Assembly: GCA_008080565.1 (NCBI GenBank)
Contig: VIKE01000008.1
Location: 115,709 to 179,708, forward strand
Length of the DNA: 64,000 bases
Source of the DNA: Rhodocyclaceae bacterium
Lineage (GTDB): Bacteria; Pseudomonadota; Gammaproteobacteria; Burkholderiales; Rhodocyclaceae
Direction of reading: 5' to 3'
The notes under the pieces are model-generated. The model was not told the origin of the DNA. It worked only from the letters and a program-made list of their open reading frames with translations, and searched no databases. The position numbers were made by a program, and so were the translations under genes. Shown here in pieces: positions 1 through 64,000 of the stretch. The stretch's first letter is position 1, and each line of letters opens with the position of its first letter.

Positions 1-321
1 TACGGCAGCCAGGTGCCGGATGCCGCACTCAACTATGTCTGGGACAACCGCAACCCGATCGGTACCTTGCAGGACAATGCCTATACGGATCGAGCACGCA
101 TGCTGGTACTGCGCTCCGGCACTGGACAGGCTGGCACTTGGGTGCAGGAACGACGAAATATCCTGACGGATTTTCATAGGGCATTTGGCGAGATCAGTGG
201 CGAATTACGAGGACTGGCCATCGCTTCTGACACTGACAATACCGGCGAAGAAGCGCATGCCGGCTTTGCGGATTTCCGTTTTGTTGAAACGGAAGATGCC
301 TGCCCGATCACGAAAAATTGA
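1..321 (+). CDS. DUF3047 family protein, 3' end only
   Basis: The frame is already open at base 1 and ends with TGA, so this is the C-terminal ~106 residues of a gene starting outside the window; the ORF-track start at 13 is an internal GTG. The residues NYVWDNRNPIGT and DRARMLVLRSG resemble the conserved C-terminal part of DUF3047 proteins, a family of unknown function usually exported in Proteobacteria. No signal peptide can be judged because the N-terminus is missing. A ~60 bp gap separates it from mtnP on the same strand. The family call rests on remembered motifs. Confidence 0.6.
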   Translation, partial: YGSQVPDAALNYVWDNRNPIGTLQDNAYTDRARMLVLRSGTGQAGTWVQERRNILTDFHRAFGEISGELRGLAIASDTDNTGEEAHAGFADFRFVETEDACPITKN

Positions 322-384
322 TCCGAGCTGTAAGAATTTGGGCCGGTGAACGACTAATAGAAGAAGCAAACACTTGAGGCAAAC

Positions 385-1230
385 ATGCTGGCATTCATAG
401 GCGGAACAGGAATTTACTCGATCGACGAAATTGCCGTCGTTGAGGAACTCGTTGTCGAGACACCGTTCGGCAACCCATCCGGTTCCATTGTTCGGGGCCA
501 CTGGAACGAACACGATGTACTTTTCCTGGCTCGACACGGTGCCGGACATCGGCTGCTGCCGCATGAAATCAACTACCGAGCCAATATCTTTGCCTTGAAG
601 CGCCTTGGTGCCACCCAGTTAATCAGTTTGTCGGCAGTTGGCAGTCTTGATGAAGCCATTGCGCCAGGTCATCTGGCGCTCCCCGGACAGTATTTCGACT
701 GGACGCGAGGAAAGCGGGAGGCGAGCTTCTTCGGTGCGGGTGTTGCCGGCCACATCTCGTCGGCGGAGCCGGTCTCCGGCGAACTTGTCGCCTGGATTGC
801 GCGAGCGGCAGGGAATCTGGGCCTGCCCTGCCACACGAATGTGACCTATGCCGGCGTCGAGGGGCCGCGTTTGGGCACGCGAGCGGAAAGCCATTTCCTG
901 CGCCAGGCGGGCTGCCAGATTGTCGGCATGACCAATGTGCCGGAAGCCTTCCTCGCCCGGGAAGCCCAGATCTGCTATGCCTCGATTGGCATGGTTACCG
1001 ACTACGACTGCTGGATGGACAACCCGGAAATGCACGTCAAGGCGACCGAAATCTTTGCCTTGTATGGGCAAAGCATCGGCAAGGCCATCAATCTGCTGCA
1101 ACATCTGATGCGGACGCCGCGCCCGGTTGAGGAAGTCGAAATCCGCCAGGCGCTGGCTGTTTCGATCCTGACACCGGATTCCGCGCTGACGGAACAACAG
1201 CGCCTGTGGCTTGAGATTCTCAGACGATAG
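385..1230 (+). CDS. mtnP: S-methyl-5'-thioadenosine phosphorylase (MTAP/MTIP family)
   Basis: Purine-nucleoside-phosphorylase-like enzyme that would cleave methylthioadenosine (or methylthioinosine) with phosphate to the free base and methylthioribose-1-phosphate in methionine salvage, in the cytoplasm. Visible are the N-terminal phosphate-binding GGTGIY (6-11), ARHGAGHRLLPHEINYRAN (about 49-67) and MTNVPEAFLAREAQICYASIGMVTDYDCW (about 182-210). The TDYDCW segment with two Asp favours an adenine-type MTAP over the inosine-specific MTIP, but this is inference. At 281 residues it is about 35 longer than the usual ~245, the extra being C-terminal. Five bases separate it from the next gene, suggesting cotranscription. 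Confidence 0.88.
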   Translation: MLAFIGGTGIYSIDEIAVVEELVVETPFGNPSGSIVRGHWNEHDVLFLARHGAGHRLLPHEINYRANIFALKRLGATQLISLSAVGSLDEAIAPGHLALPGQYFDWTRGKREASFFGAGVAGHISSAEPVSGELVAWIARAAGNLGLPCHTNVTYAGVEGPRLGTRAESHFLRQAGCQIVGMTNVPEAFLAREAQICYASIGMVTDYDCWMDNPEMHVKATEIFALYGQSIGKAINLLQHLMRTPRPVEEVEIRQALAVSILTPDSALTEQQRLWLEILRR

Positions 1231-1235
1231 AAGCC

Positions 1236-1934
1236 ATGAATACTCCCGCTCTCTCCATCATCATCCCCGTACTAAACGAAGCCAACGGCATCGTTCAAGT
1301 GCTCGAACGTCTGCAGGATTTTCGCAGCCAAGGTGCTGAGGTCATTGTGGTCGATGGCGGGAGTGCCGATGGCACGGCAGAGCGTGCCCGCACCCTGGCT
1401 GATTGTGTGACGACTTCCCTGCGTGGCAGAGGTCTGCAGATGAATGTCGGGGCAGCACTGGCCAAGGGTGAAATACTCTTGTTTCTTCATGCCGACACGC
1501 TTCTGCCGCCTTCTGCGCTGGCGTTGGTCAGCGAAGCAGTCAGTAACGGAGCCTGCTGGGGTCGCTTCGACGCTCGCATTGAAGGTTCGATTAGCGGTCT
1601 TGGCATGGTGGCATTCATGATGAACTGGCGCTCACGACTGACTGGCATTGCGACCGGAGATCAAGCCATATTCGTTACGCGCGAGGCATTCCAACGCCAC
1701 GGCGGATTCCCGGCTATCCCCCTGATGGAAGACATTGTATTTTCAAACTGGATGCGAGAAGAAGGAACTCCCGCCTGCCTCTCGGAAAAAGTCACGACCT
1801 CGGGTCGGCGCTGGGAAAAGCATGGCTTGTTGCGCACCATTCTGATGATGTGGTGGCTGCGCCTGCGATTTTTCCTCGGAGCCAGCCCGAATGATCTGGC
1901 GCGAGCGTATGGATATATTCCCCATGAAACCTGA
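1236..1934 (+). CDS. TIGR04283-type family 2 glycosyltransferase
   Basis: A 232-residue GT-A glycosyltransferase. The N-terminus ALSIIIPVLNEANGI and VIVVDGGSADGTAE is the nucleotide-sugar binding fold, followed by the metal-binding region LLFLHADTLLPP (about 85-96) and GDQAIFVTREAFQRHGGFP with LMEDIVFSNWM as acceptor-side motifs. Proteins of this form are annotated as TIGR04283, named for association with arsenosugar biosynthesis. No arsM is visible here, so the arsenosugar role is unproven. Its 3' end overlaps the next gene, a TIGR04282-type partner with which this family is commonly paired. Confidence 0.82.
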   Translation: MNTPALSIIIPVLNEANGIVQVLERLQDFRSQGAEVIVVDGGSADGTAERARTLADCVTTSLRGRGLQMNVGAALAKGEILLFLHADTLLPPSALALVSEAVSNGACWGRFDARIEGSISGLGMVAFMMNWRSRLTGIATGDQAIFVTREAFQRHGGFPAIPLMEDIVFSNWMREEGTPACLSEKVTTSGRRWEKHGLLRTILMMWWLRLRFFLGASPNDLARAYGYIPHET

Positions 1935-2583
1935 AAACCTCCCACGTATCGAGGTAGCTATTCTGGCCAAGGCGCCGATTCCCGGGCTGGCCAAGACACG
2001 CCTGATCCCGCACCTGGGTGCTGACGGGGCGGCCGCTCTCCAACGCTGGTTATTGCAGCGTACGGTGGCTGCTGCCGTGGTCGCCGATCTTGGACCGGTC
2101 ACCCTGTGGTGCGCCCCGGACATTGACCACCCGGAGTTTGCCGTTTGCCGTGCATTTGGCACGGTGGCCTTGCGCCGCCAACCGGATGGCGACCTGGGTG
2201 AGCGCATGCATACCGCCATCGCTGCATCGTCGACGCCAGCGGGAACGCTGGTCATTGGCACTGATTGCGCGGTACTGACCCCTGGCCTGTTGCGCCAGGC
2301 AGCAGAAAGCTTGCAGCAGCTCGACGCGACGGTCGTGCCGGCCGAAGATGGCGGCTATGTCTTGATCGGGATGCGAGTAGCCGGCCGGCAGGCATTCCAC
2401 GAGGTGGAGTGGAGTACGGAGCGGGTGATGGCACAGACCCGGGCTCGCCTGATGGCCATGAATTGGCGATGGAGCGAGTTGCCTCCCCTGTGGGATGTCG
2501 ATCGCAAGGAAGACTTTGAGCGCCTGGCTGCACTCTTTCCGGATGTCTGCGCTCTTGATCTTCAGGCCGAGGCCCTCGCATGA
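1924..2583 (+). CDS. TIGR04282-type glycosyltransferase/nucleotidyltransferase
   Basis: GT-A-like fold protein of about 219 residues. The pattern EVAILAKAPIPGLAKTRLIPHLG at the N-terminus is characteristic of the TIGR04282 (DUF2064/CofC-like) family; GTDCAVLTPGLL and EDGGYVLIGMR are the expected metal and substrate motifs. I chose ATG 1924 over the track start at 1891 because the 11 residues between are not family-like and 1924 gives a short overlap with the upstream gene. It ends in an ATGA overlap with the FAD oxidoreductase, so the genes are probably translationally coupled. Biochemical role unknown. Confidence 0.8.
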   Translation: MKPENLPRIEVAILAKAPIPGLAKTRLIPHLGADGAAALQRWLLQRTVAAAVVADLGPVTLWCAPDIDHPEFAVCRAFGTVALRRQPDGDLGERMHTAIAASSTPAGTLVIGTDCAVLTPGLLRQAAESLQQLDATVVPAEDGGYVLIGMRVAGRQAFHEVEWSTERVMAQTRARLMAMNWRWSELPPLWDVDRKEDFERLAALFPDVCALDLQAEALA

Positions 2584-3722
2584 AACATTTGGTGCTGGCC
2601 GGCGGTGGTCATGCCCACCTGCATGTTCTGAAGGCCCTGGCTGCAGATCCCTGGCTGAACGTTCAGGTCACGCTGATTTCGCCCTACGCCCGGCAGATCT
2701 ATTCCGGCATGCTGCCGGGGTGGATGGCGGGTCATTACCGCCTGGATCAATGTGCCGCAGCCCTCGAACCGCTGCTCAAGGCAGCAAAGGTCCGTTTCAT
2801 CCAGGATAGCGTGAGCGGCATCAATGCCAAACGGCGGGTCATTCAAACCTTGCATTCCGGAGACATCACCTACGATGCGCTGTCATTGGATACCGGTGCC
2901 CAGGTCGATGCCTCCTGTCTGGCCGCCACCGGCGCCAAGCTGCTGACAATCCGCCCTATCGAGAGTTTTGTGGTGGACTGGATGCGGCAGGTCGAGCTTT
3001 TTAAGCAAATGGGAAAAGCCAGTCTCGCGGTCGTTGGCGGTGGTGCCGCCGGTGTCGAACTGGCGCTGGCAGCCCGTTATCGCCTGGGCCTCGAACTGGG
3101 TGCGAATAACGTCCAGGTGATACTGATTGCCGGATCGGGTCTACTGCCGGGGCATGGCCCCAGTATCGTCAGGCAAGTCACCGACACCCTGGCGCGTCGC
3201 CGGATCGAGGTCATTAGCGGATATGCGGCGGGATGTTCATCAGGCCTTCAGTTGAGCGACGGCACAACCATTCCAGTCGAGTGCGTCATCGCCGCCACCG
3301 GGGTCAAGCCGGCGGCATGGCTGGCAGAATCCAGACTGGCGTTGGCGCAAGACGGCTTCATTGCGGTGCAGGATGGTCAGCAAAGCGTCTCGCACCCAGA
3401 GGTCTTTGCTGCCGGCGATGTGGCATCACGCATCGACTCGCCGCATGCCAAGTCCGGCGTTTATGCCGTGCGTGCCGGCCCCGTCCTGGCTAGCAACCTG
3501 CATCGCATGCTGATGGGCCTCGCACCGCTGAGTTACCAACCGCAGAAGCGCAGCCTCTACTTGCTGGCCACCGGCCCCAAGGAGGCCATCATGTCCTGGG
3601 GCGGACTCTCGGCCGGTGGCAGCTGGGCCTGGAAATGGAAGGATTGGATCGACCGGCGCTTCATGAGGCAGTACGATCTGGCCCCGGAGACCGGAATGGG
3701 AGGAAAACGTGAGTCTGCTTAA
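2580..3722 (+). CDS. FAD-dependent pyridine nucleotide-disulfide oxidoreductase, SelD-N-like/NDH-2-like
   Basis: A 380-residue two-dinucleotide-fold flavoprotein. The N-terminal LVLAGGGHAHLHVLKAL (4-20) is the variant FAD-binding motif of the oxidoreductase family also found fused to selenide water dikinase. VVGGGAAGVELALA (about 152-165) is the NAD(P)H-binding motif, and EVFAAGDVAS (about 275-284) is the second FAD motif. The redox-active CxxC of glutathione-reductase-type enzymes is absent, so it is probably a quinone- or disulfide-independent oxidoreductase. It starts in an ATGA overlap with the preceding gene and overlaps the HD-GYP gene downstream, placing it mid-operon. Substrate unknown. 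Confidence 0.8.
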   Translation: MKHLVLAGGGHAHLHVLKALAADPWLNVQVTLISPYARQIYSGMLPGWMAGHYRLDQCAAALEPLLKAAKVRFIQDSVSGINAKRRVIQTLHSGDITYDALSLDTGAQVDASCLAATGAKLLTIRPIESFVVDWMRQVELFKQMGKASLAVVGGGAAGVELALAARYRLGLELGANNVQVILIAGSGLLPGHGPSIVRQVTDTLARRRIEVISGYAAGCSSGLQLSDGTTIPVECVIAATGVKPAAWLAESRLALAQDGFIAVQDGQQSVSHPEVFAAGDVASRIDSPHAKSGVYAVRAGPVLASNLHRMLMGLAPLSYQPQKRSLYLLATGPKEAIMSWGGLSAGGSWAWKWKDWIDRRFMRQYDLAPETGMGGKRESA

Positions 3723-4605
3723 TGAAATCGGTCAGCTTTTCGGTGGTCAGGGGGCAAGGCGGGGCAATTACCAGGAAGACCTGTTACGCAGCCTGCTCGT
3801 TATGGCCTGGATGGTCGAGGCACGTGACCCCTATACCGGTGGCCATTTGTGGCGGGTTTCCCGGTTTTCACGCCTGCTGGCCAGCGAACTCGATTTGCCG
3901 GACAGTGATGTGGCGCGCATCAGCTTGGGCGGCTTCCTGCACGACCTCGGCAAGGTGGGCGTCCCGGATCAGATCCTGAACAAGAAAGACCGCCTCACCG
4001 ATGAAGAGTACGAAGTCATCAAAACTCATCCGGATGTCGGCTGGCGGATGCTGGCCGGGCACCCGTTGGCAAGGCTCGCCGAGACGGCAATCCGGGCACA
4101 CCATGAAATGCCGAACGGCAAGGGCTACCCGCGGGGTCTGGCCGGCTTGGATATTCCGCTCGATGCGCGCATTGTCGGCATCTGCGACGCCTTTGACGCA
4201 ATGACCAGTACCCGGCCCTATCGACGCGGCATGCCCATCGAGAAAGCACTGGCGATCATTGAGGAGAATCTTGGTGCTCAGTTCGATCAGGCTTTTGGCG
4301 AACGCTTTGTGGCGCTGGGCAAGGCAGGCGCGCTGCACCATATTGTTGGTCACAGTGATGAAGGTATTCCGCTACACGAATGCATGATGTGCGGTCCGAC
4401 GCTGGTCCTGCGCAAGGGGCAACAGACGGGCGATCATGTGTATTGCCGCAGTTGTACCGGCGAATATGTGACCACGCTGGAAGCCGGACAGTTGGTTACC
4501 AAACCCACCGGCAAGATGGGTAAGCCTCAGGACGTGGAACCGGAGGCCGATAACGAATTGATCAGTCGCCTGGTCCGTGAATCCGCTCATGCCCTCCTGG
4601 CATGA
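3709..4605 (+). CDS. HD-GYP domain cyclic-di-GMP phosphodiesterase-like protein
   Basis: A 298-residue protein starting with GTG inside the end of the upstream gene. HD-GYP signatures are intact: GGHLWRVSRFS (44-54), HDLGKVGVPD (78-87), HHEMPNGKGYPRGL (131-144, with the GYP triplet) and DAFDAMTSTRPYR. These bind the metal centre and support c-di-GMP hydrolysis. After the domain comes an unusual zinc-ribbon-like pair, CMMCG then CRSC (about 225-250), which may bind metal or mediate interactions. There is no receiver or membrane segment, so it is probably cytosolic. Confidence 0.88.
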   Translation: MSLLNEIGQLFGGQGARRGNYQEDLLRSLLVMAWMVEARDPYTGGHLWRVSRFSRLLASELDLPDSDVARISLGGFLHDLGKVGVPDQILNKKDRLTDEEYEVIKTHPDVGWRMLAGHPLARLAETAIRAHHEMPNGKGYPRGLAGLDIPLDARIVGICDAFDAMTSTRPYRRGMPIEKALAIIEENLGAQFDQAFGERFVALGKAGALHHIVGHSDEGIPLHECMMCGPTLVLRKGQQTGDHVYCRSCTGEYVTTLEAGQLVTKPTGKMGKPQDVEPEADNELISRLVRESAHALLA

Positions 4606-4621
4606 ATAAGATGGCATCTTT

Positions 4622-4858
4622 ATGGCATTTTTAAGCACACTCTTTCAAACGGCCTGTCAGCGTTCCATCGTTCAAGCAGCGATCAAGGTGGCCATTGTGG
4701 TTGGCACAATATTGAACCTGATCAACCAGGGTGGCCGGCTGCTTGATGGTCTACCGCTCTCCTGGTTTCATGTCGGCCTGAACTATCTGGTGCCTTATTG
4801 CGTATCCAGTTATAGCGCCGCGCGCAACGAAATGCGCCGCAGAGAGGAAAATGCATGA
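4622..4858 (+). CDS. nrtS: nitrate/nitrite transporter NrtS
   Basis: A 78-residue membrane protein with two predicted transmembrane helices (about 18-34 and 45-63). The pattern QAAIKVAIVVGTILNLINQG...LNYLVPYCVSSYSAA is characteristic of NrtS, a small nitrate/nitrite transporter family. It starts 16 bases after the HD-GYP gene and ends in an ATGA overlap with the sigma factor gene, an unusual context suggesting shared transcription. A role in nitrate movement follows from the family name and was not tested. Confidence 0.78.
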   Translation: MAFLSTLFQTACQRSIVQAAIKVAIVVGTILNLINQGGRLLDGLPLSWFHVGLNYLVPYCVSSYSAARNEMRRREENA

Positions 4859-5454
4859 ATGCAGTCGTGAACCTTTTGATTGACGATGGGTATCTGGACG
4901 AAATCCGTCGTGACATGATCAAGTTCGCCCATCTGCAACTGCGAGATGAGGCACAGGCTGAGGATGTGGTACAGGAAGCACTGGTGGCTGCTCTCGATAA
5001 CACCAGGGAATTTGCCGGTCGATCAGCGGTGAAAACCTGGATTTTCGCCATCCTGAAAAACAAGATCGTCGATCTGATCCGCCAGCAAGCCCGCACCACC
5101 AACGTCTCCGCGCTGTCGGCTGAAGAAGAAAGTCTGGATCAGGCATTCGAATCTCTGTTCAAGACCAATGCCCATTGGTCGCCGGGGGCACGGCCGAGCA
5201 ACTGGGGCGATCCGGAAGAGTCGCTACGCGAACAACGTTTCTGGGAGGTCTTTGATGCCTGTCTCAAGCACCTGCCGGAAAACACGGCCCGCGTCTTCAT
5301 GATGCGCGAATTCCTTGATTTCGAGACAGCCGAGGTTTGCCAGGAGTTGAGTCTCACGACAAGCAACTGCAATGTCATCTTGCACCGGGCGCGCAACGGA
5401 TTGCGGCGCTGTTTGGAATCAAACTGGTTTTCTGCTGGAGAGCAGCCATGCTGA
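4855..5454 (+). CDS. ECF-type RNA polymerase sigma factor
   Basis: A 199-residue sigma-70 family protein. Region 2 is visible as FAHLQLRDEAQAEDVVQEALVAALDN...TWIFAILKNKIVDLIRQ (about 22-80). Region 4 is LPENTARVFMMREFLDFETAEVCQELSLTTSNCNVILHRARNGLRRCL (about 138-190). It resembles the RpoE-like group whose genes are followed by a short zinc-finger protein, exactly as here. It overlaps nrtS (ATGA) upstream and the anti-sigma-like gene downstream. Target promoters and inducing signal cannot be read from the sequence. Confidence 0.9.
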   Translation: MNAVVNLLIDDGYLDEIRRDMIKFAHLQLRDEAQAEDVVQEALVAALDNTREFAGRSAVKTWIFAILKNKIVDLIRQQARTTNVSALSAEEESLDQAFESLFKTNAHWSPGARPSNWGDPEESLREQRFWEVFDACLKHLPENTARVFMMREFLDFETAEVCQELSLTTSNCNVILHRARNGLRRCLESNWFSAGEQPC

Positions 5455-5639
5455 GTTGCAAGGAAGTCACCCATTTGCTGTCCGAATCGCAGGACAGGAA
5501 ACTTACCTTGTCCGAGAAAATGCACTTGGAAATGCACCTGGCCATGTGCAAAGGGTGCACAAATTTCAAAAGTCAGATGAAATTCTTGAGAGAAGCGTGT
5601 AAACGCTATGTAAAAGCCAAGAGCAGCGTGGATGAATAG
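5448..5639 (+). CDS. zinc-finger (zf-HC2) anti-sigma-like protein
   Basis: A 63-residue protein. The correct start is ATG 5448, overlapping the sigma gene's stop; the longer track ORF is a frame extension. It begins MLSCKEVTHLLSES and carries HLEMHLAMCKGC, giving the C...HxxxCxxC pattern of zf-HC2 anti-sigma zinc-binding domains. It lacks a transmembrane segment, so it would be a cytoplasmic partner controlling the adjacent sigma factor. That function is inferred from position and motif. Confidence 0.82.
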   Translation: MLSCKEVTHLLSESQDRKLTLSEKMHLEMHLAMCKGCTNFKSQMKFLREACKRYVKAKSSVDE

Positions 5640-6213
5640 GCTGATAAAACTTGATTGACGCAAATTTTGGGTTGTTCGGTGAGGATAACTCTATATATTT
5701 AGCCACTACCTTCGCGAGGATTTACAGTCGAATGGCAGTTAACGGGCTTATTGCGACTGAAATGCTCACAAAGTAGAACGTTGAAGCCCTAGTTTCACGA
5801 AAAATGGCCCAACTCCAGAAAATATTGGCTTTCACAATCACTCCAGAATCGACGATCGTCATCTCAGGAGACATTAATCATCCCCGAAAATCCCCCCTCA
5901 ATTTCCTGGGCGGGATTTTTCTACAGCGTCGTTAGGAAAGGCAGAGGACTTGCCCGTAAGTTGTCTGCTGTAACGACTGCTGCAATCAGATACCTGCAGT
6001 TGAATCTGGAACACGCCGAATGACGGTAATGCACTGAGTACGCATTCGCCGAATAAGGAAGCTGCCGTTCGCCGAACTTTGGCACTGACCGGCAGGTATC
6101 CGGCCCATTGCTGAACGCCACGGAGCATCTACTGAATGGCGGCATTGGCCGAGGACTTGCCAGTGGACAGACGCCTGCTACGCCAGTTGTACTTTGTTTC
6201 CCGCCAGTTAAAT
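5640..6213 (+). other. gene-free region upstream of the IS200-like element
   Basis: About 570 bases with no convincing coding frame. Short ORFs here lack family features. Two near copies of aggacttgcc (about 5946 and 6151) suggest old repeats or degraded mobile DNA, but nothing is identifiable. This gap may contain a boundary between the left gene run and the ICE-like region; no direct repeat marking an attachment site was recognised. Confidence 0.4.
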
Positions 6214-6215
6214 CA

Positions 6216-6234
6216 CCCCCGGCAAAGCCGGGGG
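6216..6234 (-). repeat. IS200-like right-end hairpin
   Basis: Perfect 8 bp stem (CCCCCGGC/GCCGGGGG) with an AAA loop, about 55 bases beyond the tnpA stop. It matches the hairpin at the other end except for the loop, as expected for transposase-recognised ends. Confidence 0.75.
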
Positions 6235-6246
6235 CCTATCACTGGG

Positions 6247-6290
6247 GCGCCTCAAAGGCGCTGGTAATTCAGGAGCCGCCCAAGGCGGCT
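6247..6290 (-). repeat. two tandem short hairpins at the 3' end of tnpA
   Basis: GCGCC-TCAAA-GGCGC (6247-6261) and AGCCGCC-CAA-GGCGGCT (6274-6290) lie back to back, the second touching the tnpA stop codon. They could act as a transcription terminator protecting or limiting tnpA expression, as IS200 elements often carry, but no T-tract follows. Confidence 0.4.
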
Positions 6291-6720
6291 ACACCCCTAA
6301 TTTCACTTGGTCGTAGCGTTCATCTTCGTCTTCCTGATTACGGATGTAGGCTCTCACCATCGCCTCGCCCAACCCGACCGTCGAGACAAAATAGCCCCGC
6401 GCCCAAAACACTTCACCCGTAAAGTTTCGGGCTCGCCCTCCAAAATTTCTCGCTATCGCAATCGCGCTTTTGCCCTTGAGAAAACCGACCACATTCGACA
6501 CCGCAAACTTTGGTGGAATGCTGATGCAGATATGCACGTGGTCGCCCATCAGATGCCCCTCAACAATCTGCGACTCCTTTTGCTTCGCCAACTCGCGAAA
6601 TATCTCTCCAAGGTGCGGACGCAGCGCGCCAAATATCCGTTTCTTCCGCTTCTTCGGTATGAACACCACGTGATACTTACAGTCCCAGCGACTGTGGCTC
6701 AGGCTCTGATAATCTTGCAT
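6289..6720 (-). CDS. tnpA: IS200/IS605 family Y1 transposase
   Basis: A 143-residue HUH single-strand transposase, full length for the family. The HUH motif is in GDHVHICISIPP (His61, His63) and the nucleophilic tyrosine is most likely Tyr125 in VRAYIRNQ. The N-terminal DCKYHVVFIPKKRKK is typical. It appears intact and so possibly active. It lies alone between the end hairpins, without tnpB or an IscB-like partner. Confidence 0.93.
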   Translation of the reverse strand: MQDYQSLSHSRWDCKYHVVFIPKKRKKRIFGALRPHLGEIFRELAKQKESQIVEGHLMGDHVHICISIPPKFAVSNVVGFLKGKSAIAIARNFGGRARNFTGEVFWARGYFVSTVGLGEAMVRAYIRNQEDEDERYDQVKLGV

Positions 6721-6791
6721 CGTGAATCTCCTTCTCTTGGTCGAGACAGAAGACTCACAACGACCGACGTATAGGTCAAACCTGGGTGAGT

Positions 6792-6810
6792 CCCCCGGCA
6801 GAGCCGGGGG
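6792..6810 (-). repeat. IS200-like left-end hairpin
   Basis: Perfect 8 bp stem CCCCCGGC/GCCGGGGG with an AGA loop, about 70 bases upstream of the tnpA start on the minus strand. It is paired with the hairpin at 6216-6234. Confidence 0.75.
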
Positions 6811-6927
6811 ATTACCTCAATGATTTAGTCCCAAACAATGTGAACGGCAGACCAAGGCACGCAGGAGCCAACCTAGTCAAGGCTGACCTGCAGCAAACTG
6901 AGTGGTTGGCCTCTAGGCATGAAATTA

Positions 6928-8151
6928 TCAGCCACGATCCGATGGTGAAAAACCATCACGCGTTGGAAAATCCGCCATCGGAACGTCCGTCCGCCACGTC
7001 CACACCATCGTTTTTTCCGCTCTGATCGCCTTCTCTTTCGCATCCCGTTCTCCGGGAGCCATAAAGGGGCTCACCACATGTAGCGGCACCGGTGACGGCC
7101 CGGCATCCAGTAGTAGCGCGTTCGGAAATGGCGCGGCACTGCGGGCATCGTAGCGTAGCGGCTTGATGAAGCGACGCTGCTGCGCGACCAGGGCACCAAT
7201 CAGTGGAAGTTCATGCACACCCTCGATCGGTATCCACTGCTCGCTGGTCAGCATCAGGCTTACCGAATCAATCTCGTAGGTGTGTTCACGGCGGGCACAG
7301 ATCAGTGCGGCCATGACCAGCCTCACCGAGTGGCGAATGTCGGCATCGCGGGCCTCGAACAGTGGGGCGAAGACCCGTTCTATGCGTTCCCACGTACGGC
7401 CGGCGATCAGTAAGGGCGCATCCGGCATGTGGCGAATCCAGACCCGGTGCCCCTGGGCTGTTGCCTCGCTGGCCTTGTATTCGCCGATGACAACGGCCAG
7501 CGGCGCCTGGCCGTCGCGCGGGCCCAGCACCGCCAACTTCTCGCGGCGACGCTGGGCGGCTTCGGCCTTGCCGGACTCGCTGAAGGGCTCAGGGAGATAC
7601 AGGCGCTCGGCCAGTGGCACGCCCTTGACCGTGATTTCCTCGGCTGCCTCCAGAAGGTATTTACGCAGCACTCCCTGGTTACGCTTGCCGGCCATAGCCG
7701 GGCTCCAGCGGTTGAAGCCGGCGCGCTCGAACAGGAAGTGCATCAAGGCACGTAGCGACATGCGCCGCTGCGGCACGCCCACCTCTGCCACTTCCTGTGT
7801 TTCACCGCGCGGCACGCTGTGCCCGATCACCCGCATCCACGGAAAATCCACGCGCAGTTCGACCCGTCCCGGTTCAGTTTCCAGCACCACTTCGCCCAGC
7901 AGTTCACCGAGGCCCGATTGCCGGGCTTCCGGCTCGTAGGAAGGACAACCGGGATGGTGGGCGCTGCCGCTGTCCGGCATGCGTTTGACCACGAACAGGC
8001 TGTGGCGCGCCACATACATTTCCACCCCACCCGGCATGCACAAACAGCGTGGCCGTTCGAGGGTGTCATGAACCTGGGCCAAAGCGTCCTGCAACTGCGG
8101 ATCATCAGCGCCGATGACGCGGCCCTTAATGACAAAGCGCTGGAGGTCCAT
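6928..8151 (-). CDS. DUF1173 family ICE protein
   Basis: A 407-residue protein when started at MDLQRFVIKG (ATG at 8151), which follows the upstream gene by 16 bases; the 47-residue extension in the ORF track overlaps that gene and is unlikely. The cysteine-rich N-terminal segment RCLCMPGGVEMYVAR...HHPGCPSYE looks like a small metal-binding module and matches my recollection of DUF1173, a family of unknown function encoded on integrative elements. The rest is soluble and alpha/beta-like. Its place beside an integrase-like gene supports an ICE origin. Confidence 0.7.
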   Translation of the reverse strand: MDLQRFVIKGRVIGADDPQLQDALAQVHDTLERPRCLCMPGGVEMYVARHSLFVVKRMPDSGSAHHPGCPSYEPEARQSGLGELLGEVVLETEPGRVELRVDFPWMRVIGHSVPRGETQEVAEVGVPQRRMSLRALMHFLFERAGFNRWSPAMAGKRNQGVLRKYLLEAAEEITVKGVPLAERLYLPEPFSESGKAEAAQRRREKLAVLGPRDGQAPLAVVIGEYKASEATAQGHRVWIRHMPDAPLLIAGRTWERIERVFAPLFEARDADIRHSVRLVMAALICARREHTYEIDSVSLMLTSEQWIPIEGVHELPLIGALVAQQRRFIKPLRYDARSAAPFPNALLLDAGPSPVPLHVVSPFMAPGERDAKEKAIRAEKTMVWTWRTDVPMADFPTRDGFSPSDRG

Positions 8152-8167
8152 GGCGGTCAGACCTGAC

Positions 8168-9121
8168 TTAAACCAGTTCGTCGAGCAGTTCAGCCAGTGT
8201 CGGCTTCGGCCTGGGTAGCAGTTCCCGCACCGCGCTGCGCTCGCCGATACCCAGGATGGCGCCAACCTGATCCTCGTCGGCACCCCGCTCATACATCCGC
8301 GACATCACTGTCAGACGTGCCGACTGGGCGCTCAGGCCCTTGAGTTCGGCGTAGCGGAACAACTTGCGGTAAATCTCCAGCAGAGCCCGACAAACAAAGC
8401 GATTCTGCCCTGGCTCGCCGTTATTTGAAGCAATTCGGTAGGGTTCGCCGCTGGGCGACAGAAACAAGCGGCTGTCCGCACGTAACCCGCGGTAGCAATC
8501 TGACGCCCCGACGCCATGCCCGCACTCGCAGCGCTCTCGAAAATAGGCCGTCAGCGCCTCATCGAGCCGGCAACTACTGAAATAGAGTGGCCTCAATTTG
8601 CCGTTGATCGCCGCCTCGGCACGCAATTCCGATTCACGGCACACACTGCCGTCGGCATGCAGGTAGTCGCGCACCTCAAGCCGGGCGATTTCGAGAGGGC
8701 GCAGGCCGGTGGCAAACAGCATGTAGTAGAGGGCAAGGTCGTGCCAGGTGCGACTGGTACGGCCCTTGATGCGCACCGCGCCCTGGGCTACCTCTGCCGC
8801 TGACAATACGCGCGCCGGGCGGGAACCGACCGGCGGCAGCGGCTCAAATCCCCCCAGCGCGACCAGGATGGCCTCGCGATGCAGGCGCAGCCGGCGCACA
8901 AATGCGGCCCCCTCTTCCTTGAGACCGTCCACGCCCACGACCTGGGTGAGTTGGACGGCAACTGACTTGATGCGCCGCTCCACCGCCGTGCGCGAAATGC
9001 CGAAGCGCACGGCTACCGTCTCGTAGGTATCGCCGCCGATGACGGCACGCAGCATCTCAACCGATTGCAATGCGTTTTCGTGGTGCTTGCTGACCTCCTG
9101 GCTGTCTTGCATGACCTGCAT
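8168..9121 (-). CDS. tyrosine-recombinase-like protein with N-terminal HTH, probably catalytically degenerate
   Basis: A 317-residue protein. Residues about 20-50 (TYETVAVRFGISRTAVERRIK) form a clear helix-turn-helix. The C-terminal half is integrase-like: YYMLFATGLRPLEIARLEVRDYL contains the first catalytic Arg. The usual HxxR box and the terminal Tyr segment are not evident; the corresponding stretch reads SARLTVMSRMYERGADEDQVGAILGIGE. It may be a DNA-binding accessory or a derived recombinase rather than the ICE integrase. It probably forms an operon with the DUF1173 gene downstream. Confidence 0.65.
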   Translation of the reverse strand: MQVMQDSQEVSKHHENALQSVEMLRAVIGGDTYETVAVRFGISRTAVERRIKSVAVQLTQVVGVDGLKEEGAAFVRRLRLHREAILVALGGFEPLPPVGSRPARVLSAAEVAQGAVRIKGRTSRTWHDLALYYMLFATGLRPLEIARLEVRDYLHADGSVCRESELRAEAAINGKLRPLYFSSCRLDEALTAYFRERCECGHGVGASDCYRGLRADSRLFLSPSGEPYRIASNNGEPGQNRFVCRALLEIYRKLFRYAELKGLSAQSARLTVMSRMYERGADEDQVGAILGIGERSAVRELLPRPKPTLAELLDELV

Positions 9122-9355
9122 CTCCCATCATCTGTCGACCGACATCTTTCCGAATACTCAAGCGCCGACGCACCCGTTGCCAGGCGAAATCGCCGGGAAA
9201 GGTGCGGGATTTCGTCATCAGATCAAGAGCCCCATGCTCGGTAGAGACTCCCTGACCGGAGACGGTATGCACGCTTTGCGCGGTGGATCGATAGCGGCCC
9301 GGTTGCGGTGCAAACAACGCCGCTACGAGCCAATCTTTCATATTTGATTCGTGAA

Positions 9356-9631
9356 TCAGACCGGCGCCCCCTGCTGCGCGATCCAGCGGCGGATATCTTC
9401 GGCGCGCCAGACGGTCACTCGCTGCGAGAGCTTGACGGGGTCCGGAAAAGTACGCGCCTGGATGCGCCGCCAGAGGGTCGATTTGGAAATGGGGACGAAA
9501 GCCAGCACTTGGGGCTGACGCAGGAACCCGGTCTCGGGAAGCGTCAGGCGCGCAGTCGGCATGACTGGCGTAGTAGAAAGAGGGTTGGAGGTCGCCGCCG
9601 TAGCGGAGACCCTGGAACGGATTTTTGGCAT
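9356..9631 (-). CDS. AlpA family DNA-binding regulator
   Basis: A 91-residue protein with a basic, disordered N-terminus (about 1-30) followed by the compact AlpA/MerR-like winged helix: GFLRQPQVLAFVPISKSTLWRRIQARTFPDPVKLSQRVTVWRAEDIRRWI. This pattern (SKSTLWR, FP.PVKL, W...DI..WI) is diagnostic for AlpA-type regulators and excisionase-like proteins of prophages and ICEs. It likely regulates excision or neighbouring ICE genes. It is encoded upstream of, and co-directional with, the integrase-like and DUF1173 genes. Confidence 0.88.
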   Translation of the reverse strand: MPKIRSRVSATAATSNPLSTTPVMPTARLTLPETGFLRQPQVLAFVPISKSTLWRRIQARTFPDPVKLSQRVTVWRAEDIRRWIAQQGAPV

Positions 9632-9691
9632 GATCGAACCTCGTTGCAGCTGACGCTGTTAAAGGATATGACCTGCTCTGTAGAGGCCGCG

Positions 9692-10135
9692 CTAGGTCAG
9701 GATGGCGCGAGCCGATAGGGAACGCTGAACTCGACGGCATGCTGCGGGCGCCCCGGTCGCACAGCATGGAAGGATGAGCAAAAAATTGAATTCCACCCAA
9801 TGACGCCCAAGGGCGTCCGGCTCTGGAAAAATCAGTCGATCCACCACTGCGCCGCGCAGCACACGCGACAGCGGTTCGTCGGACAACAGGCAGGTATCGA
9901 CTGCAACGCCGCCACGAAAGCGGTAAAGGTGCGCATCGCGCCGGGTCAGGCTGACGTGGAACCTGGCTACACGATATGGGTGGCCGTGGGCCGACGCAAG
10001 AAGTTCCGGAAGCTGCCCGCTTAAAGAGGCCGCGCCGGCCAGCGATTGAAGATGGCACAGGTAGAGAATCCATTCCGGCCCGCCGAGATCAAGGTTGCGG
10101 TCCGAAAACCCGATCGCGGATAAAACTGCCCACGA
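9692..10135 (-). pseudogene. open frame without start codon, possible broken gene
   Basis: A 147-codon open frame runs from just after a TGA at 10136-10138 to TAG at 9692, with no ATG/GTG/TTG until residue ~84 (TTG at 9886). The deduced residues are protein-like, with natural composition (for example GGPEWILYLCHLQSLAG and RFHVSLTRRDAHLYRFRGG). It overlaps the 3' end of a 53-codon ORF in another frame, so the two may be halves of one frameshifted gene. No family recognised. It could also be a chance open frame in GC-rich DNA. Confidence 0.35.
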
Positions 10136-10250
10136 TCAGGCTTGCCTTGGCGAAAAGGGCCATGATTTGTGCTGGCGGCATCTCACAGAACCTCTTGAAG
10201 TGTTTCAGGAAGATTCTGGGGAGGTGCTTGAAAGGCTTCCCGAACGCCAT
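10089..10250 (-). CDS. small ORF, 53 residues, possibly 5' part of a frameshifted gene
   Basis: Begins ATG GCG TTC GGG with an AGGAGG about 14 bases upstream and ends TGA at 10089-10091. The product is strongly basic at first (KPFKHLPRIFLKHFKRFCE) and then hydrophobic (QIMALFAKASLIVGSF), so it could be a small membrane-associated peptide. Alternatively it is the start of the open frame at 9692-10135, which is in the adjacent frame. Not recognised. Confidence 0.25.
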   Translation of the reverse strand: MAFGKPFKHLPRIFLKHFKRFCEMPPAQIMALFAKASLIVGSFIRDRVFGPQP

Positions 10251-10598
10251 TGAAGGATCCGTTTCCTCCTGTCAGCAGAAATATTTGCTACTTCGAGCGT
10301 TTACCCAAGTGTTCACAACAGTTCTGTACTACCGACATAACGAATGCCCGATCATCGGCTCCAAGGTCGGAAATCCATGCGCCAAAGGTCGCTGTTTCAC
10401 TGACCTCGGCAGGTCCTTCTTTCGACAACAGGTCGCCAGCAGAACAGCACCGCCATCATGTTGTCCTCTTAATCGACAAGAATGACGGTCTCCGAAGCAT
10501 CAAAACAGGGTGTCTTATGTCGTTATTTGCACCTACATAGTTGTTGATTCCATCTCAGGAGAAACGGCAAAGGGAACCACGAGTAGCAAACATCGGTG
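10251..10598 (+). other. gene-poor stretch between the broken ORF and the DUF1845-like gene
   Basis: About 350 bases of lower GC than the flanks. A 96-codon plus-strand frame exists but its composition is not protein-like and it has no recognisable motif. I see no RNA gene or repeat. Confidence 0.35.
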
Positions 10599-11360
10599 CT
10601 AGTCGCCAACCGAAGGCGGGGCGCTTTCCAAGGCTTCGGATAATCGTGAGTCGGAGTTCATCTCTACCGGTTCTACCTCCCCCTCGCCTTCCACCCTGGG
10701 TTCGTCCGCACCCTCTACCACGACGGCCTCTTGCCGGCCATCCGCGCTTCGGCCTCCGCCATCGCGCGCGCCCATGGCGTTCATTCGCCGCCGCAGCCCC
10801 ATGGCAAAATTACGCGCGCCATTGGCGATGTCGCGCACTTGCCGTTTGAGGCTCGCCCGCTGGATATCCACTGCCTGGGTGGTGATCACTTCGTGGATTT
10901 CCAGGGTCTGCAACAATGGCATCAACTGATCGAGTTTGCCCAGCACCTCGAGAAAGCGGCGGCCGCTGGATGACAGCACATGAACTTCGACATCCAGCGG
11001 CACCGTGTCGTAGGTCGCCGTGCTGGTGATGGCGTGGGCTTTGAAGAGCACTTCTGCACCATCAATGGCCTTGTTCAAGTTCTCGCTTACCATGTCCATC
11101 TGGGTGCGGATGGTGTCCTCGATCTTGGCCACGTCCTCATGGTCCAGCCGGGTACGAGCAATAACCGAGATGAAGTGCGTGTTGAGTTGCAGGGTATTGA
11201 ACAGCCGCGCGAAGAAACGCTTGCCCTCGGCGCTAGTGAAGCGCGTAGGCATTTTCAGGCTGGCAGCTTCAACCCGCCGAAAATCAGCCTTGGCCTCCTT
11301 GGCGAGAATGCGGGCGTTGACGCCACCCTCATCTATCTTGACGATCTGGATCTCCGACAT
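10599..11360 (-). CDS. DUF1845/AcaB-like ICE protein
   Basis: A 253-residue soluble protein. The core RFTSAEGKRFFARLFNTLQLNTHFISVIARTRLDHEDVAKIEDTIRTQMD (about 41-90) followed by KAIDGAEVLFKAHAITSTATYD resembles DUF1845 proteins of conjugative elements, some of which are annotated as AcaB-family regulators. The C-terminus is acidic and low-complexity. It is divergent from the rightward ICE genes. A regulatory role is inferred only from the family name and from the FlhDC-like activator pair elsewhere in the window. Confidence 0.55.
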   Translation of the reverse strand: MSEIQIVKIDEGGVNARILAKEAKADFRRVEAASLKMPTRFTSAEGKRFFARLFNTLQLNTHFISVIARTRLDHEDVAKIEDTIRTQMDMVSENLNKAIDGAEVLFKAHAITSTATYDTVPLDVEVHVLSSSGRRFLEVLGKLDQLMPLLQTLEIHEVITTQAVDIQRASLKRQVRDIANGARNFAMGLRRRMNAMGARDGGGRSADGRQEAVVVEGADEPRVEGEGEVEPVEMNSDSRLSEALESAPPSVGD

Positions 11361-11905
11361 GCCGTGCTCCTCGAAATACCGGGTTCGCAGCGATCTTCCG
11401 CAGAGGGCAGTTCATTCGCCACCGGAAATGGCCGACGCTTGAGGGGCCTTTCGGCATCGGGGCCGATTTGAGTGGATTTTTGGATTGACCAGGCCAATTC
11501 CGGCCACTACCTTTACGTCATGCAGTAGCTGGCCCTGCATTCAAACAAGGCAAGCCTTGGAGTTATCCGTTTGTCGCACACCGCTGAGTTTTGCCGGTGC
11601 GGCAAATGTCAGTCCTGCCGGTAGCGATTCCGCTGCCGATCACACCTGTGTCATTGAGGCAAGTTTTCGAGGCAATGGCGCGGCATTTCTGTTCCCGTTT
11701 CCCGGACGCCCTTCCCCCGAAAGCCTTCCTCGATCGGTCGCTGGCATACCGATCACGGCGGTTCGCACCGCCCGTTCAAGCCAGCCCTGGAGTTTTTTCT
11801 TCCCTTAACACCGTTCCGCCCCTGGCGGTTCGACAATTTCTCACCCCACGGGGGCATCTGCCCCTGCCGTGGTGCGCGCTGCCTCCATTTTTCCTGGAGC
11901 CAACG
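11361..11905 (+). other. divergent intergenic region
   Basis: About 545 bases between the leftward DUF1845-like gene and the rightward small-ORF operon. No coding frame is convincing; the track ORF extending upstream to 11591 lacks a ribosome binding site. It probably holds divergent promoters, including the candidate at 11485-11513. Confidence 0.5.
11485..11513 (+). promoter_or_regulatory. candidate sigma-70-like promoter
   Basis: TTGACC and TACCTT are separated by 17 bases, with the palindrome-like GGCCAATTCCGGCC in the spacer. The -10 match is weak. It would read toward the 11906-13129 small genes. Confidence 0.25.
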
Positions 11906-12484
11906 ATGCTGAATCAGAGCGTATCCCCCAAAGTTTCCCATCCCACGCCCGTGGGCCCCGTCTTCCCGCCCATCTTTCCCTCTTGGGCAGCCACCTCGCG
12001 TCACCGCCCGGCAGCGATTCCCGATCACGCCGCACTTGAGCAGATGCTCGACGACGCCGAGGCACCGGTCGAATGGAGCGAGGAAGACATCGTCTTCCTG
12101 CACTGGCGCCTGCTTGCGGAAGTCAGCCACCTGGCCGACCCCGCGACGCCCCTCGAAGAGAAGTTCGACACCTTGCGCTGGGTGTTCAGCGAGCGAGAAA
12201 AGGACGGTCTGCCGTTCTCTTTTGTCAGTTGCCTGCGCGTGGTCGGCTGCAGCCCGCTGTCGCCCATCGCCTATTGCGGATTGGTCGACGCCGAAGAAAT
12301 CCGCGACCACATTCGCCACAGCCTCAAAGCCTGGTTCAACGCCTCGCTTGAGCGTTATCCAGACTGGGTGCGCGACGCCGTCGTCCACAACCCCGCCTGG
12401 ATCGAAGCACGACTCGCCAAGAACCCCCAGTGGATCAACGAGCAGATCAAGCGGATGTCCGTGCAAGGCGACCTGTTCGCCTAA
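11906..12484 (+). CDS. unrecognised ICE-associated protein, 192 residues
   Basis: Started at ATG 11906 (MLNQSVSPKV), which has GGAG just upstream; the track's earlier start would add 105 residues of unlikely composition. The N-terminal ~30 residues are proline-rich, then come acidic helical segments (VEWSEEDIVFLHWRLLAEVSHL) and a C-terminal repeat-like DWVRDAVVHNPAWIEARLAKNPQWINEQIK. It is soluble with no membrane segment. No family recognised. It heads a run of small genes ending with a GHKL ATPase and a primase. Confidence 0.7.
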   Translation: MLNQSVSPKVSHPTPVGPVFPPIFPSWAATSRHRPAAIPDHAALEQMLDDAEAPVEWSEEDIVFLHWRLLAEVSHLADPATPLEEKFDTLRWVFSEREKDGLPFSFVSCLRVVGCSPLSPIAYCGLVDAEEIRDHIRHSLKAWFNASLERYPDWVRDAVVHNPAWIEARLAKNPQWINEQIKRMSVQGDLFA

Positions 12485-12546
12485 TCCCGCCCAACTTTTT
12501 GGGCTTGCTGCCAACGCGCAAGCCCACCCTATTTGAAGGAGTCGTC

Positions 12547-12801
12547 ATGAGCACTTTCAAAGATGTCCTCTGCCTACTGGCGATCTTCATCCTCTACGGC
12601 ATCGCCGGACGTCTGGATTATGAAGACGCGGTTGGGCTGGAACAGATTCGCCAGGAACGGCTGCCTGCCGCTTGCCTGACAGATCCGCCGGCGGGCCACG
12701 AGGCACAGGCGCGGATCAACGAACAACGCGTTGATCTACCAGGCAAGGACATGGACCAACTGCCCGCCAATGGCCTGCCCTGCCCCCCGTCCGAGCTTTA
12801 A
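12547..12801 (+). CDS. small single-pass membrane protein, unrecognised
   Basis: 84 residues starting at ATG 12547 with a good GAAGGAG site seven bases upstream. The N-terminus TFKDVLCLLAIFILYGIAGRLDY is one hydrophobic helix, followed by a polar, proline-containing tail. No family recognised. It lies 62 bases after the preceding gene and 10 before the next, consistent with one operon. Confidence 0.6.
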   Translation: MSTFKDVLCLLAIFILYGIAGRLDYEDAVGLEQIRQERLPAACLTDPPAGHEAQARINEQRVDLPGKDMDQLPANGLPCPPSEL

Positions 12802-12811
12802 GGAGAGCGCC

Positions 12812-13129
12812 ATGTATGCCACAACGTATCTCGCCGGACGCGCGGCGCCCCTGCTGACCGTCCAGGCCCCCGAAGACATCGAGTTCCTCGTCAAGGAAAG
12901 CGAAGTCCTCACCGGCCGATCCGGTCGTATTTTTGTCATCGCCAGTGCCGACTGGCTGACTTACCGGGTGCACTGGCACCCAATCGGTCTGAAGGTCGAG
13001 CGTCTCGACGCGACCGGCCAGATCCTGAGCACTAGCTACCTGCTGCCCAAAGAATTCCGCCGGCACAGCCTGATGGAAGCCCTGACAGCCGGCCAACTGT
13101 TTACCCCGCCCGTCCGCCGTCTCGGCTGA
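12812..13129 (+). CDS. unrecognised small soluble protein, 105 residues
   Basis: Start ATG 12812 is preceded by AAGGAGAG, so this is the likely start rather than the track's 12731. The sequence (TVQAPEDIEFLVKESEVLTGRSGRIFVIASADWLTYRVHWHPIG) looks like a compact alpha/beta fold with no membrane segment. No family recognised. It is part of the small-gene run ahead of the GHKL ATPase. Confidence 0.6.
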   Translation: MYATTYLAGRAAPLLTVQAPEDIEFLVKESEVLTGRSGRIFVIASADWLTYRVHWHPIGLKVERLDATGQILSTSYLLPKEFRRHSLMEALTAGQLFTPPVRRLG

Positions 13130-13155
13130 CGGGTCTTCTTCCCCCCTTGGCGGGC

Positions 13156-13173
13156 TAGTCCCGTCGGGACTGG
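13156..13173 (+). repeat. short intergenic hairpin
   Basis: AGTCCCG-TCGGGACT-type perfect inverted repeat in the gap before the GHKL ATPase gene. It has no T-tract, so it may affect mRNA stability or translation of the downstream start. Confidence 0.35.
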
Positions 13174-13199
13174 TGCCGCCTGCATTCATGGAGCACATC

Positions 13200-14813
13200 A
13201 TGCAGATACAGGTTCGAATCAACGAGGAAGGCGCCTTGCGCAACCAGCGCTATGCCTTCACCGACCGCTTCACACTCGTCTCCGAGTTGTTGCAAAACGC
13301 CCGCCGTGCTGGGGCGACGCACATCGAAGTCGACTACGACGCCGGCACACAGATCCTGGTGGTCCAGGATGATGGCGGCGGTCTCGACGACTTCCAGAAA
13401 CTTCTGAGTTTCCACGAGTCGGGCTGGGATGATGCCACCAGTGCCGAGGAGCGCCCTTTCGGGGTCGGCTTCTCAAAGTGCCTCTATGCCGCGACGCGCT
13501 GCATCGTCGCCTCCCGCCATCAACGAGTCGATATGGACACCGCGGCGGCACTGGCCAAGGCGGCCATCGATGTCGAGCCCATAACCGAGGCGGTGACCGG
13601 CACCCGGATAGAACTGCACGGGGTCGATCTGCCCGACCTAGGCAATCGCATCGAGACCTTGTGCCTGGGTTTTCCGGTGGAGGTGCTGTTCAACGGTAAG
13701 CCGCTGACGCGCTGCTTTGCCGTCGCGAACCTGGCAACGATGGCGAGCCCGATGGGTACGGTTCATCTGACCGGGACGCGGGACGGCAAGTTCAGTTACA
13801 ACGCCCTGGTCTTTCTGCAAGGCTTCTGCGTCATGAAACCAAACTACGGCTCGTTCGACGAGGCCAATGTCGTACACCTGGATTCGCGCCAATTCATGGC
13901 GCGCCTGCCGGATCGCGACAAGTTGATCGACGAAGACGTCCAGAAAAAACGCATTGACGCGGAGTTGGCCGCCTGCTGGCGGCTGACGCTGGAAGTTGCC
14001 AAGGCCCAGCTTTCACCAGAGCGCTTCGTCGCAATCTACTACGCAGCAATGCGCGCCTGGGGACAGTTGGATCTGCTCAACGACCTCGATGTACTGCCGG
14101 TCGAGTTATTCGATGAAATCGTCGACTATCCGATCCAGGATGACGACCGCAGCTATGTCCGGCAAGTCGCCACGGCACCCACCCGGCAAACTGTCGAGAG
14201 CGGCGCGGTGACTCTGGTTTCCCTCGACTGGTTGGGCGACGACAACGCGGCACGCTGGATGCTGGCCCGGGCCAAAGGCTATCTAATCTTCGACTGGATA
14301 GGCCTGAGTTCCAATCACTGGGCATGGCGCCACGTGCGTTTCCTGGATCAGGAAACGGTTCAGGTCGAAGCGGTCTCCGAACAAATCCGCGTCCAGTTGG
14401 AAGGACGCTGGGTATGGCCCACCGTAATCCTATGCGACTCAGTGATCCTGCGAAGTACCAAGGATGTCGCCGAAATCACCGACGCGGGGGTCTGCCACGG
14501 AGACGTGCTGTACATCCCGGCCGGCGAGACCTCCGGTGAATCGGTGCGACAGGCCTCGTCCTTCATCGACGAGAACGATCAGTTCCTCGCCGCTGACCTG
14601 GACGCCGACCGCGATGCACTGACCGATTTGATCCGTCGCCTGCGTTCGGTCGATCCGGTGCAGACATTGGACTCGCTGTTGCAGGAGTTGCGGCTGGGCC
14701 GCTATCCCCTGCTCCATGGCAAGGCTTTCCAGGTCACCGTCGGCGTAGGCATAGCCCCCAGCTATTCGGTAGCCCTGCTCACCGAAGAAGGAGCATGCCA
14801 TGCAGAATCGTGA
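13200..14813 (+). CDS. GHKL (Hsp90/histidine-kinase-like) ATPase of an ICE, 537 residues
   Basis: Started at ATG 13200, where GGAG sits seven bases upstream; two upstream ATGs are also possible. The ATP-binding fold is visible as the N-box SELLQNARRAGA (28-39), G1 QDDGGGLDD (56-64) and the G2-like FGVGFSKCLY (87-96). There is no histidine phosphoacceptor domain, HAMP or receiver, so this is not a sensor kinase. The layout is closer to Hsp90/MutL-type ATPases. The ~440-residue C-terminal part is unrecognised. It overlaps the primase gene by 14 bases, suggesting a shared role in element DNA processing. Confidence 0.75.
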   Translation: MQIQVRINEEGALRNQRYAFTDRFTLVSELLQNARRAGATHIEVDYDAGTQILVVQDDGGGLDDFQKLLSFHESGWDDATSAEERPFGVGFSKCLYAATRCIVASRHQRVDMDTAAALAKAAIDVEPITEAVTGTRIELHGVDLPDLGNRIETLCLGFPVEVLFNGKPLTRCFAVANLATMASPMGTVHLTGTRDGKFSYNALVFLQGFCVMKPNYGSFDEANVVHLDSRQFMARLPDRDKLIDEDVQKKRIDAELAACWRLTLEVAKAQLSPERFVAIYYAAMRAWGQLDLLNDLDVLPVELFDEIVDYPIQDDDRSYVRQVATAPTRQTVESGAVTLVSLDWLGDDNAARWMLARAKGYLIFDWIGLSSNHWAWRHVRFLDQETVQVEAVSEQIRVQLEGRWVWPTVILCDSVILRSTKDVAEITDAGVCHGDVLYIPAGETSGESVRQASSFIDENDQFLAADLDADRDALTDLIRRLRSVDPVQTLDSLLQELRLGRYPLLHGKAFQVTVGVGIAPSYSVALLTEEGACHAES

Positions 14814-15810
14814 GTACGAAGCCCGTATCGAAGCGGTCAAGCAGCGTGCCCATGGCCGATGGACGGAGATACTGGCGAGCCTGGGGATCGATGAACGCAT
14901 CCTCAAGCGGCGCAATCTCCCTTGCCCCTTGTGCGGCGGCACGGATCGCTTCCAGTACACCGACAAGTTCGGCGAAGGGAACTATCACTGCCGCAGTTGC
15001 GGCCCGGGCGGCGGCTTCAAGTTGCTGCAGGCGCTCCAGGGCATTGATTTCAACACGGCATTGCGTGATGTCGAGCGTTGCCTGGGGATGATGCCGGTGA
15101 CGGCCCCCGTAAAGGTCAACGAGCCTTCGGCTGAGCGCATGCAGAAACTGGCCCAGCGTATCTGGCACGAGGCCAAACCGGTGACGGTTGGCGATGAAGT
15201 CGATCGCTACCTGACCAGTCGTGGCGTGGCGCTGCCGGTCTATCCGAAGGTGCTGCGTTTCCATCCGGCGCTGGGCTACTACCAGAAGGATGCCGACGGC
15301 AAATCGCACAAGGTCGCCGAGTATCCAGTCATGCTGGCCTGCATCCAGGGCGAGGATGGCCATGCAGTCACCTTGCACCGAACCTACCTCCAGGACGGCG
15401 CCAAACTGGCCGTACCAGATGCGAAGAAGGTGCTGTCTTCCGGCATCAACGGGGCCGCGGTTCGTCTCTTCGAGGCGACCGAGGACCTGGGGATCAGCGA
15501 AGGCATCGAGAAGAGCATCGCACTGTATCTGGCGACGGGACGGCCGTTCTGGGCCGGCTTGAACGCAGGCAATCTGGAGAAGCTGTGGATTCCCGACTCG
15601 GTTCGCCGGGTCTGGATCTACGCCGACAACGATGCCGACGGCGACTTCGCCGGCCAGGCCGGTGCCTTCGTACTGGCCCGGCGCCTGAAGCACGAAACGC
15701 ATCGCACAGGCAACCGTGACGTGCAGGTGTTTGTGCCCAAGGACGCTGGCGTGGACTGGAGCGATCTGTGGCTACGCCGCGTGCAGGCCTTGTCTGCACG
15801 GGCAGCTTGA
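14800..15810 (+). CDS. zinc-ribbon/Toprim primase-like protein
   Basis: A 336-residue protein. The N-terminal primase zinc ribbon is PCPLCGGTDRF...YHCRSCGPGGGF (Cys42, 45, 64, 67). A Toprim-type domain follows: EDLGISEGIEKSIALYLATGRPFWAGLNAGNL, then RRVWIYADNDADG with the acidic metal-binding pair. This is the arrangement of phage P4-alpha-like and plasmid primases, without an attached helicase. It presumably primes replication of the element after transfer. It overlaps the GHKL ATPase gene and is followed by a terminator-like hairpin. Confidence 0.85.
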   Translation: MQNREYEARIEAVKQRAHGRWTEILASLGIDERILKRRNLPCPLCGGTDRFQYTDKFGEGNYHCRSCGPGGGFKLLQALQGIDFNTALRDVERCLGMMPVTAPVKVNEPSAERMQKLAQRIWHEAKPVTVGDEVDRYLTSRGVALPVYPKVLRFHPALGYYQKDADGKSHKVAEYPVMLACIQGEDGHAVTLHRTYLQDGAKLAVPDAKKVLSSGINGAAVRLFEATEDLGISEGIEKSIALYLATGRPFWAGLNAGNLEKLWIPDSVRRVWIYADNDADGDFAGQAGAFVLARRLKHETHRTGNRDVQVFVPKDAGVDWSDLWLRRVQALSARAA

Positions 15811-15819
15811 GCAACCAGG

Positions 15820-15856
15820 GGGTGCGCCGCAGCAAGGCGCGCGCACCCGCCTTTTT
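15820..15856 (+). terminator. rho-independent terminator after the primase gene
   Basis: GGGTGCGC...GCGCACCC stem with a ~13-base loop followed by GCCTTTTT, ten bases after the primase stop. A second stem-like pair (AGTGGC/GCCACT) follows directly. Confidence 0.65.
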
Positions 15857-16091
15857 AGTGGCGCTGCAGTGACATGCGGTGCCACTGAAAAGGTCATTTG
15901 CCCGACTGGTAGTTGTCACACCAGGCGATACCCCACGGTATCGCGAAGACAGCCCTGGAGTTCCGGTGCGATTCACCTCGCGCCCTATCTGGACCGGCAT
16001 TCGCCGGTCCGTCATCGACCCTGGCGGGGATGCGCATCCCCACCCGTGGGCAATGCCGTCTCCGCTTTTCTTTTCCGACAAGGAGATTGCT

Positions 16092-17134
16092 ATGAAAAAC
16101 GGACGTTCTCTGAGCGCCAACTACTTTCGAAGAAGGACTTGATCGTGCCCTCGGCACTGGTCCGCCATGCCACCGACGAGCAGGGCGAAACCCGCCTGAT
16201 CATTGAGGAAGGCAGCAACCCGGTACAGTATGGCGTCACGCCCCTGGCGCGGCGCCAGTTGGCGGACAAGCTGAAGATTCCGTATGCCTATTTCGAGCGC
16301 ATGCGTGAAGAGCTGCCCACCTTGCTCGATCGCAATGTAAACACCTGGCTGCAAAATGAGGAAGAGCGGCGCATGCTGCGTACCCTGGATGGTCAGGTAC
16401 GTGCGGTGTTGTCGGATCGCTACCGCCGCCTGGACAACTTCGACCTGGCCGAGAGCGTGCTGCCCATCCTGCAGCAGTTGCCTGAGGTCCGTTTCGAATC
16501 GGTCGAACTGACTGAGACCAAGATGTATCTGAAGTGCATCACGCCGCGCCTGAAATATGAGATGGCACCCGGTGATGTTGTGCAGGCCGGTGTCGTGATC
16601 TCGAACTCGGAGGTCGGCCAGGGCACGCTGTCAGTGCAGCCACTGCTCTTCCGGCTGGTGTGCAGCAATGGCCTGATCGTGCCTGATCGCTCATTGCGCA
16701 AGACGCACGTCGGTCGCGCGCTCGGTGGCGAAGATGAACGCATCCAGGTGTACCAGGACGACACCCTGCGCGCCGACGACAAGGCCTTTTTCCTGAAAGT
16801 ACGCGACGTAGTGCAGGCGGCCGTATCGGAAGCCACCTTCCGCCAGACGGCGCAGAAGTTGCAGAAGACGCTCAATATTCCGCTGGTGGGCGATCCGGTG
16901 AAGACGATTGAGGTGCTGGCCCAGCGCTACCTGCTGAACGAAGGCGAACGGGCCGGCGTACTGCGCCATCTGATCGCCGAGGGGGAGTTGTCGGGCTACG
17001 GTCTGGTCAATGCGGTAACGCACTACAGCCAGGAGGTCGAGGACTACGACCGCGCGACGGAATTCGAAGCCTTGGGCGGTCGGCTGATCGACTTGTCGGC
17101 CCACGAGTGGAAAGGACTGGCCGAAGCGGCCTGA
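16092..17134 (+). pseudogene. DUF932 family ICE protein, 5' end disrupted
   Basis: The conserved DUF932 body is intact in one frame: KKDLIVPSALVRHATDEQGE, YAYFERMREELPTLLDRNVNTWL, LSDRYRRLDNFDLAESVLP and LFRLVCSNGLIVPD. The expected start, ATG 16092 with AAGGAGATTG upstream (MKNGRSLS), is in a different frame and reaches TGA after 16 codons. The peptide joins naturally as MKNGRSLS...RQLLSKKDLIV, implying a small deletion with frameshift near 16114. In-frame fallback starts are TTG 16139 and GTG 16145, giving ~330 residues. DUF932 proteins are common on plasmids and ICEs; function unknown. Confidence 0.75.
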
Positions 17135-17145
17135 TCCAGAAGCCT

Positions 17146-17188
17146 GTTGAAAGCCGGCCAGGACATTTGTCCTGGTTCGGCATTCAAC
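17146..17188. terminator. long, near-perfect inverted repeat after the DUF932 gene
   Basis: GTTGAAAGCCGGCCAGGACA pairs with TGTCCTGGTTCGGCATTCAAC around a TT loop, an almost perfect ~20 bp stem beginning 12 bases after the DUF932 stop. No T-tract follows, so it may be a bidirectional terminator, a remnant IS end or a protein-binding palindrome. It sits at the junction between the ICE-like genes and the cobalamin block. Confidence 0.6.
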
Positions 17189-17540
17189 TACTCAAAAGCA
17201 CCTTGATAACCCTGATTTTTCTGCAAATCGATTTCCGTGATTGACGAGCACACAAAATGTAGCAAGGCAGCAGGCCCCGCAATAGGGAAACAAATTGGAA
17301 AATTCGGCCACCGGCAGCAGCGGGCCCATAACCGCCTGATGTCAAATAAAAACCTTCCGGCGGTTTAGTGATTAGATAGCTGCCGCTCAGCGGCATCAAC
17401 TGTCGCCCGTTAATCCGCGATAGCAATGGGTGGAGATTACTATCGAAAAGGAATCAAACATATCCAAGGCTTTCACTGTGAACTTATTTTGACTCTCTCA
17501 AACTAGGCAACAAGGGATTTCCTGTAGAATAACATGCAAT
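17189..17540 (+). other. gene-free region upstream of the first B12 riboswitch
   Basis: About 350 bases of AT-richer sequence than the surroundings, with no credible ORF. It presumably holds the promoter of the cobalamin operon, but no clean -35/-10 pair with standard spacing was found. A TAGAAT (17525-17530) is a possible -10. Confidence 0.4.
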
Positions 17541-17727
17541 TTAGGTGCCTTGCCTCACGTCTGTGGGGCGGGTGAAACGGGAAGCCGGTGACGTTCGAGC
17601 CAACAACTCAACCATTCCGGCGCAGCCCCCGCTGCTGTAAGCCTGACGAATTTGCCCTACGCCACTGTGTCCGCACGGGAAGGTTGGCAAACGAGGATGA
17701 AGGCGAGCCAGAAGACCGGCCTAAATC
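17541..17727 (+). promoter_or_regulatory. cobalamin riboswitch ahead of cbiM
   Basis: The conserved core elements appear in order: GGGTGAAACGGGAAGCCGGTG, CAGCCCCCGCTGCTGTAA, CCACTG, GGGAAGGTTGGC, and the B12 box AAGGCGAGCCAGAAGACCGGCC. About 145 bases of leader remain before the cbiM ATG and would hold the expression platform. With adenosyl- or methylcobalamin bound it should lower expression of the uptake/biosynthesis operon. Confidence 0.92.
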
Positions 17728-17871
17728 AAATGATGTGCCATTCCCCGGGGTGACGGGAGCGGTTCTGTTGATTTGCGCCTGTCTTTTCCGTTTCCGGCCG
17801 TCTCTTCCGATCTGCATTTTTCATAGCCCCAGCCTGGCACTTTTGGCCACTTCTCGCTGTGGGAGAGAACA

Positions 17872-18549
17872 ATGCACATTATGGAAGGCTTCCTGCCGCT
17901 CCAACACGCCGTCGGCTGGACAGTGGCGTCAGCCCCTTTTGTCGCCTGGGGCCTGCATGCCATCAAAAAACGCATCCACGAACAGCCAGAACAGCGCATG
18001 CTGCTTGGCGTTGCTGCCGCTTTCTCCTTCGTGCTGTCGGCCCTCAAGCTGCCCTCGGTCACCGGCAGTTGCTCGCACCCGACCGGCACCGGCCTCGGCG
18101 CCCTGCTCTTCGGGCCGGCCGCCATGGCGCCGATTGGCGCCGTCGTCCTGCTCTTTCAGGCCCTGCTGCTGGCCCACGGCGGGCTGACCACGCTCGGCGC
18201 CAACCTGTTTTCGATGGCCATCGTCGGCCCCTTTGTCGCGGCCGGCATTTTCCGCCTCGCCCGTGGCCTCAAGCTACCCTTTGCGCTCAGTGTATTTCTC
18301 GCCGCCAGCCTGGCTGACTTGATGACTTACGTAACGACCTCGGCGCAGCTGGCCTGGGCCTTTCCTGATCCGCTCGGCGGTTTTACGGCTTCGTTTGCCA
18401 AGTTCGCGAGCATTTTTGCGATCACCCAGATTCCCCTGGCAATCAGCGAAGGCCTGCTCACCGTGGTTATTTTCAACGCCCTCGCCCGCTTTAACCCGCA
18501 GGAGTTGCGCGACATGAAGCTGCTGCCGACCAACGAGGCACGGGCATGA
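17872..18549 (+). CDS. cbiM: cobalt ECF transporter S component CbiM
   Basis: 225-residue polytopic membrane protein. The N-terminus [10 protein letters not shown] is the hallmark of CbiM/NikM, whose N-terminal His/Met chelate the metal. [21 protein letters not shown] and [20 protein letters not shown] are the conserved substrate-side loops. It recognises Co(II) in the inner membrane together with CbiN, CbiQ and CbiO. It is the first gene after the B12 riboswitch and overlaps cbiN by four bases. Ni(II) specificity cannot be excluded by sequence alone, but the cobalamin context makes cobalt very likely. Confidence 0.96.
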
Positions 18550-18908
18550 AACGCCACCAGAATTTACTGCTCCTGATCGCCGTCGTGCTGCTTGCTGCCT
18601 TGCCGCTGTGGCTGGTGCAGAAGCCCGCAGCGGATGCTGACGGCAAGGCGGCCGAGATTTTTGCCGGAGCCGACAACAAGGCCAAAGACCTGATCGGCGT
18701 CATCGCGCCGGACTACCGGCCGTGGTTCGAACCCATCCTCGAACCGGCCAGCGGCGAGATTTCTTCGCTGCTCTTTGCCTTGCAGGCCGCGCTGGGGGCC
18801 GGCTTCATCGGCTATTACCTCGGCGCTTCGGTGACCCGCGAAAAAATGCGGCGCGAGATGGCCGAACAAATGGCCAAACCACAGGAAAAGCAAACCCTTG
18901 CTGATTGA
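18546..18908 (+). CDS. cbiN: cobalt transport protein CbiN
   Basis: 120 residues with two transmembrane helices (about 7-24 and 82-98) flanking a periplasmic loop containing [52 protein letters not shown], the typical CbiN sequence. It is the auxiliary subunit needed with CbiM for cobalt uptake. ATGA overlap with cbiM and an 11-base overlap with cbiQ indicate tight coupling. The charged C-terminal tail is slightly longer than usual. Confidence 0.95.
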
Positions 18909-19638
18909 GCAGTCGGCTTACAGCAATCGCTGGCGCTACGTTTCGCCGGCGGCCAAGGGGCTTTTTGCCGCCTGTGGCTTTATTGCCATTTTTGCCGCCA
19001 AATCGCCGTTGACCGCAACACTGGTCGCCGGACTCTTGCTGCTGGTCACCCTGATCGGCGCCGGCATCACGCCCGGCCGCTATTTGCGTATTGCCACGCC
19101 GGCCCTGTTTTTTCTTGCCATGGGCAGCCTGTCGCTGGCCTTTGCGGTCGATGTCGGTGATGGCCAGCCATTGTTGCACCTCGCCCCGAACGGCCTGTCC
19201 AAACTGGCCGAAGTCGGCACGCGCTCGCTGGGCGCGCTGGCGGCGCTCCTTTTCCTCGTGTTGACGACACCGCTGGTCGACCTGATCGCCCTGCTCCGCC
19301 GCCTCAAAACACCCGAGTTGCTGCTCGAAATCATGGTGCTTTGCTACCGCATGCTCTTTGTTTTTTCCGCTGCCGTGCATGAAACATGGAACGCGCAATC
19401 GGCTCGTCTTGGTTATGCCAGCGCCCGGCTGACCGTCCGCTCACTGGGCGGCCTCGCTGCCAACCTGACGCTGCAGGTCTGGCAGCGCGCCCACGCCCTG
19501 CACCTGGCCGCCCAGGCACGCAATAACGATGGCCCGCTGCGCTTTCTCGAAGCGAGCTTTGCCAACAGTCGCCGCGATTGCCGCATTGCCGGGCTGGCCG
19601 GCGCCGGCCTGATCGCCTTTGCCGTGGGCATGGCATGA
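18898..19638 (+). CDS. cbiQ: cobalt ECF transporter T component CbiQ
   Basis: 246-residue transmembrane protein started at TTG 18898, inside the end of cbiN, giving [22 protein letters not shown], a normal CbiQ N-terminus. TPELLLEIMVLCYRMLFVF and WNAQSARLGYAS are the coupling-helix regions that contact the CbiO ATPase. Several hydrophobic helices fall in residues 20-130. It ends in an ATGA overlap with cbiO. It transmits ATP hydrolysis to CbiM during cobalt import. Confidence 0.93.
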   Translation: MLIEQSAYSNRWRYVSPAAKGLFAACGFIAIFAAKSPLTATLVAGLLLLVTLIGAGITPGRYLRIATPALFFLAMGSLSLAFAVDVGDGQPLLHLAPNGLSKLAEVGTRSLGALAALLFLVLTTPLVDLIALLRRLKTPELLLEIMVLCYRMLFVFSAAVHETWNAQSARLGYASARLTVRSLGGLAANLTLQVWQRAHALHLAAQARNNDGPLRFLEASFANSRRDCRIAGLAGAGLIAFAVGMA

Positions 19639-20513
19639 ACAGCCCACTGCTCGAGCTGAGCCAGGTCAGCTATCGTTATCCCGATGGCAGCATCGGTCTC
19701 GACGGCTGTTCGCTGCGCATCGCACGCGGCAGCCGCAATGTGCTGATCGGTGCCAACGGTTCGGGCAAAACCACTCTGTTTCAACACTGCAACGGCCTCT
19801 TGCGAGCGCAGTCCGGCGCTGTGCGCTATGGCGGCAAGGACATCGATTACGGCCGGGCTGGCCTGCGCGATTTGCGCGGCAAGGTCGGCATGGTTTTCCA
19901 GAACCCGGATCACCAGCTATTTTCAGCCAGCGTTCAGGAAGACGTTTCCTTCGGCCCGCTCAACCTGGGACTGGACATGGCGACGGTACGCCAGCGCGTC
20001 ACCGCCGCCCTGCAGGCAGTCGGCATGGCAGAACACGCCAACAAGGCCGTGCACAACCTGAGTTTTGGCCAGAAAAAACGCGTCTGCATTGCCGGCGTAC
20101 TGGCCATGGAGCCGGAACTGCTGGTGCTCGACGAACCGATGGCCGGCCTCGACCACGCCATGCAGAAAGAGTTGCTGGCGGTGCTCGATGGCCTGCACCG
20201 ACGCGGCATCACGCTGCTCTTGGCCACCCACAATATCGACTTCGCCTATCGCTGGGCCGAGCACATCCACCTGATGGCCGGCGGCCGCTGCACCGTTTCG
20301 CTGAACGCCAGCGAACTCGGCGAGCACGCCGCCGCACTTGCTGCGGTCGGCCTGCCCTTGCCGGAAGTCATCAACCTGCACAGGGGGCTGGTCGATTGCG
20401 GATTGTTGCCAGCCACGCCCGCCCCACGGTGCACCCACAGCCTGCTATCCATGCTGGCCAACGTGAATATTGCAAAGGAAACCCATGAAAAATTGCCGCA
20501 AATTCCGTGTTGA
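19635..20513 (+). CDS. cbiO: cobalt ECF transporter ATPase CbiO
   Basis: ABC ATPase of 292 residues from ATG 19635; the longer track ORF begins inside cbiQ. Walker A is GANGSGKTT (39-47), the Q-loop region is GMVFQNPDHQLFSASVQEDV, the signature is LSFGQKKRV, Walker B is LLVLDEPMAGLD and the switch His is in LLATHNIDFAY. All catalytic motifs are intact. The extended FSASVQEDVSFGP segment is typical of ECF-type ATPases. It powers the CbiMNQ cobalt transporter. Overlap with cbiQ is four bases; cobM follows after 18. Confidence 0.95.
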   Translation: MNSPLLELSQVSYRYPDGSIGLDGCSLRIARGSRNVLIGANGSGKTTLFQHCNGLLRAQSGAVRYGGKDIDYGRAGLRDLRGKVGMVFQNPDHQLFSASVQEDVSFGPLNLGLDMATVRQRVTAALQAVGMAEHANKAVHNLSFGQKKRVCIAGVLAMEPELLVLDEPMAGLDHAMQKELLAVLDGLHRRGITLLLATHNIDFAYRWAEHIHLMAGGRCTVSLNASELGEHAAALAAVGLPLPEVINLHRGLVDCGLLPATPAPRCTHSLLSMLANVNIAKETHEKLPQIPC

Positions 20514-20531
20514 CCGTAACACTTTCGTTTT

Positions 20532-21326
20532 ATGAGCGGAAAAATCTGGTTTGTCGGCGCCGGCCCGGGCGACCCCGACCTGATCACCGTCAAGGGCCGC
20601 AAGCTGCTGGAAGAATCGGGCGCCGTGCTCTTCGCCGGCTCGCTGGTCGATCAGGCGGCGACGCTATTCACGCCGGAAGGCTGCGACATCCGCGACTCCA
20701 AGGACATGACGCTGGAAGAGATGACCGACTGGCTGATCGCCGCCGCGGCCAAGCATAGAACCGTCGTCCGCCTGCAAACCGGTGACCCCGGCCTCTACGG
20801 CGCGTTGATCGAGATGACCCGGCCGCTGACTGCCGCCGACATTGAATGGGCCGTGGTGCCGGGCGTTTCCTCTGCCATGGCCTCGATGGCCGCGGCCGGC
20901 GAAACCTTGACCCTGCCCGAAGTCACCCAGACCGTGATCCTCACCCGCGTTGCCGGCCGCACGCCGATGCCGCCAGGTGAGGACCTCGAGTCGCTGGCCG
21001 CGCACAAAGCCACGCTCTGCATCTACCTGTCGATCACCTTGCTGCACAAGGTGCAGGAGGCGCTACTTGCCGCCGGCTGGTCGGAGGACTCACCGATTCT
21101 CGTCGTCCAGAAAGCCTGCTGGCCGGGCGCAGAGAAGATCGTGCGCGGCACGATCAAGGACATCAAACGCAAGTGTCAGGACGAGAAGATCGCCAGCCAG
21201 GCCATGATCATCGCCAGCCCGACGCTGGGCGCGGCAGACTGGCCGGACCTGATCCGCTCCAAGCTTTACGACCCGAGCTTCACCCACCGATTTCGCAAGG
21301 CGACCGAGAAACCCAATGACCAATGA
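20532..21326 (+). CDS. cobM: precorrin-4/cobalt-precorrin-4 C11-methyltransferase
   Basis: 264-residue SAM-dependent uroporphyrinogen-III-type methyltransferase (CobM/CbiF). The N-terminal VGAGPGDPDLITVKGRKLL (6-24) is the family P-loop, RLQTGDPGLYGALIEM and WAVVPGVSSAMASMAA are the SAM/substrate loops, and HKATLCIYLSITLLHKV fits CobM best. It methylates C11 during corrin ring contraction. In this cobalt-early cluster (CbiX, CbiD and CbiG present) it should act as CbiF. Its 3' end overlaps cbiX by 11 bases. Confidence 0.95.
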   Translation: MSGKIWFVGAGPGDPDLITVKGRKLLEESGAVLFAGSLVDQAATLFTPEGCDIRDSKDMTLEEMTDWLIAAAAKHRTVVRLQTGDPGLYGALIEMTRPLTAADIEWAVVPGVSSAMASMAAAGETLTLPEVTQTVILTRVAGRTPMPPGEDLESLAAHKATLCIYLSITLLHKVQEALLAAGWSEDSPILVVQKACWPGAEKIVRGTIKDIKRKCQDEKIASQAMIIASPTLGAADWPDLIRSKLYDPSFTHRFRKATEKPNDQ

Positions 21327-22245
21327 CACCACCATCCTCCTCGTCGGCCACGGCTCACGCGGCCGCGAGGGCAACAAGGAAACGATCAATTTCGCCGCGC
21401 AGTGGCGCGAACTTCATCCCGAATGGCGGATTGAAGTCTGCTTTATCGAGCACGCCGATGTGCTGCTCGACGACGGGCTCGACCGCGCCACGCGCAATGC
21501 CACACGTGTCATCGCCATTCCCTTCATCCTGAATGCCGCCGGCCACGTCAAGATGGAATTGCCGCACGCGCTGGATGAGGCCCGTGAGCGCCACCCCGGC
21601 GTCGAGTTTGTCGTCACCCGCCACCTTGGCATGGGGCGCGAGATATTTGCTGTGCTGCAAGGCCAGCTTGACCGCCTGATGAAGCAGCTGGCGATGCCCG
21701 ATCCGATGACTACCGGCGTCGTGCTGCTTGGCCGCGGTTCGTCAGATGCCGGCGCCAATGGTGAGCTGGCCAAGATGGCGCGCTGGATTTTCGAGGACAA
21801 CGACCACGAACTGGTCGATCTGGCCTTTACCGGCGTCACCTGGCCGCGTCTGGAAACCGTCGTCCAGCGCCACGTCAAGCTGGGCATCATGCAGGTCGCC
21901 ATCATTCCGGTTTACCTGTTCACCGGCGTGCTCATCGAGCGCATCAAGGAACAGGTAGTACGCCTGCAACGCCAGTACCCGCAGGTCAGTTTCGCGCTCG
22001 GTACGCACTTTGGCTTCGACAAGGGCATTTTCGAACTGCTCGACGCCAAGATCGACGGCGAGCAACCTGAAGGCGGCATGCTCGAATGCGACGGCTGCAA
22101 GTACCGCGAAGCCGCCGAGGAAGAACATCTGCACGACCACAGCCACACGGCAACCGGTGCGGCAACGCCCGGCTGCGGCCATGCACTCGGCCACGACCAC
22201 GGGCATGCCCATGCCCACCCGAATTGCGATCACGCTCACGCCTGA
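21316..22245 (+). CDS. cbiX: sirohydrochlorin cobaltochelatase CbiX with His-rich tail
   Basis: A 309-residue, two-domain (long) CbiX. The first chelatase half contains ILLVGHGSRGREGNKE and IPFILNAAGHVKMELP with the metal-binding His residues. The second half has GVVLLGRGSSDAGANGEL and IIPVYLFTGVLIERI. The C-terminus is strongly His-rich (EEEHLHDHSH ... GHDHGHAHAHPNCDHAHA), a probable cobalt store. It also has CDGCKYREA, a short Cys motif seen in some CbiX proteins near an iron-sulfur site. It inserts Co(II) into sirohydrochlorin, committing to the anaerobic route. Confidence 0.94.
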   Translation: MTNDTTILLVGHGSRGREGNKETINFAAQWRELHPEWRIEVCFIEHADVLLDDGLDRATRNATRVIAIPFILNAAGHVKMELPHALDEARERHPGVEFVVTRHLGMGREIFAVLQGQLDRLMKQLAMPDPMTTGVVLLGRGSSDAGANGELAKMARWIFEDNDHELVDLAFTGVTWPRLETVVQRHVKLGIMQVAIIPVYLFTGVLIERIKEQVVRLQRQYPQVSFALGTHFGFDKGIFELLDAKIDGEQPEGGMLECDGCKYREAAEEEHLHDHSHTATGAATPGCGHALGHDHGHAHAHPNCDHAHA

Positions 22246-22261
22246 GATCAGGGAGAAAACC

Positions 22262-22939
22262 ATGACCATCAATACCGCCACCGAACAACTGACCGCCGCC
22301 GGCCGTGCCATCGAACACGAATCCTTCGCCGTCATCGACGCCGAAGCCGGCCCGCACCATTACACCGCCGAGCAATGGCCGCTGGTCCGCCGGATGATCC
22401 ACGCCAACGCCGATTTCGAATTCAACGGTCTGACTGCCTTCCATCCGGAGGCGATGCGCGCCGGTTTTCAGGCGGTCTTGAAGGGCAACACGCCTATCGT
22501 CGCCGACGTCGAAATGATTTGCGTCGGCCTCTCCAAGCCGCGCCTCGCCCACTTCGGCCTGACTACCCATCACTACATTTCCGACGAGGATGTGATCGCC
22601 CAGGCCAAGCTAGAAAACAGCACCCGTGCCGTGCAGGCGATGCGCAAGGCGCACCGACTGGGCAAGCTCGACGGCGCCATCGTCGGCATCGGCAATGCGC
22701 CAACCGCGCTGATCGAACTGGTGCGCCTGATTCGCGAAGAAGGTGTGCGTCCGGCGCTGGTCGTTGCGATGCCGGTCGGTTTCGTATCGGCGGCCGAATC
22801 GAAGGATTTGATGATGACTGTCAACGACGTACCGTGGGTCGCCATCAAGGGACGCAAGGGCGGCTCGACGTTGGTCGTTGCCGCCATCCACGCCATGCTG
22901 TCGCTGGCCGAAGCCGAACAGAACAAGCAAGCGGCCTGA
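22262..22939 (+). CDS. cbiC: precorrin-8X/cobalt-precorrin-8 methylmutase
   Basis: 225 residues from ATG 22262, preceded by AGGGAG; the track's earlier start lies within cbiX. SFAVIDAEAG, the segment VRRMIHANADFEF with the catalytic His, and GNAPTALIEL are diagnostic for CbiC/CobH. It moves the C11 methyl group to C12, giving cobyrinate. The short gap to cbiX (16 bases) and to cbiD (7 bases) fits one operon. Confidence 0.96.
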   Translation: MTINTATEQLTAAGRAIEHESFAVIDAEAGPHHYTAEQWPLVRRMIHANADFEFNGLTAFHPEAMRAGFQAVLKGNTPIVADVEMICVGLSKPRLAHFGLTTHHYISDEDVIAQAKLENSTRAVQAMRKAHRLGKLDGAIVGIGNAPTALIELVRLIREEGVRPALVVAMPVGFVSAAESKDLMMTVNDVPWVAIKGRKGGSTLVVAAIHAMLSLAEAEQNKQAA

Positions 22940-22946
22940 GCGAGCG

Positions 22947-24098
22947 ATGAACGAAGAAAGCAAACCGGCCAAAGTCCGCAAGGGCGATGGTCGGCGCGAA
23001 CGCGGTAACCGCACCGGCTTCACCACCGGCGCCTGCTCGGCGGCAGCAGCGCGGGCGGCAACGCTTGGCCTGCTCAACAGCGAAGTCGCTGAGACGGTCG
23101 TTTGCCGTCTGCCGAACGGCAGCGAGGTCAGTTTTGCCGTGACCGACGGCTACGTCGAAGAGGTCGCCGGGCTGTCCCACGCGGTTATCATCAAGGATGC
23201 CGGCGATGACCCGGATGCGACACATGGCGCGCACATGACGGCCGATGTCCGCATTCTCAAGCATCGCGCCGGCGAAGTGCTGCTCAAGGGCGGTTTTGGC
23301 GTCGGCGTGGTGACCAAGGACGGCCTCGGTCTGGAAGTCGGCGGCCCGGCAATCAACCCCGTTCCCCGGCGCAACATCATCGATAACGTGCGTGCGGTGG
23401 CCAGCGAACTACTTGACCACGACGGTCTGGAAGTCACCATTTCCGTGCCGCTCGGTGACGAAATGGCAAAGAAGACGCTGAACGCCCGACTTGGCATTCT
23501 CGGCGGCATTTCCATTCTCGGCACTACCGGCATCGTCCGACCCTACTCGACTGCCGCCTTCCGCGCTAGCGTCGTGCAGGCCGTCGATGTCGCCGCCAAG
23601 CAGGGCCAGACCAGCGTTATTTTCACCACCGGCGGGCGCACCGAAAAGTTCGCCATGCGCCAATTGCCGGAACTGGATGAATCCTGTTTCGTGCAGATGG
23701 GCGACTTCGTCAAGGCAGCCTTCAGCAGCGCCATTAAGCGTGAATTCCCCAAGGTTTACGTTGGCGCGATGGTCGGAAAGCTAACCAAAATGTGCCAAGG
23801 GCTATCCGTCACCCACGCCTGGAAAGCCGAAATCGACCGCGACATCCTCGCTGAATCGGCGCAGGAAGTCGGTGTGCCGGCTGATCTGGTCGAAGAAATC
23901 CGCGCCGCCGAGACCGCACGCTTTGCCGCTGAACGCCTCGCCGCCCTCGGTCTCGCCATCGATTTCCATCGGACGCTGGCCGCCAAGGCCATACGCAGCC
24001 TGAAAACCTGTTACCCCGGCAATTACCACCTGACCATCCTCGTTTGCGATTTCGAGGGTCGGTTCATTTGTCGACTGGATGAAGATGAAGCCCTCTGA
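22947..24098 (+). CDS. cbiD: cobalt-precorrin-5B C1-methyltransferase CbiD
   Basis: 383 residues from ATG 22947 (MNEESKPAKVRKG). The highly conserved RTGFTTGACSAAAARAA (about 22-38) is the family hallmark. GLGLEVGGPAINPVPRRNI, ISILGTTGIVRPYSTAAF and VIFTTGGRTEKFA are further conserved blocks. CbiD methylates C1 in the anaerobic pathway and has no counterpart in the aerobic Cob route, so this gene sets the pathway type. It overlaps cbiET. Confidence 0.96.
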   Translation: MNEESKPAKVRKGDGRRERGNRTGFTTGACSAAAARAATLGLLNSEVAETVVCRLPNGSEVSFAVTDGYVEEVAGLSHAVIIKDAGDDPDATHGAHMTADVRILKHRAGEVLLKGGFGVGVVTKDGLGLEVGGPAINPVPRRNIIDNVRAVASELLDHDGLEVTISVPLGDEMAKKTLNARLGILGGISILGTTGIVRPYSTAAFRASVVQAVDVAAKQGQTSVIFTTGGRTEKFAMRQLPELDESCFVQMGDFVKAAFSSAIKREFPKVYVGAMVGKLTKMCQGLSVTHAWKAEIDRDILAESAQEVGVPADLVEEIRAAETARFAAERLAALGLAIDFHRTLAAKAIRSLKTCYPGNYHLTILVCDFEGRFICRLDEDEAL

Positions 24099-25371
24099 AC
24101 ATTGCACCCTGCTCGGCATACTCGACGACGGCTGGCCCGGTCTTTCCGATACTGCTCGCAAGCGCCTGGCTTCGGCTGATGTCGTGATTGGCGCCGGCCG
24201 CTCGCTGGAACTGGTACGCCCTTACCTCTCGACCACCGCCGTTTTGAAAGACATGGACGGCCTGCTCGGCCAGGTGCCCGGCTGGATCAGTGCCGCCCGT
24301 GAGGCAGGCCAGATAATCGTTGCGCTGGCTACCGGCGACCCGCTCTGCCACGGTATCGCCTCGTGGCTGACCACCAAACTGGGCCGTGGCGGTTTCGAGA
24401 TTCTGCCAGCAGTTTCCACCCTGCAACTGGCCTTCGCCCGTTTCAAAACGCCCTGGCAGGACATCATGATTTCGACCTGCCACAGCGCCGATGCCGGCGA
24501 GTGGTTTGTCGGCGCGACGCCGGCGCATGGCCTCTACAAGCTGATGCGGGCGATTGCCCTGCACCCGCGCGTGGCGCTGTTCACCGGCCCCGACAACAGC
24601 CCGGCGCGGCTGGCCCGGGCGCTGATTACCGCCGGCTATGGCGAGGAAGTGAAGCTGTCGATTGCCTGCCGCCTGCTGTTGCCCGATGAAGCGGTTTTCA
24701 CTGAACTTGCTGCGGTCGACGTCGCCAATCGGCAATTTCCTGAACCGAATGTCGTGCTCGTTGAACGCGCGCCGGATGCCGCCCGCCCGAGTTTTGGGCT
24801 GGAAGACCTCGACTACATCCAGCGTTCGCCGGAAAAAGGCCTGATCACCAAGCAGGAAGCGCGCGCCGTGTCGCTCGCCAAGATGCGCCTCAAGCCCGAT
24901 GCCATGGTCTGGGACATCGGCGCCGGCTCCGGCTCGGTCGGCCTCGAATGCGCCCGACTCGCGCCGCACGGCCATGTCTGGGCGATTGAAAAGAACGAAG
25001 GCGATGCCGCCAACGCGCGCGCCAACGCTGCACAGTTCCGCATCGGCAACTACACGCTGTTCGAAGGCAAAGCCCCGGCGCTACTCGACACCTGGCCGGA
25101 CCCGGACGCCGTATTCATCGGCGGTTCGGGCGGTGAACTCGCCGAGTTGATCAGCCTGATTCTCGGCCGCCTGAAACCGGGTGGCCGACTGGTGATGAAC
25201 TTCGTCACCATCGAAAACCTGGCTGTGGCGACTGCCGCCCTGAAAACCGCCGGTGCAGTCTGGGACGTCGTCCAACTGCAAGCCAGCCGCTCCCAACCGA
25301 TTCTCGACATGCACCGCCTGGCCGCCCAGAACCCGGTGTGGATTGTTACTGCCAGCAAGGGAAACGCATGA
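24079..25371 (+). CDS. cbiET: bifunctional cobalt-precorrin-7 C5-methyltransferase / C15-methyltransferase-decarboxylase (CbiE-CbiT fusion, CobL-like)
   Basis: 430-residue fusion. The N-terminal ~200 residues are CbiE (CTLLGILDDGWPGLSDTARKRLASADVVIGAGRSLELV and ALATGDPLCHGIASWL). The C-terminal ~190 are a class I SAM methyltransferase CbiT (MVWDIGAGSGSVGLECARLAPHGHVWAIEKNE and DAVFIGGSGGELAELI). Together they methylate C5 and C15 and decarboxylate the C12 acetate side chain. Start 24079 or the in-frame ATG 24085 are equally possible. It overlaps both neighbours, ending in ATGA with the CobI gene. Confidence 0.95.
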   Translation: MKMKPSEHCTLLGILDDGWPGLSDTARKRLASADVVIGAGRSLELVRPYLSTTAVLKDMDGLLGQVPGWISAAREAGQIIVALATGDPLCHGIASWLTTKLGRGGFEILPAVSTLQLAFARFKTPWQDIMISTCHSADAGEWFVGATPAHGLYKLMRAIALHPRVALFTGPDNSPARLARALITAGYGEEVKLSIACRLLLPDEAVFTELAAVDVANRQFPEPNVVLVERAPDAARPSFGLEDLDYIQRSPEKGLITKQEARAVSLAKMRLKPDAMVWDIGAGSGSVGLECARLAPHGHVWAIEKNEGDAANARANAAQFRIGNYTLFEGKAPALLDTWPDPDAVFIGGSGGELAELISLILGRLKPGGRLVMNFVTIENLAVATAALKTAGAVWDVVQLQASRSQPILDMHRLAAQNPVWIVTASKGNA

Positions 25372-26141
25372 GTACTTATGGAAAACTGATCGGCGCCTCG
25401 CTCGGCCCCGGTGACCCTGAACTGATTACCCGCCGCGCCTGGGCCGTGCTGCAATCCGGCGCGCGCTGGCTGTATCCGGTGAAGAAGGCCGAGGAATCGT
25501 CCTACGCGCTGTCCATCGTCGAACGCGGTGGTTTGCCGATTCCCGCCGATGCGGTTGAGCTCGTTTTCCCGATGACGCGCGATGCCGACATCCTCGCCAA
25601 GGCCTGGAGCCGCGCCGCCGTGCAAACCGTCGAACTACTGGCGCAAGGCCGCGATCTGGTCTTCCTCGTCGAAGGTGATGCCTCGACCTTCGCCACTTTC
25701 GGCCACCTTGCCCGCGTTGTTCGCGAGCTGGTTCCTGATGTGGAAGTCGAGACCATCCCCGGCGTCTCCTCCTTCGCTGCTGCCGCAGCGACTACCGGCG
25801 TCACGCTGGCCGAAGAAGACGAAACCTTCGCCATCATCCCCGCCGCTTATGGCGTCGAGATCATCGACCATCTGCTCGACGAATTCGACACACTGGCCCT
25901 GCTCAAGGTGAAGCCGCTGGTCGACGAAGTGGTTGAACTGCTCGAGCGGCGCGAACTGCTCACCACCTCGGTGTTCATCGAAAAAGTCGGTTCGCCGGAA
26001 GAACGCATCGTGCGCGATGTGGCCAGCCTGAAAGGCGAAAAGGTCAATTACCTGTCGCTGATGCTGGTGCAAAACCCCAAGCGCGTGCGTGGCGAATTGC
26101 GCCGCGGCTGCCGCAAACGCAAGGAAGCGGTTGATTCGTAG
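25368..26141 (+). CDS. cobI: precorrin-2/cobalt-factor-II C20-methyltransferase
   Basis: 257 residues from ATG 25368 (MSTYGKLIGASLGPGDPELITRRAWAVL). The family P-loop GASLGPGDPELIT, LVFLVEGDASTFATFGHL and VETIPGVSSFAAAAATTGVTLAEEDETFAIIP identify CobI/CbiL. It adds the C20 methyl group. In this cluster the substrate should be cobalt-factor II, making CbiL the functionally apt name. A 55-base gap with AT-rich sequence separates it from cbiG. Confidence 0.95.
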   Translation: MSTYGKLIGASLGPGDPELITRRAWAVLQSGARWLYPVKKAEESSYALSIVERGGLPIPADAVELVFPMTRDADILAKAWSRAAVQTVELLAQGRDLVFLVEGDASTFATFGHLARVVRELVPDVEVETIPGVSSFAAAAATTGVTLAEEDETFAIIPAAYGVEIIDHLLDEFDTLALLKVKPLVDEVVELLERRELLTTSVFIEKVGSPEERIVRDVASLKGEKVNYLSLMLVQNPKRVRGELRRGCRKRKEAVDS

Positions 26142-26196
26142 ATTGTTACGGTCAACCGGAAAAAACACCCAAAATTAAAAAACGGACCCCAAGCCC

Positions 26197-27252
26197 ATGA
26201 AAATCGCAGTCGTTTCGATCACCAAACACGGCATCGCGCTGGCTAGCAAAGTCGTCGCCGCCCTGCCCGGCGCCCAGTTATTCACGCCGGAAAAATTCCG
26301 CAACGAAGCCGAAGCCGCCGCCCCAGGTGCCGCCCATTGCTACGAAGGCAAGGTCGGCGATCAGGTGCCGGCCCTGTTCGCCGCATTTGACGGCATTGTC
26401 GCCATCGTCTCGCTCGGCGCCGTCGTCCGCCTGATCGCGCCGCATCTCGGCAACAAGGAAACCGATCCGGCGGTCGTCGTCATCGATGAGGCCGGAAAAT
26501 TCGTCATCCCCATGCTTTCCGGCCACCTCGGCGGCGCCAATGGACTGGCCGGCCATCTCGCCACGGCACTCGGCGCGACGCCGGTGTTGACCACCGCTTC
26601 CGACGCCCGGCAAACGCTGGCCGTCGATCTGCTCGGCCGCGAACTGGGCTGGAAGTTCGAGGCGACCCACGACGAAATCGTTCGCTGCAGCGCCGCCGTG
26701 GTCAATGACGAAGCCGTCGCGCTGGTCCAGGAAGCTGGCAGCGATAACTGGTGGAGCGGCCACGCCAATGGCCGCAGTGGCCCGCTGGCCGCCAATATCC
26801 AGCGCTTTACACGGCTGGAAGAAGTGGACAGCGACAAGTTCGCCGCCGAACGCCGCATGAGAATCGCCCTTGGCCTCGGCTGTGACCGCGGCACGCCGGC
26901 GGCAAGCATTGCCCAATGCATCACTGAGGCGCTGACCGCTTGCGGCGCATCGCTCGCGGATGTTGAGGCAACGGCCAGCATCGACCTCAAGGCCAATGAA
27001 GTCGGGCTGCTCCAAGTCATTCACGAAAATGGCTGGGCCTGTACCTTCTACCCGGCGGCGGCGCTGGCTGCGGTCGACGTACCCAACCCGTCGGAAACCG
27101 TCCGCAAATTCACCGGCACGCCGTCGGTATCGGAAGCGGCGGCCCTGCTCGCGGCCAATGCCGACCCGTCCCACCTGATCATCGAAAAACACAAGTTGCG
27201 CGGCCCGGATGGGCGCAACGCCACTGTCTCCATTGCAAGGATGCCCCTATGA
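26197..27252 (+). CDS. cbiG: cobalt-precorrin-5A hydrolase CbiG
   Basis: 351 residues with the three CbiG parts: the N-terminal domain (MKIAVVSITKHGIALASKV, FDGIVAIVSLGAVVRLIAPHLGNKETDPAVVVIDEAGKFVIPMLSGHLGGAN), a linker region, and the C-terminal domain beginning RIALGLGCDRGTP (about 222). It opens the lactone and releases the C20-derived two-carbon fragment as acetaldehyde in the anaerobic pathway. The gene ends in ATGA with cobJ. As with CbiD, its presence marks the cobalt-early route. Confidence 0.95.
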   Translation: MKIAVVSITKHGIALASKVVAALPGAQLFTPEKFRNEAEAAAPGAAHCYEGKVGDQVPALFAAFDGIVAIVSLGAVVRLIAPHLGNKETDPAVVVIDEAGKFVIPMLSGHLGGANGLAGHLATALGATPVLTTASDARQTLAVDLLGRELGWKFEATHDEIVRCSAAVVNDEAVALVQEAGSDNWWSGHANGRSGPLAANIQRFTRLEEVDSDKFAAERRMRIALGLGCDRGTPAASIAQCITEALTACGASLADVEATASIDLKANEVGLLQVIHENGWACTFYPAAALAAVDVPNPSETVRKFTGTPSVSEAAALLAANADPSHLIIEKHKLRGPDGRNATVSIARMPL

Positions 27253-28235
27253 ACGCCCCAGAAGCCATCAAGAAAACCGGAAAAATCATGCTTGTCGGCC
27301 TTGGCCCGGGCAGCAACGACCACCTGACCGCCCGCGCCCGCGCCGCGATTGCCGAAGCCGACACGATCATCGGCTACGTCACCTACATCCGCCTGGTCGC
27401 CGATCTGGTGGTTGGCAAGGAAGTCATCAAGAAGTCGATGACCGAAGAGTTGGACCGCGCCATTGAATCGCTCGATCGTGCCCGCCAGGGCAAGAAAGTA
27501 GCGCTGATTTCGTCCGGCGATGCCGGGGTTTATGGCATGGCCGGGCCGACCTTCGAGGTGCTGTTCCAAGCTGGCTGGACGCCGGATTCGGATATCGAGG
27601 TCGAGATCATCCCCGGTGCCTCCGCCATCAACACCTGCGCCGCACTGGTCGGCGCGCCGCTGACCCACGACTTCTGTGCCATTTCGCTGTCCGACCTGCT
27701 GACCCCGTGGCCGACCATCGCCCGTCGGCTTGACGCCGTGGCCTATGCCGATTTCGTCGTCGCGCTCTACAACCCGAAGAGCGGCCGCCGGACGCAGCAG
27801 ATCGTCGAAGCGCAGCGCCTGTTCCTGCGCCACCGCGACCCGCAAACGCCTGTCGCCATCGTCAAGTCCGGCTATCGCCCGAAGCAGCGCATTGAATTCA
27901 CGACGCTGGAGAAAATGAACGAATGCGACATAGGCATGCTGTCCACGGTGCTGATCGGCAATTCCAACACCTTCGTCAAGCATGGCCTGATGGTGACGCC
28001 GCGCGGCTACGCCAACAAGTACGCCGTTGAAGATGGCGAGCGCAACACGCACGATGGCGAACAGGCCGGCCGTTCGCTGTCCACCGGCCTCAATGGCTGG
28101 ATGGCGAGCATTCAGGCCAGCGGCAAAAGCGCCGCCGAACTGGCAGTTTTGCATCGCCTGCCAGAAGACTACATCGCCGCAGTTCTTCTCGCCGAAGTGC
28201 CAGAGGAAGGCGAAGCCAACGAAATCGAAGCCTGA
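27249..28235 (+). CDS. cobJ: precorrin-3B/cobalt-factor-III C17-methyltransferase with C-terminal extension
   Basis: 328 residues, longer than the ~240-250 of the CobJ/CbiH core. Core motifs are KIMLVGLGPGSNDHLTARARAAI, VALISSGDAGVYGMAGPTFEVL, IEVEIIPGASAINTCAALVGAPLTHDFCAISLSDLLTPW and VVALYNPKSGRRTQQI. The final ~75 residues (from about TPRGYANKY to the acidic end) lie beyond the usual methyltransferase fold and have no cysteine cluster. The enzyme methylates C17 and contracts the ring. It is the last gene before the second riboswitch. Confidence 0.94.
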   Translation: MNAPEAIKKTGKIMLVGLGPGSNDHLTARARAAIAEADTIIGYVTYIRLVADLVVGKEVIKKSMTEELDRAIESLDRARQGKKVALISSGDAGVYGMAGPTFEVLFQAGWTPDSDIEVEIIPGASAINTCAALVGAPLTHDFCAISLSDLLTPWPTIARRLDAVAYADFVVALYNPKSGRRTQQIVEAQRLFLRHRDPQTPVAIVKSGYRPKQRIEFTTLEKMNECDIGMLSTVLIGNSNTFVKHGLMVTPRGYANKYAVEDGERNTHDGEQAGRSLSTGLNGWMASIQASGKSAAELAVLHRLPEDYIAAVLLAEVPEEGEANEIEA

Positions 28236-28296
28236 CTTATTTGCATCAGCCACCGTCCGGCGTGGTTTTTCCAAAGAGTAAGGCCGGACAAAACGC

Positions 28297-28475
28297 AACA
28301 GGTGTCTTTGGTTCGATCATCGACCAAAGGTGAAACGGGAACGGGGTGCGCAGCACGTGATGCTGCTAATCCCCGGCTGCCCCCGCAACGGTAAGCGAGC
28401 GCGGGCGCGTCACAAGGCCACTGGGTAAAACCGGGAAGGCGACGCGTCAAGACTTGCGAGCCCGGAGACCGGCCA
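28297..28475 (+). promoter_or_regulatory. cobalamin riboswitch ahead of the TonB-dependent receptor
   Basis: Conserved elements in order: ACAGGTGTCTTTGG, AAAGGTGAAACGGGAA, GGTGCGCAGCACG, CGGCTGCCCCCGCAACGGTAAG, GGCCACTGGG, CCGGGAAGGCG and the B12 box GCGAGCCCGGAGACCGGCC. It begins about 60 bases after the cobJ stop and ends ~135 bases before the receptor start, so it may work as both a regulator and an operon boundary. B12 should repress the receptor. Confidence 0.93.
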
Positions 28476-28612
28476 GTTGCTTTCGTGCCAGCCACCCATT
28501 GGCTGGCAACTGCAATTGACTGTCTGCGGGGTTGCGGATGTCTGCGAAAAACCATGCCTGGGGGCGTGGGCCGCAGCATTCCTGGCGGACGGTCAAATTC
28601 TGGAGTTTGACC

Positions 28613-30706
28613 ATGAAACATCAGCTGTTTGTCCCATCACTAATTGCCCTTGCCCTGAGCGGCCTGAGCACCAGTTACGCCGCCGGCGTTCCCACCCTGC
28701 ACGAAGTCACCGTCAGCGGCGGCGCCCATGACCTGACCGGTGTTGCTGATTCGGCTACCGAAGGCACGGTCACCGGAAAACAATTGGCTAACCGCCCCCT
28801 GCTTCGCCCCGCCGAGGTTCTTGAAACCGTTCCCGGGATGATCGTTACTCAGCACTCGGGCGATGGCAAAGCCAACCAGTATTTCCTGCGCGGCTTCAAT
28901 CTCGATCACGGCAGCGACTTTTCCACGCAACTGATGGGTATGCCGGTCAATATGGTCAGCCACGCACATGGTCAGGGCTATATGGACCTCAATTTCCTGA
29001 TTCCTGAACTGGTCGACATTTTGAAATACCGCAAGGGCGCCTATGCCGCCGAAGATGGCGATTTTGCGACCACCGGCAGCGCCCGCATCGACTATCTGCG
29101 CCAGCTTGAGAAGAGTTTTGTCGACCTCAGCCTCGGCCAGAATATTTACCGTCGGCTGCTGGCGGCGGGCGGTCACAGCTATGGCGAGATCAACGTATTG
29201 GGCGCCATCGAGGTTGTTGGCAACGATGGCCCGTGGGATCAGCCGGAAAACCTCAAGAAGCACAACGGCGTGCTGCGCCTGACTTCAGGCTCTGCCGCCA
29301 ATGGTTTTTCCATCACCGGCATGGCCTATCAGGCCGACTGGACGGCGACCGAACACGTGCCGGAACGCGCCATTATCAACGGCGAGATCGGCCGTTACGG
29401 TGCCCTCTCTGCCAACGACGGTGGCAAGACGCACCGTTATAGTCTGTCCGGTGATTGGGTGAAGACCGATGCGCAAGGGGCCAGCAAGTTCAGCCTTTAT
29501 GTCATCGATTACGGCCTCAATCTGTTCTCGGCGCCTTCCGGCTACATCAGCGCTCCCCAGGGCGGTCAGCATGAACAGGCTGATGAGCGCACGGTTTGGG
29601 GTGGCCAGGCCAGCCGTAGCTGGTTGCTCGGGCCGAACTGGCAAGACACTGAACTGACCGCCGGGCTGCAATTGCGCCACGACCGGATCAGCAGCGTTGG
29701 CCTCTACAACACGGAAAACCGGCGGCAGACCAACACGGTACGCGAAGACCGCATCAACGAAACCGCCATCGCTGCCTTCTTCGATGCCCGCACGCAATGG
29801 ACGGATTGGCTACGCACCAACCTCGGCCTGCGCCGCGACCAGATTACGGCCAAAGCCACCACCCTCGGCGGCCAGTACAACATAGACAATGGCGGCACGG
29901 TTGATGCCGGGCAGACCAGCCCCAAGCTCGGTGTTGTCTTCGGCCCCTTCAATCTGCTCGGCCAGACCGAGTTTTATGCCAACTGGGGCCACGGTTTCCA
30001 CAGTAACGATGTGCGCGGCGCCACGGCACGCAGCAACCCGCAGGATGGTAGCGCCGCCGAGGCCGTACCGCTGATCGTCAAGGCTAAGGGCAGCGAACTC
30101 GGCATGCGCACCACGCCGCTGAAGGGCTGGAATAGTAGCCTTTCACTCTGGCAGATGGAACTGGCCTCAGAACTGGTTTTCATCGGCGACGAAGGGATTA
30201 GCGGACCGAAAGGTGCCTCGCAGCGCCACGGTGTCGAATGGTCCAACTACATCACCCCGGCTGATGGCTGGATCATCGACGCCGATCTGGCCTGGTCGCA
30301 GGCGCGTTTCAAGGAGGCCAACCCGGATAATGGCGGTCGCCATGTGCCAAACGCCATTCCGCTCACCGGCTCGATGGCCGTTACCGCTGATCGTGGTGGC
30401 ACGTGGTTCGGTGGCCTGCGCCTGCGTTACCTCGGCGCCTATGCGCTGGAAGAAACTGGCGAACAGAAATCGACTGCCTTCTGGATGATCAACCTGAAAG
30501 CCGGCTACCGCTTCAGCCCCAAATTGCAAGTGTCGCTTGATGTGCTCAATCTCTTCGACAAAAAGGCCAACGACATTGAATACTGGGGCGGTGCCTGTAC
30601 CCGTAACGAAACACTGGGCGGCGCGTGTGGTGGTGGTATCGACGGCAAGTTGGTGCACCCGTTGGAGCCACGCACTATACGCGTCGGTTTACGGATTGGC
30701 TTCTGA
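28613..30706 (+). CDS. TonB-dependent outer-membrane receptor under B12 control
   Basis: 697 residues from ATG 28613 (GGAG upstream); the track's earlier start runs into the leader. It has a signal peptide (PSLIALALSGLSTSYAA), plug domain (LLRPAEVLETVPGMIVTQHSGDGKANQYFLRGFNLDHGSDFSTQLMGMPVNM), a beta-barrel and a terminal GLRIGF ending in Phe. A TonB box-like HEVTVSG follows the signal sequence. It is not closely BtuB-like in the parts I can compare, but the riboswitch and neighbouring cobalamin operon make a corrinoid or cobalt-chelate the likely substrate. Confidence 0.9.
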   Translation: MKHQLFVPSLIALALSGLSTSYAAGVPTLHEVTVSGGAHDLTGVADSATEGTVTGKQLANRPLLRPAEVLETVPGMIVTQHSGDGKANQYFLRGFNLDHGSDFSTQLMGMPVNMVSHAHGQGYMDLNFLIPELVDILKYRKGAYAAEDGDFATTGSARIDYLRQLEKSFVDLSLGQNIYRRLLAAGGHSYGEINVLGAIEVVGNDGPWDQPENLKKHNGVLRLTSGSAANGFSITGMAYQADWTATEHVPERAIINGEIGRYGALSANDGGKTHRYSLSGDWVKTDAQGASKFSLYVIDYGLNLFSAPSGYISAPQGGQHEQADERTVWGGQASRSWLLGPNWQDTELTAGLQLRHDRISSVGLYNTENRRQTNTVREDRINETAIAAFFDARTQWTDWLRTNLGLRRDQITAKATTLGGQYNIDNGGTVDAGQTSPKLGVVFGPFNLLGQTEFYANWGHGFHSNDVRGATARSNPQDGSAAEAVPLIVKAKGSELGMRTTPLKGWNSSLSLWQMELASELVFIGDEGISGPKGASQRHGVEWSNYITPADGWIIDADLAWSQARFKEANPDNGGRHVPNAIPLTGSMAVTADRGGTWFGGLRLRYLGAYALEETGEQKSTAFWMINLKAGYRFSPKLQVSLDVLNLFDKKANDIEYWGGACTRNETLGGACGGGIDGKLVHPLEPRTIRVGLRIGF

Positions 30707-31215
30707 AAAAATTATGGAATTTACAGAATCAATACATTTTTCAAACGATTTTTCTGGCCAATATCTACAACTGCGGAGTGTCAGGTTTTAGTTCAGAAAA
30801 GAGCCGTTTACTCAGGGAAAATTTTCCATGAATGAATGAATGAATGACTCTTCATGGCCGGACTGACACAGATACTTTCTTGGCGATCCGTATGAAATTC
30901 GTCTTTTGCGGCACACAATCGAAAATGAATCACGAAAATCAAATATCCGATTTTATTCACTGGGTCGCTCCAGCATGACGCGATAGTTAACCTGGCGCAT
31001 GCGCCATTCCTCAAGCGACAGCATCAATCAGCCCTTGAGTATGGCAAGACCATTACCCTTCAAGCTTTTCCGCAAATGCTATTGCCATTACCTGCCCATT
31101 CTAAATAGACTGCCCCTTGCTCTGACCAGGCTGGCGTGCCGGATCGCTCACGAAGGTTTCCGTCTCCAATGTCTGACGCTCGCATCCCAACAGGGGCCAA
31201 CTGGAGAACAGGATC
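30707..31215 (+). other. gene-free region between receptor and flhD-like gene
   Basis: About 510 AT-rich bases with no credible ORF. It contains the (ATGA)5 repeat described separately and is a junction between the cobalamin block and the second ICE block. It presumably holds the promoter of the activator genes; none could be assigned confidently. Confidence 0.45.
30826..30857. repeat. (ATGA)5 tetranucleotide repeat inside a CCATGAA/TTCATGG hairpin
   Basis: Five perfect ATGA units (30828-30847) followed by CTC and a TTCATGG that pairs with the CCATGAA at the repeat's start. Simple tetranucleotide repeats can change length by slippage. No gene reads through it convincingly. Confidence 0.7.
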
Positions 31216-31515
31216 ATGGGTCATGTGACGCTCACCGATGTCGAATGGATCAACCTGAATGTGCTTGCCGTCATTCGCGCCGGTCTACAACATGATCGGG
31301 CTTCAACCTGTTGCAAATTCGCACTCGACACAAAACTTGCCGACTACCTCAATGGCTTGAGCCTTGATGAGTTGTGGTCCCTTGTGCTCCATGTCGGCGA
31401 CACGACCCTGTTCCCGCCGCGTGCAGATCTGGTGACGCTGCTAAATACGCCGCGAGCCCTGGCAGGCCCCATGGCCATCATTCATCCGTCCGCACCAATG
31501 GAAATTCGGCGCTAG
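31216..31515 (+). CDS. FlhD-like transcriptional activator subunit of an ICE
   Basis: 99 residues. INLNVLAVIRAGLQHDRASTCCKFALDTKLADYLNGLSLDELWSLVLHVGDTTLFPPR aligns by eye with the FlhD core ([25 protein letters not shown]...[20 protein letters not shown]). FlhD-like subunits such as SetD/AcaD pair with an FlhC-like partner to switch on conjugation genes in SXT/R391 ICEs and IncA/C plasmids. The FlhC-like gene starts 10 bases downstream and relaxase/coupling genes follow, so this is a candidate master activator rather than a flagellar regulator. Confidence 0.78.
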   Translation: MGHVTLTDVEWINLNVLAVIRAGLQHDRASTCCKFALDTKLADYLNGLSLDELWSLVLHVGDTTLFPPRADLVTLLNTPRALAGPMAIIHPSAPMEIRR

Positions 31516-31525
31516 GAAGACTCTC

Positions 31526-32166
31526 ATGTTGACCCGAGGCGACCGGCATTTGCACGCGATGCAACAGGCGAAGCAATTGGCTGCACTCGGCGCCCGCTTG
31601 AAAACGATTCACATCATGACCGGCATGCCACCGCGCCAGGTGCAGAGCCTTTTCTTCCCCGATGCACACACAATTCCCCGTGGTCGAGCCCCGGACTCGG
31701 CCGAGTGGTACCACGGCGCCAACCTCATATTGCGCACCGATGCCTGCCTCTCATTGGCGCCAAGTACCACCAGTTGCGCAGCCATGGCCTCACCGCCGCG
31801 GAAGCCTTGATCCTGGCTTATCGAGCCTATCAGTCGGTCACCCAAGCACCTTACCGGATCAGCCTGGACCGGGCTTTCAACCTTATCTCCTACGTCGACG
31901 GCATCTGGCTGGCCAGCGCACCAACGCTGACCGTCCTGACTTGTCCGGGCTGCGGTTGCGAGTTCATCGCAGCAGTCGGCACCACCCTCCACCCAGGCGA
32001 CGCCTGCCCCTTCTGTAAACTGCTTGAGCGATTTCACGTCGACCACCGCATCCAGGCATCTTATCCGGCCCGCCCACCCATCGATATGACCGCGCGCCAA
32101 CTGGGCATGCTCGCCCTCTTCCACAAGCTAAGCCCTGGTGCCGACGGCGATAACCCCACTGAATAA
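31526..32166 (+). pseudogene. FlhC-like activator subunit, frameshifted
   Basis: The N-terminal part reads MLTRGDRHLHAMQQAKQLAALGARLKTIHIMTGMPPRQVQSLFFPD...LILRTDACL from ATG 31526. Near 31741-31755 the coding potential moves to the -1 frame, continuing LIGAKYHQLRSHGLTAAEALILAYRAYQSV and the FlhC zinc site TCPGCGCEF...ACPFCKL to TGA at 32166. The join restores a normal ~210-residue FlhC. A single missing base explains it; sequencing error or true inactivation are both possible. If real, the FlhD/FlhC complex would not form and transfer genes could be silent. Confidence 0.75.
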
Positions 32167-32192
32167 GCGCCGTTTCACCACGACAAGCAAAG

Positions 32193-33920
32193 TTGTTGAC
32201 CGAAGAATGGGGCACTTTACCTCCCGTGCAACAGCGCTATGCAGCCATGGCCGTAACACCAATCCCTGTCAGTTCCTACCCTGCCTCCGACCCGGGCTTT
32301 GCCGCCCTGTCAATCGATGAACTGCTGACCAGCGAAGCAGACCTGATCACGCGCATCAAGCTATGCTACGGCGCTGACCGAGAGAGTTTCGAGCGTGACG
32401 TGCTGACGCTGGTCCGGCGTTACGCCGCCTGCGTGCATCTGCTGCCGGCAACCCCCGACAATTACTTCAGCAAACCCGGCGGTCTGCTGCGACTCGGCCT
32501 CGAGACTGCCTTCTTCAGTCTGCAGGGCACCGATGCACACATCTTTTCGGGACGTATGAGCATCTCGGCACGTCGGCAGTTGGAGCCGCGCTGGCGCCAT
32601 GCAACATTCATCGCAGGGTTGTGCTGCGAACTGCATCGTTTGCTGAGTCATGTCATCGTCACCGATACCGTCGGAGAAGCGTGGCCAGCCTTCCTGCTAC
32701 CCTTGTCTGACTGGCTGGCGGACAGAGGCGCGGAGCGATATTTTCTGCGCTGGCGACCACAGGCCGTCGAGGCGCGGGGGCTGGGGCTGTTTGCACTGCC
32801 CCATGTAGTGTCCCCGGCGGTTATGGCCGATCTCTCCGAAGGCAACACGGTGATCGTGCCCCACTTGCTGGCCAGCATCAGCGGCATTCCGAGTTATCGC
32901 GAGCACAATATCCTCGACGAACTGGTCCGCCGCTCGCTGGCTCTGGTCATCGACCGCAACCTCGCTGCCAGTGCCGACCGCTACGGCTCACCGCAATACG
33001 GTTCGCATCTAGAACGCTATCTGGTCGATGCCTTGCGGCGACTGGCCAGCGGCAATTCGGCCTGGGTGCCCAATCGCGAGAAGTCTCGCCTGTGGTTCGG
33101 GCAAGACGGGCTATTCCTGATCTGGCCCGGCGCTGCAGAGGATATCCAGAAGCTGCTTGAGGCTGACCAATTGGCCGGCATTCCCAAGGCACCGGAAACA
33201 ATACTGGAACTACTGCTGGCCGCTGGCGTGTTCGAGGCGGCGAACGGTCGATCGACCTGGCAAATCAGGCCACCAGGTACCAAGACCCCTTTGGAAGCCG
33301 TCAAACTCTCGGCCCCTGGCATCCTTCTCACGGGTGTCGATCCCGCCCCCGTGGCCTTACCCGATACGCTGGAATGCAAGTTGCAACCTGCCCCTGACGC
33401 AAGCGCGCCGCGGACAACAGCCTCCGAACCTCCACCCTCCCTCATCAGTAGCAGTTCCCAGTTATCGCTGATACCCCAACCCGAGCCGCCCGCCGTAAAC
33501 GAAGCGCACATGGCATCAGGCGAGGAAATATCTCTCACTCAGACATTGGAGCCCATTTCGGCACCACTCCCCACAAGTTTCGCCTTACATGCCCCCTTGC
33601 GCCTGAACCCTGTCGTGCGTGACGCCCTGAGCAATGCCATTCGCACACTCAACGACGGCCAAGGTCCGGCCATGGTGTGTACCGTCGCCCAGGGCGTGTT
33701 CGTGCCTCTGGATGAGTTCGTCCGGCGCGGCGTCCAACCCTCTCTCGCCATGCGTACGCTCGCCGAAACGAACATGCTGGTGAAGCAGGGCCGCAACGGT
33801 CCGCCGACCCTGTCGCGCGAATTCAACGGCATCGTCACCATCGGCATCGTGCTCGACCCGCGTTACGTAAGTGGCCTTGATCTGACCGCTTTTGCTGCGC
33901 CAGCAGCGGAGCAAAGCTGA
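32193..33920 (+). CDS. traI: MobH-type (TraI_2) conjugative relaxase
   Basis: Up to 575 residues; the start is uncertain (TTG 32193/32196 or ATG 32247). The TraI_2 signature is HLLPATPDNYFSKPGGLLRLGLETAFFSLQ...LEPRWRHATFIAGLCCELHR, followed by WPAFLLPLSDWL and RYFLRWRP. The middle is Pro/Ser-rich (about 390-450). The C-terminal ~110 residues (PLRLNPVVRDALSNAIRTL...PTLSREFNGIVTIGIVLDP) form the DUF1528-like winged domain seen in this family. It nicks oriT to begin transfer. It is contiguous with traD. The CELHR variant of the metal site deserves comparison with relatives. Confidence 0.85.
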   Translation: MLTEEWGTLPPVQQRYAAMAVTPIPVSSYPASDPGFAALSIDELLTSEADLITRIKLCYGADRESFERDVLTLVRRYAACVHLLPATPDNYFSKPGGLLRLGLETAFFSLQGTDAHIFSGRMSISARRQLEPRWRHATFIAGLCCELHRLLSHVIVTDTVGEAWPAFLLPLSDWLADRGAERYFLRWRPQAVEARGLGLFALPHVVSPAVMADLSEGNTVIVPHLLASISGIPSYREHNILDELVRRSLALVIDRNLAASADRYGSPQYGSHLERYLVDALRRLASGNSAWVPNREKSRLWFGQDGLFLIWPGAAEDIQKLLEADQLAGIPKAPETILELLLAAGVFEAANGRSTWQIRPPGTKTPLEAVKLSAPGILLTGVDPAPVALPDTLECKLQPAPDASAPRTTASEPPPSLISSSSQLSLIPQPEPPAVNEAHMASGEEISLTQTLEPISAPLPTSFALHAPLRLNPVVRDALSNAIRTLNDGQGPAMVCTVAQGVFVPLDEFVRRGVQPSLAMRTLAETNMLVKQGRNGPPTLSREFNGIVTIGIVLDPRYVSGLDLTAFAAPAAEQS

Positions 33921-35828
33921 ATGCTGGTGCGCCGCTACGAAATGCCCTGGCGCCGTGCTTATGAACTCTATGCCGGTATCGCCTGGTGGCTGGCGCTGCT
34001 CTATTTCGTGGGGGTAGGTGTAGTCGGCGCTCTTCCCCGCCAACTAGCACTGCCTCTGGCACTCGTCTGCTTTGCTATGGGCGTACGGCGGATCACCCAG
34101 GCCTTGCACATACTGATCTTGCGCGCGTCGCTGGGCGGACGCAGCATCGAAGTCATTGGCACGAATGCATTGGCCAAATGGTGCAAGGATCCGGCCTCCG
34201 TATTCATCGGATTCGGCTTCGAATGGCAGCCCGTCCATGCGCAGCGGCTCTATGAACTCGCCAAGATCGACTACCGGGAATACGCCGTGTCGCCACGCTT
34301 GCTAGAACTTTTGGGCTACGGCAGCAAACCACAGCCGGACGCCGAGATCGGTTTGCCCTACATCCACGGCGTTGAGCCAAAGGAAGGCCCCTTGCACCGG
34401 CCTCTACAGAACTTCGAGGGTGGCACGCTGCTGGTCGGCACCACCCAGTCCGGCAAGGGGGTCGCGCTGGCCAATCTGATCACCCAGGCGATCCGGCGCG
34501 GCGATGTGGTGATTGTCATCGACCCGAAGAACAGCCGCCGGTTGAAGCGTGTCGTCGAGCGTGCCTGCACTGATTACCGGGAGCCCGATACCTTCCTTGA
34601 GTTCCACCCGGCCTTCCCGGAACGGGGCGTGCGACTCGATTTTACTTTCAACTGGCAGAAACCCACCGAGATCGCTTCGCGCATCCAGTCCATCATGCCG
34701 CCGGACACGGCCGGGGCCTTCTCGGCTTTCGGCTGGGATGCGGTCAACGTCGTGGTACAGGGGCTGGTCGAAATTGAAGAGCGACCTAACCTGATGAAAC
34801 TGACCAAGTACATTGAGGGCGGCATCGATCCCGTGCTGGAGAGTTCGCTACGCCGCTACTTCGACCAAACCCTCGGGACCGATTGGCGTGAATTGCCCAA
34901 CATGAAGAAACTGTTGCATGAGGCCCAGCGCGGCAACCTCAAGCGACCGTCCGAGGCGGCTAGCGCCGATCTGATGGCCTTCGTCGCCTACTACGAGCAC
35001 CACGTCGCCCAGAACCTACGCAACAAGGTGATCGATGCTCAGGTACGGACCTTTCGCCACAACCGTGAGCATTACCAAAAGATCACCGCCAACCTGCTCC
35101 CTATCCTGTCGATGCTGACCTCCGGCGATCTGGGGCGCAGTTTATCTCCCGACCCCTTCGATGCAGACGATGCGAGGCCGATCATGAACTTCGAGAAAAT
35201 CGAGCGTGCCGGCCATGTGTTGTACATGTGCCTCGATTCGCTTCCCGATCCGTCCGTGGCTTCAGCCATCGGCGCCTTGGCGCTGGCCGACCAAGCGGCG
35301 CGTGCCGGCATGCGCTACAACCTGGGCATTTACCGGCGCATCGCGCTATTCGTCGATGAAGTGGCCAATGTGATCAATCAGCCGCTGATTGAAATCCTCA
35401 ACAAAGGTGCTGAGGGCGGCATCTTCACCACCTGCGCGATGCAGACCCTGGCCGACCTGGCCAAGCGGTTGGGTAGCGAGGATGCAGCACGCATGGCGCT
35501 GGGCAACCTCAACAACCTGATCGCACTACGCACCAAGGACCGGCCGACCCAGGACTTCGTCGTCGAAACCTTCGGCAAGACCGCGATTCATACGGTACGG
35601 GTAGGTCTGAGTCATGGTTCCGATGCCCACCTGGGCGACTTCTCGTCGACTTACTCGACTCAACTCTCTGAAAGCCTGGAGGAGATGGTGCCGGCCGATA
35701 TCTTGGGCAAGTTACCCAATCTCCAGTATTTCGCATCAGTGTCCGGCGGCCGGATCATCAAGGGGCGGTTTCCAATCATCGATCCCGATGCGGAGACGCC
35801 ACAAACGCCCACGAAGGTGGCCGCGTGA
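33921..35828 (+). CDS. traD: TraD-type type IV coupling protein
   Basis: 635 residues. Two N-terminal transmembrane helices (about 17-36 and 43-58) precede an AAA+ ATPase domain with Walker A GTTQSGKG (173-180), VVIVIDPKNSRRL and the Walker B-like RRIALFVDEVANV. It hexamerises at the inner membrane and pumps the relaxase-bound strand into the secretion channel. It starts immediately after the relaxase stop and overlaps the DUF4400 gene by four bases. Length and motifs are complete, so this gene looks functional. Confidence 0.92.
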   Translation: MLVRRYEMPWRRAYELYAGIAWWLALLYFVGVGVVGALPRQLALPLALVCFAMGVRRITQALHILILRASLGGRSIEVIGTNALAKWCKDPASVFIGFGFEWQPVHAQRLYELAKIDYREYAVSPRLLELLGYGSKPQPDAEIGLPYIHGVEPKEGPLHRPLQNFEGGTLLVGTTQSGKGVALANLITQAIRRGDVVIVIDPKNSRRLKRVVERACTDYREPDTFLEFHPAFPERGVRLDFTFNWQKPTEIASRIQSIMPPDTAGAFSAFGWDAVNVVVQGLVEIEERPNLMKLTKYIEGGIDPVLESSLRRYFDQTLGTDWRELPNMKKLLHEAQRGNLKRPSEAASADLMAFVAYYEHHVAQNLRNKVIDAQVRTFRHNREHYQKITANLLPILSMLTSGDLGRSLSPDPFDADDARPIMNFEKIERAGHVLYMCLDSLPDPSVASAIGALALADQAARAGMRYNLGIYRRIALFVDEVANVINQPLIEILNKGAEGGIFTTCAMQTLADLAKRLGSEDAARMALGNLNNLIALRTKDRPTQDFVVETFGKTAIHTVRVGLSHGSDAHLGDFSSTYSTQLSESLEEMVPADILGKLPNLQYFASVSGGRIIKGRFPIIDPDAETPQTPTKVAA

Positions 35829-36448
35829 TCCGCGCAGTTGCCATACTATCGCTGCTCATCCTGTTGATTCTGGTGTTGTACGTACCCTCGGCGCATCCGC
35901 CAGAACGATTCCTTGCCCAGTTGCGCGACGAACATCAGATAGCAACTGGGTATTGGGGCCTCCAGCCCGCCACGCATATGCTGGATCGAGCAGTAAGGAT
36001 GCAGGAAGCGACCGCCAATGTCACCCCAATTCCTGCCGCAAAGGATGCGCCTTCGAGATCTGCGGCAAATGGCGCAGTGTTGCTTGAAATGACCTCGGTC
36101 AACCAACGGCTCTTCAACAACCCCTACTTCCGCTCCGTCGATGCTGTGCTCCTGCTTGCCAGCTATCGACTGTCCACCGTGATCGAGTGGTTGCCATGGC
36201 TGCTCGTATTCATACTGGGCGCCCTTGCTGACGGTGGGTTCGCACGACTGATCAAGGCCAAGGAGTTCCTGCAGCACGATCCGGAAATGTACGCGCTATA
36301 TGCAAGCCTGGGGATCATCGTCATCTGCGCGAGCGTCATCGGTTTCGTCCTGCCGGTGACACTACATCCCCTGCTGCTGCCGAGCACGCCATTGATGATT
36401 GGTGTGCTGGCTGGCCGGGCACTGGGGTGTTTTCATAAGCGCGGATGA
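35825..36448 (+). CDS. DUF4400 (TraJ-like) ICE membrane protein
   Basis: 207 residues, GTG start overlapping traD's stop. An N-terminal signal-anchor (AILSLLILLILVLYVPSAHPPE), a periplasmic segment, then helices around VIEWLPWLLVFILGALADGGFARLI, ALYASLGIIVICASVIGFVLPVTL and a short end. The pattern HPPE...R.E...FLQHDPEMY matches DUF4400 proteins located just after traD in SXT/R391-type elements (TraJ/s043). Function in transfer is not well defined. It is the last ICE gene before the metal/sulfur block. Confidence 0.78.
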   Translation: MIRAVAILSLLILLILVLYVPSAHPPERFLAQLRDEHQIATGYWGLQPATHMLDRAVRMQEATANVTPIPAAKDAPSRSAANGAVLLEMTSVNQRLFNNPYFRSVDAVLLLASYRLSTVIEWLPWLLVFILGALADGGFARLIKAKEFLQHDPEMYALYASLGIIVICASVIGFVLPVTLHPLLLPSTPLMIGVLAGRALGCFHKRG

Positions 36449-36494
36449 AACGCTAACCGAATATCCGCCGGGTGTCGGGCAATGCGGATGGCAA

Positions 36495-36548
36495 TTAAGG
36501 CGATAACTCCATCCCCTCCGCTTGCAGCAATTTAAGTTTTTCGGACAT
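36495..36548 (-). other. 17-codon ORF with ribosome binding site, possible truncated gene start
   Basis: On the minus strand, CCAAGGAGCGACCGC precedes ATG and gives MSEKLKLLQAEGMELSP then TAA. It lies just downstream of the czcA remnant and at the edge of the ICE block. The good ribosome binding site suggests the start of a real gene cut off by a rearrangement, but 17 codons are too few to identify. Confidence 0.3.
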
Positions 36549-36580
36549 GCGGTCGCTCCTTGGATCTGATTGATCCGGAC

Positions 36581-40098
<3,518 letters not shown>

Positions 40099-40107
40099 GG
40101 TGATGTC

Positions 40108-41634
40108 CTAGTGATCGTGGCTGGCGCCGGATTTACCCAGGTCGGCCTTGATCAGGAAGCTGTTTTGCGCTGCGTACTGCTCGCCCGCGTTGAGCCCACT
40201 GACGACTTCGGTGAATTTGCCGTCGCTACGCCCCAACTTCACGGGCCGCGCTTCCAGGTTGTCGCCGTAGCGGCCGAAGACGACGGTCCAATCGCGCACA
40301 CTCTGGATCGCCTCCGCCGAGACAGCCACCGGCACCTCGACCTCGTCGGCGACCACTTCGATGTTGACCGGCAGACCGGGACGCCAGATGCCTTTCGGGT
40401 TGGGCAGTACGACCCGCGCCTTTGCAGTCCGGGTCTGCTCTCCGATCAGCGAGCCAACGTAGGAGACCGTGCCGCTGCTCTCAGATTCGAATGCGCTCGC
40501 CTTGACGCTGGCTTTCTGGCCAACCTTGACGGTATTGAGGTCCTTGGCATGGATCGTCATCTCGGCCCACACCGTGGCCAGGTCGGCGATGATGAAGATG
40601 TTGGCGTCGTCCTTGACCGCCTCGCCCAAGGAAAGGTGCTTCTCGATTACGACGCCGTCGATCGGGGCGCGGATCTCGTAGCGCGTCAGATTGCCGCTCC
40701 CGCGCAGCTCGCCGCCGAGCGAAGCGAGTTTTTGTTGCGCGTTCTGGGTCGCAATCTCCGCTTCCTGTAGGGCGTTGCCGGCTTGCAGGTAATCCTGTTC
40801 GGCGGAAATCTTCTCTTCCCACAGTTTTTTCTCGCGGGCGTAGGTCGTACGCGCCAGCGTCAGGCGCTTCTGCGCGGCCAGCAGTTCGCTGCGCTGGTCG
40901 GCCAGCGCCTGGCTGGAAATCACGGCGAGTATCTGGCCCTTGCGCACCTGATCGCCGGCGTTGGCCGCCGCCGATTCGACGATGCCGGTCAGGCGCGGCA
41001 CGATGTGCACCTGGCGATCCTCGTTGAAGCGGATTTCACCGATCAGTTGCAGGGCGCTCTTGATGCGCGCCGGTCCGGCCGTCAGCACCTCGACCTGGTT
41101 CTGCTTGAGTTGTTGATCGGACATGACGACGCGAGCCTCGATCTGCTCGTAGGCAAAACGATACGGCTTGTCGCCGTACTGGGCTGCGATAGTTACGGTG
41201 AACGAATGCGGCTCTTCGACCACCGCATTACCCTTGAGGTAGTCCTTTTCCTTGACGAAACTGAAAGCCTGCGGCGGGCGCCCCAGGCGCTCGATGCTGA
41301 GACTGACCGGGCTGACCGCCGGGTCAAGCGCCTTGCCGTCCTGATAGGTGTAGACGCGAAACTCCGGCTCGACGCCTTGTTCGAAGATGGTGACCTCGAC
41401 ACCATAGCCATCCTGCGTGAACAGCTTCCCACCATGCGGACCTTTCTGGGGGGCACCCGCCTCATGGTGTTCTTCGTCGGCATGCGTGGCCGCTTCCGTG
41501 TGAGCGCCGTGGCCGTGCTCGTCGTTTTCCGGTTGCGACTTGTCGGTACCGAGGATCAGCCCGGCGAGTAGCACGCCGGCTGCGAGAACGCCGGCAATGG
41601 ACAGCGTTTGTTTGTTCTTGAAATCGATTTTCAT
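40108..41634 (-). CDS. czcB: CzcB/CusB-type RND periplasmic adaptor
   Basis: 508 residues. N-terminal anchor (TLSIAGVLAAGVLLAGLILGTDK), then a His-rich stretch (DEHGHGAHTEAATHADEEHHE, about 38-60) likely to bind metal. An extended N-terminal domain with GPHGGKLFTQDGYGVEVTIFE is specific to CzcB-like proteins. The lipoyl/hairpin region is IVESAAANAGDQVRKGQILAVISS...AEIATQNAQQKLASL, and the beta-barrel contains ANIFIIADLATVWAEMTIHAKDL. The gene is intact, unlike its czcA and czcC partners. It ends ASHDH, another possible metal ligand. Confidence 0.92.
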   Translation of the reverse strand: MKIDFKNKQTLSIAGVLAAGVLLAGLILGTDKSQPENDEHGHGAHTEAATHADEEHHEAGAPQKGPHGGKLFTQDGYGVEVTIFEQGVEPEFRVYTYQDGKALDPAVSPVSLSIERLGRPPQAFSFVKEKDYLKGNAVVEEPHSFTVTIAAQYGDKPYRFAYEQIEARVVMSDQQLKQNQVEVLTAGPARIKSALQLIGEIRFNEDRQVHIVPRLTGIVESAAANAGDQVRKGQILAVISSQALADQRSELLAAQKRLTLARTTYAREKKLWEEKISAEQDYLQAGNALQEAEIATQNAQQKLASLGGELRGSGNLTRYEIRAPIDGVVIEKHLSLGEAVKDDANIFIIADLATVWAEMTIHAKDLNTVKVGQKASVKASAFESESSGTVSYVGSLIGEQTRTAKARVVLPNPKGIWRPGLPVNIEVVADEVEVPVAVSAEAIQSVRDWTVVFGRYGDNLEARPVKLGRSDGKFTEVVSGLNAGEQYAAQNSFLIKADLGKSGASHDH

Positions 41635-41642
41635 GGGGGGGC

Positions 41643-42959
41643 CTACGGGTTTGTGACGGCTGTGGCAGAGGGCGAACTGGTCGATGCCTCGCCGAGAATG
41701 CGTTCGATCTCGGCTGCGGACCGGTGCGCCTCGGCCAGCGCGCGCAGATACTGGGATTTGGCCTGAAATGAAGTACGCTGGGCATCCAGCACGTCGAGGA
41801 AGCTGAATTTGCCCAGTTCGAAGCCCTTGGTCGCGGCATCGTAGGCACTTTGCGCCCCGGGCAGGATCTCCCGCCGTAGCGACTCCGTCTCCCCACGTGC
41901 GGAATTCAGTCGCTCATAGGCCAGTGTCAGTTCGTTGGACAGGCGGATTTCGGTGGCCGACAGGTCGTCCCGCGCCTTGTCGGTACGGTGCAGTGCTTCG
42001 AGCAGGTTGCCCTGATTGCGGTCGAACACGGGGATAGGCATCGACAAGCCGAGAATCGCCTGATTTCTGCCTAGTTGTTCATCGCGTTTGGCGCCCAGGC
42101 TGACGGTCACGTTCGGAATGCGCCGGCTGCGTTCGATCTCGGCGAGGGCTTGCCGGCGGTCAACCTCGATTTATGCCCGTAACAGCGTGGGCGACGTGGC
42201 CAGGCGGACGTTCAAATCGGCCAGCGTGGGCAGCGGCGGCAAGGCATCCAGATCACCTTCGGCGCGCTCGAAACGGGGGGTCGGATTGCCCCAGGTGCCG
42301 GCGAGTCGCTTACGCGTTGTCGCCAGTTCACTGACTGCCAGCGTCAATTCAATCCGCACACCGGCTTCAGCCACGCGTGCCTTGGTTTCTTCGACCGGTG
42401 ACACCTTGCCTGCCAGAACCCGCCGCGCGGCGGCGCTGCTGGCGCGTTGCGCCAGTTCGACCGAGCCCTGCGCCAGGCGCAAACGCTCTTGAGCGACGAG
42501 CACATCGAAGAAGGCCGCCACCACGGCGGCGCGAATTTCGGCGCGCTTGGCGTCCAGTTCCGCCGATGCCGCATCGCGGCCGCGCTCGGCGGCATCGATC
42601 CTGGCTGCGCGCTTGCCTCCTAACTCGATCGGCTGGTTCACCTGCAAGGTCGTGGTCCGCGTCGCCTTCTGCGTATCCTCAATGAGCGTTGCAAGCTCCG
42701 GATTCGGGCGGACTTGCGCCTGAATGATCGTGGCTTCGGTCGCCTCCACTTCGCGCCTTGCGCCCCTCAGTTCCGGGCTGGCGCCAAACGCCATGGCCAG
42801 CGCCCTATTCAGGCTGAGCGGGGATGCCGGTTCAACGGCATGCGACGCCCTGACATTACCGATTTCGTCAGTGCCGTTGCGTCCGACATCGACCGTTTGG
42901 GCAAAAGAGGGGTTACATAACAGTGCCGCCAAACCAAGCGGCAATAAACGTCTTCGCAT
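41643..42959 (-). pseudogene. czcC: CzcC-type outer-membrane efflux protein with in-frame stop
   Basis: A TolC-family protein in one continuous frame broken by TAA at 42171-42173. The first 262 residues (signal MRRRLLPLGLAALLCNPSFAQ, LSLNRALAMAFGASPELRGARREVEATEA) end ...SPTLLRA-stop. The frame continues directly with IEVDRRQALAEIERSRRIPNVTVSLGAKRDEQLG to TAG at 41643. Restoring a sense codon (for example CAA or AAA) gives a normal ~437-residue CzcC. The truncated product would lack the second barrel/coil repeat. Confidence 0.85.
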
Positions 42960-43055
42960 CGAACTCTCCAGAAATTACAGGATAAATTCGGCGAAACGGA
43001 GAGCGCTGGCTAAAAAGCGCGTGCTATTTTGAGAACTGGCATCCGTCCCGCCGTA

Positions 43056-43406
43056 TCAGGCGAGCGAGTACCAGTTGGGACGTTCTAGTCGATCCGGAGC
43101 GAGAGACGAATAAATCCGTTCGTCGCCGCGCAACGCAGGTAGCGTGGGCGGCACCGAGGCATGAACAACAAGCTCAGTCAGGAGTCCGAGGAAGCCGGAC
43201 AAATGGCAGTGATCATGCCCACAGTCGAGTTTCCCGGGCTGCTTGCCCGAGTTGGATTTTTCCGAAACCGCTTTGTGATCGTGATCGTGATGACCGAAGT
43301 GCTGCGCGGCTTTCCCCTGCTCGTGCCCGCAATAGTCTGACACCGCCGCCCAGGACACCTGGAGCGGGAGCAGACACAGCATAACGAGGATGAGAAAACG
43401 TCGCAT
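43056..43406 (-). CDS. CzcI-like periplasmic metal-resistance protein
   Basis: 116 residues from ATG 43406 (MRRFLILVMLCLLPLQVSWAA signal peptide). The mature part is Cys/His-rich (DYCGHEQGKAAQHFGHHDHDH, LDCGHDHCHLSGFLGLL) and resembles CzcI, the small secreted protein encoded ahead of czcCBA operons. It lies 97 bases upstream of czcC on the same strand. It likely modulates or buffers metal in the periplasm. The family call is by context and composition. Confidence 0.65.
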   Translation of the reverse strand: MRRFLILVMLCLLPLQVSWAAVSDYCGHEQGKAAQHFGHHDHDHKAVSEKSNSGKQPGKLDCGHDHCHLSGFLGLLTELVVHASVPPTLPALRGDERIYSSLAPDRLERPNWYSLA

Positions 43407-43546
43407 TTGGAACACTTTAATTACTACGGACTTGGTCTGTCAACCTGAAGGGGAGGATTGGCCTTCTGCTGCCTGGATGCACTGAGAAGAAAGGGTTTTG
43501 GCAAGATATGCAAGCTCTAGTCAGCAGGGACCAGCACTGCGGGACG

Positions 43547-44158
43547 CTACGCTAACTCCTGGCGAGCTTGCCGAAGTACGGAAAGCCCTGAGGATAGCGC
43601 CAGTCCGGCCATGATCGCCGCTACTATGAAATCCGGCCAGCCCATCCCGGTGCCGAACACCCCGGCGGCGGCCAACATCACCGCGACATTGCCGATTGCG
43701 TCGTTCCGACTGCACAACCATACCGAGCGCATATTGGCGTCGCCATCGCGGAAGGCGTAGAGCATCAGCGCCACCAGTCCGTTGGCCAATAGGGCCAGCA
43801 AGCCGATGGCGCCCATCGTCAGCGGTTCCGGAGTAACGCCGGAGAATGCGACCCAGATCGTTCGTGCGAACACGAACACGCCGAAACCGGCCATGGTCAT
43901 GCCCTTGAGCAGCGCGGCACGGGCTCGCCAAGTCAGCCCCATGGCGAGGACAGCCAATGAAATCCCGTAGTTCGCGGCATCTCCGGCAAAATCGACGGCA
44001 TCGGCCAGTAGCGAGACCGAACCGGACTGCAGGCCGCCGATGATTTCAACGGCAAACATGGCGGCATTGATCACCAGCGCAGCCCATAAGGCCTTGCGGT
44101 AGCGGGGCGGGATTGGCGTCGTCGGGGTGCAGGCGGTCTGACAATTGCAAGCGGGCAT
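43547..44158 (-). CDS. CadR-linked cation transporter, CDF-like membrane protein
   Basis: 203 residues from ATG 44158, preceded by AAAGGAG; the track start 39 bases upstream lacks such a site. The N-terminus has a metal-binding-like PACNCQTACTP. Transmembrane helices carry NAAMFAVEIIGGLQSGSVSLLADAVDFAGDAANYG, a CDF-type helix pair with the metal-binding Asp pattern, and RSVWLCSRNDAIGNVAVMLAAAG. It is shorter than classical CDF proteins and lacks the cytoplasmic C-terminal domain, as is usual for CadR/PbrR-linked transporters. Probably exports Cd/Zn/Pb or Co. Confidence 0.82.
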   Translation of the reverse strand: MPACNCQTACTPTTPIPPRYRKALWAALVINAAMFAVEIIGGLQSGSVSLLADAVDFAGDAANYGISLAVLAMGLTWRARAALLKGMTMAGFGVFVFARTIWVAFSGVTPEPLTMGAIGLLALLANGLVALMLYAFRDGDANMRSVWLCSRNDAIGNVAVMLAAAGVFGTGMGWPDFIVAAIMAGLALSSGLSVLRQARQELA

Positions 44159-44188
44159 GGCGAGCGCTCCTTTGAATCTGTAGCATGC

Positions 44189-44219
44189 ATTACACACCCT
44201 GTAGTCGCTACAAGGTCAA
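44189..44219 (-). promoter_or_regulatory. MerR-type promoter/operator for the cation transporter gene
   Basis: On the minus strand: TTGACC, a 19-base spacer, TGTAAT. The spacer holds the dyad CCTTGTAGCGACTACAGGG. An over-long spacer with a central dyad is the hallmark of MerR-family activated promoters; it resembles known CadR/PbrR operators. It lies between the divergent transporter and cadR genes. Confidence 0.8.
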
Positions 44220-44271
44220 GCGCGTAAAATAAAGTTTCCCGAAATGCGAGGACCGCGAGAAAGATCAAATC

Positions 44272-44757
44272 ATGAGAATTGGTGAACTCGGGCAAGCCAC
44301 GGGTGTGGATGTCGAAACCATTCGCTACTACGAAAGAACAGGTTTGCTACCGGTACCGGCCCGTAATCCAAACGGCTACCGCGCCTATGCCCCTTTACAC
44401 GTGGAACGACTGGCCTTCATCCGCCATTGTCGGGCTTTGGATATTTCGCTGGCCGACATCCAGCGCTTACTGACGTTTGTTGCGCATCCGGAAAGCGATT
44501 GCCGCGATATCGACCAACTGATTGATGCGCAACTGGCCCGTGTCCAGGCTCGTTTGCAAAGCATGCAGGCATTGGAGCGCCAACTCACCGCCTTGCGCGG
44601 TCGTTGCGGCAACAGCCATCTGGCTGGAGATTGCGGGATTCTTCATGAGTTGGTCACGGCGGCCCAGCATGAAGCGTGTGTCTGTCATGGCGAATCACTG
44701 GTGACTCCCGTTGCGGCGGAGGCGGTCATTGCCCCTTCTGCACCCCGGGGCGCTTAG
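44272..44757 (+). CDS. cadR: CadR-type MerR family metal-responsive regulator
   Basis: 161 residues. The N-terminal MerR DNA-binding domain is MRIGELGQATGVDVETIRYYERTGLLPVPARNPNGYRAY (1-39), followed by the dimerisation helix. The metal loop carries Cys at DCRDIDQL (position ~77) and C..NSHLAGDCGILHELVTAAQHEACVCH, close to the Cd/Pb-binding CadR/PbrR pattern. It divergently controls the cation transporter through the operator at 44189-44219. Four bases separate it from the EamA gene, so it may be cotranscribed with it. Confidence 0.9.
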   Translation: MRIGELGQATGVDVETIRYYERTGLLPVPARNPNGYRAYAPLHVERLAFIRHCRALDISLADIQRLLTFVAHPESDCRDIDQLIDAQLARVQARLQSMQALERQLTALRGRCGNSHLAGDCGILHELVTAAQHEACVCHGESLVTPVAAEAVIAPSAPRGA

Positions 44758-44761
44758 TCCC

Positions 44762-45808
44762 ATGCCTTGGCATCGCGGCATTGCCGTTGCCCTTACAGCA
44801 GCCAGTCTGTTTGGAATCGGTACCCCGTTATCTAAGCTGTTGCTGGCCCAGATCAGCCCCTGGCTGCTAGCAGCTCTGCTCTATCTCGGCTCTGGTATCG
44901 GATTATGGCTGGTGCGCCGGATTCGCCGGATGCCTGGAGTACATCTCGAATATCATGATTGGCGCTGGCTTGCTGCCGCCACTGTGGCCGGCGGTATCGT
45001 CGGCCCGGTAATATTGATGCTCGGCCTGTCGGCCATGCCGGCATCGGGTGTATCGCTGCTGTTGAACGCCGAAGGTGTGCTGACCGCACTACTTGCCTGG
45101 TTCGTCTTCCACGAAAATTTCGACCGCCGTATCGCCCTGGGCATGCTCGCCATCGTCGCCGGGGCACTGGTTCTGAGTTGGCCATCCGATGCGCAGTTCT
45201 CCGGGGCATGGCCCGCGCTGGCGATCCTGGGCGCCTGCTTTGCCTGGGCAATCGACAACAACCTCACGCGCAAGGTCGCACTGGCTGATGCCTCGTTCAT
45301 CGCCATGGTCAAGGGCTTGGTCGCCGGCACCACCAATCTCGCGCTGGCGCTTCTGGCCGGGGCGACCTGGCCGGTGCCCGAAATGGTCGTTCTGGCGGCA
45401 CTACTTGGTTTCGCCAGCTATGGCGCCAGCCTCACGCTCTTTGTCATCGCCTTGCGCCATCTGGGGACTGCCCGTACCGGCGCCTATTTTTCCGTGGCGC
45501 CATTCTTCGGAACGTTGCTGGCGATCCTGTTGCTCAACGAACCGGTGACGCCGCCATTGCTGGCGGCCGGGTTGCTGATGGCCTTGGGTGTATGGTTGCA
45601 TCTGTCCGAGCGGCATGAGCATGGACACCGGCACGAAGCCCTTGAGCATACGCATGAGCATGTCCATGGGGAAAGCGATGACCACCATGACCATGATCAC
45701 CCTGGGCTGGTGCTGCCCGGAACGCGCCATACCCATCGTCACCAGCACGCGCCGATCGAGCATACCCATTCCCACTTTCCCGATGCGCACCATCCGCACA
45801 AGCACTGA
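44762..45808 (+). CDS. EamA/DMT family permease with long His-rich C-terminal tail
   Basis: 348 residues from ATG 44762; the track start at 44711 lies in cadR. Ten hydrophobic helices in two EamA halves (for example GIGTPLSKLLLAQISPWLLAALLYLGSG and FASYGASLTLFVIALRHLGTARTGAYFSVAPFFGTLLAILLLNEPV). The last ~65 residues are extremely His/Asp-rich (HEHGHRHEALEHTHEHVHGE, HHDHDHPG, HTHRHQHAP). Together with cadR upstream this suggests a metal exporter with a cytosolic metal-binding tail; DMT proteins more often move metabolites, so substrate is inference. Confidence 0.85.
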   Translation: MPWHRGIAVALTAASLFGIGTPLSKLLLAQISPWLLAALLYLGSGIGLWLVRRIRRMPGVHLEYHDWRWLAAATVAGGIVGPVILMLGLSAMPASGVSLLLNAEGVLTALLAWFVFHENFDRRIALGMLAIVAGALVLSWPSDAQFSGAWPALAILGACFAWAIDNNLTRKVALADASFIAMVKGLVAGTTNLALALLAGATWPVPEMVVLAALLGFASYGASLTLFVIALRHLGTARTGAYFSVAPFFGTLLAILLLNEPVTPPLLAAGLLMALGVWLHLSERHEHGHRHEALEHTHEHVHGESDDHHDHDHPGLVLPGTRHTHRHQHAPIEHTHSHFPDAHHPHKH

Positions 45809-45817
45809 GAACAAGCA

Positions 45818-46144
45818 ATGATCAAAACCGGTCTGCTGTTTTTTGCCACCGCGCTGGCCGAAATCATCGGCTGCTTCCTGCCTTACCTTTGGCTGCGCAA
45901 GGAGGGCTCGCCCTGGTTACTGCTGCCCGCAGCCATCAGCCTCGCTGTCTTCGTCTGGCTGCTGACCTTGCATCCAGCGGCGAGTGGCCGGGTCTATGCG
46001 GCTTACGGTGGTGTCTATGTTGCGACGGCACTGCTCTGGCTGCGCGTGGTTGATGGCGTAAAACTGTCTGCATTCGACTGGCTGGGGGCTGGAATTGCCC
46101 TGTTGGGTATGGGCATTATCGTGAGTGGCTGGAAGGCGGCCTGA
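45818..46144 (+). CDS. ynfA: YnfA family (UPF0060) small membrane protein
   Basis: 108 residues, four transmembrane helices. The conserved [22 protein letters not shown] and [28 protein letters not shown]...[16 protein letters not shown] identify UPF0060/YnfA, SMR-like proteins of uncertain transport function. It starts 9 bases after the EamA gene, probably in the cadR operon. Confidence 0.93.
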
Positions 46145-46174
46145 ATAAGGAGCTGATTCGAATAATGCATTTCC

Positions 46175-46204
46175 TTGACGATCAATCCAACAACCGTTAG
46201 ATTG
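46175..46204 (+). promoter_or_regulatory. promoter and candidate ArsR-type operator for the ArsR-rhodanese gene
   Basis: TTGACG and TAGATT are separated by 17 bases. CAATCCAAC-AACC-GTTAGATTG (46183-46204) is a 9-4-9 inverted repeat with one mismatch covering the spacer and -10. The -10 ends only six bases before the ATG, implying a very short or absent leader. The placement predicts autorepression. Confidence 0.6.
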
Positions 46205-46209
46205 TCGTT

Positions 46210-46878
46210 ATGAAAACCAAGCCCGCCAAATCTTACCTCTACGAACACGTCGCTCGCATCGGTAAAGCGCTGTCCAGCCCCAAGCGTCTGGAACTGCTCG
46301 AACTGCTCGCCCAAGGCGAAAAGCCCGTCGAAACCCTTGCTACTCAGGCTGATATTGATATGCGTCTGGCCAGTGCTCATCTGAAAGCACTGCGCGAAGC
46401 CCGTTTGGTCGAAACCCGGCGTGACGGCAAATACATCCACTACCGCCTGAGCGGCCCCGACGTCGCCCATCTGTGGGTCACGCTGCGCGAAACCGCCGAG
46501 GAACACCTCGTCGAACTGCGCGTTGCCCTTGAACAGATGGCCAGCGCACCGGACAGCCTCTGCTCGGAGAGCCGGGAAAGTCTGTTGCAAAAGGCCAAGC
46601 AGGGCGAAGTCATCGTCATTGATGTTCGCCCACCGGCTGAATACGAGGCCGGCCACCTGCCATTTGCCCGCTCCATGCCCTTGGGCGAACTGGAAAAACG
46701 GCTGGCCGATCTGCCGGCTGATTGCAGCATCGTTGCCTATTGTCGCGGACCGTTCTGTCTGATGTCCGACGAGGCCGTGAAGCTCTTACGCGCCAGGGGA
46801 TACAGCGCCCAGAAAATTACCGACGGTGTCAGCGAATGGGCCGCTGGCGGTCTACCCATCGAAACCAGCAAAAACTGA
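46210..46878 (+). CDS. ArsR-family regulator fused to a rhodanese domain
   Basis: 222 residues. The N-terminal winged helix includes IGKALSSPKRLELLELLAQGEKPVETLATQADIDMRLASAHLKALREARLVETRRDGKYIHYRL (about 17-80) without the CVC metal box of ArsR/SmtB. The C-terminal rhodanese domain runs from ~130 (VIVIDVRPPAEYEAGHLPFARSMPLGEL) with the active loop AYCRGPFCLMS (Cys178, Cys183). Such fusions are thought to sense sulfane sulfur. It heads the sulfur-related gene run and has an operator-like repeat over its own promoter. Confidence 0.9.
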   Translation: MKTKPAKSYLYEHVARIGKALSSPKRLELLELLAQGEKPVETLATQADIDMRLASAHLKALREARLVETRRDGKYIHYRLSGPDVAHLWVTLRETAEEHLVELRVALEQMASAPDSLCSESRESLLQKAKQGEVIVIDVRPPAEYEAGHLPFARSMPLGELEKRLADLPADCSIVAYCRGPFCLMSDEAVKLLRARGYSAQKITDGVSEWAAGGLPIETSKN

Positions 46879-46901
46879 TACCTACCAACGGAGGAACCCC
46901 C

Positions 46902-47271
46902 ATGAAATCATTGATCTCTGTCGTATCCGGCGTGCTCATCACCTTTTCCGTCAGTGCTACCGATGTCTCGATGGTAGTGCCTGGAGCCAAGGATGCCGAC
47001 GGCCGTGATTGCCAACACCTACCGCGTGCCGATTCAACTCTTGCCGTCTAGCCTGGCCCCTGGGCTTCCCGCGCCCGCCGTGTTCTACGGTACCCAGTTG
47101 ATCGTTGCCGATGGCAAGGATTTCAACGGTGCCGCCAGTTACCAGATCATCGCCGATGTGCTGGACATGGAAAGTGTCCCAAAGCAGAGCAAATCCGGCT
47201 TGCTATACCAAGACACCGTTCGCAAGGACTTCGATGCGCTGAAAGCCACCATCAAGGCGGGTGGCAAATAG
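46902..47271 (+). pseudogene. small exported protein, frameshifted, unrecognised
   Basis: ATG 46902 has a strong GGAGGAA site and encodes a signal peptide (MKSLISVVSGVLITFSVSATDVSMVVPGAKDADGR). The frame then runs out, and the coding signal continues in the +1 frame as VIANTYRVPIQLLPSSLAPGLPAPAVFYGTQLIVADGKDFNGAASYQIIADVLDM to TAG at 47271. The shift lies within 46980-47015. Joined, it is a ~120-residue periplasmic protein of no family I recognise, encoded between sulfur-related genes. Confidence 0.6.
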
Positions 47272-47302
47272 TTTTCCGTTACATCAACCAGGGAGATAGA
47301 CC

Positions 47303-47574
47303 ATGAACACGTTATTCGTCCTCAACGATGCGCCCTATGGGACAGAACGCAGCTACAACGCCCTGCGGCTGGCACGGGGGGCCAGAAGGTTCCCGAAGGC
47401 TATTACAACGCCGGCGACATGGTGCGTATGGTAGGCGGTGAGGTCTGTCTGTGTGGCACCTGCATGGATGCTCGCGGTATGACGCCGGACCAGGTGGTCG
47501 AAGGCGCCCGGCGCAGCACTTTGAAGGAACTCGCCGAGTGGACTGCCGCGGCGGACAAGGTGCTGGTTTTCTGA
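47303..47574 (+). pseudogene. DsrE family protein with internal deletion
   Basis: ATG 47303 after GGGAGATAG gives MNTLFVLNDAPYGTERSYNALRLA, a perfect DsrE N-terminus. The C-terminal half is GQKVPEGYYNAGDMVRMVGGEVCLCGTCMDARGMTPDQVVEGARRSTLKELAEWTAAADKVLVF, with the CLCGTC motif, in another frame. The ~30 residues normally linking them are missing near 47372-47378, with a frame change. The intact family transfers or binds sulfur. As it stands the product would be a short nonsense peptide after residue 25. Confidence 0.82.
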
Positions 47575-47636
47575 TTGATCGATTGGGCAGTCTGGCACGC
47601 AAAAGCGACCAAGACTGCCTTGGAAACAGGCATTTT

Positions 47637-48755
47637 ATGAAATTTACCCCCTTGAGATTTCAGTCGGCATTGGCGGCTGGTGGGCTGGCATTGATGCCTT
47701 TTGTGCTCATGCAATTCACCTTTCCACGGCATGGAAAGCTCATCAGTGTCGATGACTTGGCCGGTCGGTTCGATCTAGCGACACTGTTTTTGGTTGGGGT
47801 CATGCTGGTCAGTACCCTGTTGCATTTCTATCTGGTCGTCAAGCTGTCGCGGGAGTTCATGCAATGGCGCAAATCCGGTGACGACATGCCGACATTCCTC
47901 GCTGACCCCGCAATCAATGTTGGCATTTTCTCGCCCGTCGTAGCGCTCGGCATGACGGTCAATGTTGTGCTCGGCCCGGTGGCTTTTTTCTTGCCCGGCT
48001 TTTCAGCGGCAGTGCCTTCATTGCTCAGCCTGGGTATCTACCCTTATGCCTTGCTCTTCCTACTCCTCCTGTACATGACAGTCGCCCTCGGCAAGACTTG
48101 GCTATTTCGTGATGGCAAGCCGATCACCTTCAACTACAACTGGCTGCTCGACGTATTCGCCTGGGGGATGGTCGCGCTGGCCGGATCTGGCGTCACCATG
48201 ACCGCCACTGACCCGCAAGTCACATTGGCCGGCAGCATTCTGACCTTATGCGCCATCAGCATTGGCCTCTTCATTTACGGGATCAAGGGCATTTATCTGA
48301 TTGTTGCCCAGATGACCCACGGTAATACCCCGGCCGATCCACTCAAACCGGCGCACTTCGTTGTCGTGCCGATTAACTGCCTGTTTGCGATCTCGATTTA
48401 CAAGATCGCGGCTTACACGAAGACCGCGCTGGGGATCGACATCACTTCACTCGCCTTCGCCTCAGTGGTCATTCTGTTTTCCCTGTCGCTATTCTGGATC
48501 GCACTGTGCAGCGTTGCCTTTCGGGATTGGTTTCGCTACCAATTTCCCAAGCCGGATTTCTATCCGGCGCAGTGGGGCTTGGTTTGTGTCCTGGTTGGCT
48601 TGGAAGTATTGGCGATTTACAACCATGTCAGCTACTACCCGTCGATCCTGTTTCTTGGCTTCTCATACCTGAGCATTGCCGTGGCCTGTGCCGTTTATGC
48701 ATTCGTTTTCCTGAAATTTAGCGGCTTCATCAAGCCGGCACCTGCCACTGCCTGA
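47637..48755 (+). CDS. SLAC1/TDT-like membrane transporter in sulfur gene cluster
   Basis: 372 residues from ATG 47637; the track start at 47451 reads through the DsrE remnant. Ten hydrophobic helices are evident, beginning LRFQSALAAGGLALMPFVLMQFTFPRHGKL and ending VAVACAVYAFVFLKFSGF-like. The fold resembles the tellurite/C4-dicarboxylate (TDT, SLAC1-like) anion channels, which include sulfite exporters. I have a faint recollection of similar proteins being called TsoY-family (seleno)proteins; this copy reads through with no in-frame TGA. Substrate unproven, but a sulfur oxyanion or thiol-related anion fits the neighbours. Confidence 0.65.
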   Translation: MKFTPLRFQSALAAGGLALMPFVLMQFTFPRHGKLISVDDLAGRFDLATLFLVGVMLVSTLLHFYLVVKLSREFMQWRKSGDDMPTFLADPAINVGIFSPVVALGMTVNVVLGPVAFFLPGFSAAVPSLLSLGIYPYALLFLLLLYMTVALGKTWLFRDGKPITFNYNWLLDVFAWGMVALAGSGVTMTATDPQVTLAGSILTLCAISIGLFIYGIKGIYLIVAQMTHGNTPADPLKPAHFVVVPINCLFAISIYKIAAYTKTALGIDITSLAFASVVILFSLSLFWIALCSVAFRDWFRYQFPKPDFYPAQWGLVCVLVGLEVLAIYNHVSYYPSILFLGFSYLSIAVACAVYAFVFLKFSGFIKPAPATA

Positions 48756-48801
48756 ACAGGCAAACCGAATTCAACAAACCAAACCTTAAAGGAGACAATA
48801 C

Positions 48802-49974
48802 ATGTCCAATAACAAGACCCATGGCCTCGCTACCCGAGCCATTCATGGCCATAGTGCCCGCGATGCTCATGGCAGCCCCCATATCCCGATTTACAACACC
48901 ACGACATTCGCCTTTCCCTCTACTGCTGACCTACTTGATGTGGTTGATGGCAGAAAGCCCGGCAGTCTCTATACCCGTTACGGGCTGAATCCGAGTATTT
49001 TTGCCCTGGAGGAAACGCTGGCCGGATTGGAGAATGCCGAGATGGCCTGGGCTTTCTGCTCGGGGATGGCGGCGGAAACTGCACTGTTCCTTACCCACGG
49101 ACGCGAAGGCGTCGTCTGCATTGGTGATGCCTATGGCGGCACGCTGGAACTGCTGGCCAGCCAGTTGCCGATGCTCGGGATCAAGACCCACCTGATACTC
49201 GGTAGCGAGATTGATCAATTGGATGCTTTGCTTGCTGAAGGCGCCAAACTGGTTTTCTTCGAGACGCCGACCAATCCGATGCTGGAACTGCTCGACATCC
49301 GTGCCATCGCCGCCATTGCCCATGCGCATGGCGCCAAGGTGGCGGTGGACAACACCTTCGCCTCACCGGTCAATCAGCGCCCGCTCGAACTCGGTGCCGA
49401 TTTTGTCGTGCATAGCGCTACCAAGTATTTGGGTGGCCACAGCGACCTGACGGCCGGCACGCTGATGGGCAGTAAGGCCGACCTAATGCCGGTCTGGAAC
49501 TGGCGCAAAAACCTTGGTTCGATGATCGCACCGGAAATTGCTTCGCTCCTTTCGCGTAGCCTGCGCACGCTGGTTGCCCGCGTGCAGCAACAGAACGCTA
49601 CTGCCCAGACAGTGGCGGAAGCCATGCTTAAACATCCGAAGATCGCCCGCGTCTATTATCCGGGGCTGCCGGAGTTTCCCGGTCATGCGCTGGCGTGTGA
49701 ACAGATGCACGGTTTCGGTGGCATGGTCAGCATCGACATCACGGGGACGGGCGACGATGCCACCCGCGTCGCGGACCGTTTGCGTCTATTTGCCCTGGCG
49801 CCGAGCCTGGGTGGTGCCGAAAGCCTGGTGACACAACCTTGTACGACTACCCATCACGGACTGGCTCCGGAAGAACGCCAACGACGCGGCATCTCGGATG
49901 CCATGCTGCGTTTGTCCGTCGGCCTCGAAGATGCGGCCGACCTGATCGCCGATCTGGAACAGGCGCTGGGATGA
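48802..49974 (+). CDS. PLP-dependent Cys/Met metabolism enzyme (gamma-lyase/gamma-synthase type)
   Basis: 390 residues. Fold-type I trans-sulfuration family: TRAIHGHSARDAHGSPHIPIYNTTTF, YTRYGLNPSIFALEETLAGLENAE, GDAYGGTLELL, FFETPTNPML, VDNTFASPVNQRPLELGADFVVHSATKYLGGHSD with the PLP lysine at Lys208, and LGGAESLVTQP near the C-terminus. It could be methionine gamma-lyase, cystathionine gamma-lyase or O-succinylhomoserine sulfhydrylase; sequence alone does not decide. In this cluster an enzyme releasing or capturing H2S or methanethiol is plausible. AAGGAG precedes the start. Confidence 0.88.
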   Translation: MSNNKTHGLATRAIHGHSARDAHGSPHIPIYNTTTFAFPSTADLLDVVDGRKPGSLYTRYGLNPSIFALEETLAGLENAEMAWAFCSGMAAETALFLTHGREGVVCIGDAYGGTLELLASQLPMLGIKTHLILGSEIDQLDALLAEGAKLVFFETPTNPMLELLDIRAIAAIAHAHGAKVAVDNTFASPVNQRPLELGADFVVHSATKYLGGHSDLTAGTLMGSKADLMPVWNWRKNLGSMIAPEIASLLSRSLRTLVARVQQQNATAQTVAEAMLKHPKIARVYYPGLPEFPGHALACEQMHGFGGMVSIDITGTGDDATRVADRLRLFALAPSLGGAESLVTQPCTTTHHGLAPEERQRRGISDAMLRLSVGLEDAADLIADLEQALG

Positions 49975-50004
49975 AGGGGATGTCAGACGTGGCCGGGGGG
50001 GAAC

Positions 50005-50580
50005 ATGAAAGGACGTGAAAGCGGCATGCCGGAGGAGGCTTACTGGGCAACATTTTTCGACCCGGAAGCGGCTCTCGACCAACTGCTGATCCTGGGCAAC
50101 TCCCTCGGTCACACCGTAGAGTTTGGTTGTGGGTTCGGCACCTTTACCCTGCCGGCGGCCCGGCGAACGACGGGCATCGTCACCGCCCTCGACATCGAAC
50201 CGGAGATGGTCGAGGCAGTACGGCAAAAAGCCGATGTTGAGAAACTCGACAATATCCGGCCTGAAGTACGGGATTTCGTTGCCGACGGCACCGGGCTGGA
50301 AAACGCTTCGCAAGCTCATGCCATGATCTTCAACCTGTTGCATCTGGAGAACCCGGTGGCCTTGCTGCGTGAAGCGCATCGCGTGCTTGACGCCGGTGGG
50401 GTGCTCTCGGTGATCCATTGGCGTAGCGACATTGCTACGCCGCGCGGCCCATCGCTGGAGATTCGGCCAACTCCAGAACAATGCCAGGCATGGATGCAGG
50501 AGGCCGGCTTCAAGGCGATCCAAAGCGTTGATCTGCAGGCCAGTTGCCCCTATCACTTCGGCTTGCTCGGCCAGCGCTGA
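50005..50580 (+). CDS. class I SAM-dependent methyltransferase
   Basis: 191 residues. Motif I VEFGCGFGTFTLPAA (about 37-51), an acidic residue after beta2 (VTALDIEPEMVEA), and motif IV-like HAMIFNLLHLENPVALLREAHRVLDAGGVLSVIHW. It is a Methyltransf_11/25-type enzyme. Paired with a thiol-metabolising PLP enzyme and a TDT-like transporter, it may methylate a sulfur or chalcogen compound, but the substrate cannot be read. The start is ATG 50005 or ATG 50026. Confidence 0.8.
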   Translation: MKGRESGMPEEAYWATFFDPEAALDQLLILGNSLGHTVEFGCGFGTFTLPAARRTTGIVTALDIEPEMVEAVRQKADVEKLDNIRPEVRDFVADGTGLENASQAHAMIFNLLHLENPVALLREAHRVLDAGGVLSVIHWRSDIATPRGPSLEIRPTPEQCQAWMQEAGFKAIQSVDLQASCPYHFGLLGQR

Positions 50581-50620
50581 ATCAGTTTTACCCCAACGCA
50601 ATCAAAAAAGGAGACAAATC

Positions 50621-51079
50621 ATGTCAATCAAGCTGCTCCGCGCCGGTCTGCTGGCGCTCGTCGTACTTTCTGCACCGGCCATCGCCGACAACCGCGAAGA
50701 AGCGGTCAAGGCGATGGAGGAATACCTAGATTTTGTCGATTACGGCGGCGCCACCATGTTCCCGGAGCAGATCCCGCGTGAAGACTGGAAACGTTTTCAC
50801 ATCATCGATGCCCGCGACAAGGATCAATACGCGAAGGAGCACATTCCCGGCGCGGTCAATCTTGAATGGCGCCAGGTGATCGCGCAGCGTCAGTCGATTC
50901 CCAAGGACAAACCGGTGCTGATTTACTGCAACACCGGCAGCCTGTCGGCCCAGGCTGGTTTTGCATTACGTCTTGCCGGTTACGACAACGTGCGGATTCT
51001 GCAAGGTGGCTTTGCCGAGTGGAAAGCCAAGGGCGGGCTGGATGCCGCCAGCAAGGCAACTTCAGCGGCAAAGCATTAA
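50621..51079 (+). CDS. periplasmic rhodanese-like protein
   Basis: 152 residues from ATG 50621 (AAAAAGGAG upstream). Signal peptide MSIKLLRAGLLALVVLSAPAIA, then a single rhodanese domain: RFHIIDARDKDQYAKEHIPGAVNLEW and active loop LIYCNTGSLSAQAG with Cys103. It presumably handles sulfane sulfur in the periplasm. It is the last gene before a bidirectional terminator. Confidence 0.9.
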   Translation: MSIKLLRAGLLALVVLSAPAIADNREEAVKAMEEYLDFVDYGGATMFPEQIPREDWKRFHIIDARDKDQYAKEHIPGAVNLEWRQVIAQRQSIPKDKPVLIYCNTGSLSAQAGFALRLAGYDNVRILQGGFAEWKAKGGLDAASKATSAAKH

Positions 51080-51088
51080 TCCTGCTAT

Positions 51089-51119
51089 TTACCAGAGAGG
51101 CAGAAGGCCTCTCTGGTAA
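51089..51119. terminator. bidirectional terminator hairpin
   Basis: TTACCAGAGAGGC-AGAAG-GCCTCTCTGGTAA is a perfect 13 bp stem with a 5-base loop, between the rhodanese gene and the convergent Spy-like gene. T/A-rich flanks on both sides suit termination in both directions. Confidence 0.8.
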
Positions 51120-51127
51120 TAAAACAC

Positions 51128-51628
51128 TCAACCGCGCATCCACGGCCCACGACGGTCGAATACCTTGCGTTGCTCGGGTGTCAGCACCTCGTACAGTCCT
51201 TTCATGGCCTTGCTGACTTCCTCAAAACTGCGCTCACGTTCCTTGGCGAACTTGCTGGCCATATCCATGCGCTCGGGCATCGTTTTGGCGGAATCCGATT
51301 TTTCGTCAAACATCTCGCCCATCCGTTTGGCCTGCGCTTCCACCGACCCCGCAAAGGCATTCCAGGGTTTTTCCTGATCGGCTTGCAGTTTCAGTGATTT
51401 TTTGAGCATCTCCATTTGATTGCTCGCCATTTCCTCCGGTGAAAAAGCCGCATGGCGCGGGCCACCCCAGCCATGCCCCATCATCATGCCCGGGCCGTGA
51501 TTTGAGTAACCCGGTCCAAAATTGCCGCCACCACAACCGCCGGGGCCACCGGCCAGCGCGACAGAGGCAGAGATAAGTGAAACACCGGTCACACCGGCAA
51601 GGATCAGATTGCGAATAGAGGTTTTCAT
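51128..51628 (-). CDS. Spy/CpxP-like periplasmic chaperone family protein
   Basis: 166 residues. Signal peptide (LILAGVTGVSLISASVALA), a Gly/His/Met-rich segment (GGPGGCGGGNFGPGYSNHGPGMMMGHGWGG) and a helical LTxxQ-type domain ending MKGLYEVLTPEQRKVFDRR. The LTPEQR motif is the Spy/CpxP signature. The Met/His/Cys-rich N-terminus suggests metal binding. These proteins protect envelope proteins under stress. It is convergent with the sulfur operon and divergent from cytochrome b. Confidence 0.85.
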   Translation of the reverse strand: MKTSIRNLILAGVTGVSLISASVALAGGPGGCGGGNFGPGYSNHGPGMMMGHGWGGPRHAAFSPEEMASNQMEMLKKSLKLQADQEKPWNAFAGSVEAQAKRMGEMFDEKSDSAKTMPERMDMASKFAKERERSFEEVSKAMKGLYEVLTPEQRKVFDRRGPWMRG

Positions 51629-51789
51629 GGAAGTCTCCTGCGCTACGTAATTGCCACATGGCGAAACGAAGTTTGAGCGCCAGATGTAAGCAAGTTATGT
51701 CCAGACAGAGGGCTTTTGGTGAGCTACGGTGACAAGCTTCGCTTTGACACACTGTGTTACCAAGTCGCCCGGACAGGCCATCGCGCAAT

Positions 51790-51819
51790 CCCGAAAATGT
51801 ACTCACACCAATTTTCGGG
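51790..51819 (+). repeat. hairpin just upstream of cytochrome b gene
   Basis: CCCGAAAAT...ATTTTCGGG, a perfect 9 bp stem with a 12-base loop, ending nine bases before the ATG and overlapping the GGGAG ribosome binding region. It may occlude translation initiation or act as an operator. Confidence 0.4.
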
Positions 51820-51827
51820 AGATTTCC

Positions 51828-52337
51828 ATGCAAGCCTTTCGCTACACCAAGCCCCAGGTCGCCGTTCATTGGCTGGCCGCTGCGCTGATCGCCTTCCTGC
51901 TCGTTACCGGCACGCTGGTCCTGGCTGATTTGCCGAACACCGTCGAGAAAATTGGCAACCTGCGGATTCACATGATGCTCGGCGGCCTGGCTGGCTTACT
52001 GATCATCAGCCGTATCGTCATGCGCCGCCGCTTCCCGGCACCACCAGCCCTGGCCGGGCACAAGCTGGCTCTGGCCGGACATCTGGCGCTCAACCTGATC
52101 ATCCTGCTGATGGTCTTCAGCGGCGTCATGCTCGGCTTGCAAAGCGGTGCCTTTGATGCGGTGTTTGGCAGTGGCGTCTTGCCCGAAGACTTCAAGCAAT
52201 TCACCCCGCGCAAGATTCACGGGCTGGCTTCGCGTCTGGCCATGGGGCTGATTGCCTTGCATGTGCTGGCCGCGCTTTGGCATCAGTTCATCGTCAAGGA
52301 CGGGCTGCTCACGCGGATGCGTTTTGGTGGCCGATAA
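51828..52337 (+). CDS. cytochrome b561-type diheme membrane protein
   Basis: 169 residues from ATG 51828. Four transmembrane helices with heme-ligand His candidates in QVAVHWLAAALIAF, IHMMLGGLAGLLIISRIVMR, GHLALNLIILLMVFSGVMLG and KIHGLASRLAMGLIALHVLAALWHQFI. This is the bacterial CybB/YodB family, which moves electrons from quinol to periplasmic acceptors. It heads a rightward run with an exporter; whether they share a function is unclear. Confidence 0.88.
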   Translation: MQAFRYTKPQVAVHWLAAALIAFLLVTGTLVLADLPNTVEKIGNLRIHMMLGGLAGLLIISRIVMRRRFPAPPALAGHKLALAGHLALNLIILLMVFSGVMLGLQSGAFDAVFGSGVLPEDFKQFTPRKIHGLASRLAMGLIALHVLAALWHQFIVKDGLLTRMRFGGR

Positions 52338-52368
52338 GCCGCAGTCTCTATCAACAGCGAGTGCCTTG

Positions 52369-53550
52369 ATGAAAAAATTCTCGATGAATCGCAAACAGGC
52401 CATAGGTCTGGCGTTGCTCGTACTCATTGCTGTTGTCGCCGTCATGGTGCTGCGTGGCGGTGGCTCCGGCTCGGTACAGGTCAGTACGGCGCAAGTCATG
52501 CGTGGCGAACTAAGCCAGACGCTGTTCGGCATCGGCGTCGTTGAAGCCCAGCGCAATATTCTGGTTGGCCCGACAGTCGCCGGACGTGTCGCCAAGGTGT
52601 ATGTCGAACAAGGCGCCCTGGTTGAAGCCGGCACCCTGCTGGCCGAAATGGACCCGGTGGATTTGAACGAGCGCCTGACAGCTAGTCGTCAGGCCACGCT
52701 GCGCGCCAAATCTGCGGTCGCGGCTAGCCAGGCGCAAGCGCAGGAAGCGGAGAGCCGGCTGGCAACCGCCGGGGCCAACGCCAAGCGCTATGCCTCACTG
52801 CGCGAACGTGGTTTTGTCAGTACCGAGGCTGAGCGCAACAAGGGTCACGAAGCACGCGCCGCCGTGGCAGCCCTGCACGCCAGTCAGGCCAATATCGGCG
52901 TTTCCGGTGCCGATGCCGCCCGCCTGGCCGCAGAAGCAGCGGCGCTGGAAAAGCAGTTGGCCAATACCAGACTGATTTCCCCGGTCACCGGGGTGGTTAT
53001 CAGCCGCGATGTCGAGCCGGGTAGCACGGCGGTCGCCGGGCAGGCGGTCTTGCGTCTGGCCGAGAAAGATTCGCTGTGGCTACGCGTGCGCATCGACCAG
53101 GGGCGCTCGGCTGGCCTAGCCATCGGCCTGCCGGCAATCATCAAACTGCGCAGCCGTCCGGGTGAGCGCTTCAGCGGCAAGTTGGCACGCATTGAACAGT
53201 TGTCCGATGCGGTCACTGAAGAACGTTTGGTCATGGTCGCTTTTGATCAACCTCCGGCTGATCTGACGCTCAATGAAATGGCCGAGGTCGCTCTCTCCTT
53301 GCCAACGCGCAGCAACGCCTTGACCATGCCGCCGGCCGCGCTGGTCAGGCAGGCCGGTCAAACCGGCGTCTTTACGGTGGAAGGTGGCCGCGCCCGATTC
53401 GTTACGGTCAACGTCGGAATTCGCACCGAAAATGGGGTCGAGATTCTCGACGGTCTGGCCGAAGGCACGCAGGTCGTCACGCAAAAGGCCAAGCCGTTGG
53501 TTGATGGCGATAGGCTGCGCGTCAGCAGTGATAGCGGAGCGCGGCCATGA
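52369..53550 (+). CDS. HlyD/MacA-like periplasmic adaptor
   Basis: 393 residues from ATG 52369. N-terminal anchor (AIGLALLVLIAVVAVMVLRGG), lipoyl half-motif GPTVAGRVAKVYVEQGALVEAGTLLAEMDP, coiled-coil (LTASRQATLRAKSAVAASQAQAQEAESRL...), second lipoyl half TRLISPVTGVVISRDVEPGSTAVAGQAVLRLAE and beta-barrel. It would bridge the inner-membrane ABC permease and the TolC-like protein encoded downstream. It overlaps the permease gene by four bases. Confidence 0.88.
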   Translation: MKKFSMNRKQAIGLALLVLIAVVAVMVLRGGGSGSVQVSTAQVMRGELSQTLFGIGVVEAQRNILVGPTVAGRVAKVYVEQGALVEAGTLLAEMDPVDLNERLTASRQATLRAKSAVAASQAQAQEAESRLATAGANAKRYASLRERGFVSTEAERNKGHEARAAVAALHASQANIGVSGADAARLAAEAAALEKQLANTRLISPVTGVVISRDVEPGSTAVAGQAVLRLAEKDSLWLRVRIDQGRSAGLAIGLPAIIKLRSRPGERFSGKLARIEQLSDAVTEERLVMVAFDQPPADLTLNEMAEVALSLPTRSNALTMPPAALVRQAGQTGVFTVEGGRARFVTVNVGIRTENGVEILDGLAEGTQVVTQKAKPLVDGDRLRVSSDSGARP

Positions 53551-54740
53551 TCAATCTGGCTGGTCGCGACATCGGCCATCATCTCGGGCGCTTTGTCTTT
53601 ACCGGCATTGGCCTCGGGCTGCTGATCGGAGTCACGCTAACCATGGCCGGCGTTTATCGCGGCATGGTCTCCGACGGCCAGGCGGTAATTGCCGCTTCGG
53701 GGGCCGATCTCTGGGTGGTGCAGAAAGATACGCTGGGCCCCTGGGCCGAACCCTCTTCGCTACGTGATGATGTGTATCGCACGCTCGCCGTCCTGCCGGG
53801 CGTCGTCGAAGCCGCCAACGTGGCTTACCTGACCATGCAGGTGCCGGTCAAAGGCAAGGATGTGCGGGTCATGCTGGCCGGCATAGAGCCGGGCGCACTG
53901 GGTGAACCGGCGCAAATCGTCAGCGGGCGGCCCTTGTTGAACAGCCATTACGAAGCGGTGGCCGATCAGGCAACCGGGCTGAGTGTCGGCGACAGCGTCA
54001 GCATTCGTCGCCATGACTACACCGTGGTTGGCCTGACGCGCCGCGCCACGTCATCCTCCGGCGACCCGATGCTGTTCATTCCGCTGAAAGATGCGCAGGA
54101 AGTCCAGTTTCTCAAGGACAACGACAGTCTGATCGCCGAGCGCGCACGTACTGCAGCCAACCCGTTGCTCAACCGCCCCGGTGTACCGGGCCTGCTCGAT
54201 GCCGTGCTGGCCAGTCAGACCACCAGCCACAACGTCAATGCGGTGCTGATCCGCCTTTCGCCCGGCTATCCCGCTGACGAAGTCAAGGCTGAGATCGGCC
54301 GCTGGAAGCATCTGACTGCCTGGACGCGCGCCGATATGGAAGACATTCTGATCGCCAAACTGATCGCCACCTCGGCCAAACAGATCGGTATGTTCCTGGT
54401 GATTCTCGCTATCGTCAGCGCCGCCATCGTCGCTTTCATCATCTACACCATGACCCTCAACAAGCAGCGCGAAATCGCCGTCCTCAAACTGATCGGCGCC
54501 CGCGATAGCAGCATCGCGCTGATGATCCTGCAACAGGCAATCGCCCTCGGGCTGATCGGCTACGCGGTGGGTCAGGTGTCAGCCACGTTGTGGGCTCCGT
54601 TTTTCCCGAAGACCGTGCTGCTCGAATCGGGCGATGCCCTGCGCGGGCTGGTCGTCACGCTGGTGGTTTGCGCCTTGGCCAGCGTGCTGGCGATCCGCGC
54701 TGCCTTGCGCGTCGATCCGGCCGATGCGATTGGAGGCTGA
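53547..54740 (+). CDS. MacB/FtsX-type ABC transporter permease
   Basis: 397 residues. The first helix [27 protein letters not shown] is followed by a large periplasmic domain (about 40-270) and three C-terminal helices ([92 protein letters not shown]). This is the FtsX/MacB arrangement for envelope export driven by an ABC ATPase. Its cognate ATPase gene next door is broken. Confidence 0.9.
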
Positions 54741-54741
54741 G

Positions 54742-55315
54742 ATGAGCACAAACAACGAATCGGTCGCCATCCGTCTCTCCGGCCTGACCAAAACCTATGG
54801 CAGTGGCGAGAATGCGGTGCACGCCCTGCGTGGTGTCGATATGACCATCCAACGCGGCGAAGTCGTCGGCCTGGTCGGCCCCAGCGGTTCCGGCAAGAGC
54901 ACCTTTCGACGTTACCGACAACGTGGCGCTATTGCCTATGCTGGCCGGGCGGCCGAACGACGAAGCGCGCCAGCGCGCCCGCGAATTGATCGAAGCGCTC
55001 GATGTCAGTCACCGCGCCGGGGTGCGGGTAAACATGCTCTCCGGTGGCGAACAGCAGCGCGTCGCCATCGCCCGCTCACTGGTCAATCAGCCACCGGTCA
55101 TTTTGGCTGATGAGCCAACCGCGCCGCTCGACTCAACCCGCGCCCTCGCCGTCATGCGCATCCTCAACCAGATGGCACAACGCTATGGCGCAGCGATCAT
55201 CGTCGTCACCCATGACGAAAAAATCATCCCGACCTTCAAGCGCATTTATCACATCCGCGACGGGCGCACCGAAGAAGAGGCCGGTGAGGGTCGTGAAATT
55301 CCGGAAGAAGCCTGA
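54742..55315 (+). pseudogene. MacB/LolD-type ABC ATPase with internal deletion
   Basis: ATG 54742 gives [48 protein letters not shown] with an intact Walker A. Immediately after, the sequence jumps to [31 protein letters not shown] in another frame, then the signature [28 protein letters not shown] and the switch VTHDEK. The ~40-50 residues with the Q-loop are absent and the frame changes at about 54904-54910. The exporter is thus probably non-functional unless another ATPase substitutes. Confidence 0.88.
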
Positions 55316-55320
55316 TCATC

Positions 55321-56646
55321 ATGAAAAATTTTCGCTCCCTCACCCTCGCTGCTACCTTTTGCCTGATCGGCAGCACGCAAGCCGCTGACCTACGCTCGGT
55401 TTATCAGGACGCGCTCGCCCACGATGCCCAATACGCTGCCGCCCAGGCCGCCTTGCTGGCCGGACGGGAAAAGCTGCCGCAGGGTCGCGCCGGCCTGCTG
55501 CCCAGCATCGCCTTGAGCGGCAACAGCACCTGGAACGAAACTGACGTTACCCGCAGCGTTGCCGGTGCACCGACCTTGCCGATCAACTACAACACCAATG
55601 GCTGGACACTCTCTCTAACGCAGCCCCTGTTCCGCTGGCAAAACTGGGTCAGCTACCAGCAATCTGAACTCTCGGTCGCGCTCGCCGAGGCGCAGTTCGC
55701 TGCCGCCAAGATGGATCTGGTCCTGCGCAGTGCGCAAGCCTATTTCGATGTTTTGCTAGCCGAGCATTCGCTAAGCACCACGCAGGCGCAAAAGGCCTCC
55801 ATTGGCGAACAGTTGGCCGCCGCCAAACTGAATTTCGATGTCGGCACGGCGACCATCACCGACACCCATGAAGCACAAGCCCGCCTCGATCTGGCCCTGG
55901 CGCAGGAGATTGCTGCGGTCAACGACCTGGAAGTCAAGAAATTTGCCCTGCAAACCCTGACCGGCAAAGGTCACGAAAAGCTGAAGCCCTGGCGTCGCCA
56001 GGTAACATTGAACGCGCCCCAACCCAACGACATGAATGCCTGGGTAGCGCTGGCCGAGAGCGATGCGACCAGCGTACGCATCGCCCAGGCCAACCTGGAA
56101 ATTGCCCGGCGTGAAGTCGACAAACAGCGCGCGGGACATTATCCGACGCTCGATCTGGTTGTCAGCCGTGGCCACAACGCCCTGGGCTATAGCGCCACCA
56201 CACAATCCGGCCTCGAAACGGAGTCGACCGCAATCGGCATTCAGCTCTCACTGCCGATCTTCTCCGGCGGGGCTGCTTCTTCCAAACAGCGTGAGTCCAG
56301 TGCCTTGCAGAACAAAGCCGGGGCCGATCTCGACGGTGCCAAACGCACCGCCGCCTTGACTGCCCGCCAGACTTATCTCGGCCTCAGCTCGGGCTTGCAG
56401 CAAGTCCGCGCCTACGAGGCCGCATTGATCTCTTCAAACTCGGCACTGGCCGCCAACCAGTTGGGCTATGAAGTCGGCACGCGGATCAATATTGATGTGC
56501 TCAATGCCCAAAGCCAGTTGTACGACACCACGCAAAAACTGGCCCGCGCCCGTTTCGACAGCTTGATGGCACTGCTCCGTCTGAAGCAGGCCGTGGGTAC
56601 GCTGAGCGAAGACGATATCGTGGCCCTGAACGCCCATTTGGAATGA
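55321..56646 (+). CDS. TolC family outer-membrane export protein
   Basis: 441 residues. Signal peptide (RSLTLAATFCLIGSTQA), then two TolC repeats: ADLRSVYQDALAHDAQYAAAQAALLAGREKLPQGRAGLLPSIALSGN and ESDATSVRIAQANLEIARREVDKQRAGHYPTLDLVVSRG. GYEVGTRINIDVLNAQSQLYDTTQKLARARFDSLMALLRLKQAVGTL is the typical C-terminal helix. Full length for the family. It should complete the MacA/MacB-like tripartite exporter encoded just upstream. Confidence 0.93.
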   Translation: MKNFRSLTLAATFCLIGSTQAADLRSVYQDALAHDAQYAAAQAALLAGREKLPQGRAGLLPSIALSGNSTWNETDVTRSVAGAPTLPINYNTNGWTLSLTQPLFRWQNWVSYQQSELSVALAEAQFAAAKMDLVLRSAQAYFDVLLAEHSLSTTQAQKASIGEQLAAAKLNFDVGTATITDTHEAQARLDLALAQEIAAVNDLEVKKFALQTLTGKGHEKLKPWRRQVTLNAPQPNDMNAWVALAESDATSVRIAQANLEIARREVDKQRAGHYPTLDLVVSRGHNALGYSATTQSGLETESTAIGIQLSLPIFSGGAASSKQRESSALQNKAGADLDGAKRTAALTARQTYLGLSSGLQQVRAYEAALISSNSALAANQLGYEVGTRINIDVLNAQSQLYDTTQKLARARFDSLMALLRLKQAVGTLSEDDIVALNAHLE

Positions 56647-56667
56647 GGATCAGGTAGGCTATTTATC

Positions 56668-57393
56668 ATGAGTACCAATCAAGAACATTTGCTGATCGTT
56701 GATGACGACAAGGAAATCCGTAATCTGCTGACCGAGTATCTGGAGCAAGCAGGCTATCGGGTCAGTGCGGTTGGCGACGGCAAAGCTATGCGCCGCGCAC
56801 TAGAAGCTAACCGCATTGACCTGGTCATTCTCGACCTGATGCTGCCGGGTGAAGATGGTTTAACGCTGTGCCGTGAATTACGCGGCAAAACCAACCTGCC
56901 GGTGCTGATGTTGACCGCGCGTGGCGATGAAGTGGATCGCATCATCGGCCTTGAAATGGGCGCCGACGATTACCTCGCCAAGCCCTTCAACCCGCGCGAG
57001 TTGCTTGCCCGCATCAAGAGCGTGGTGCGCCGCGCCCAGGCGCTGCCGACCAATATGGAAACCGATAAGGTGCACACCCTGCGCTTCGCTGGCTGGACCC
57101 TTGATGTCGCCACGCGCAATGTCACGGCTGCGGATGGTTTGGTCGTGCCGCTATCCGGCGCCGAATATCGTCTGCTGCGGGTCTTTCTTGATCATCCACA
57201 GCGCGTACTGGCCCGTGAACAATTGCTAGAACTGGCCAACGGACGCGAGGCCATTCTGTTTGACCGCAGCATTGACGTGCTGGTTGGGCGGCTACGCAAA
57301 CGCCTGCGCGATGACAGCCGCGAACCATCCCTGATCAAGACCGTGCGTGGCGAGGGTTACGTACTGGCGGCATCGGTGGAGAGCGAGGCGTGA
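56668..57393 (+). CDS. OmpR-family response regulator
   Basis: 241 residues. Receiver domain with acidic pocket VDDD (11-14), phosphoacceptor Asp56 in LVILDLMLPGEDG, Thr/Lys at MLTARGDE and YLAKPFNP. The C-terminal OmpR winged helix is PLSGAEYRLLRVFLDHPQRVLAREQLLELANGREAILFDRSIDVLVGRLRKRLRDD. It overlaps the sensor kinase gene by four bases and follows the exporter genes by 22 bases, so it probably controls them. Confidence 0.95.
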   Translation: MSTNQEHLLIVDDDKEIRNLLTEYLEQAGYRVSAVGDGKAMRRALEANRIDLVILDLMLPGEDGLTLCRELRGKTNLPVLMLTARGDEVDRIIGLEMGADDYLAKPFNPRELLARIKSVVRRAQALPTNMETDKVHTLRFAGWTLDVATRNVTAADGLVVPLSGAEYRLLRVFLDHPQRVLAREQLLELANGREAILFDRSIDVLVGRLRKRLRDDSREPSLIKTVRGEGYVLAASVESEA

Positions 57394-58694
57394 GATTGCT
57401 GCCACGCTCCTTGTTCGGCCGTCTCATTCTCTTGATGGCCGGGGGACTCGTCCTGGCCCAACTGATTGGCGCCGCCATGCACATGGCCGAACGCCAGCGG
57501 ATGATCAGCACTACGATCAATGCCGAGTTCGCCCAGCGTGTCGCAGCAGTATATCGCGCTGTCGATAACCAGCCGCCCGCAGAACGTTCCCGACTGGTTC
57601 AATTGCTCAGTTCTCCCCGCCAGCAACTGAGCATTGAATCCAGCACTCCAACGGTGCCAGAAAGTCATTTTGCGGATAGTGAATTTCTGCCCCGGGTGCG
57701 TCAGGCGCTTGGCATGGCGATTAGTTTGCAACCGGTGGTGATCCCCCGACCGGGCACGTTCTCCTTCGATCTCTACCTAAAGCTGACTTCAGGAGACTGG
57801 CTGCGCATCCGGGGTCAGGCCCCTCAGGAAATCATCGCCTTGCCGCTGCATCATTTCATGACGCTGGGCGTGATGTTGCTCATGGTCTTCGTGCTGGTCT
57901 GGCTCACGGTTCGCATGACGGTACGGCCGCTCACCGATTTCGCTCAGGCAGCCCGCGCTCTGGGCGATGACCTGAAGAGCCCTCCGCTGCCGGAAAATGG
58001 CCCGCTGGAAGTACGTGCGGCAGCCCAGGCATTCAACACCATGCAACAGCGCATCCGCACTAGCATTGAGGAGCGCGAACGCTTTCTCGCTGCGGTGTCG
58101 CACGACCTGAAAACACCGGTGACCCGCTTACGCCTGCGCAGCGAAATGCTCGACGATCCAGATCTGCGCGAGCGCTTCGTCCGCGACCTCGATGAAATGC
58201 AGGGCATGCTCGGCACAGCGCTCGACTTTCTACACGGCAAAGCGGTCGATGAAACCATTCAGCCGCTGGACCTGACGGCACTGCTGGAAAGCATGGTGGA
58301 CGACTATGCGGAGATCGGCGAAATAGTCGGCCTGCAGGCGCCAGAATCCTTGCGTATTGAGGGTCGACCGCAGGCATTGCGTCGCGCCATCGGCAATCTG
58401 ATCGACAACGGACTGAAGTATGGCGGCAAGGTAAGTATCGAAGTCGTCCAGGATGCCGAACGCTTACAGATCGCCATCGATGACGATGGACCCGGCCTAC
58501 CGGAGGCTGAGTTGGAGCGGGTTTTTGAGCCATTCTATCGGCTGGAATCATCGCGTAGCCGCGAGACAGGCGGTGTTGGCCTGGGGTTGGCCATCGTCCG
58601 GCAGATTGCACGGGGACACGGCGGCAATGTGACGCTGGAAAATCTTGTCGGCGGCGGACTACGTGCGGTGCTATGGCTTCCGCTTGATAGGTAA
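57390..58694 (+). CDS. sensor histidine kinase (EnvZ-like layout)
   Basis: 434 residues, GTG start. Two transmembrane helices (about 11-30 and 155-175) flank a ~120-residue periplasmic sensor. HAMP follows (VRMTVRPLTDFAQAARAL), then the H-box FLAAVSHDLKTPVTRLRLRSEML with His238, N-box AIGNLIDNGLKYG, G1 DDDGPGLPEAELERVFEPFYR and G2 GGVGLGLAIVRQIARGHGG. All catalytic boxes are intact. The stimulus is unknown; the neighbouring exporter suggests an envelope or metal/antimicrobial signal. Confidence 0.95.
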   Translation: MRLLPRSLFGRLILLMAGGLVLAQLIGAAMHMAERQRMISTTINAEFAQRVAAVYRAVDNQPPAERSRLVQLLSSPRQQLSIESSTPTVPESHFADSEFLPRVRQALGMAISLQPVVIPRPGTFSFDLYLKLTSGDWLRIRGQAPQEIIALPLHHFMTLGVMLLMVFVLVWLTVRMTVRPLTDFAQAARALGDDLKSPPLPENGPLEVRAAAQAFNTMQQRIRTSIEERERFLAAVSHDLKTPVTRLRLRSEMLDDPDLRERFVRDLDEMQGMLGTALDFLHGKAVDETIQPLDLTALLESMVDDYAEIGEIVGLQAPESLRIEGRPQALRRAIGNLIDNGLKYGGKVSIEVVQDAERLQIAIDDDGPGLPEAELERVFEPFYRLESSRSRETGGVGLGLAIVRQIARGHGGNVTLENLVGGGLRAVLWLPLDR

Positions 58695-58783
58695 AGCGAC
58701 GGACTTACGCCATGGCCATTCCCCGAAGCTGGAGTTGATCTCCGGTTTCGTTTTTAGAAAATTGATCAAGACAAAAGACTGAT

Positions 58784-59524
58784 ATGAACAAGCTGATTGC
58801 CTTTGGCGAACACATCGATGGTTACGATATCCCTGTCCTCAACGAGCGGGAGGTGCGGGCAAGTGCCGGCATCCTGTTTTTTCTGGCACTGATTGCCTTC
58901 ATGAATGCCTGGCTGGTTGGTGATTTTCGGTTCACCCGGGTGTTTGTCGTGGCCTTCCTGATCGACTTTAGCGTGCGGATTTTCATTAACCCGAAATACG
59001 CGCCAAGTTTGGTTATTGGCCGTTTGATGGTGCGGAAACAGCAGCCTGAATACGTTGGCGCCCCGCAAAAGCGATTTGCCTGGGCCATCGGCTGGACGCT
59101 GGCCTTGGCCATGCTGTTCCTGGTGGTCATCAACCGCGTCATCGGGCCGATCAATCTGATCATTTGCTCGACCTGCCTTCTGCTGATGTTCTTCGAAACA
59201 GCCTTCGGTATTTGCATCGGCTGCAAGATTTACAATCTCTTTAGCCGACGCCAGGCCCAACTATGCCCGGGCGGAGTTTGCGAAGTGCGGACCGCCCTGC
59301 CGATTGGCACAGCGCAGCTTGCGGTAACGGTGCTGTTTTTCCTGGCGATGGCGTTTATTGGTCGCGACTTGCTAAGCGATACCCGTGATGCCGAGTTTCT
59401 ACAAAGCGAAGCGGCAACGACAACGGAGCAGGCCATCCCGGCCGGCAACGAATGCACGCCACCGGATTGGGCTGTCGCCATGGGCCACGCCGACAAGTGG
59501 AAACTGCACCACAACTGCAAATAG
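58784..59524 (+). CDS. DUF4395 family membrane protein
   Basis: 246 residues. Hydrophobic helices at about 30-45, 50-68, 98-118 and 122-140, and a late helix at ~185-200. IPVLNEREVRASAGILFFLALIAFMNAWLVGDFRFTRVFVVAFLIDFSVRIFINPKYAPSLVIGRLMVRKQQPEYVGAPQKRFAWAIGW is characteristic of DUF4395. Cys-containing segments (ETAFGICIGCKIYNLF, QLCPGGVCE) and a C-terminal ECTPPDWAVAMGHADKWKLHHNCK could bind metal or carry a redox disulfide. DUF4395 genes often neighbour thiol/sulfur-transfer genes, consistent with this region. Function unknown. Confidence 0.85.
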   Translation: MNKLIAFGEHIDGYDIPVLNEREVRASAGILFFLALIAFMNAWLVGDFRFTRVFVVAFLIDFSVRIFINPKYAPSLVIGRLMVRKQQPEYVGAPQKRFAWAIGWTLALAMLFLVVINRVIGPINLIICSTCLLLMFFETAFGICIGCKIYNLFSRRQAQLCPGGVCEVRTALPIGTAQLAVTVLFFLAMAFIGRDLLSDTRDAEFLQSEAATTTEQAIPAGNECTPPDWAVAMGHADKWKLHHNCK

Positions 59525-59957
59525 CCAGAAGGACGGGCGTCAAGGAAAGTCCTGCAGGGATTCGTGGCGATTGGCAGACGGAGGATGTTCAATCCGTGGT
59601 ATTGGAGCGGTTAGGAAAACGTAACCCTTGATCATAGAGATTACGAACAGCGGCTAAGGGTAATTATGAAAAACCAATGGGGAAAGGGTTCGAGTTGCTG
59701 AGACGGCCTGGATGACATAGTTCGCTTGCATTCCATAATCTGCAATATGGGAGCTTTGTACAAGGCGAAAACGGTCAATTTAATTTCAGATGCCATAGCG
59801 TAGAAACATACCTTTCGTCGTATTTCAACATATTCGCTGGTAGCGAAATCCCTCCTATAAGAGCACCTTTCCCTGGAGACACGACAGCCAAGATTTCCTA
59901 TCCTCCAGCCATATGCTCGTATGAGCAATACGCCGCCACTGTATAAAGGTCAGCGCC
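59525..59957 (+). other. gene-free junction between sulfur/export block and third ICE block
   Basis: About 430 bases, clearly more AT-rich than the flanks, without a credible ORF (a 95-codon minus-strand frame has atypical composition). It probably holds the promoter of the following ICE operon. No attachment site, IS end or RNA gene was recognised. Confidence 0.45.
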
Positions 59958-60455
59958 ATGGTCACCGCCACACCGACGACTCACCAGCACGACATCGCAC
60001 CTCCATCACGGGGAAACGACTTGCAAGATGTCATCGAAACGCGCCTATGGCTTGAGGAACATGACTGGCTCTATGGCCTGCTGCGCAGTCAAGGCAATAT
60101 ATCGCCCACCTTCCGTTTCCCCGATCTCATTAGTAGCTGCGTTTCGTTGGTCTTCACGCATCAGGATGCCTCCGCACGCATCTTTCAGTTTCTCTGGACC
60201 GAACTGGTGCTTCGCGCCCCTCTGACAGCACGCCGCCGCGAATCAATGTGGCGGCAGCAATACCAGTTGTTATTGGACCTGCAACGTTCCCCTGCCAACC
60301 GGCATCCCAATCCAAAGTTCCAACTCGACCAGTTGACGACGGCCTGTGTCGCTCTGTGCAGAGCATGGGACGAGTCCGGCGCGGACATCCTGCGGCAGGC
60401 ACGTCACAACATGGCAACGCGTGCACATCATGAGCGGAAATCTCCACCTCGCTGA
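59958..60455 (+). CDS. unrecognised ICE-associated protein, 165 residues
   Basis: A soluble, helix-rich protein with a disordered N-terminus (about 1-20) and a Trp/Arg-rich core (RLWLEEHDWLYGLLRSQGNISPTFRFPDLISSCVSLVFTHQDASARIFQFLWTELV). No signal peptide or membrane segment. Its end resembles DNA-binding helical proteins only vaguely. No family recognised; position just before the transglycosylase and T4SS genes suggests a conjugation-region accessory. Confidence 0.6.
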   Translation: MVTATPTTHQHDIAPPSRGNDLQDVIETRLWLEEHDWLYGLLRSQGNISPTFRFPDLISSCVSLVFTHQDASARIFQFLWTELVLRAPLTARRRESMWRQQYQLLLDLQRSPANRHPNPKFQLDQLTTACVALCRAWDESGADILRQARHNMATRAHHERKSPPR

Positions 60456-60627
60456 TACCTACGCCCCCAACGTCGCACACCACCAGTTCTAGATCCGCAC
60501 ACTCACCTCGCCCGGCTACCCCTCGGACCAACCCGACCCTGACCCTGACCGTCAGTCTCCACCGACGGCCCAGACCTCCGTACCCACCGATCAGTGGGTC
60601 ATTTCGGTCCCGTTGGAGAGTTGACTC

Positions 60628-61176
60628 ATGCGTCTGCTGGCTGTTGCTCCCTTTGCTGCTCTTGCCATTCTGGCAACCAAGCCCAGTTGGGCCCTAGCCT
60701 GCTGGGAAGAAGTTGCCCAGCGCTATGGTGTGTCGGCGAACCTGCTCTACGCGATTGCCCGTGTCGAATCGAATCTGAATGCGAAAGCGGTTAACCGCAC
60801 GCATGTACAGCGCACCGGTTCCTACGATATCGGCCTCATGCAGATCAACAGCGGCCATCTCTCAACCCTCGCACGCCACGGCATCCGTGAAACCGATCTC
60901 TTCGAGCCATGCACCAACATCCAGGTCGGCGCCTGGTTGCTGTCCGACCTGTTCTCTCGGCAGGGCGCGACGTGGGATACGGTCGGTGCCTACAATGCGG
61001 CCTGCTCTCAGCTCAAGGGCCAAGCCTGCACCAAAGCCCGCGCCCAATACGCCTGGCGGGTGTATCGCCAGTTGCCCACCCAACATAGCGGCCAACTCGC
61101 CGGAATAACAAAGAGGGGCAAACAGACGCCCCAAGGCGAGCCATTCGCCCTGATGTCGGTAAGGGTGGCGCCATGA
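60628..61176 (+). CDS. SLT-domain lytic transglycosylase of the conjugation apparatus
   Basis: 182 residues with signal peptide (LLAVAPFAALAILATKPSWALA). The domain reads CWEEVAQRYGVSANLLYAIARVESNLNAKAVN with the catalytic Glu in VESN, then SYDIGLMQINSGHL and VGAYNAACSQ, the classic goose-lysozyme-like motifs. Such enzymes locally open peptidoglycan for T4SS assembly (VirB1/PilT-type). It ends in ATGA with the OmpA-like gene. GGAG precedes the ATG. Confidence 0.9.
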   Translation: MRLLAVAPFAALAILATKPSWALACWEEVAQRYGVSANLLYAIARVESNLNAKAVNRTHVQRTGSYDIGLMQINSGHLSTLARHGIRETDLFEPCTNIQVGAWLLSDLFSRQGATWDTVGAYNAACSQLKGQACTKARAQYAWRVYRQLPTQHSGQLAGITKRGKQTPQGEPFALMSVRVAP

Positions 61177-61832
61177 AGGCTGCCCTTCTCAACTACCACA
61201 GGCTCGGCCTCATTGGGTGCTGCACCCTCCTGGCTGCATCGTGCAGCCTATTCCATAGCGCGTCGCCACAGGATCAAACAAAGAGCACTGGTGACGCTGC
61301 TCCCGGACAACTGGCTCAACTCGATTTCGGCCGCCAAGCAGCATTCGGACACTGCGTACCGCCAGCCTGCCCAACCCGCACACCTAAAACCCTCGCAACG
61401 GATTCCTCAGTTCGAACGGTTGTTCGCGCAGCACCCTCCTCCCCGGCCCAGTCCATCCCCTCTGAACCGCTCACCCCGCCCACATCACCAAAGACCGACA
61501 CTTCGCGGACGATCATTGTCCAGTTTGGCCTCGGCAGCGCAAAGCTAAGCCCCGCTGCCCGTTCCAGCCTGAATGGGGCAATGAGCACCCTGCTGATTAT
61601 CGGTCGCACCGACAACACCGGGCCGCTGGCCTTCAACGAATCGCTGGCCCTCGCCCGCGCTCTGGCGGTTCGCGACCACCTGCTCAGCGCCCACCCGAGG
61701 CTGATGCCCACGCTGAGCGTCAAGGCGCGCGGTGCGTGCTGTTTCATCGCCGCGAACGACACCCTGGCCGGCCGTACGCAGAACCGGCGGGTGGAGTTGG
61801 TCTTTGATCTGCGCGACAAGGTGCAGCCATGA
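61173..61832 (+). CDS. OmpA-domain lipoprotein
   Basis: 219 residues. Lipobox-like LLAASC near residue 20 (signal peptidase II cleavage before Cys), a Pro/Ser/Thr-rich linker (about 60-115), then an OmpA-like domain: TIIVQFGLGSAKLSPAARSSLNGAM, IIGRTDNTGPLAFNESLALARALAVRDHLL and GRTQNRRVELVF. It likely anchors the transfer apparatus to peptidoglycan. ATGA overlap with the transglycosylase gene. Confidence 0.85.
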   Translation: MKAALLNYHRLGLIGCCTLLAASCSLFHSASPQDQTKSTGDAAPGQLAQLDFGRQAAFGHCVPPACPTRTPKTLATDSSVRTVVRAAPSSPAQSIPSEPLTPPTSPKTDTSRTIIVQFGLGSAKLSPAARSSLNGAMSTLLIIGRTDNTGPLAFNESLALARALAVRDHLLSAHPRLMPTLSVKARGACCFIAANDTLAGRTQNRRVELVFDLRDKVQP

Positions 61833-61966
61833 CACCTCAGCTTCAGTTGGCTGGCCTCCAACACCATTACCCGCCGAGCGCATGCGCTCTCACCCGCCGG
61901 CATGTCTATGCGCCCACCCGCCTTCCTACCCCCCATTCGTCATCACGCTTTTGTTCGGAGGTTCTC

Positions 61967-62317
61967 ATGAACGCTACAGCCCCTGTTTTTTTCCCTAACC
62001 TTGCCGCTCGCAAGCCGATGAACCTTACCGTACTGCTGGCAATGATCGCCCTCGGTCTCGGCATGGCCTTTCCCGGTTACGCCCTGGACCTGGTGGCCTT
62101 CACCGGCATCACCGGGCCGCTTACTTCAGCCCTGACCCAGATCGCCGCACTCGGTCCGGGGATCAAGGCCCTGGTCGGCTTCGTCGGTTTTGTCGTCGCC
62201 CTCATTTCGCTGTCCGCACTGCGCAATTTCGGGCCGGTCCTGTTCTACATCGGGCTGGCCATCTTCGCCGCCGTGGGTCTGGTGATCGCCGGCGCGATCA
62301 TGGGCGCGGTGATCTGA
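61967..62317 (+). CDS. candidate conjugative pilin / small T4SS membrane protein
   Basis: 116 residues from ATG 61967, which follows CGGAGGTTCTC; the track start at 61829 overlaps the ompA-like stop but adds an unlikely tail. A leader-like N-terminus ends around GYALDL, then two long hydrophobic helices (GIKALVGFVGFVVALISLSAL, VLFYIGLAIFAAVGLVIAGAIMGAVI). Size, hydrophobicity and position immediately before traL fit a TraA-like pilin, as in F-type systems where traA precedes traL-E-K. No strict sequence signature was seen. Confidence 0.55.
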   Translation: MNATAPVFFPNLAARKPMNLTVLLAMIALGLGMAFPGYALDLVAFTGITGPLTSALTQIAALGPGIKALVGFVGFVVALISLSALRNFGPVLFYIGLAIFAAVGLVIAGAIMGAVI

Positions 62318-62347
62318 AACGCCGACATCGACATCCTGGAGTCCGAT

Positions 62348-62624
62348 ATGCAAGCAGACACCTATATCCCGCGGCGTCTCGATGACCAATGGAAGATCGG
62401 CTTCTGGGATGTCGATGTTTTTCGTCGGCTATATGTCCGGCAGCAAGACCTCGTTCGCCGTCTGCATGGCGGCGGGCATCTTCGTTTCACGCTGGATCTC
62501 CCGCCTCAAGGCCGACAAGCACCCGGCCTTCGCCATCCACTGGCTGTACTGGCACCTGCCGGCCAGTCCGCTAACTACGATGCGCGCCACACCACCGTCT
62601 CATATCCGCCGCATGGTCGGCTGA
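62348..62624 (+). pseudogene. traL: TraL, frameshifted at a T-run
   Basis: ATG 62348 (CTGGAG upstream) gives MQADTYIPRRLDDQWKIGFWDVDVF, a TraL N-terminus. Within the T5 run at 62418-62422 the coding moves to the next frame: VGYMSGSKTSFAVCMAAGIFVSRWISRLKADKHPAFAIHWLYWHLP, the membrane part and C-terminus of TraL, ending TGA 62624. Removing one T restores a ~91-residue protein. TraL is essential in F-type T4SS, so if real this would block transfer; homopolymer sequencing error is an obvious alternative. Confidence 0.8.
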
Positions 62625-62641
62625 GCCAAGGAGAACAACCC

Positions 62642-63118
62642 ATGGACTTCGAACGACTCAACGGCGACATCAAGGAAATGCGCCGCCGCAACCGCGGGCT
62701 CGGTCTCGCCGTCGGCGTCCTGTTCTGGGTCACCCGCGACAAGGCGAGCAGCGAATACCTCGAGCAGATGGGCAGTTTCATCGCCTGGCTGGTCCTCGAC
62801 GTGACACCGGCCTCGATCGACTGGAAGAAGGAAATTCTGCTCGGCTACGTCGAACCGGAACAGTACGGCCCGCTGAAGACCCGCCAGGAAGTCGAAGCCG
62901 AACGCCTGAAGCGGATAAACGCCGCCACTGTCTTCGCACCCCAGCAACTGGTCCCCAGTGAAGAGGGACAAAGCGTCGTCATTCGTGGCCGCCTGCGCAC
63001 CCTGGTCAATGGCTTCGAGACGGCCAACGACCTCAAGGCCTATCGGGTCGAGTTCAGCTATGCCGGCGCACGCATGCATCTGAAAAGTTTCAAGGAGGTA
63101 GCCAATGTCGGCAACTGA
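62642..63118 (+). CDS. traE: TraE with probable in-frame internal deletion
   Basis: 158 residues from ATG 62642. The N-terminus MDFERLNGDIKEMRRRNRGLGLAVGVLF is the usual TraE start up to mid-helix. It then jumps to WVTRDKASSEYLEQMGSFIAWLVLDVTPASIDWKKEILLGYVEPEQYGPLK, normal TraE sequence. The rest of the membrane helix and the following ~30 residues (including the usual ...PP...F segment) seem absent, shortening it from the usual ~190. The frame is kept. TraE links TraL to the TraK/TraB core complex; the shortened anchor is likely defective. Confidence 0.8.
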   Translation: MDFERLNGDIKEMRRRNRGLGLAVGVLFWVTRDKASSEYLEQMGSFIAWLVLDVTPASIDWKKEILLGYVEPEQYGPLKTRQEVEAERLKRINAATVFAPQQLVPSEEGQSVVIRGRLRTLVNGFETANDLKAYRVEFSYAGARMHLKSFKEVANVGN

Positions 63119-63989
63119 TACGCACCAAGATATATCCCACCCAGTTCTCGAGCCGGCGCCACGGCGTGGCTGGACGATGAGCGCTGTTCAAGTCATCGCC
63201 TTTTTCGCCCTTTTCGCCGCCATCACGGCCCCGCCCGCCCAAGCACTGCAACTCGTCGAGGCCAGCGACGGCGCATCGGTCGAAGCCATCCTGTCGATCC
63301 GGGAGCCGACCCGCATCCGCATCGAAGGGGCGTCGATCACCGATGTCTTTGGCAATATCCACTCGAGCCAATGCGGCATGGCGGCGGCACTTCCCGCCAG
63401 CCCGGGCATGGCACCAGCCGGAACTGGTTCATCACCGATCAATCCGGCCGGCGAGATCGCCCTGACCTGCGACCGCGACAAGGGCGAAATCTACGTCCGT
63501 CCGGTCGGCGATTCGGCCAAACCGACCAATCTCTTCGTCGCATCAGCCAACGCCACCTACACGTTACTGCTACGCCGTTCGGATACGCCGGCCGACACCA
63601 TCGTCATCCGCGACAGGACACCGAAGGCCTTGAAGCATGCGCCATCAGCCCCAGCCAGCCCGTCGCCCAACCAGGTACGGGCCATGAAGGCGCTGTTGGT
63701 GGCTATGGCTTCGGATCGGGTGCCGCCGGATATCCGGGTCGAAGAGACCCACGGCACGCTCCCGTTGTGGAACGAAGTACGATTTTCCCGGGTGCGCCAG
63801 TACGAGGGGCGCGGCCTGGTCGGCGAGAAATACCTGCTGCAAAACATCAGCGATGCTCCCATGGTGCTGGCCGAACCAGAATTCGACCGCGATCGGGGCA
63901 GCGTCACCGGTATCGCCGTCGAGCACCACAACCTTCGCCCTGGCGAGAGCACCAGCGTCTATGTGATCCGCCGCGGAGAAACGCCATGA
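63105..63989 (+). CDS. traK: TraK, F-type T4SS secretin-like subunit
   Basis: 294 residues. An N-terminal hydrophobic segment (VIAFFALFAAITAPPAQAL) acts as signal peptide. The TraK pattern follows: LVEASDGASVEAILSIREPTRIRIEGASITDVFGN, EIALTCDRDKGEIYVRP, TNLFVASANATYTLLLRRSDTPADTIVIRD, then the C-terminal TraK domain RVRQYEGRGLVGEKYLLQNISDAPMVLAEPEFDRDRGSVTGIAVEHHNLRPGEST. TraK forms the outer-membrane ring with TraV and TraB. It overlaps traE and ends in ATGA with the next gene. Confidence 0.92.
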   Translation: MSATDTHQDISHPVLEPAPRRGWTMSAVQVIAFFALFAAITAPPAQALQLVEASDGASVEAILSIREPTRIRIEGASITDVFGNIHSSQCGMAAALPASPGMAPAGTGSSPINPAGEIALTCDRDKGEIYVRPVGDSAKPTNLFVASANATYTLLLRRSDTPADTIVIRDRTPKALKHAPSAPASPSPNQVRAMKALLVAMASDRVPPDIRVEETHGTLPLWNEVRFSRVRQYEGRGLVGEKYLLQNISDAPMVLAEPEFDRDRGSVTGIAVEHHNLRPGESTSVYVIRRGETP

Positions 63990-64000
63990 TTACGCCCCGT
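63986..64000 (+). CDS. start of next gene, presumably traB
   Basis: ATGATTACGCCCCGT begins a new frame overlapping the traK stop as ATGA. Only five codons (MITPR) fall in the window. Gene order in F-type systems predicts traB. Confidence 0.5.

What the first reader, a model, noticed from the sequence alone, without database searches (positions are those of the whole stretch)
11906..15810. Small-ORF/GHKL-ATPase/primase operon of unknown purpose
Three unrecognised small proteins (one a membrane protein) precede a 537-residue GHKL ATPase with an unknown C-terminal part, which overlaps a Toprim primase gene. GHKL ATPases without kinase domains act in chaperones, MutL/topoisomerases, MORC proteins and some defence systems. 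An ICE-borne pair of GHKL ATPase and primase could be a replication/restart module or an anti-phage system.
Basis: partly seen in the sequence, partly recalled or inferred. Interest (0 to 1): 0.55.

Follow-up and report, generated by a model that had tools for sequence, protein, structure and literature searches.

The report
Hsp90-like ATPase beside ICE primase
A mobile DNA element carries, in one operon with its DNA primase, an optional ATP-driven protein built like the front two-thirds of the chaperone Hsp90 and of phage T4's RIIA protein; it belongs to a little-studied family shared by conjugative elements, large plasmids and giant phages, probably helping incoming element DNA get established.

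Summary
The operon is real: A (192 aa), B (84 aa, one membrane helix), C (105 aa), a 537-aa GHKL ATPase and a Zn-ribbon/Toprim primase whose start overlaps the ATPase stop by 14 nt. It sits in a MobH conjugative element with an SXT-type TraD. Gene order is conserved in 14 database loci, all from Betaproteobacteria or MAGs labelled beta-/gammaproteobacterial or Pseudomonadota, and the ATPase is under purifying selection (dN/dS 0.10-0.15). The ATPase is not a topoisomerase or kinase. Its N-terminal GHKL domain is followed by an Hsp90/RIIA-type middle domain with an invariant arginine (PDR239) that corresponds to Hsp90 'NVSRExLQ' and RIIA 'PSREAL'. The last ~200 residues match nothing known. Relatives (27-36% identity) lie on large plasmids, and one is in a jumbo-phage-like contig. 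The ATPase-primase pair is not obligate: sister elements keep A, C and primase but lack the ATPase, and a slot between C and primase holds the ATPase, a ribonucleotide reductase, both or neither. Best reading: an optional ATP-gated clamp (chaperone-like or RIIA-like) serving early DNA processing or establishment of the element. Stand-alone anti-phage defence is unlikely but not excluded.

The parts
10599..11360 (-). AcaB/DUF1845-like gene, divergent from the operon
   Evidence: Pfam AcaB E=0.0033, below cut-off; homologue in Piscinibacter annotated DUF1845; conserved in position in L001-L003, L005-L012 and L014
11361..11905 (.). Conserved divergent leader upstream of A, with copies of AGCCCTGGAGTT at 11553 (one mismatch) and 11783
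   Evidence: 86% mean column identity in 7 loci; motif conserved in leaders
11906..12484 (+). Gene A, 192 aa; C-terminal QGDLFA resembles the beta-sliding-clamp binding consensus QLxLF
   Evidence: consensus QLxLF from PMC4549789
12547..12801 (+). Gene B, 84 aa, one likely membrane helix (read from the sequence); fastest evolving of the set
12812..13129 (+). Gene C, 105 aa, small conserved protein; homologues also in elements that lack the ATPase
13200..14813 (+). GHKL ATPase, 537 aa: GHKL domain ~1-140, Hsp90/RIIA-type middle domain ~145-300 with PDR239, unidentified C-terminal part ~310-537 with invariant HW373-374
14800..15810 (+). Zn-ribbon + DUF7146 + Toprim primase, 336 aa, start overlaps ATPase stop by 14 nt
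15811..16091 (+). Conserved, strongly structured non-coding leader between primase and DUF932 gene
   Evidence: DNA-fold z-score -6.35 for 15811-15950; 10 of 34 pairs with compensatory double changes in 12 loci
16092..17134 (+). DUF932 gene, next operon; in the window a 22-bp deletion near its 5' end breaks the frame relative to relatives
32193..33920 (+). MobH relaxase of the element
   Evidence: NF041494 E=7.4e-100
33921..35828 (+). SXT-type TraD coupling protein
   Evidence: TIGR03743 E=3.1e-210

Best explanation
The operon is part of the DNA-processing backbone of a MobH (SXT/IncC-related) integrative conjugative element. Its primase makes primers on element DNA, and protein A may tether this to the host sliding clamp through its C-terminal QGDLF tail. 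Into that operon one clade has recruited an optional ATPase of the GHKL class, built from a GHKL domain and an Hsp90/RIIA-type middle domain. By analogy with Hsp90 it would work as an ATP-gated dimeric clamp: ATP binds in the GHKL pocket (E29/N33, D57xGxG, G88xG), R239 of the middle domain contacts the gamma-phosphate, the clamp closes on a client, and hydrolysis reopens it. The family-specific C-terminal part would choose the client, most likely a component of the DNA-synthesis/establishment machinery assembled on newly transferred DNA. Shown: sequence, motifs, fold class, order, conservation, optional presence. Inferred: dimerisation, ATP hydrolysis, client, timing in the recipient, clamp tethering by A.
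For: Fold: the AF2 model (mean pLDDT 73.9, pTM 0.62) matches Hsp90 N+middle domains first in PDB (4ivg, E=2.7e-12, 476 columns; all top 50 are Hsp90 family), and RIIA proteins are prominent in the viral library. Motifs: E29, N33, D57, G59, G61, G88, G90 and P237-D238-R239 are invariant in 25 diverse members, and E29, N33, D57, G59, G61, G88, G90, P237 and R239 stay invariant when further IMG/VR relatives are added. The middle-domain motif corresponds to 'LPLNVSREILQ' of HtpG and 'LDIAPSREALS' of T4 RIIA. Hsp90 R380 as gamma-phosphate contact: PMC12280139. Backbone role: conserved order, TraD/MobH context and 14-nt overlap. DNA-metabolism company elsewhere: the Toprim primase is the only recognisable neighbour shared by GHKL loci of several unrelated plasmids; dnaN, RadA, error-prone polymerase, UvrD and RecT lie near individual relatives; UvsX and DNA polymerase near L024, RNase H and SbcC near L022. 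Purifying selection.
Against: The ATPase is dispensable to the primase: A-C-Toprim (Janthinobacterium) and A-B-C-nrdJ-Toprim (G666) lack it. Many distant relatives have no primase beside them. Whole-protein TM-scores to Hsp90 are modest (mostly 0.35-0.45). Profile comparison to HtpG is confident only over the first ~176 columns, and the PDR/SRE correspondence to HtpG rests on motif and domain position, not on that alignment. The C-terminal part was modelled badly (pLDDT 53) and found no fold match. The client and any effect on transfer are pure inference.
Confidence: 0.42

Rival explanations
1. It is an RIIA-like counter-defence or takeover factor: made early in the recipient, it blocks a host defence or stabilises the host response so the incoming element survives, much as T4 RIIA overcomes exclusion by a resident prophage.
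For: RIIA proteins are among the best viral fold matches; the middle-domain PSRE/PDR motif is shared; profile comparison to RIIA aligns full length, though weakly (prob 62, E=7.6e-5); relatives occur in jumbo-size phage contigs and on large plasmids; presence is sporadic. PMC7824862 lists RIIA as GHKL ATPase plus variable C-terminus and counts it as counter-defence.
Against: No RIIB-like partner recognised; no PHROG match to RIIA; the tie with the primase operon is not typical of RIIA; the fold match is better to Hsp90.
Confidence: 0.25
2. It is an anti-phage defence system (GHKL sensor/effector) carried by the ICE.
For: GHKL ATPases occur in some defence systems; ICEs carry defence cargo; weak PADLOC match to TmtA over the GHKL domain only (E=5e-4).
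Against: No known effector or nuclease domain seen; fixed position in the transfer backbone rather than in a cargo hot-spot; overlaps the primase gene; relatives in phages themselves; no system match.
Confidence: 0.08
3. It is a topoisomerase- or MutL-like DNA strand-manipulating ATPase paired with the Toprim protein as a split enzyme.
For: MutL is among the sequence matches; a GHKL + Toprim pairing is the topoisomerase theme; genes are adjacent.
Against: The Toprim protein is a Zn-ribbon primase of phrog_510, not a topoisomerase subunit; no DNA-gate or MutL endonuclease domain; fold matches rank Hsp90 first; the pair is not obligate.
Confidence: 0.07
4. It is an Hsp90-type chaperone needed to fold the primase itself, hence the overlapping genes.
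For: Hsp90-like N+middle domains; conserved 14-nt overlap.
Against: Primase homologues 50-52% identical are kept in elements without the ATPase; most ATPase relatives are not next to a primase.
Confidence: 0.1

Closest known systems
Hsp90 / HtpG / TRAP1
   Same: GHKL domain with E-N, DxGxG and GxG motifs; middle domain with conserved arginine in a P/N-x-R-E/D-x-L setting; best PDB fold match over N and middle domains
   Different: 537 aa against ~620-700; no detectable Hsp90 C-terminal dimerisation domain; no Pfam Hsp90 match; MGE-borne and sporadic; different C-terminal part with invariant HW
T4-type RIIA
   Same: GHKL plus a similar middle-domain arginine motif (PSREAL); variable C-terminus; carried by mobile elements
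   Different: No RIIB neighbour recognised, no PHROG match, N-box is ELLQNARRAGA rather than RELxxNxxDAH, shorter, operon with primase
MutL / type II topoisomerase GHKL subunits
   Same: GHKL domain, similar HMM scores over residues 25-140
   Different: No endonuclease or DNA-gate domain; arginine middle-domain motif instead of transducer lysine (the latter from general knowledge)
SXT/R391 and IncA/C MobH elements
   Same: MobH relaxase, TIGR03743 TraD, DUF4400, AcaB-like gene
   Different: TraD only ~40% identical to the TraD of common enterobacterial MobH plasmids; window element carries the A-B-C-ATPase-primase operon and a 317-aa integrase-like protein with DUF1173
Phage/plasmid Toprim primases (phrog_510)
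   Same: Zn ribbon, DUF7146, Toprim_3
   Different: No fused helicase; 336 aa stand-alone

Membership tests
GHKL ATPase superfamily | Bergerat ATP site: E..N box, DxGxG, GxG | tested here: met
   Invariant in 25 diverse members; PF13589 above cut-off
GHKL ATPase superfamily | ATP binding and hydrolysis | not testable with these tools
   needs purified protein
Hsp90 | Middle domain with gamma-phosphate arginine after the GHKL domain | tested here: met
   PDR239 invariant; Foldseek N+M match; contact with ATP itself not testable here
Hsp90 | Hsp90 C-terminal dimerisation domain / curated Hsp90 family match | tested here: not met
   No Pfam or NCBIfam Hsp90 match; C-terminal model poor and without fold hits
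T4-type RIIA | RIIA family profile match | tested here: not met
   No PHROG match; no tblastn match in 50,697 phage records
T4-type RIIA | RIIB gene adjacent | tested here: not met
   Neighbours are C and primase; no RIIB-like hit
T4-type RIIA | GHKL + PSRE-type middle-domain motif | tested here: met
MutL / topoisomerase | DNA-gate or endonuclease domain | tested here: not met
   No such domain found
Known anti-phage defence systems (PADLOC) | Match to system genes | tested here: not met
   Only weak partial matches
Zn-ribbon Toprim primase | CxxC...CxxC ribbon plus Toprim acidic residues | tested here: met
   PF08273, PF13362 above cut-off; sequence shows CPLC...CRSC, SEGIEK and DNDADGD
MobH SXT-type conjugative element | MobH relaxase and SXT TraD | tested here: met
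Beta-clamp binding protein (gene A) | Terminal QLxLF-type motif | tested here: inconclusive
   QGDLFA, QADLFA, QADLFS, QTSLF; EGDLFA in two; fits QxxLF but position 2 departs from consensus; binding not tested

The most novel reading that the evidence does not exclude
A third branch of Hsp90-architecture ATPases, beside Hsp90 and phage RIIA, is spread over MobH ICEs, large plasmids and jumbo phages. It serves as an early 'establishment clamp' that remodels host replication or defence proteins on incoming DNA, plugged as an optional cassette between small protein C and the primase.
Probability: 0.28. Interest if true: 0.68.

Novelty: new variant of a known kind. Interest (0 to 1): 0.45.

Why it matters
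RIIA is one of the oldest genetic loci in biology, and its biochemistry is still poorly understood. Finding the same GHKL plus arginine-middle-domain plan, optional and linked to a primase, in conjugative elements gives a new system in which presence/absence pairs already exist in nature. It makes the question 'what does an Hsp90/RIIA-type clamp do for a mobile element?' testable by transfer assays. It also shows that the C-primase interval of these ICEs is a cassette slot (ATPase, B12-dependent ribonucleotide reductase, both or neither).

Tried and rejected
Defence system: PADLOC scan negative. Topoisomerase/MutL pair: rejected on domain content and fold rank. Direct RIIA membership: no PHROG or phage-record match. 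Conserved small partner of the ATPase across plasmids: flanking small ORFs are mostly unrelated; C homologues only occur in the ICE-type loci. C-terminal domain identity by separate structure prediction: model too poor, no fold hits. Phylum-wide profile search returned mostly HtpG and MutL; only four genomes had matches stronger than 1e-15. Literature searches on the domain combinations found no description of this operon or family in the library. Sigma-70 promoter scan of the leaders gave nothing.
Full report
OBSERVATION. Pfam places HATPase_c_3 at residues 27-111 of the 537-aa protein and nothing else. The primase has Zn_Ribbon_Prim, DUF7146 and Toprim_3 and is a phrog_510 primase. A and C match no family; B has only a weak match to two unnamed PHROGs.

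ELEMENT. Downstream cargo is followed by a MobH relaxase (NF041494), an SXT-type TraD (TIGR03743) and DUF4400. Upstream, on the minus strand, lie an AcaB/DUF1845-like gene, an AlpA-like gene, an integrase-like gene and DUF1173. The element is thus a MobH ICE related to SXT/R391 and IncA/C; its TraD is only about 40% identical to that of the common enterobacterial MobH plasmids.

CONSERVATION. A genome scan gave 14 relatives of the ATPase at 58-92% identity, from Betaproteobacteria including Dechloromonas, Achromobacter, Accumulibacter and Acidovorax, and from MAGs labelled beta-, gamma- or Pseudomonadota. A, B, ATPase, primase and DUF932 keep order wherever the contig reaches; C is missing in L012. 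ATPase and primase overlap by 14 nt in 14 of 16 loci, by 11 and 1 nt in the other two. dN/dS of the ATPase is 0.10-0.15; B is the least constrained.

OPTIONAL CASSETTE. The pair is not obligate. Of 399 genomes of the same order, 21 have an SXT-type TraD; 17 of these have a primase homologue, only 3 an ATPase homologue. An element with 61% identical TraD (G666, L085) reads A-B-C-nrdJ-primase. Janthinobacterium plasmids with 66% identical TraD read A-C-primase-DUF932-...-MobH-TraD. A profile of the ATPase finds nothing in these two stretches. The Piscinibacter plasmid reads A-x-C-ATPase-nrdJ-primase. So the interval between C and primase is a slot that holds the ATPase, a B12-dependent ribonucleotide reductase, both or neither. 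This TraD-based sample of close elements is small (G606 and Piscinibacter with; G666 and two Janthinobacterium without).

WHAT THE ATPASE IS. Distant relatives (27-36%) occur on large plasmids of Methylomonas, Geoalkalibacter, Rhodanobacter, Vibrio, Paraburkholderia and others. IMG/VR contigs of 48-208 kb carry relatives; one of them, L022, has phage structural genes and RNase H around it. None was found in 50,697 annotated phage records. E29, N33, D57, G59, G61, G88, G90, P237, D238 and R239 are invariant in 25 members, as are H373 and W374. With the model from alignment A3 (pLDDT 73.9) the best PDB matches are all Hsp90-family N+middle domains, and RIIA proteins are prominent among viral models. 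Profile alignment with HtpG is strong over columns 20-176 (prob 98). With RIIA it is weak but full length, and it places PDR239 on the RIIA 'PSREAL' motif. The matching motif in HtpG is 'NVSREILQ'; there the correspondence rests on motif and domain position, since the forced full-length HtpG alignment was unreliable past the first 176 columns. In Hsp90 that arginine (R380) contacts the gamma-phosphate and stabilises the closed clamp (PMC12280139). I therefore read the protein as GHKL + Hsp90/RIIA-type middle domain + family-specific C-terminal part. The C-terminal part could not be identified. The alignment used for modelling was shallow, and whole-chain TM-scores are modest.

GENE A. The last residues are QGDLFA in most loci, QADLFA or QADLFS in Piscinibacter and Janthinobacterium, QTSLF in G666 and EGDLFA in two. 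This fits the beta-clamp binding consensus QLxLF, usually C-terminal (PMC4549789), except at position 2. It is a lead only.

MECHANISM. Best-supported model: a clamp-type ATPase acting on proteins of early DNA processing or establishment of the element. RIIA-like counter-defence is the main rival; the two could be one thing. Defence against phage is least likely. Client, timing and dimerisation are inferred, not shown.

KNOWN OR NEW. GHKL/Hsp90/RIIA are known kinds. No family model in Pfam, NCBIfam, PHROGs or PADLOC describes this protein beyond the GHKL domain, and I found no paper on it. I rate it a new variant of a known kind.

Noticed in passing
window 15811-16091: Non-coding stretch between primase and DUF932 folds far better than shuffles (DNA z -6.35 for 15811-15950), with compensatory changes in 10 of 34 predicted pairs over 12 loci. 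It could be a terminator plus a structured leader, a single-strand origin or an ssDNA promoter.
   Followed up: partly
window 11553, 11783, 15951: 12-mer AGCCCTGGAGTT (two exact copies, one with a mismatch) in the leaders of both operons. Present in the leaders of most L001-L014 loci, absent from L017, L085 and L100.
   Followed up: partly
window 16092-16145: The DUF932 gene lacks 22 bp near its 5' end compared with four relatives, shifting the frame.
   Followed up: partly
L085 about 11110-13900 (G666:C5) and G666:C5:149749-152616: A long CRISPR array (28-bp repeat, 60-bp period, type I-F look) lies directly behind the primase of a sister ICE, with a I-F Cas3 gene several kb further on.
   Followed up: partly
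L085 6879-9827; L017 13949-16411: Adenosylcobalamin-dependent ribonucleotide reductase in the C-primase slot of two sister elements. The window's own ICE instead carries a cobalamin riboswitch (17526-17738) ahead of cobalt-transport-like genes.
   Followed up: no
G000:C48:1982-3589 (-): Second, 34% identical ATPase copy in the same genome with its own Toprim primase ~3 kb away, arranged as on Azospira and Sulfuricystis plasmids.
   Followed up: partly
window 36581-39743 (-): A CzcA-type efflux pump gene is split into two overlapping ORFs, so probably frameshifted.
   Followed up: no
window 6928-9121 (-): DUF1173 gene overlapping an integrase-like 317-aa gene, conserved as a pair in the ICE clade; possible unusual integration module.
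   Followed up: no
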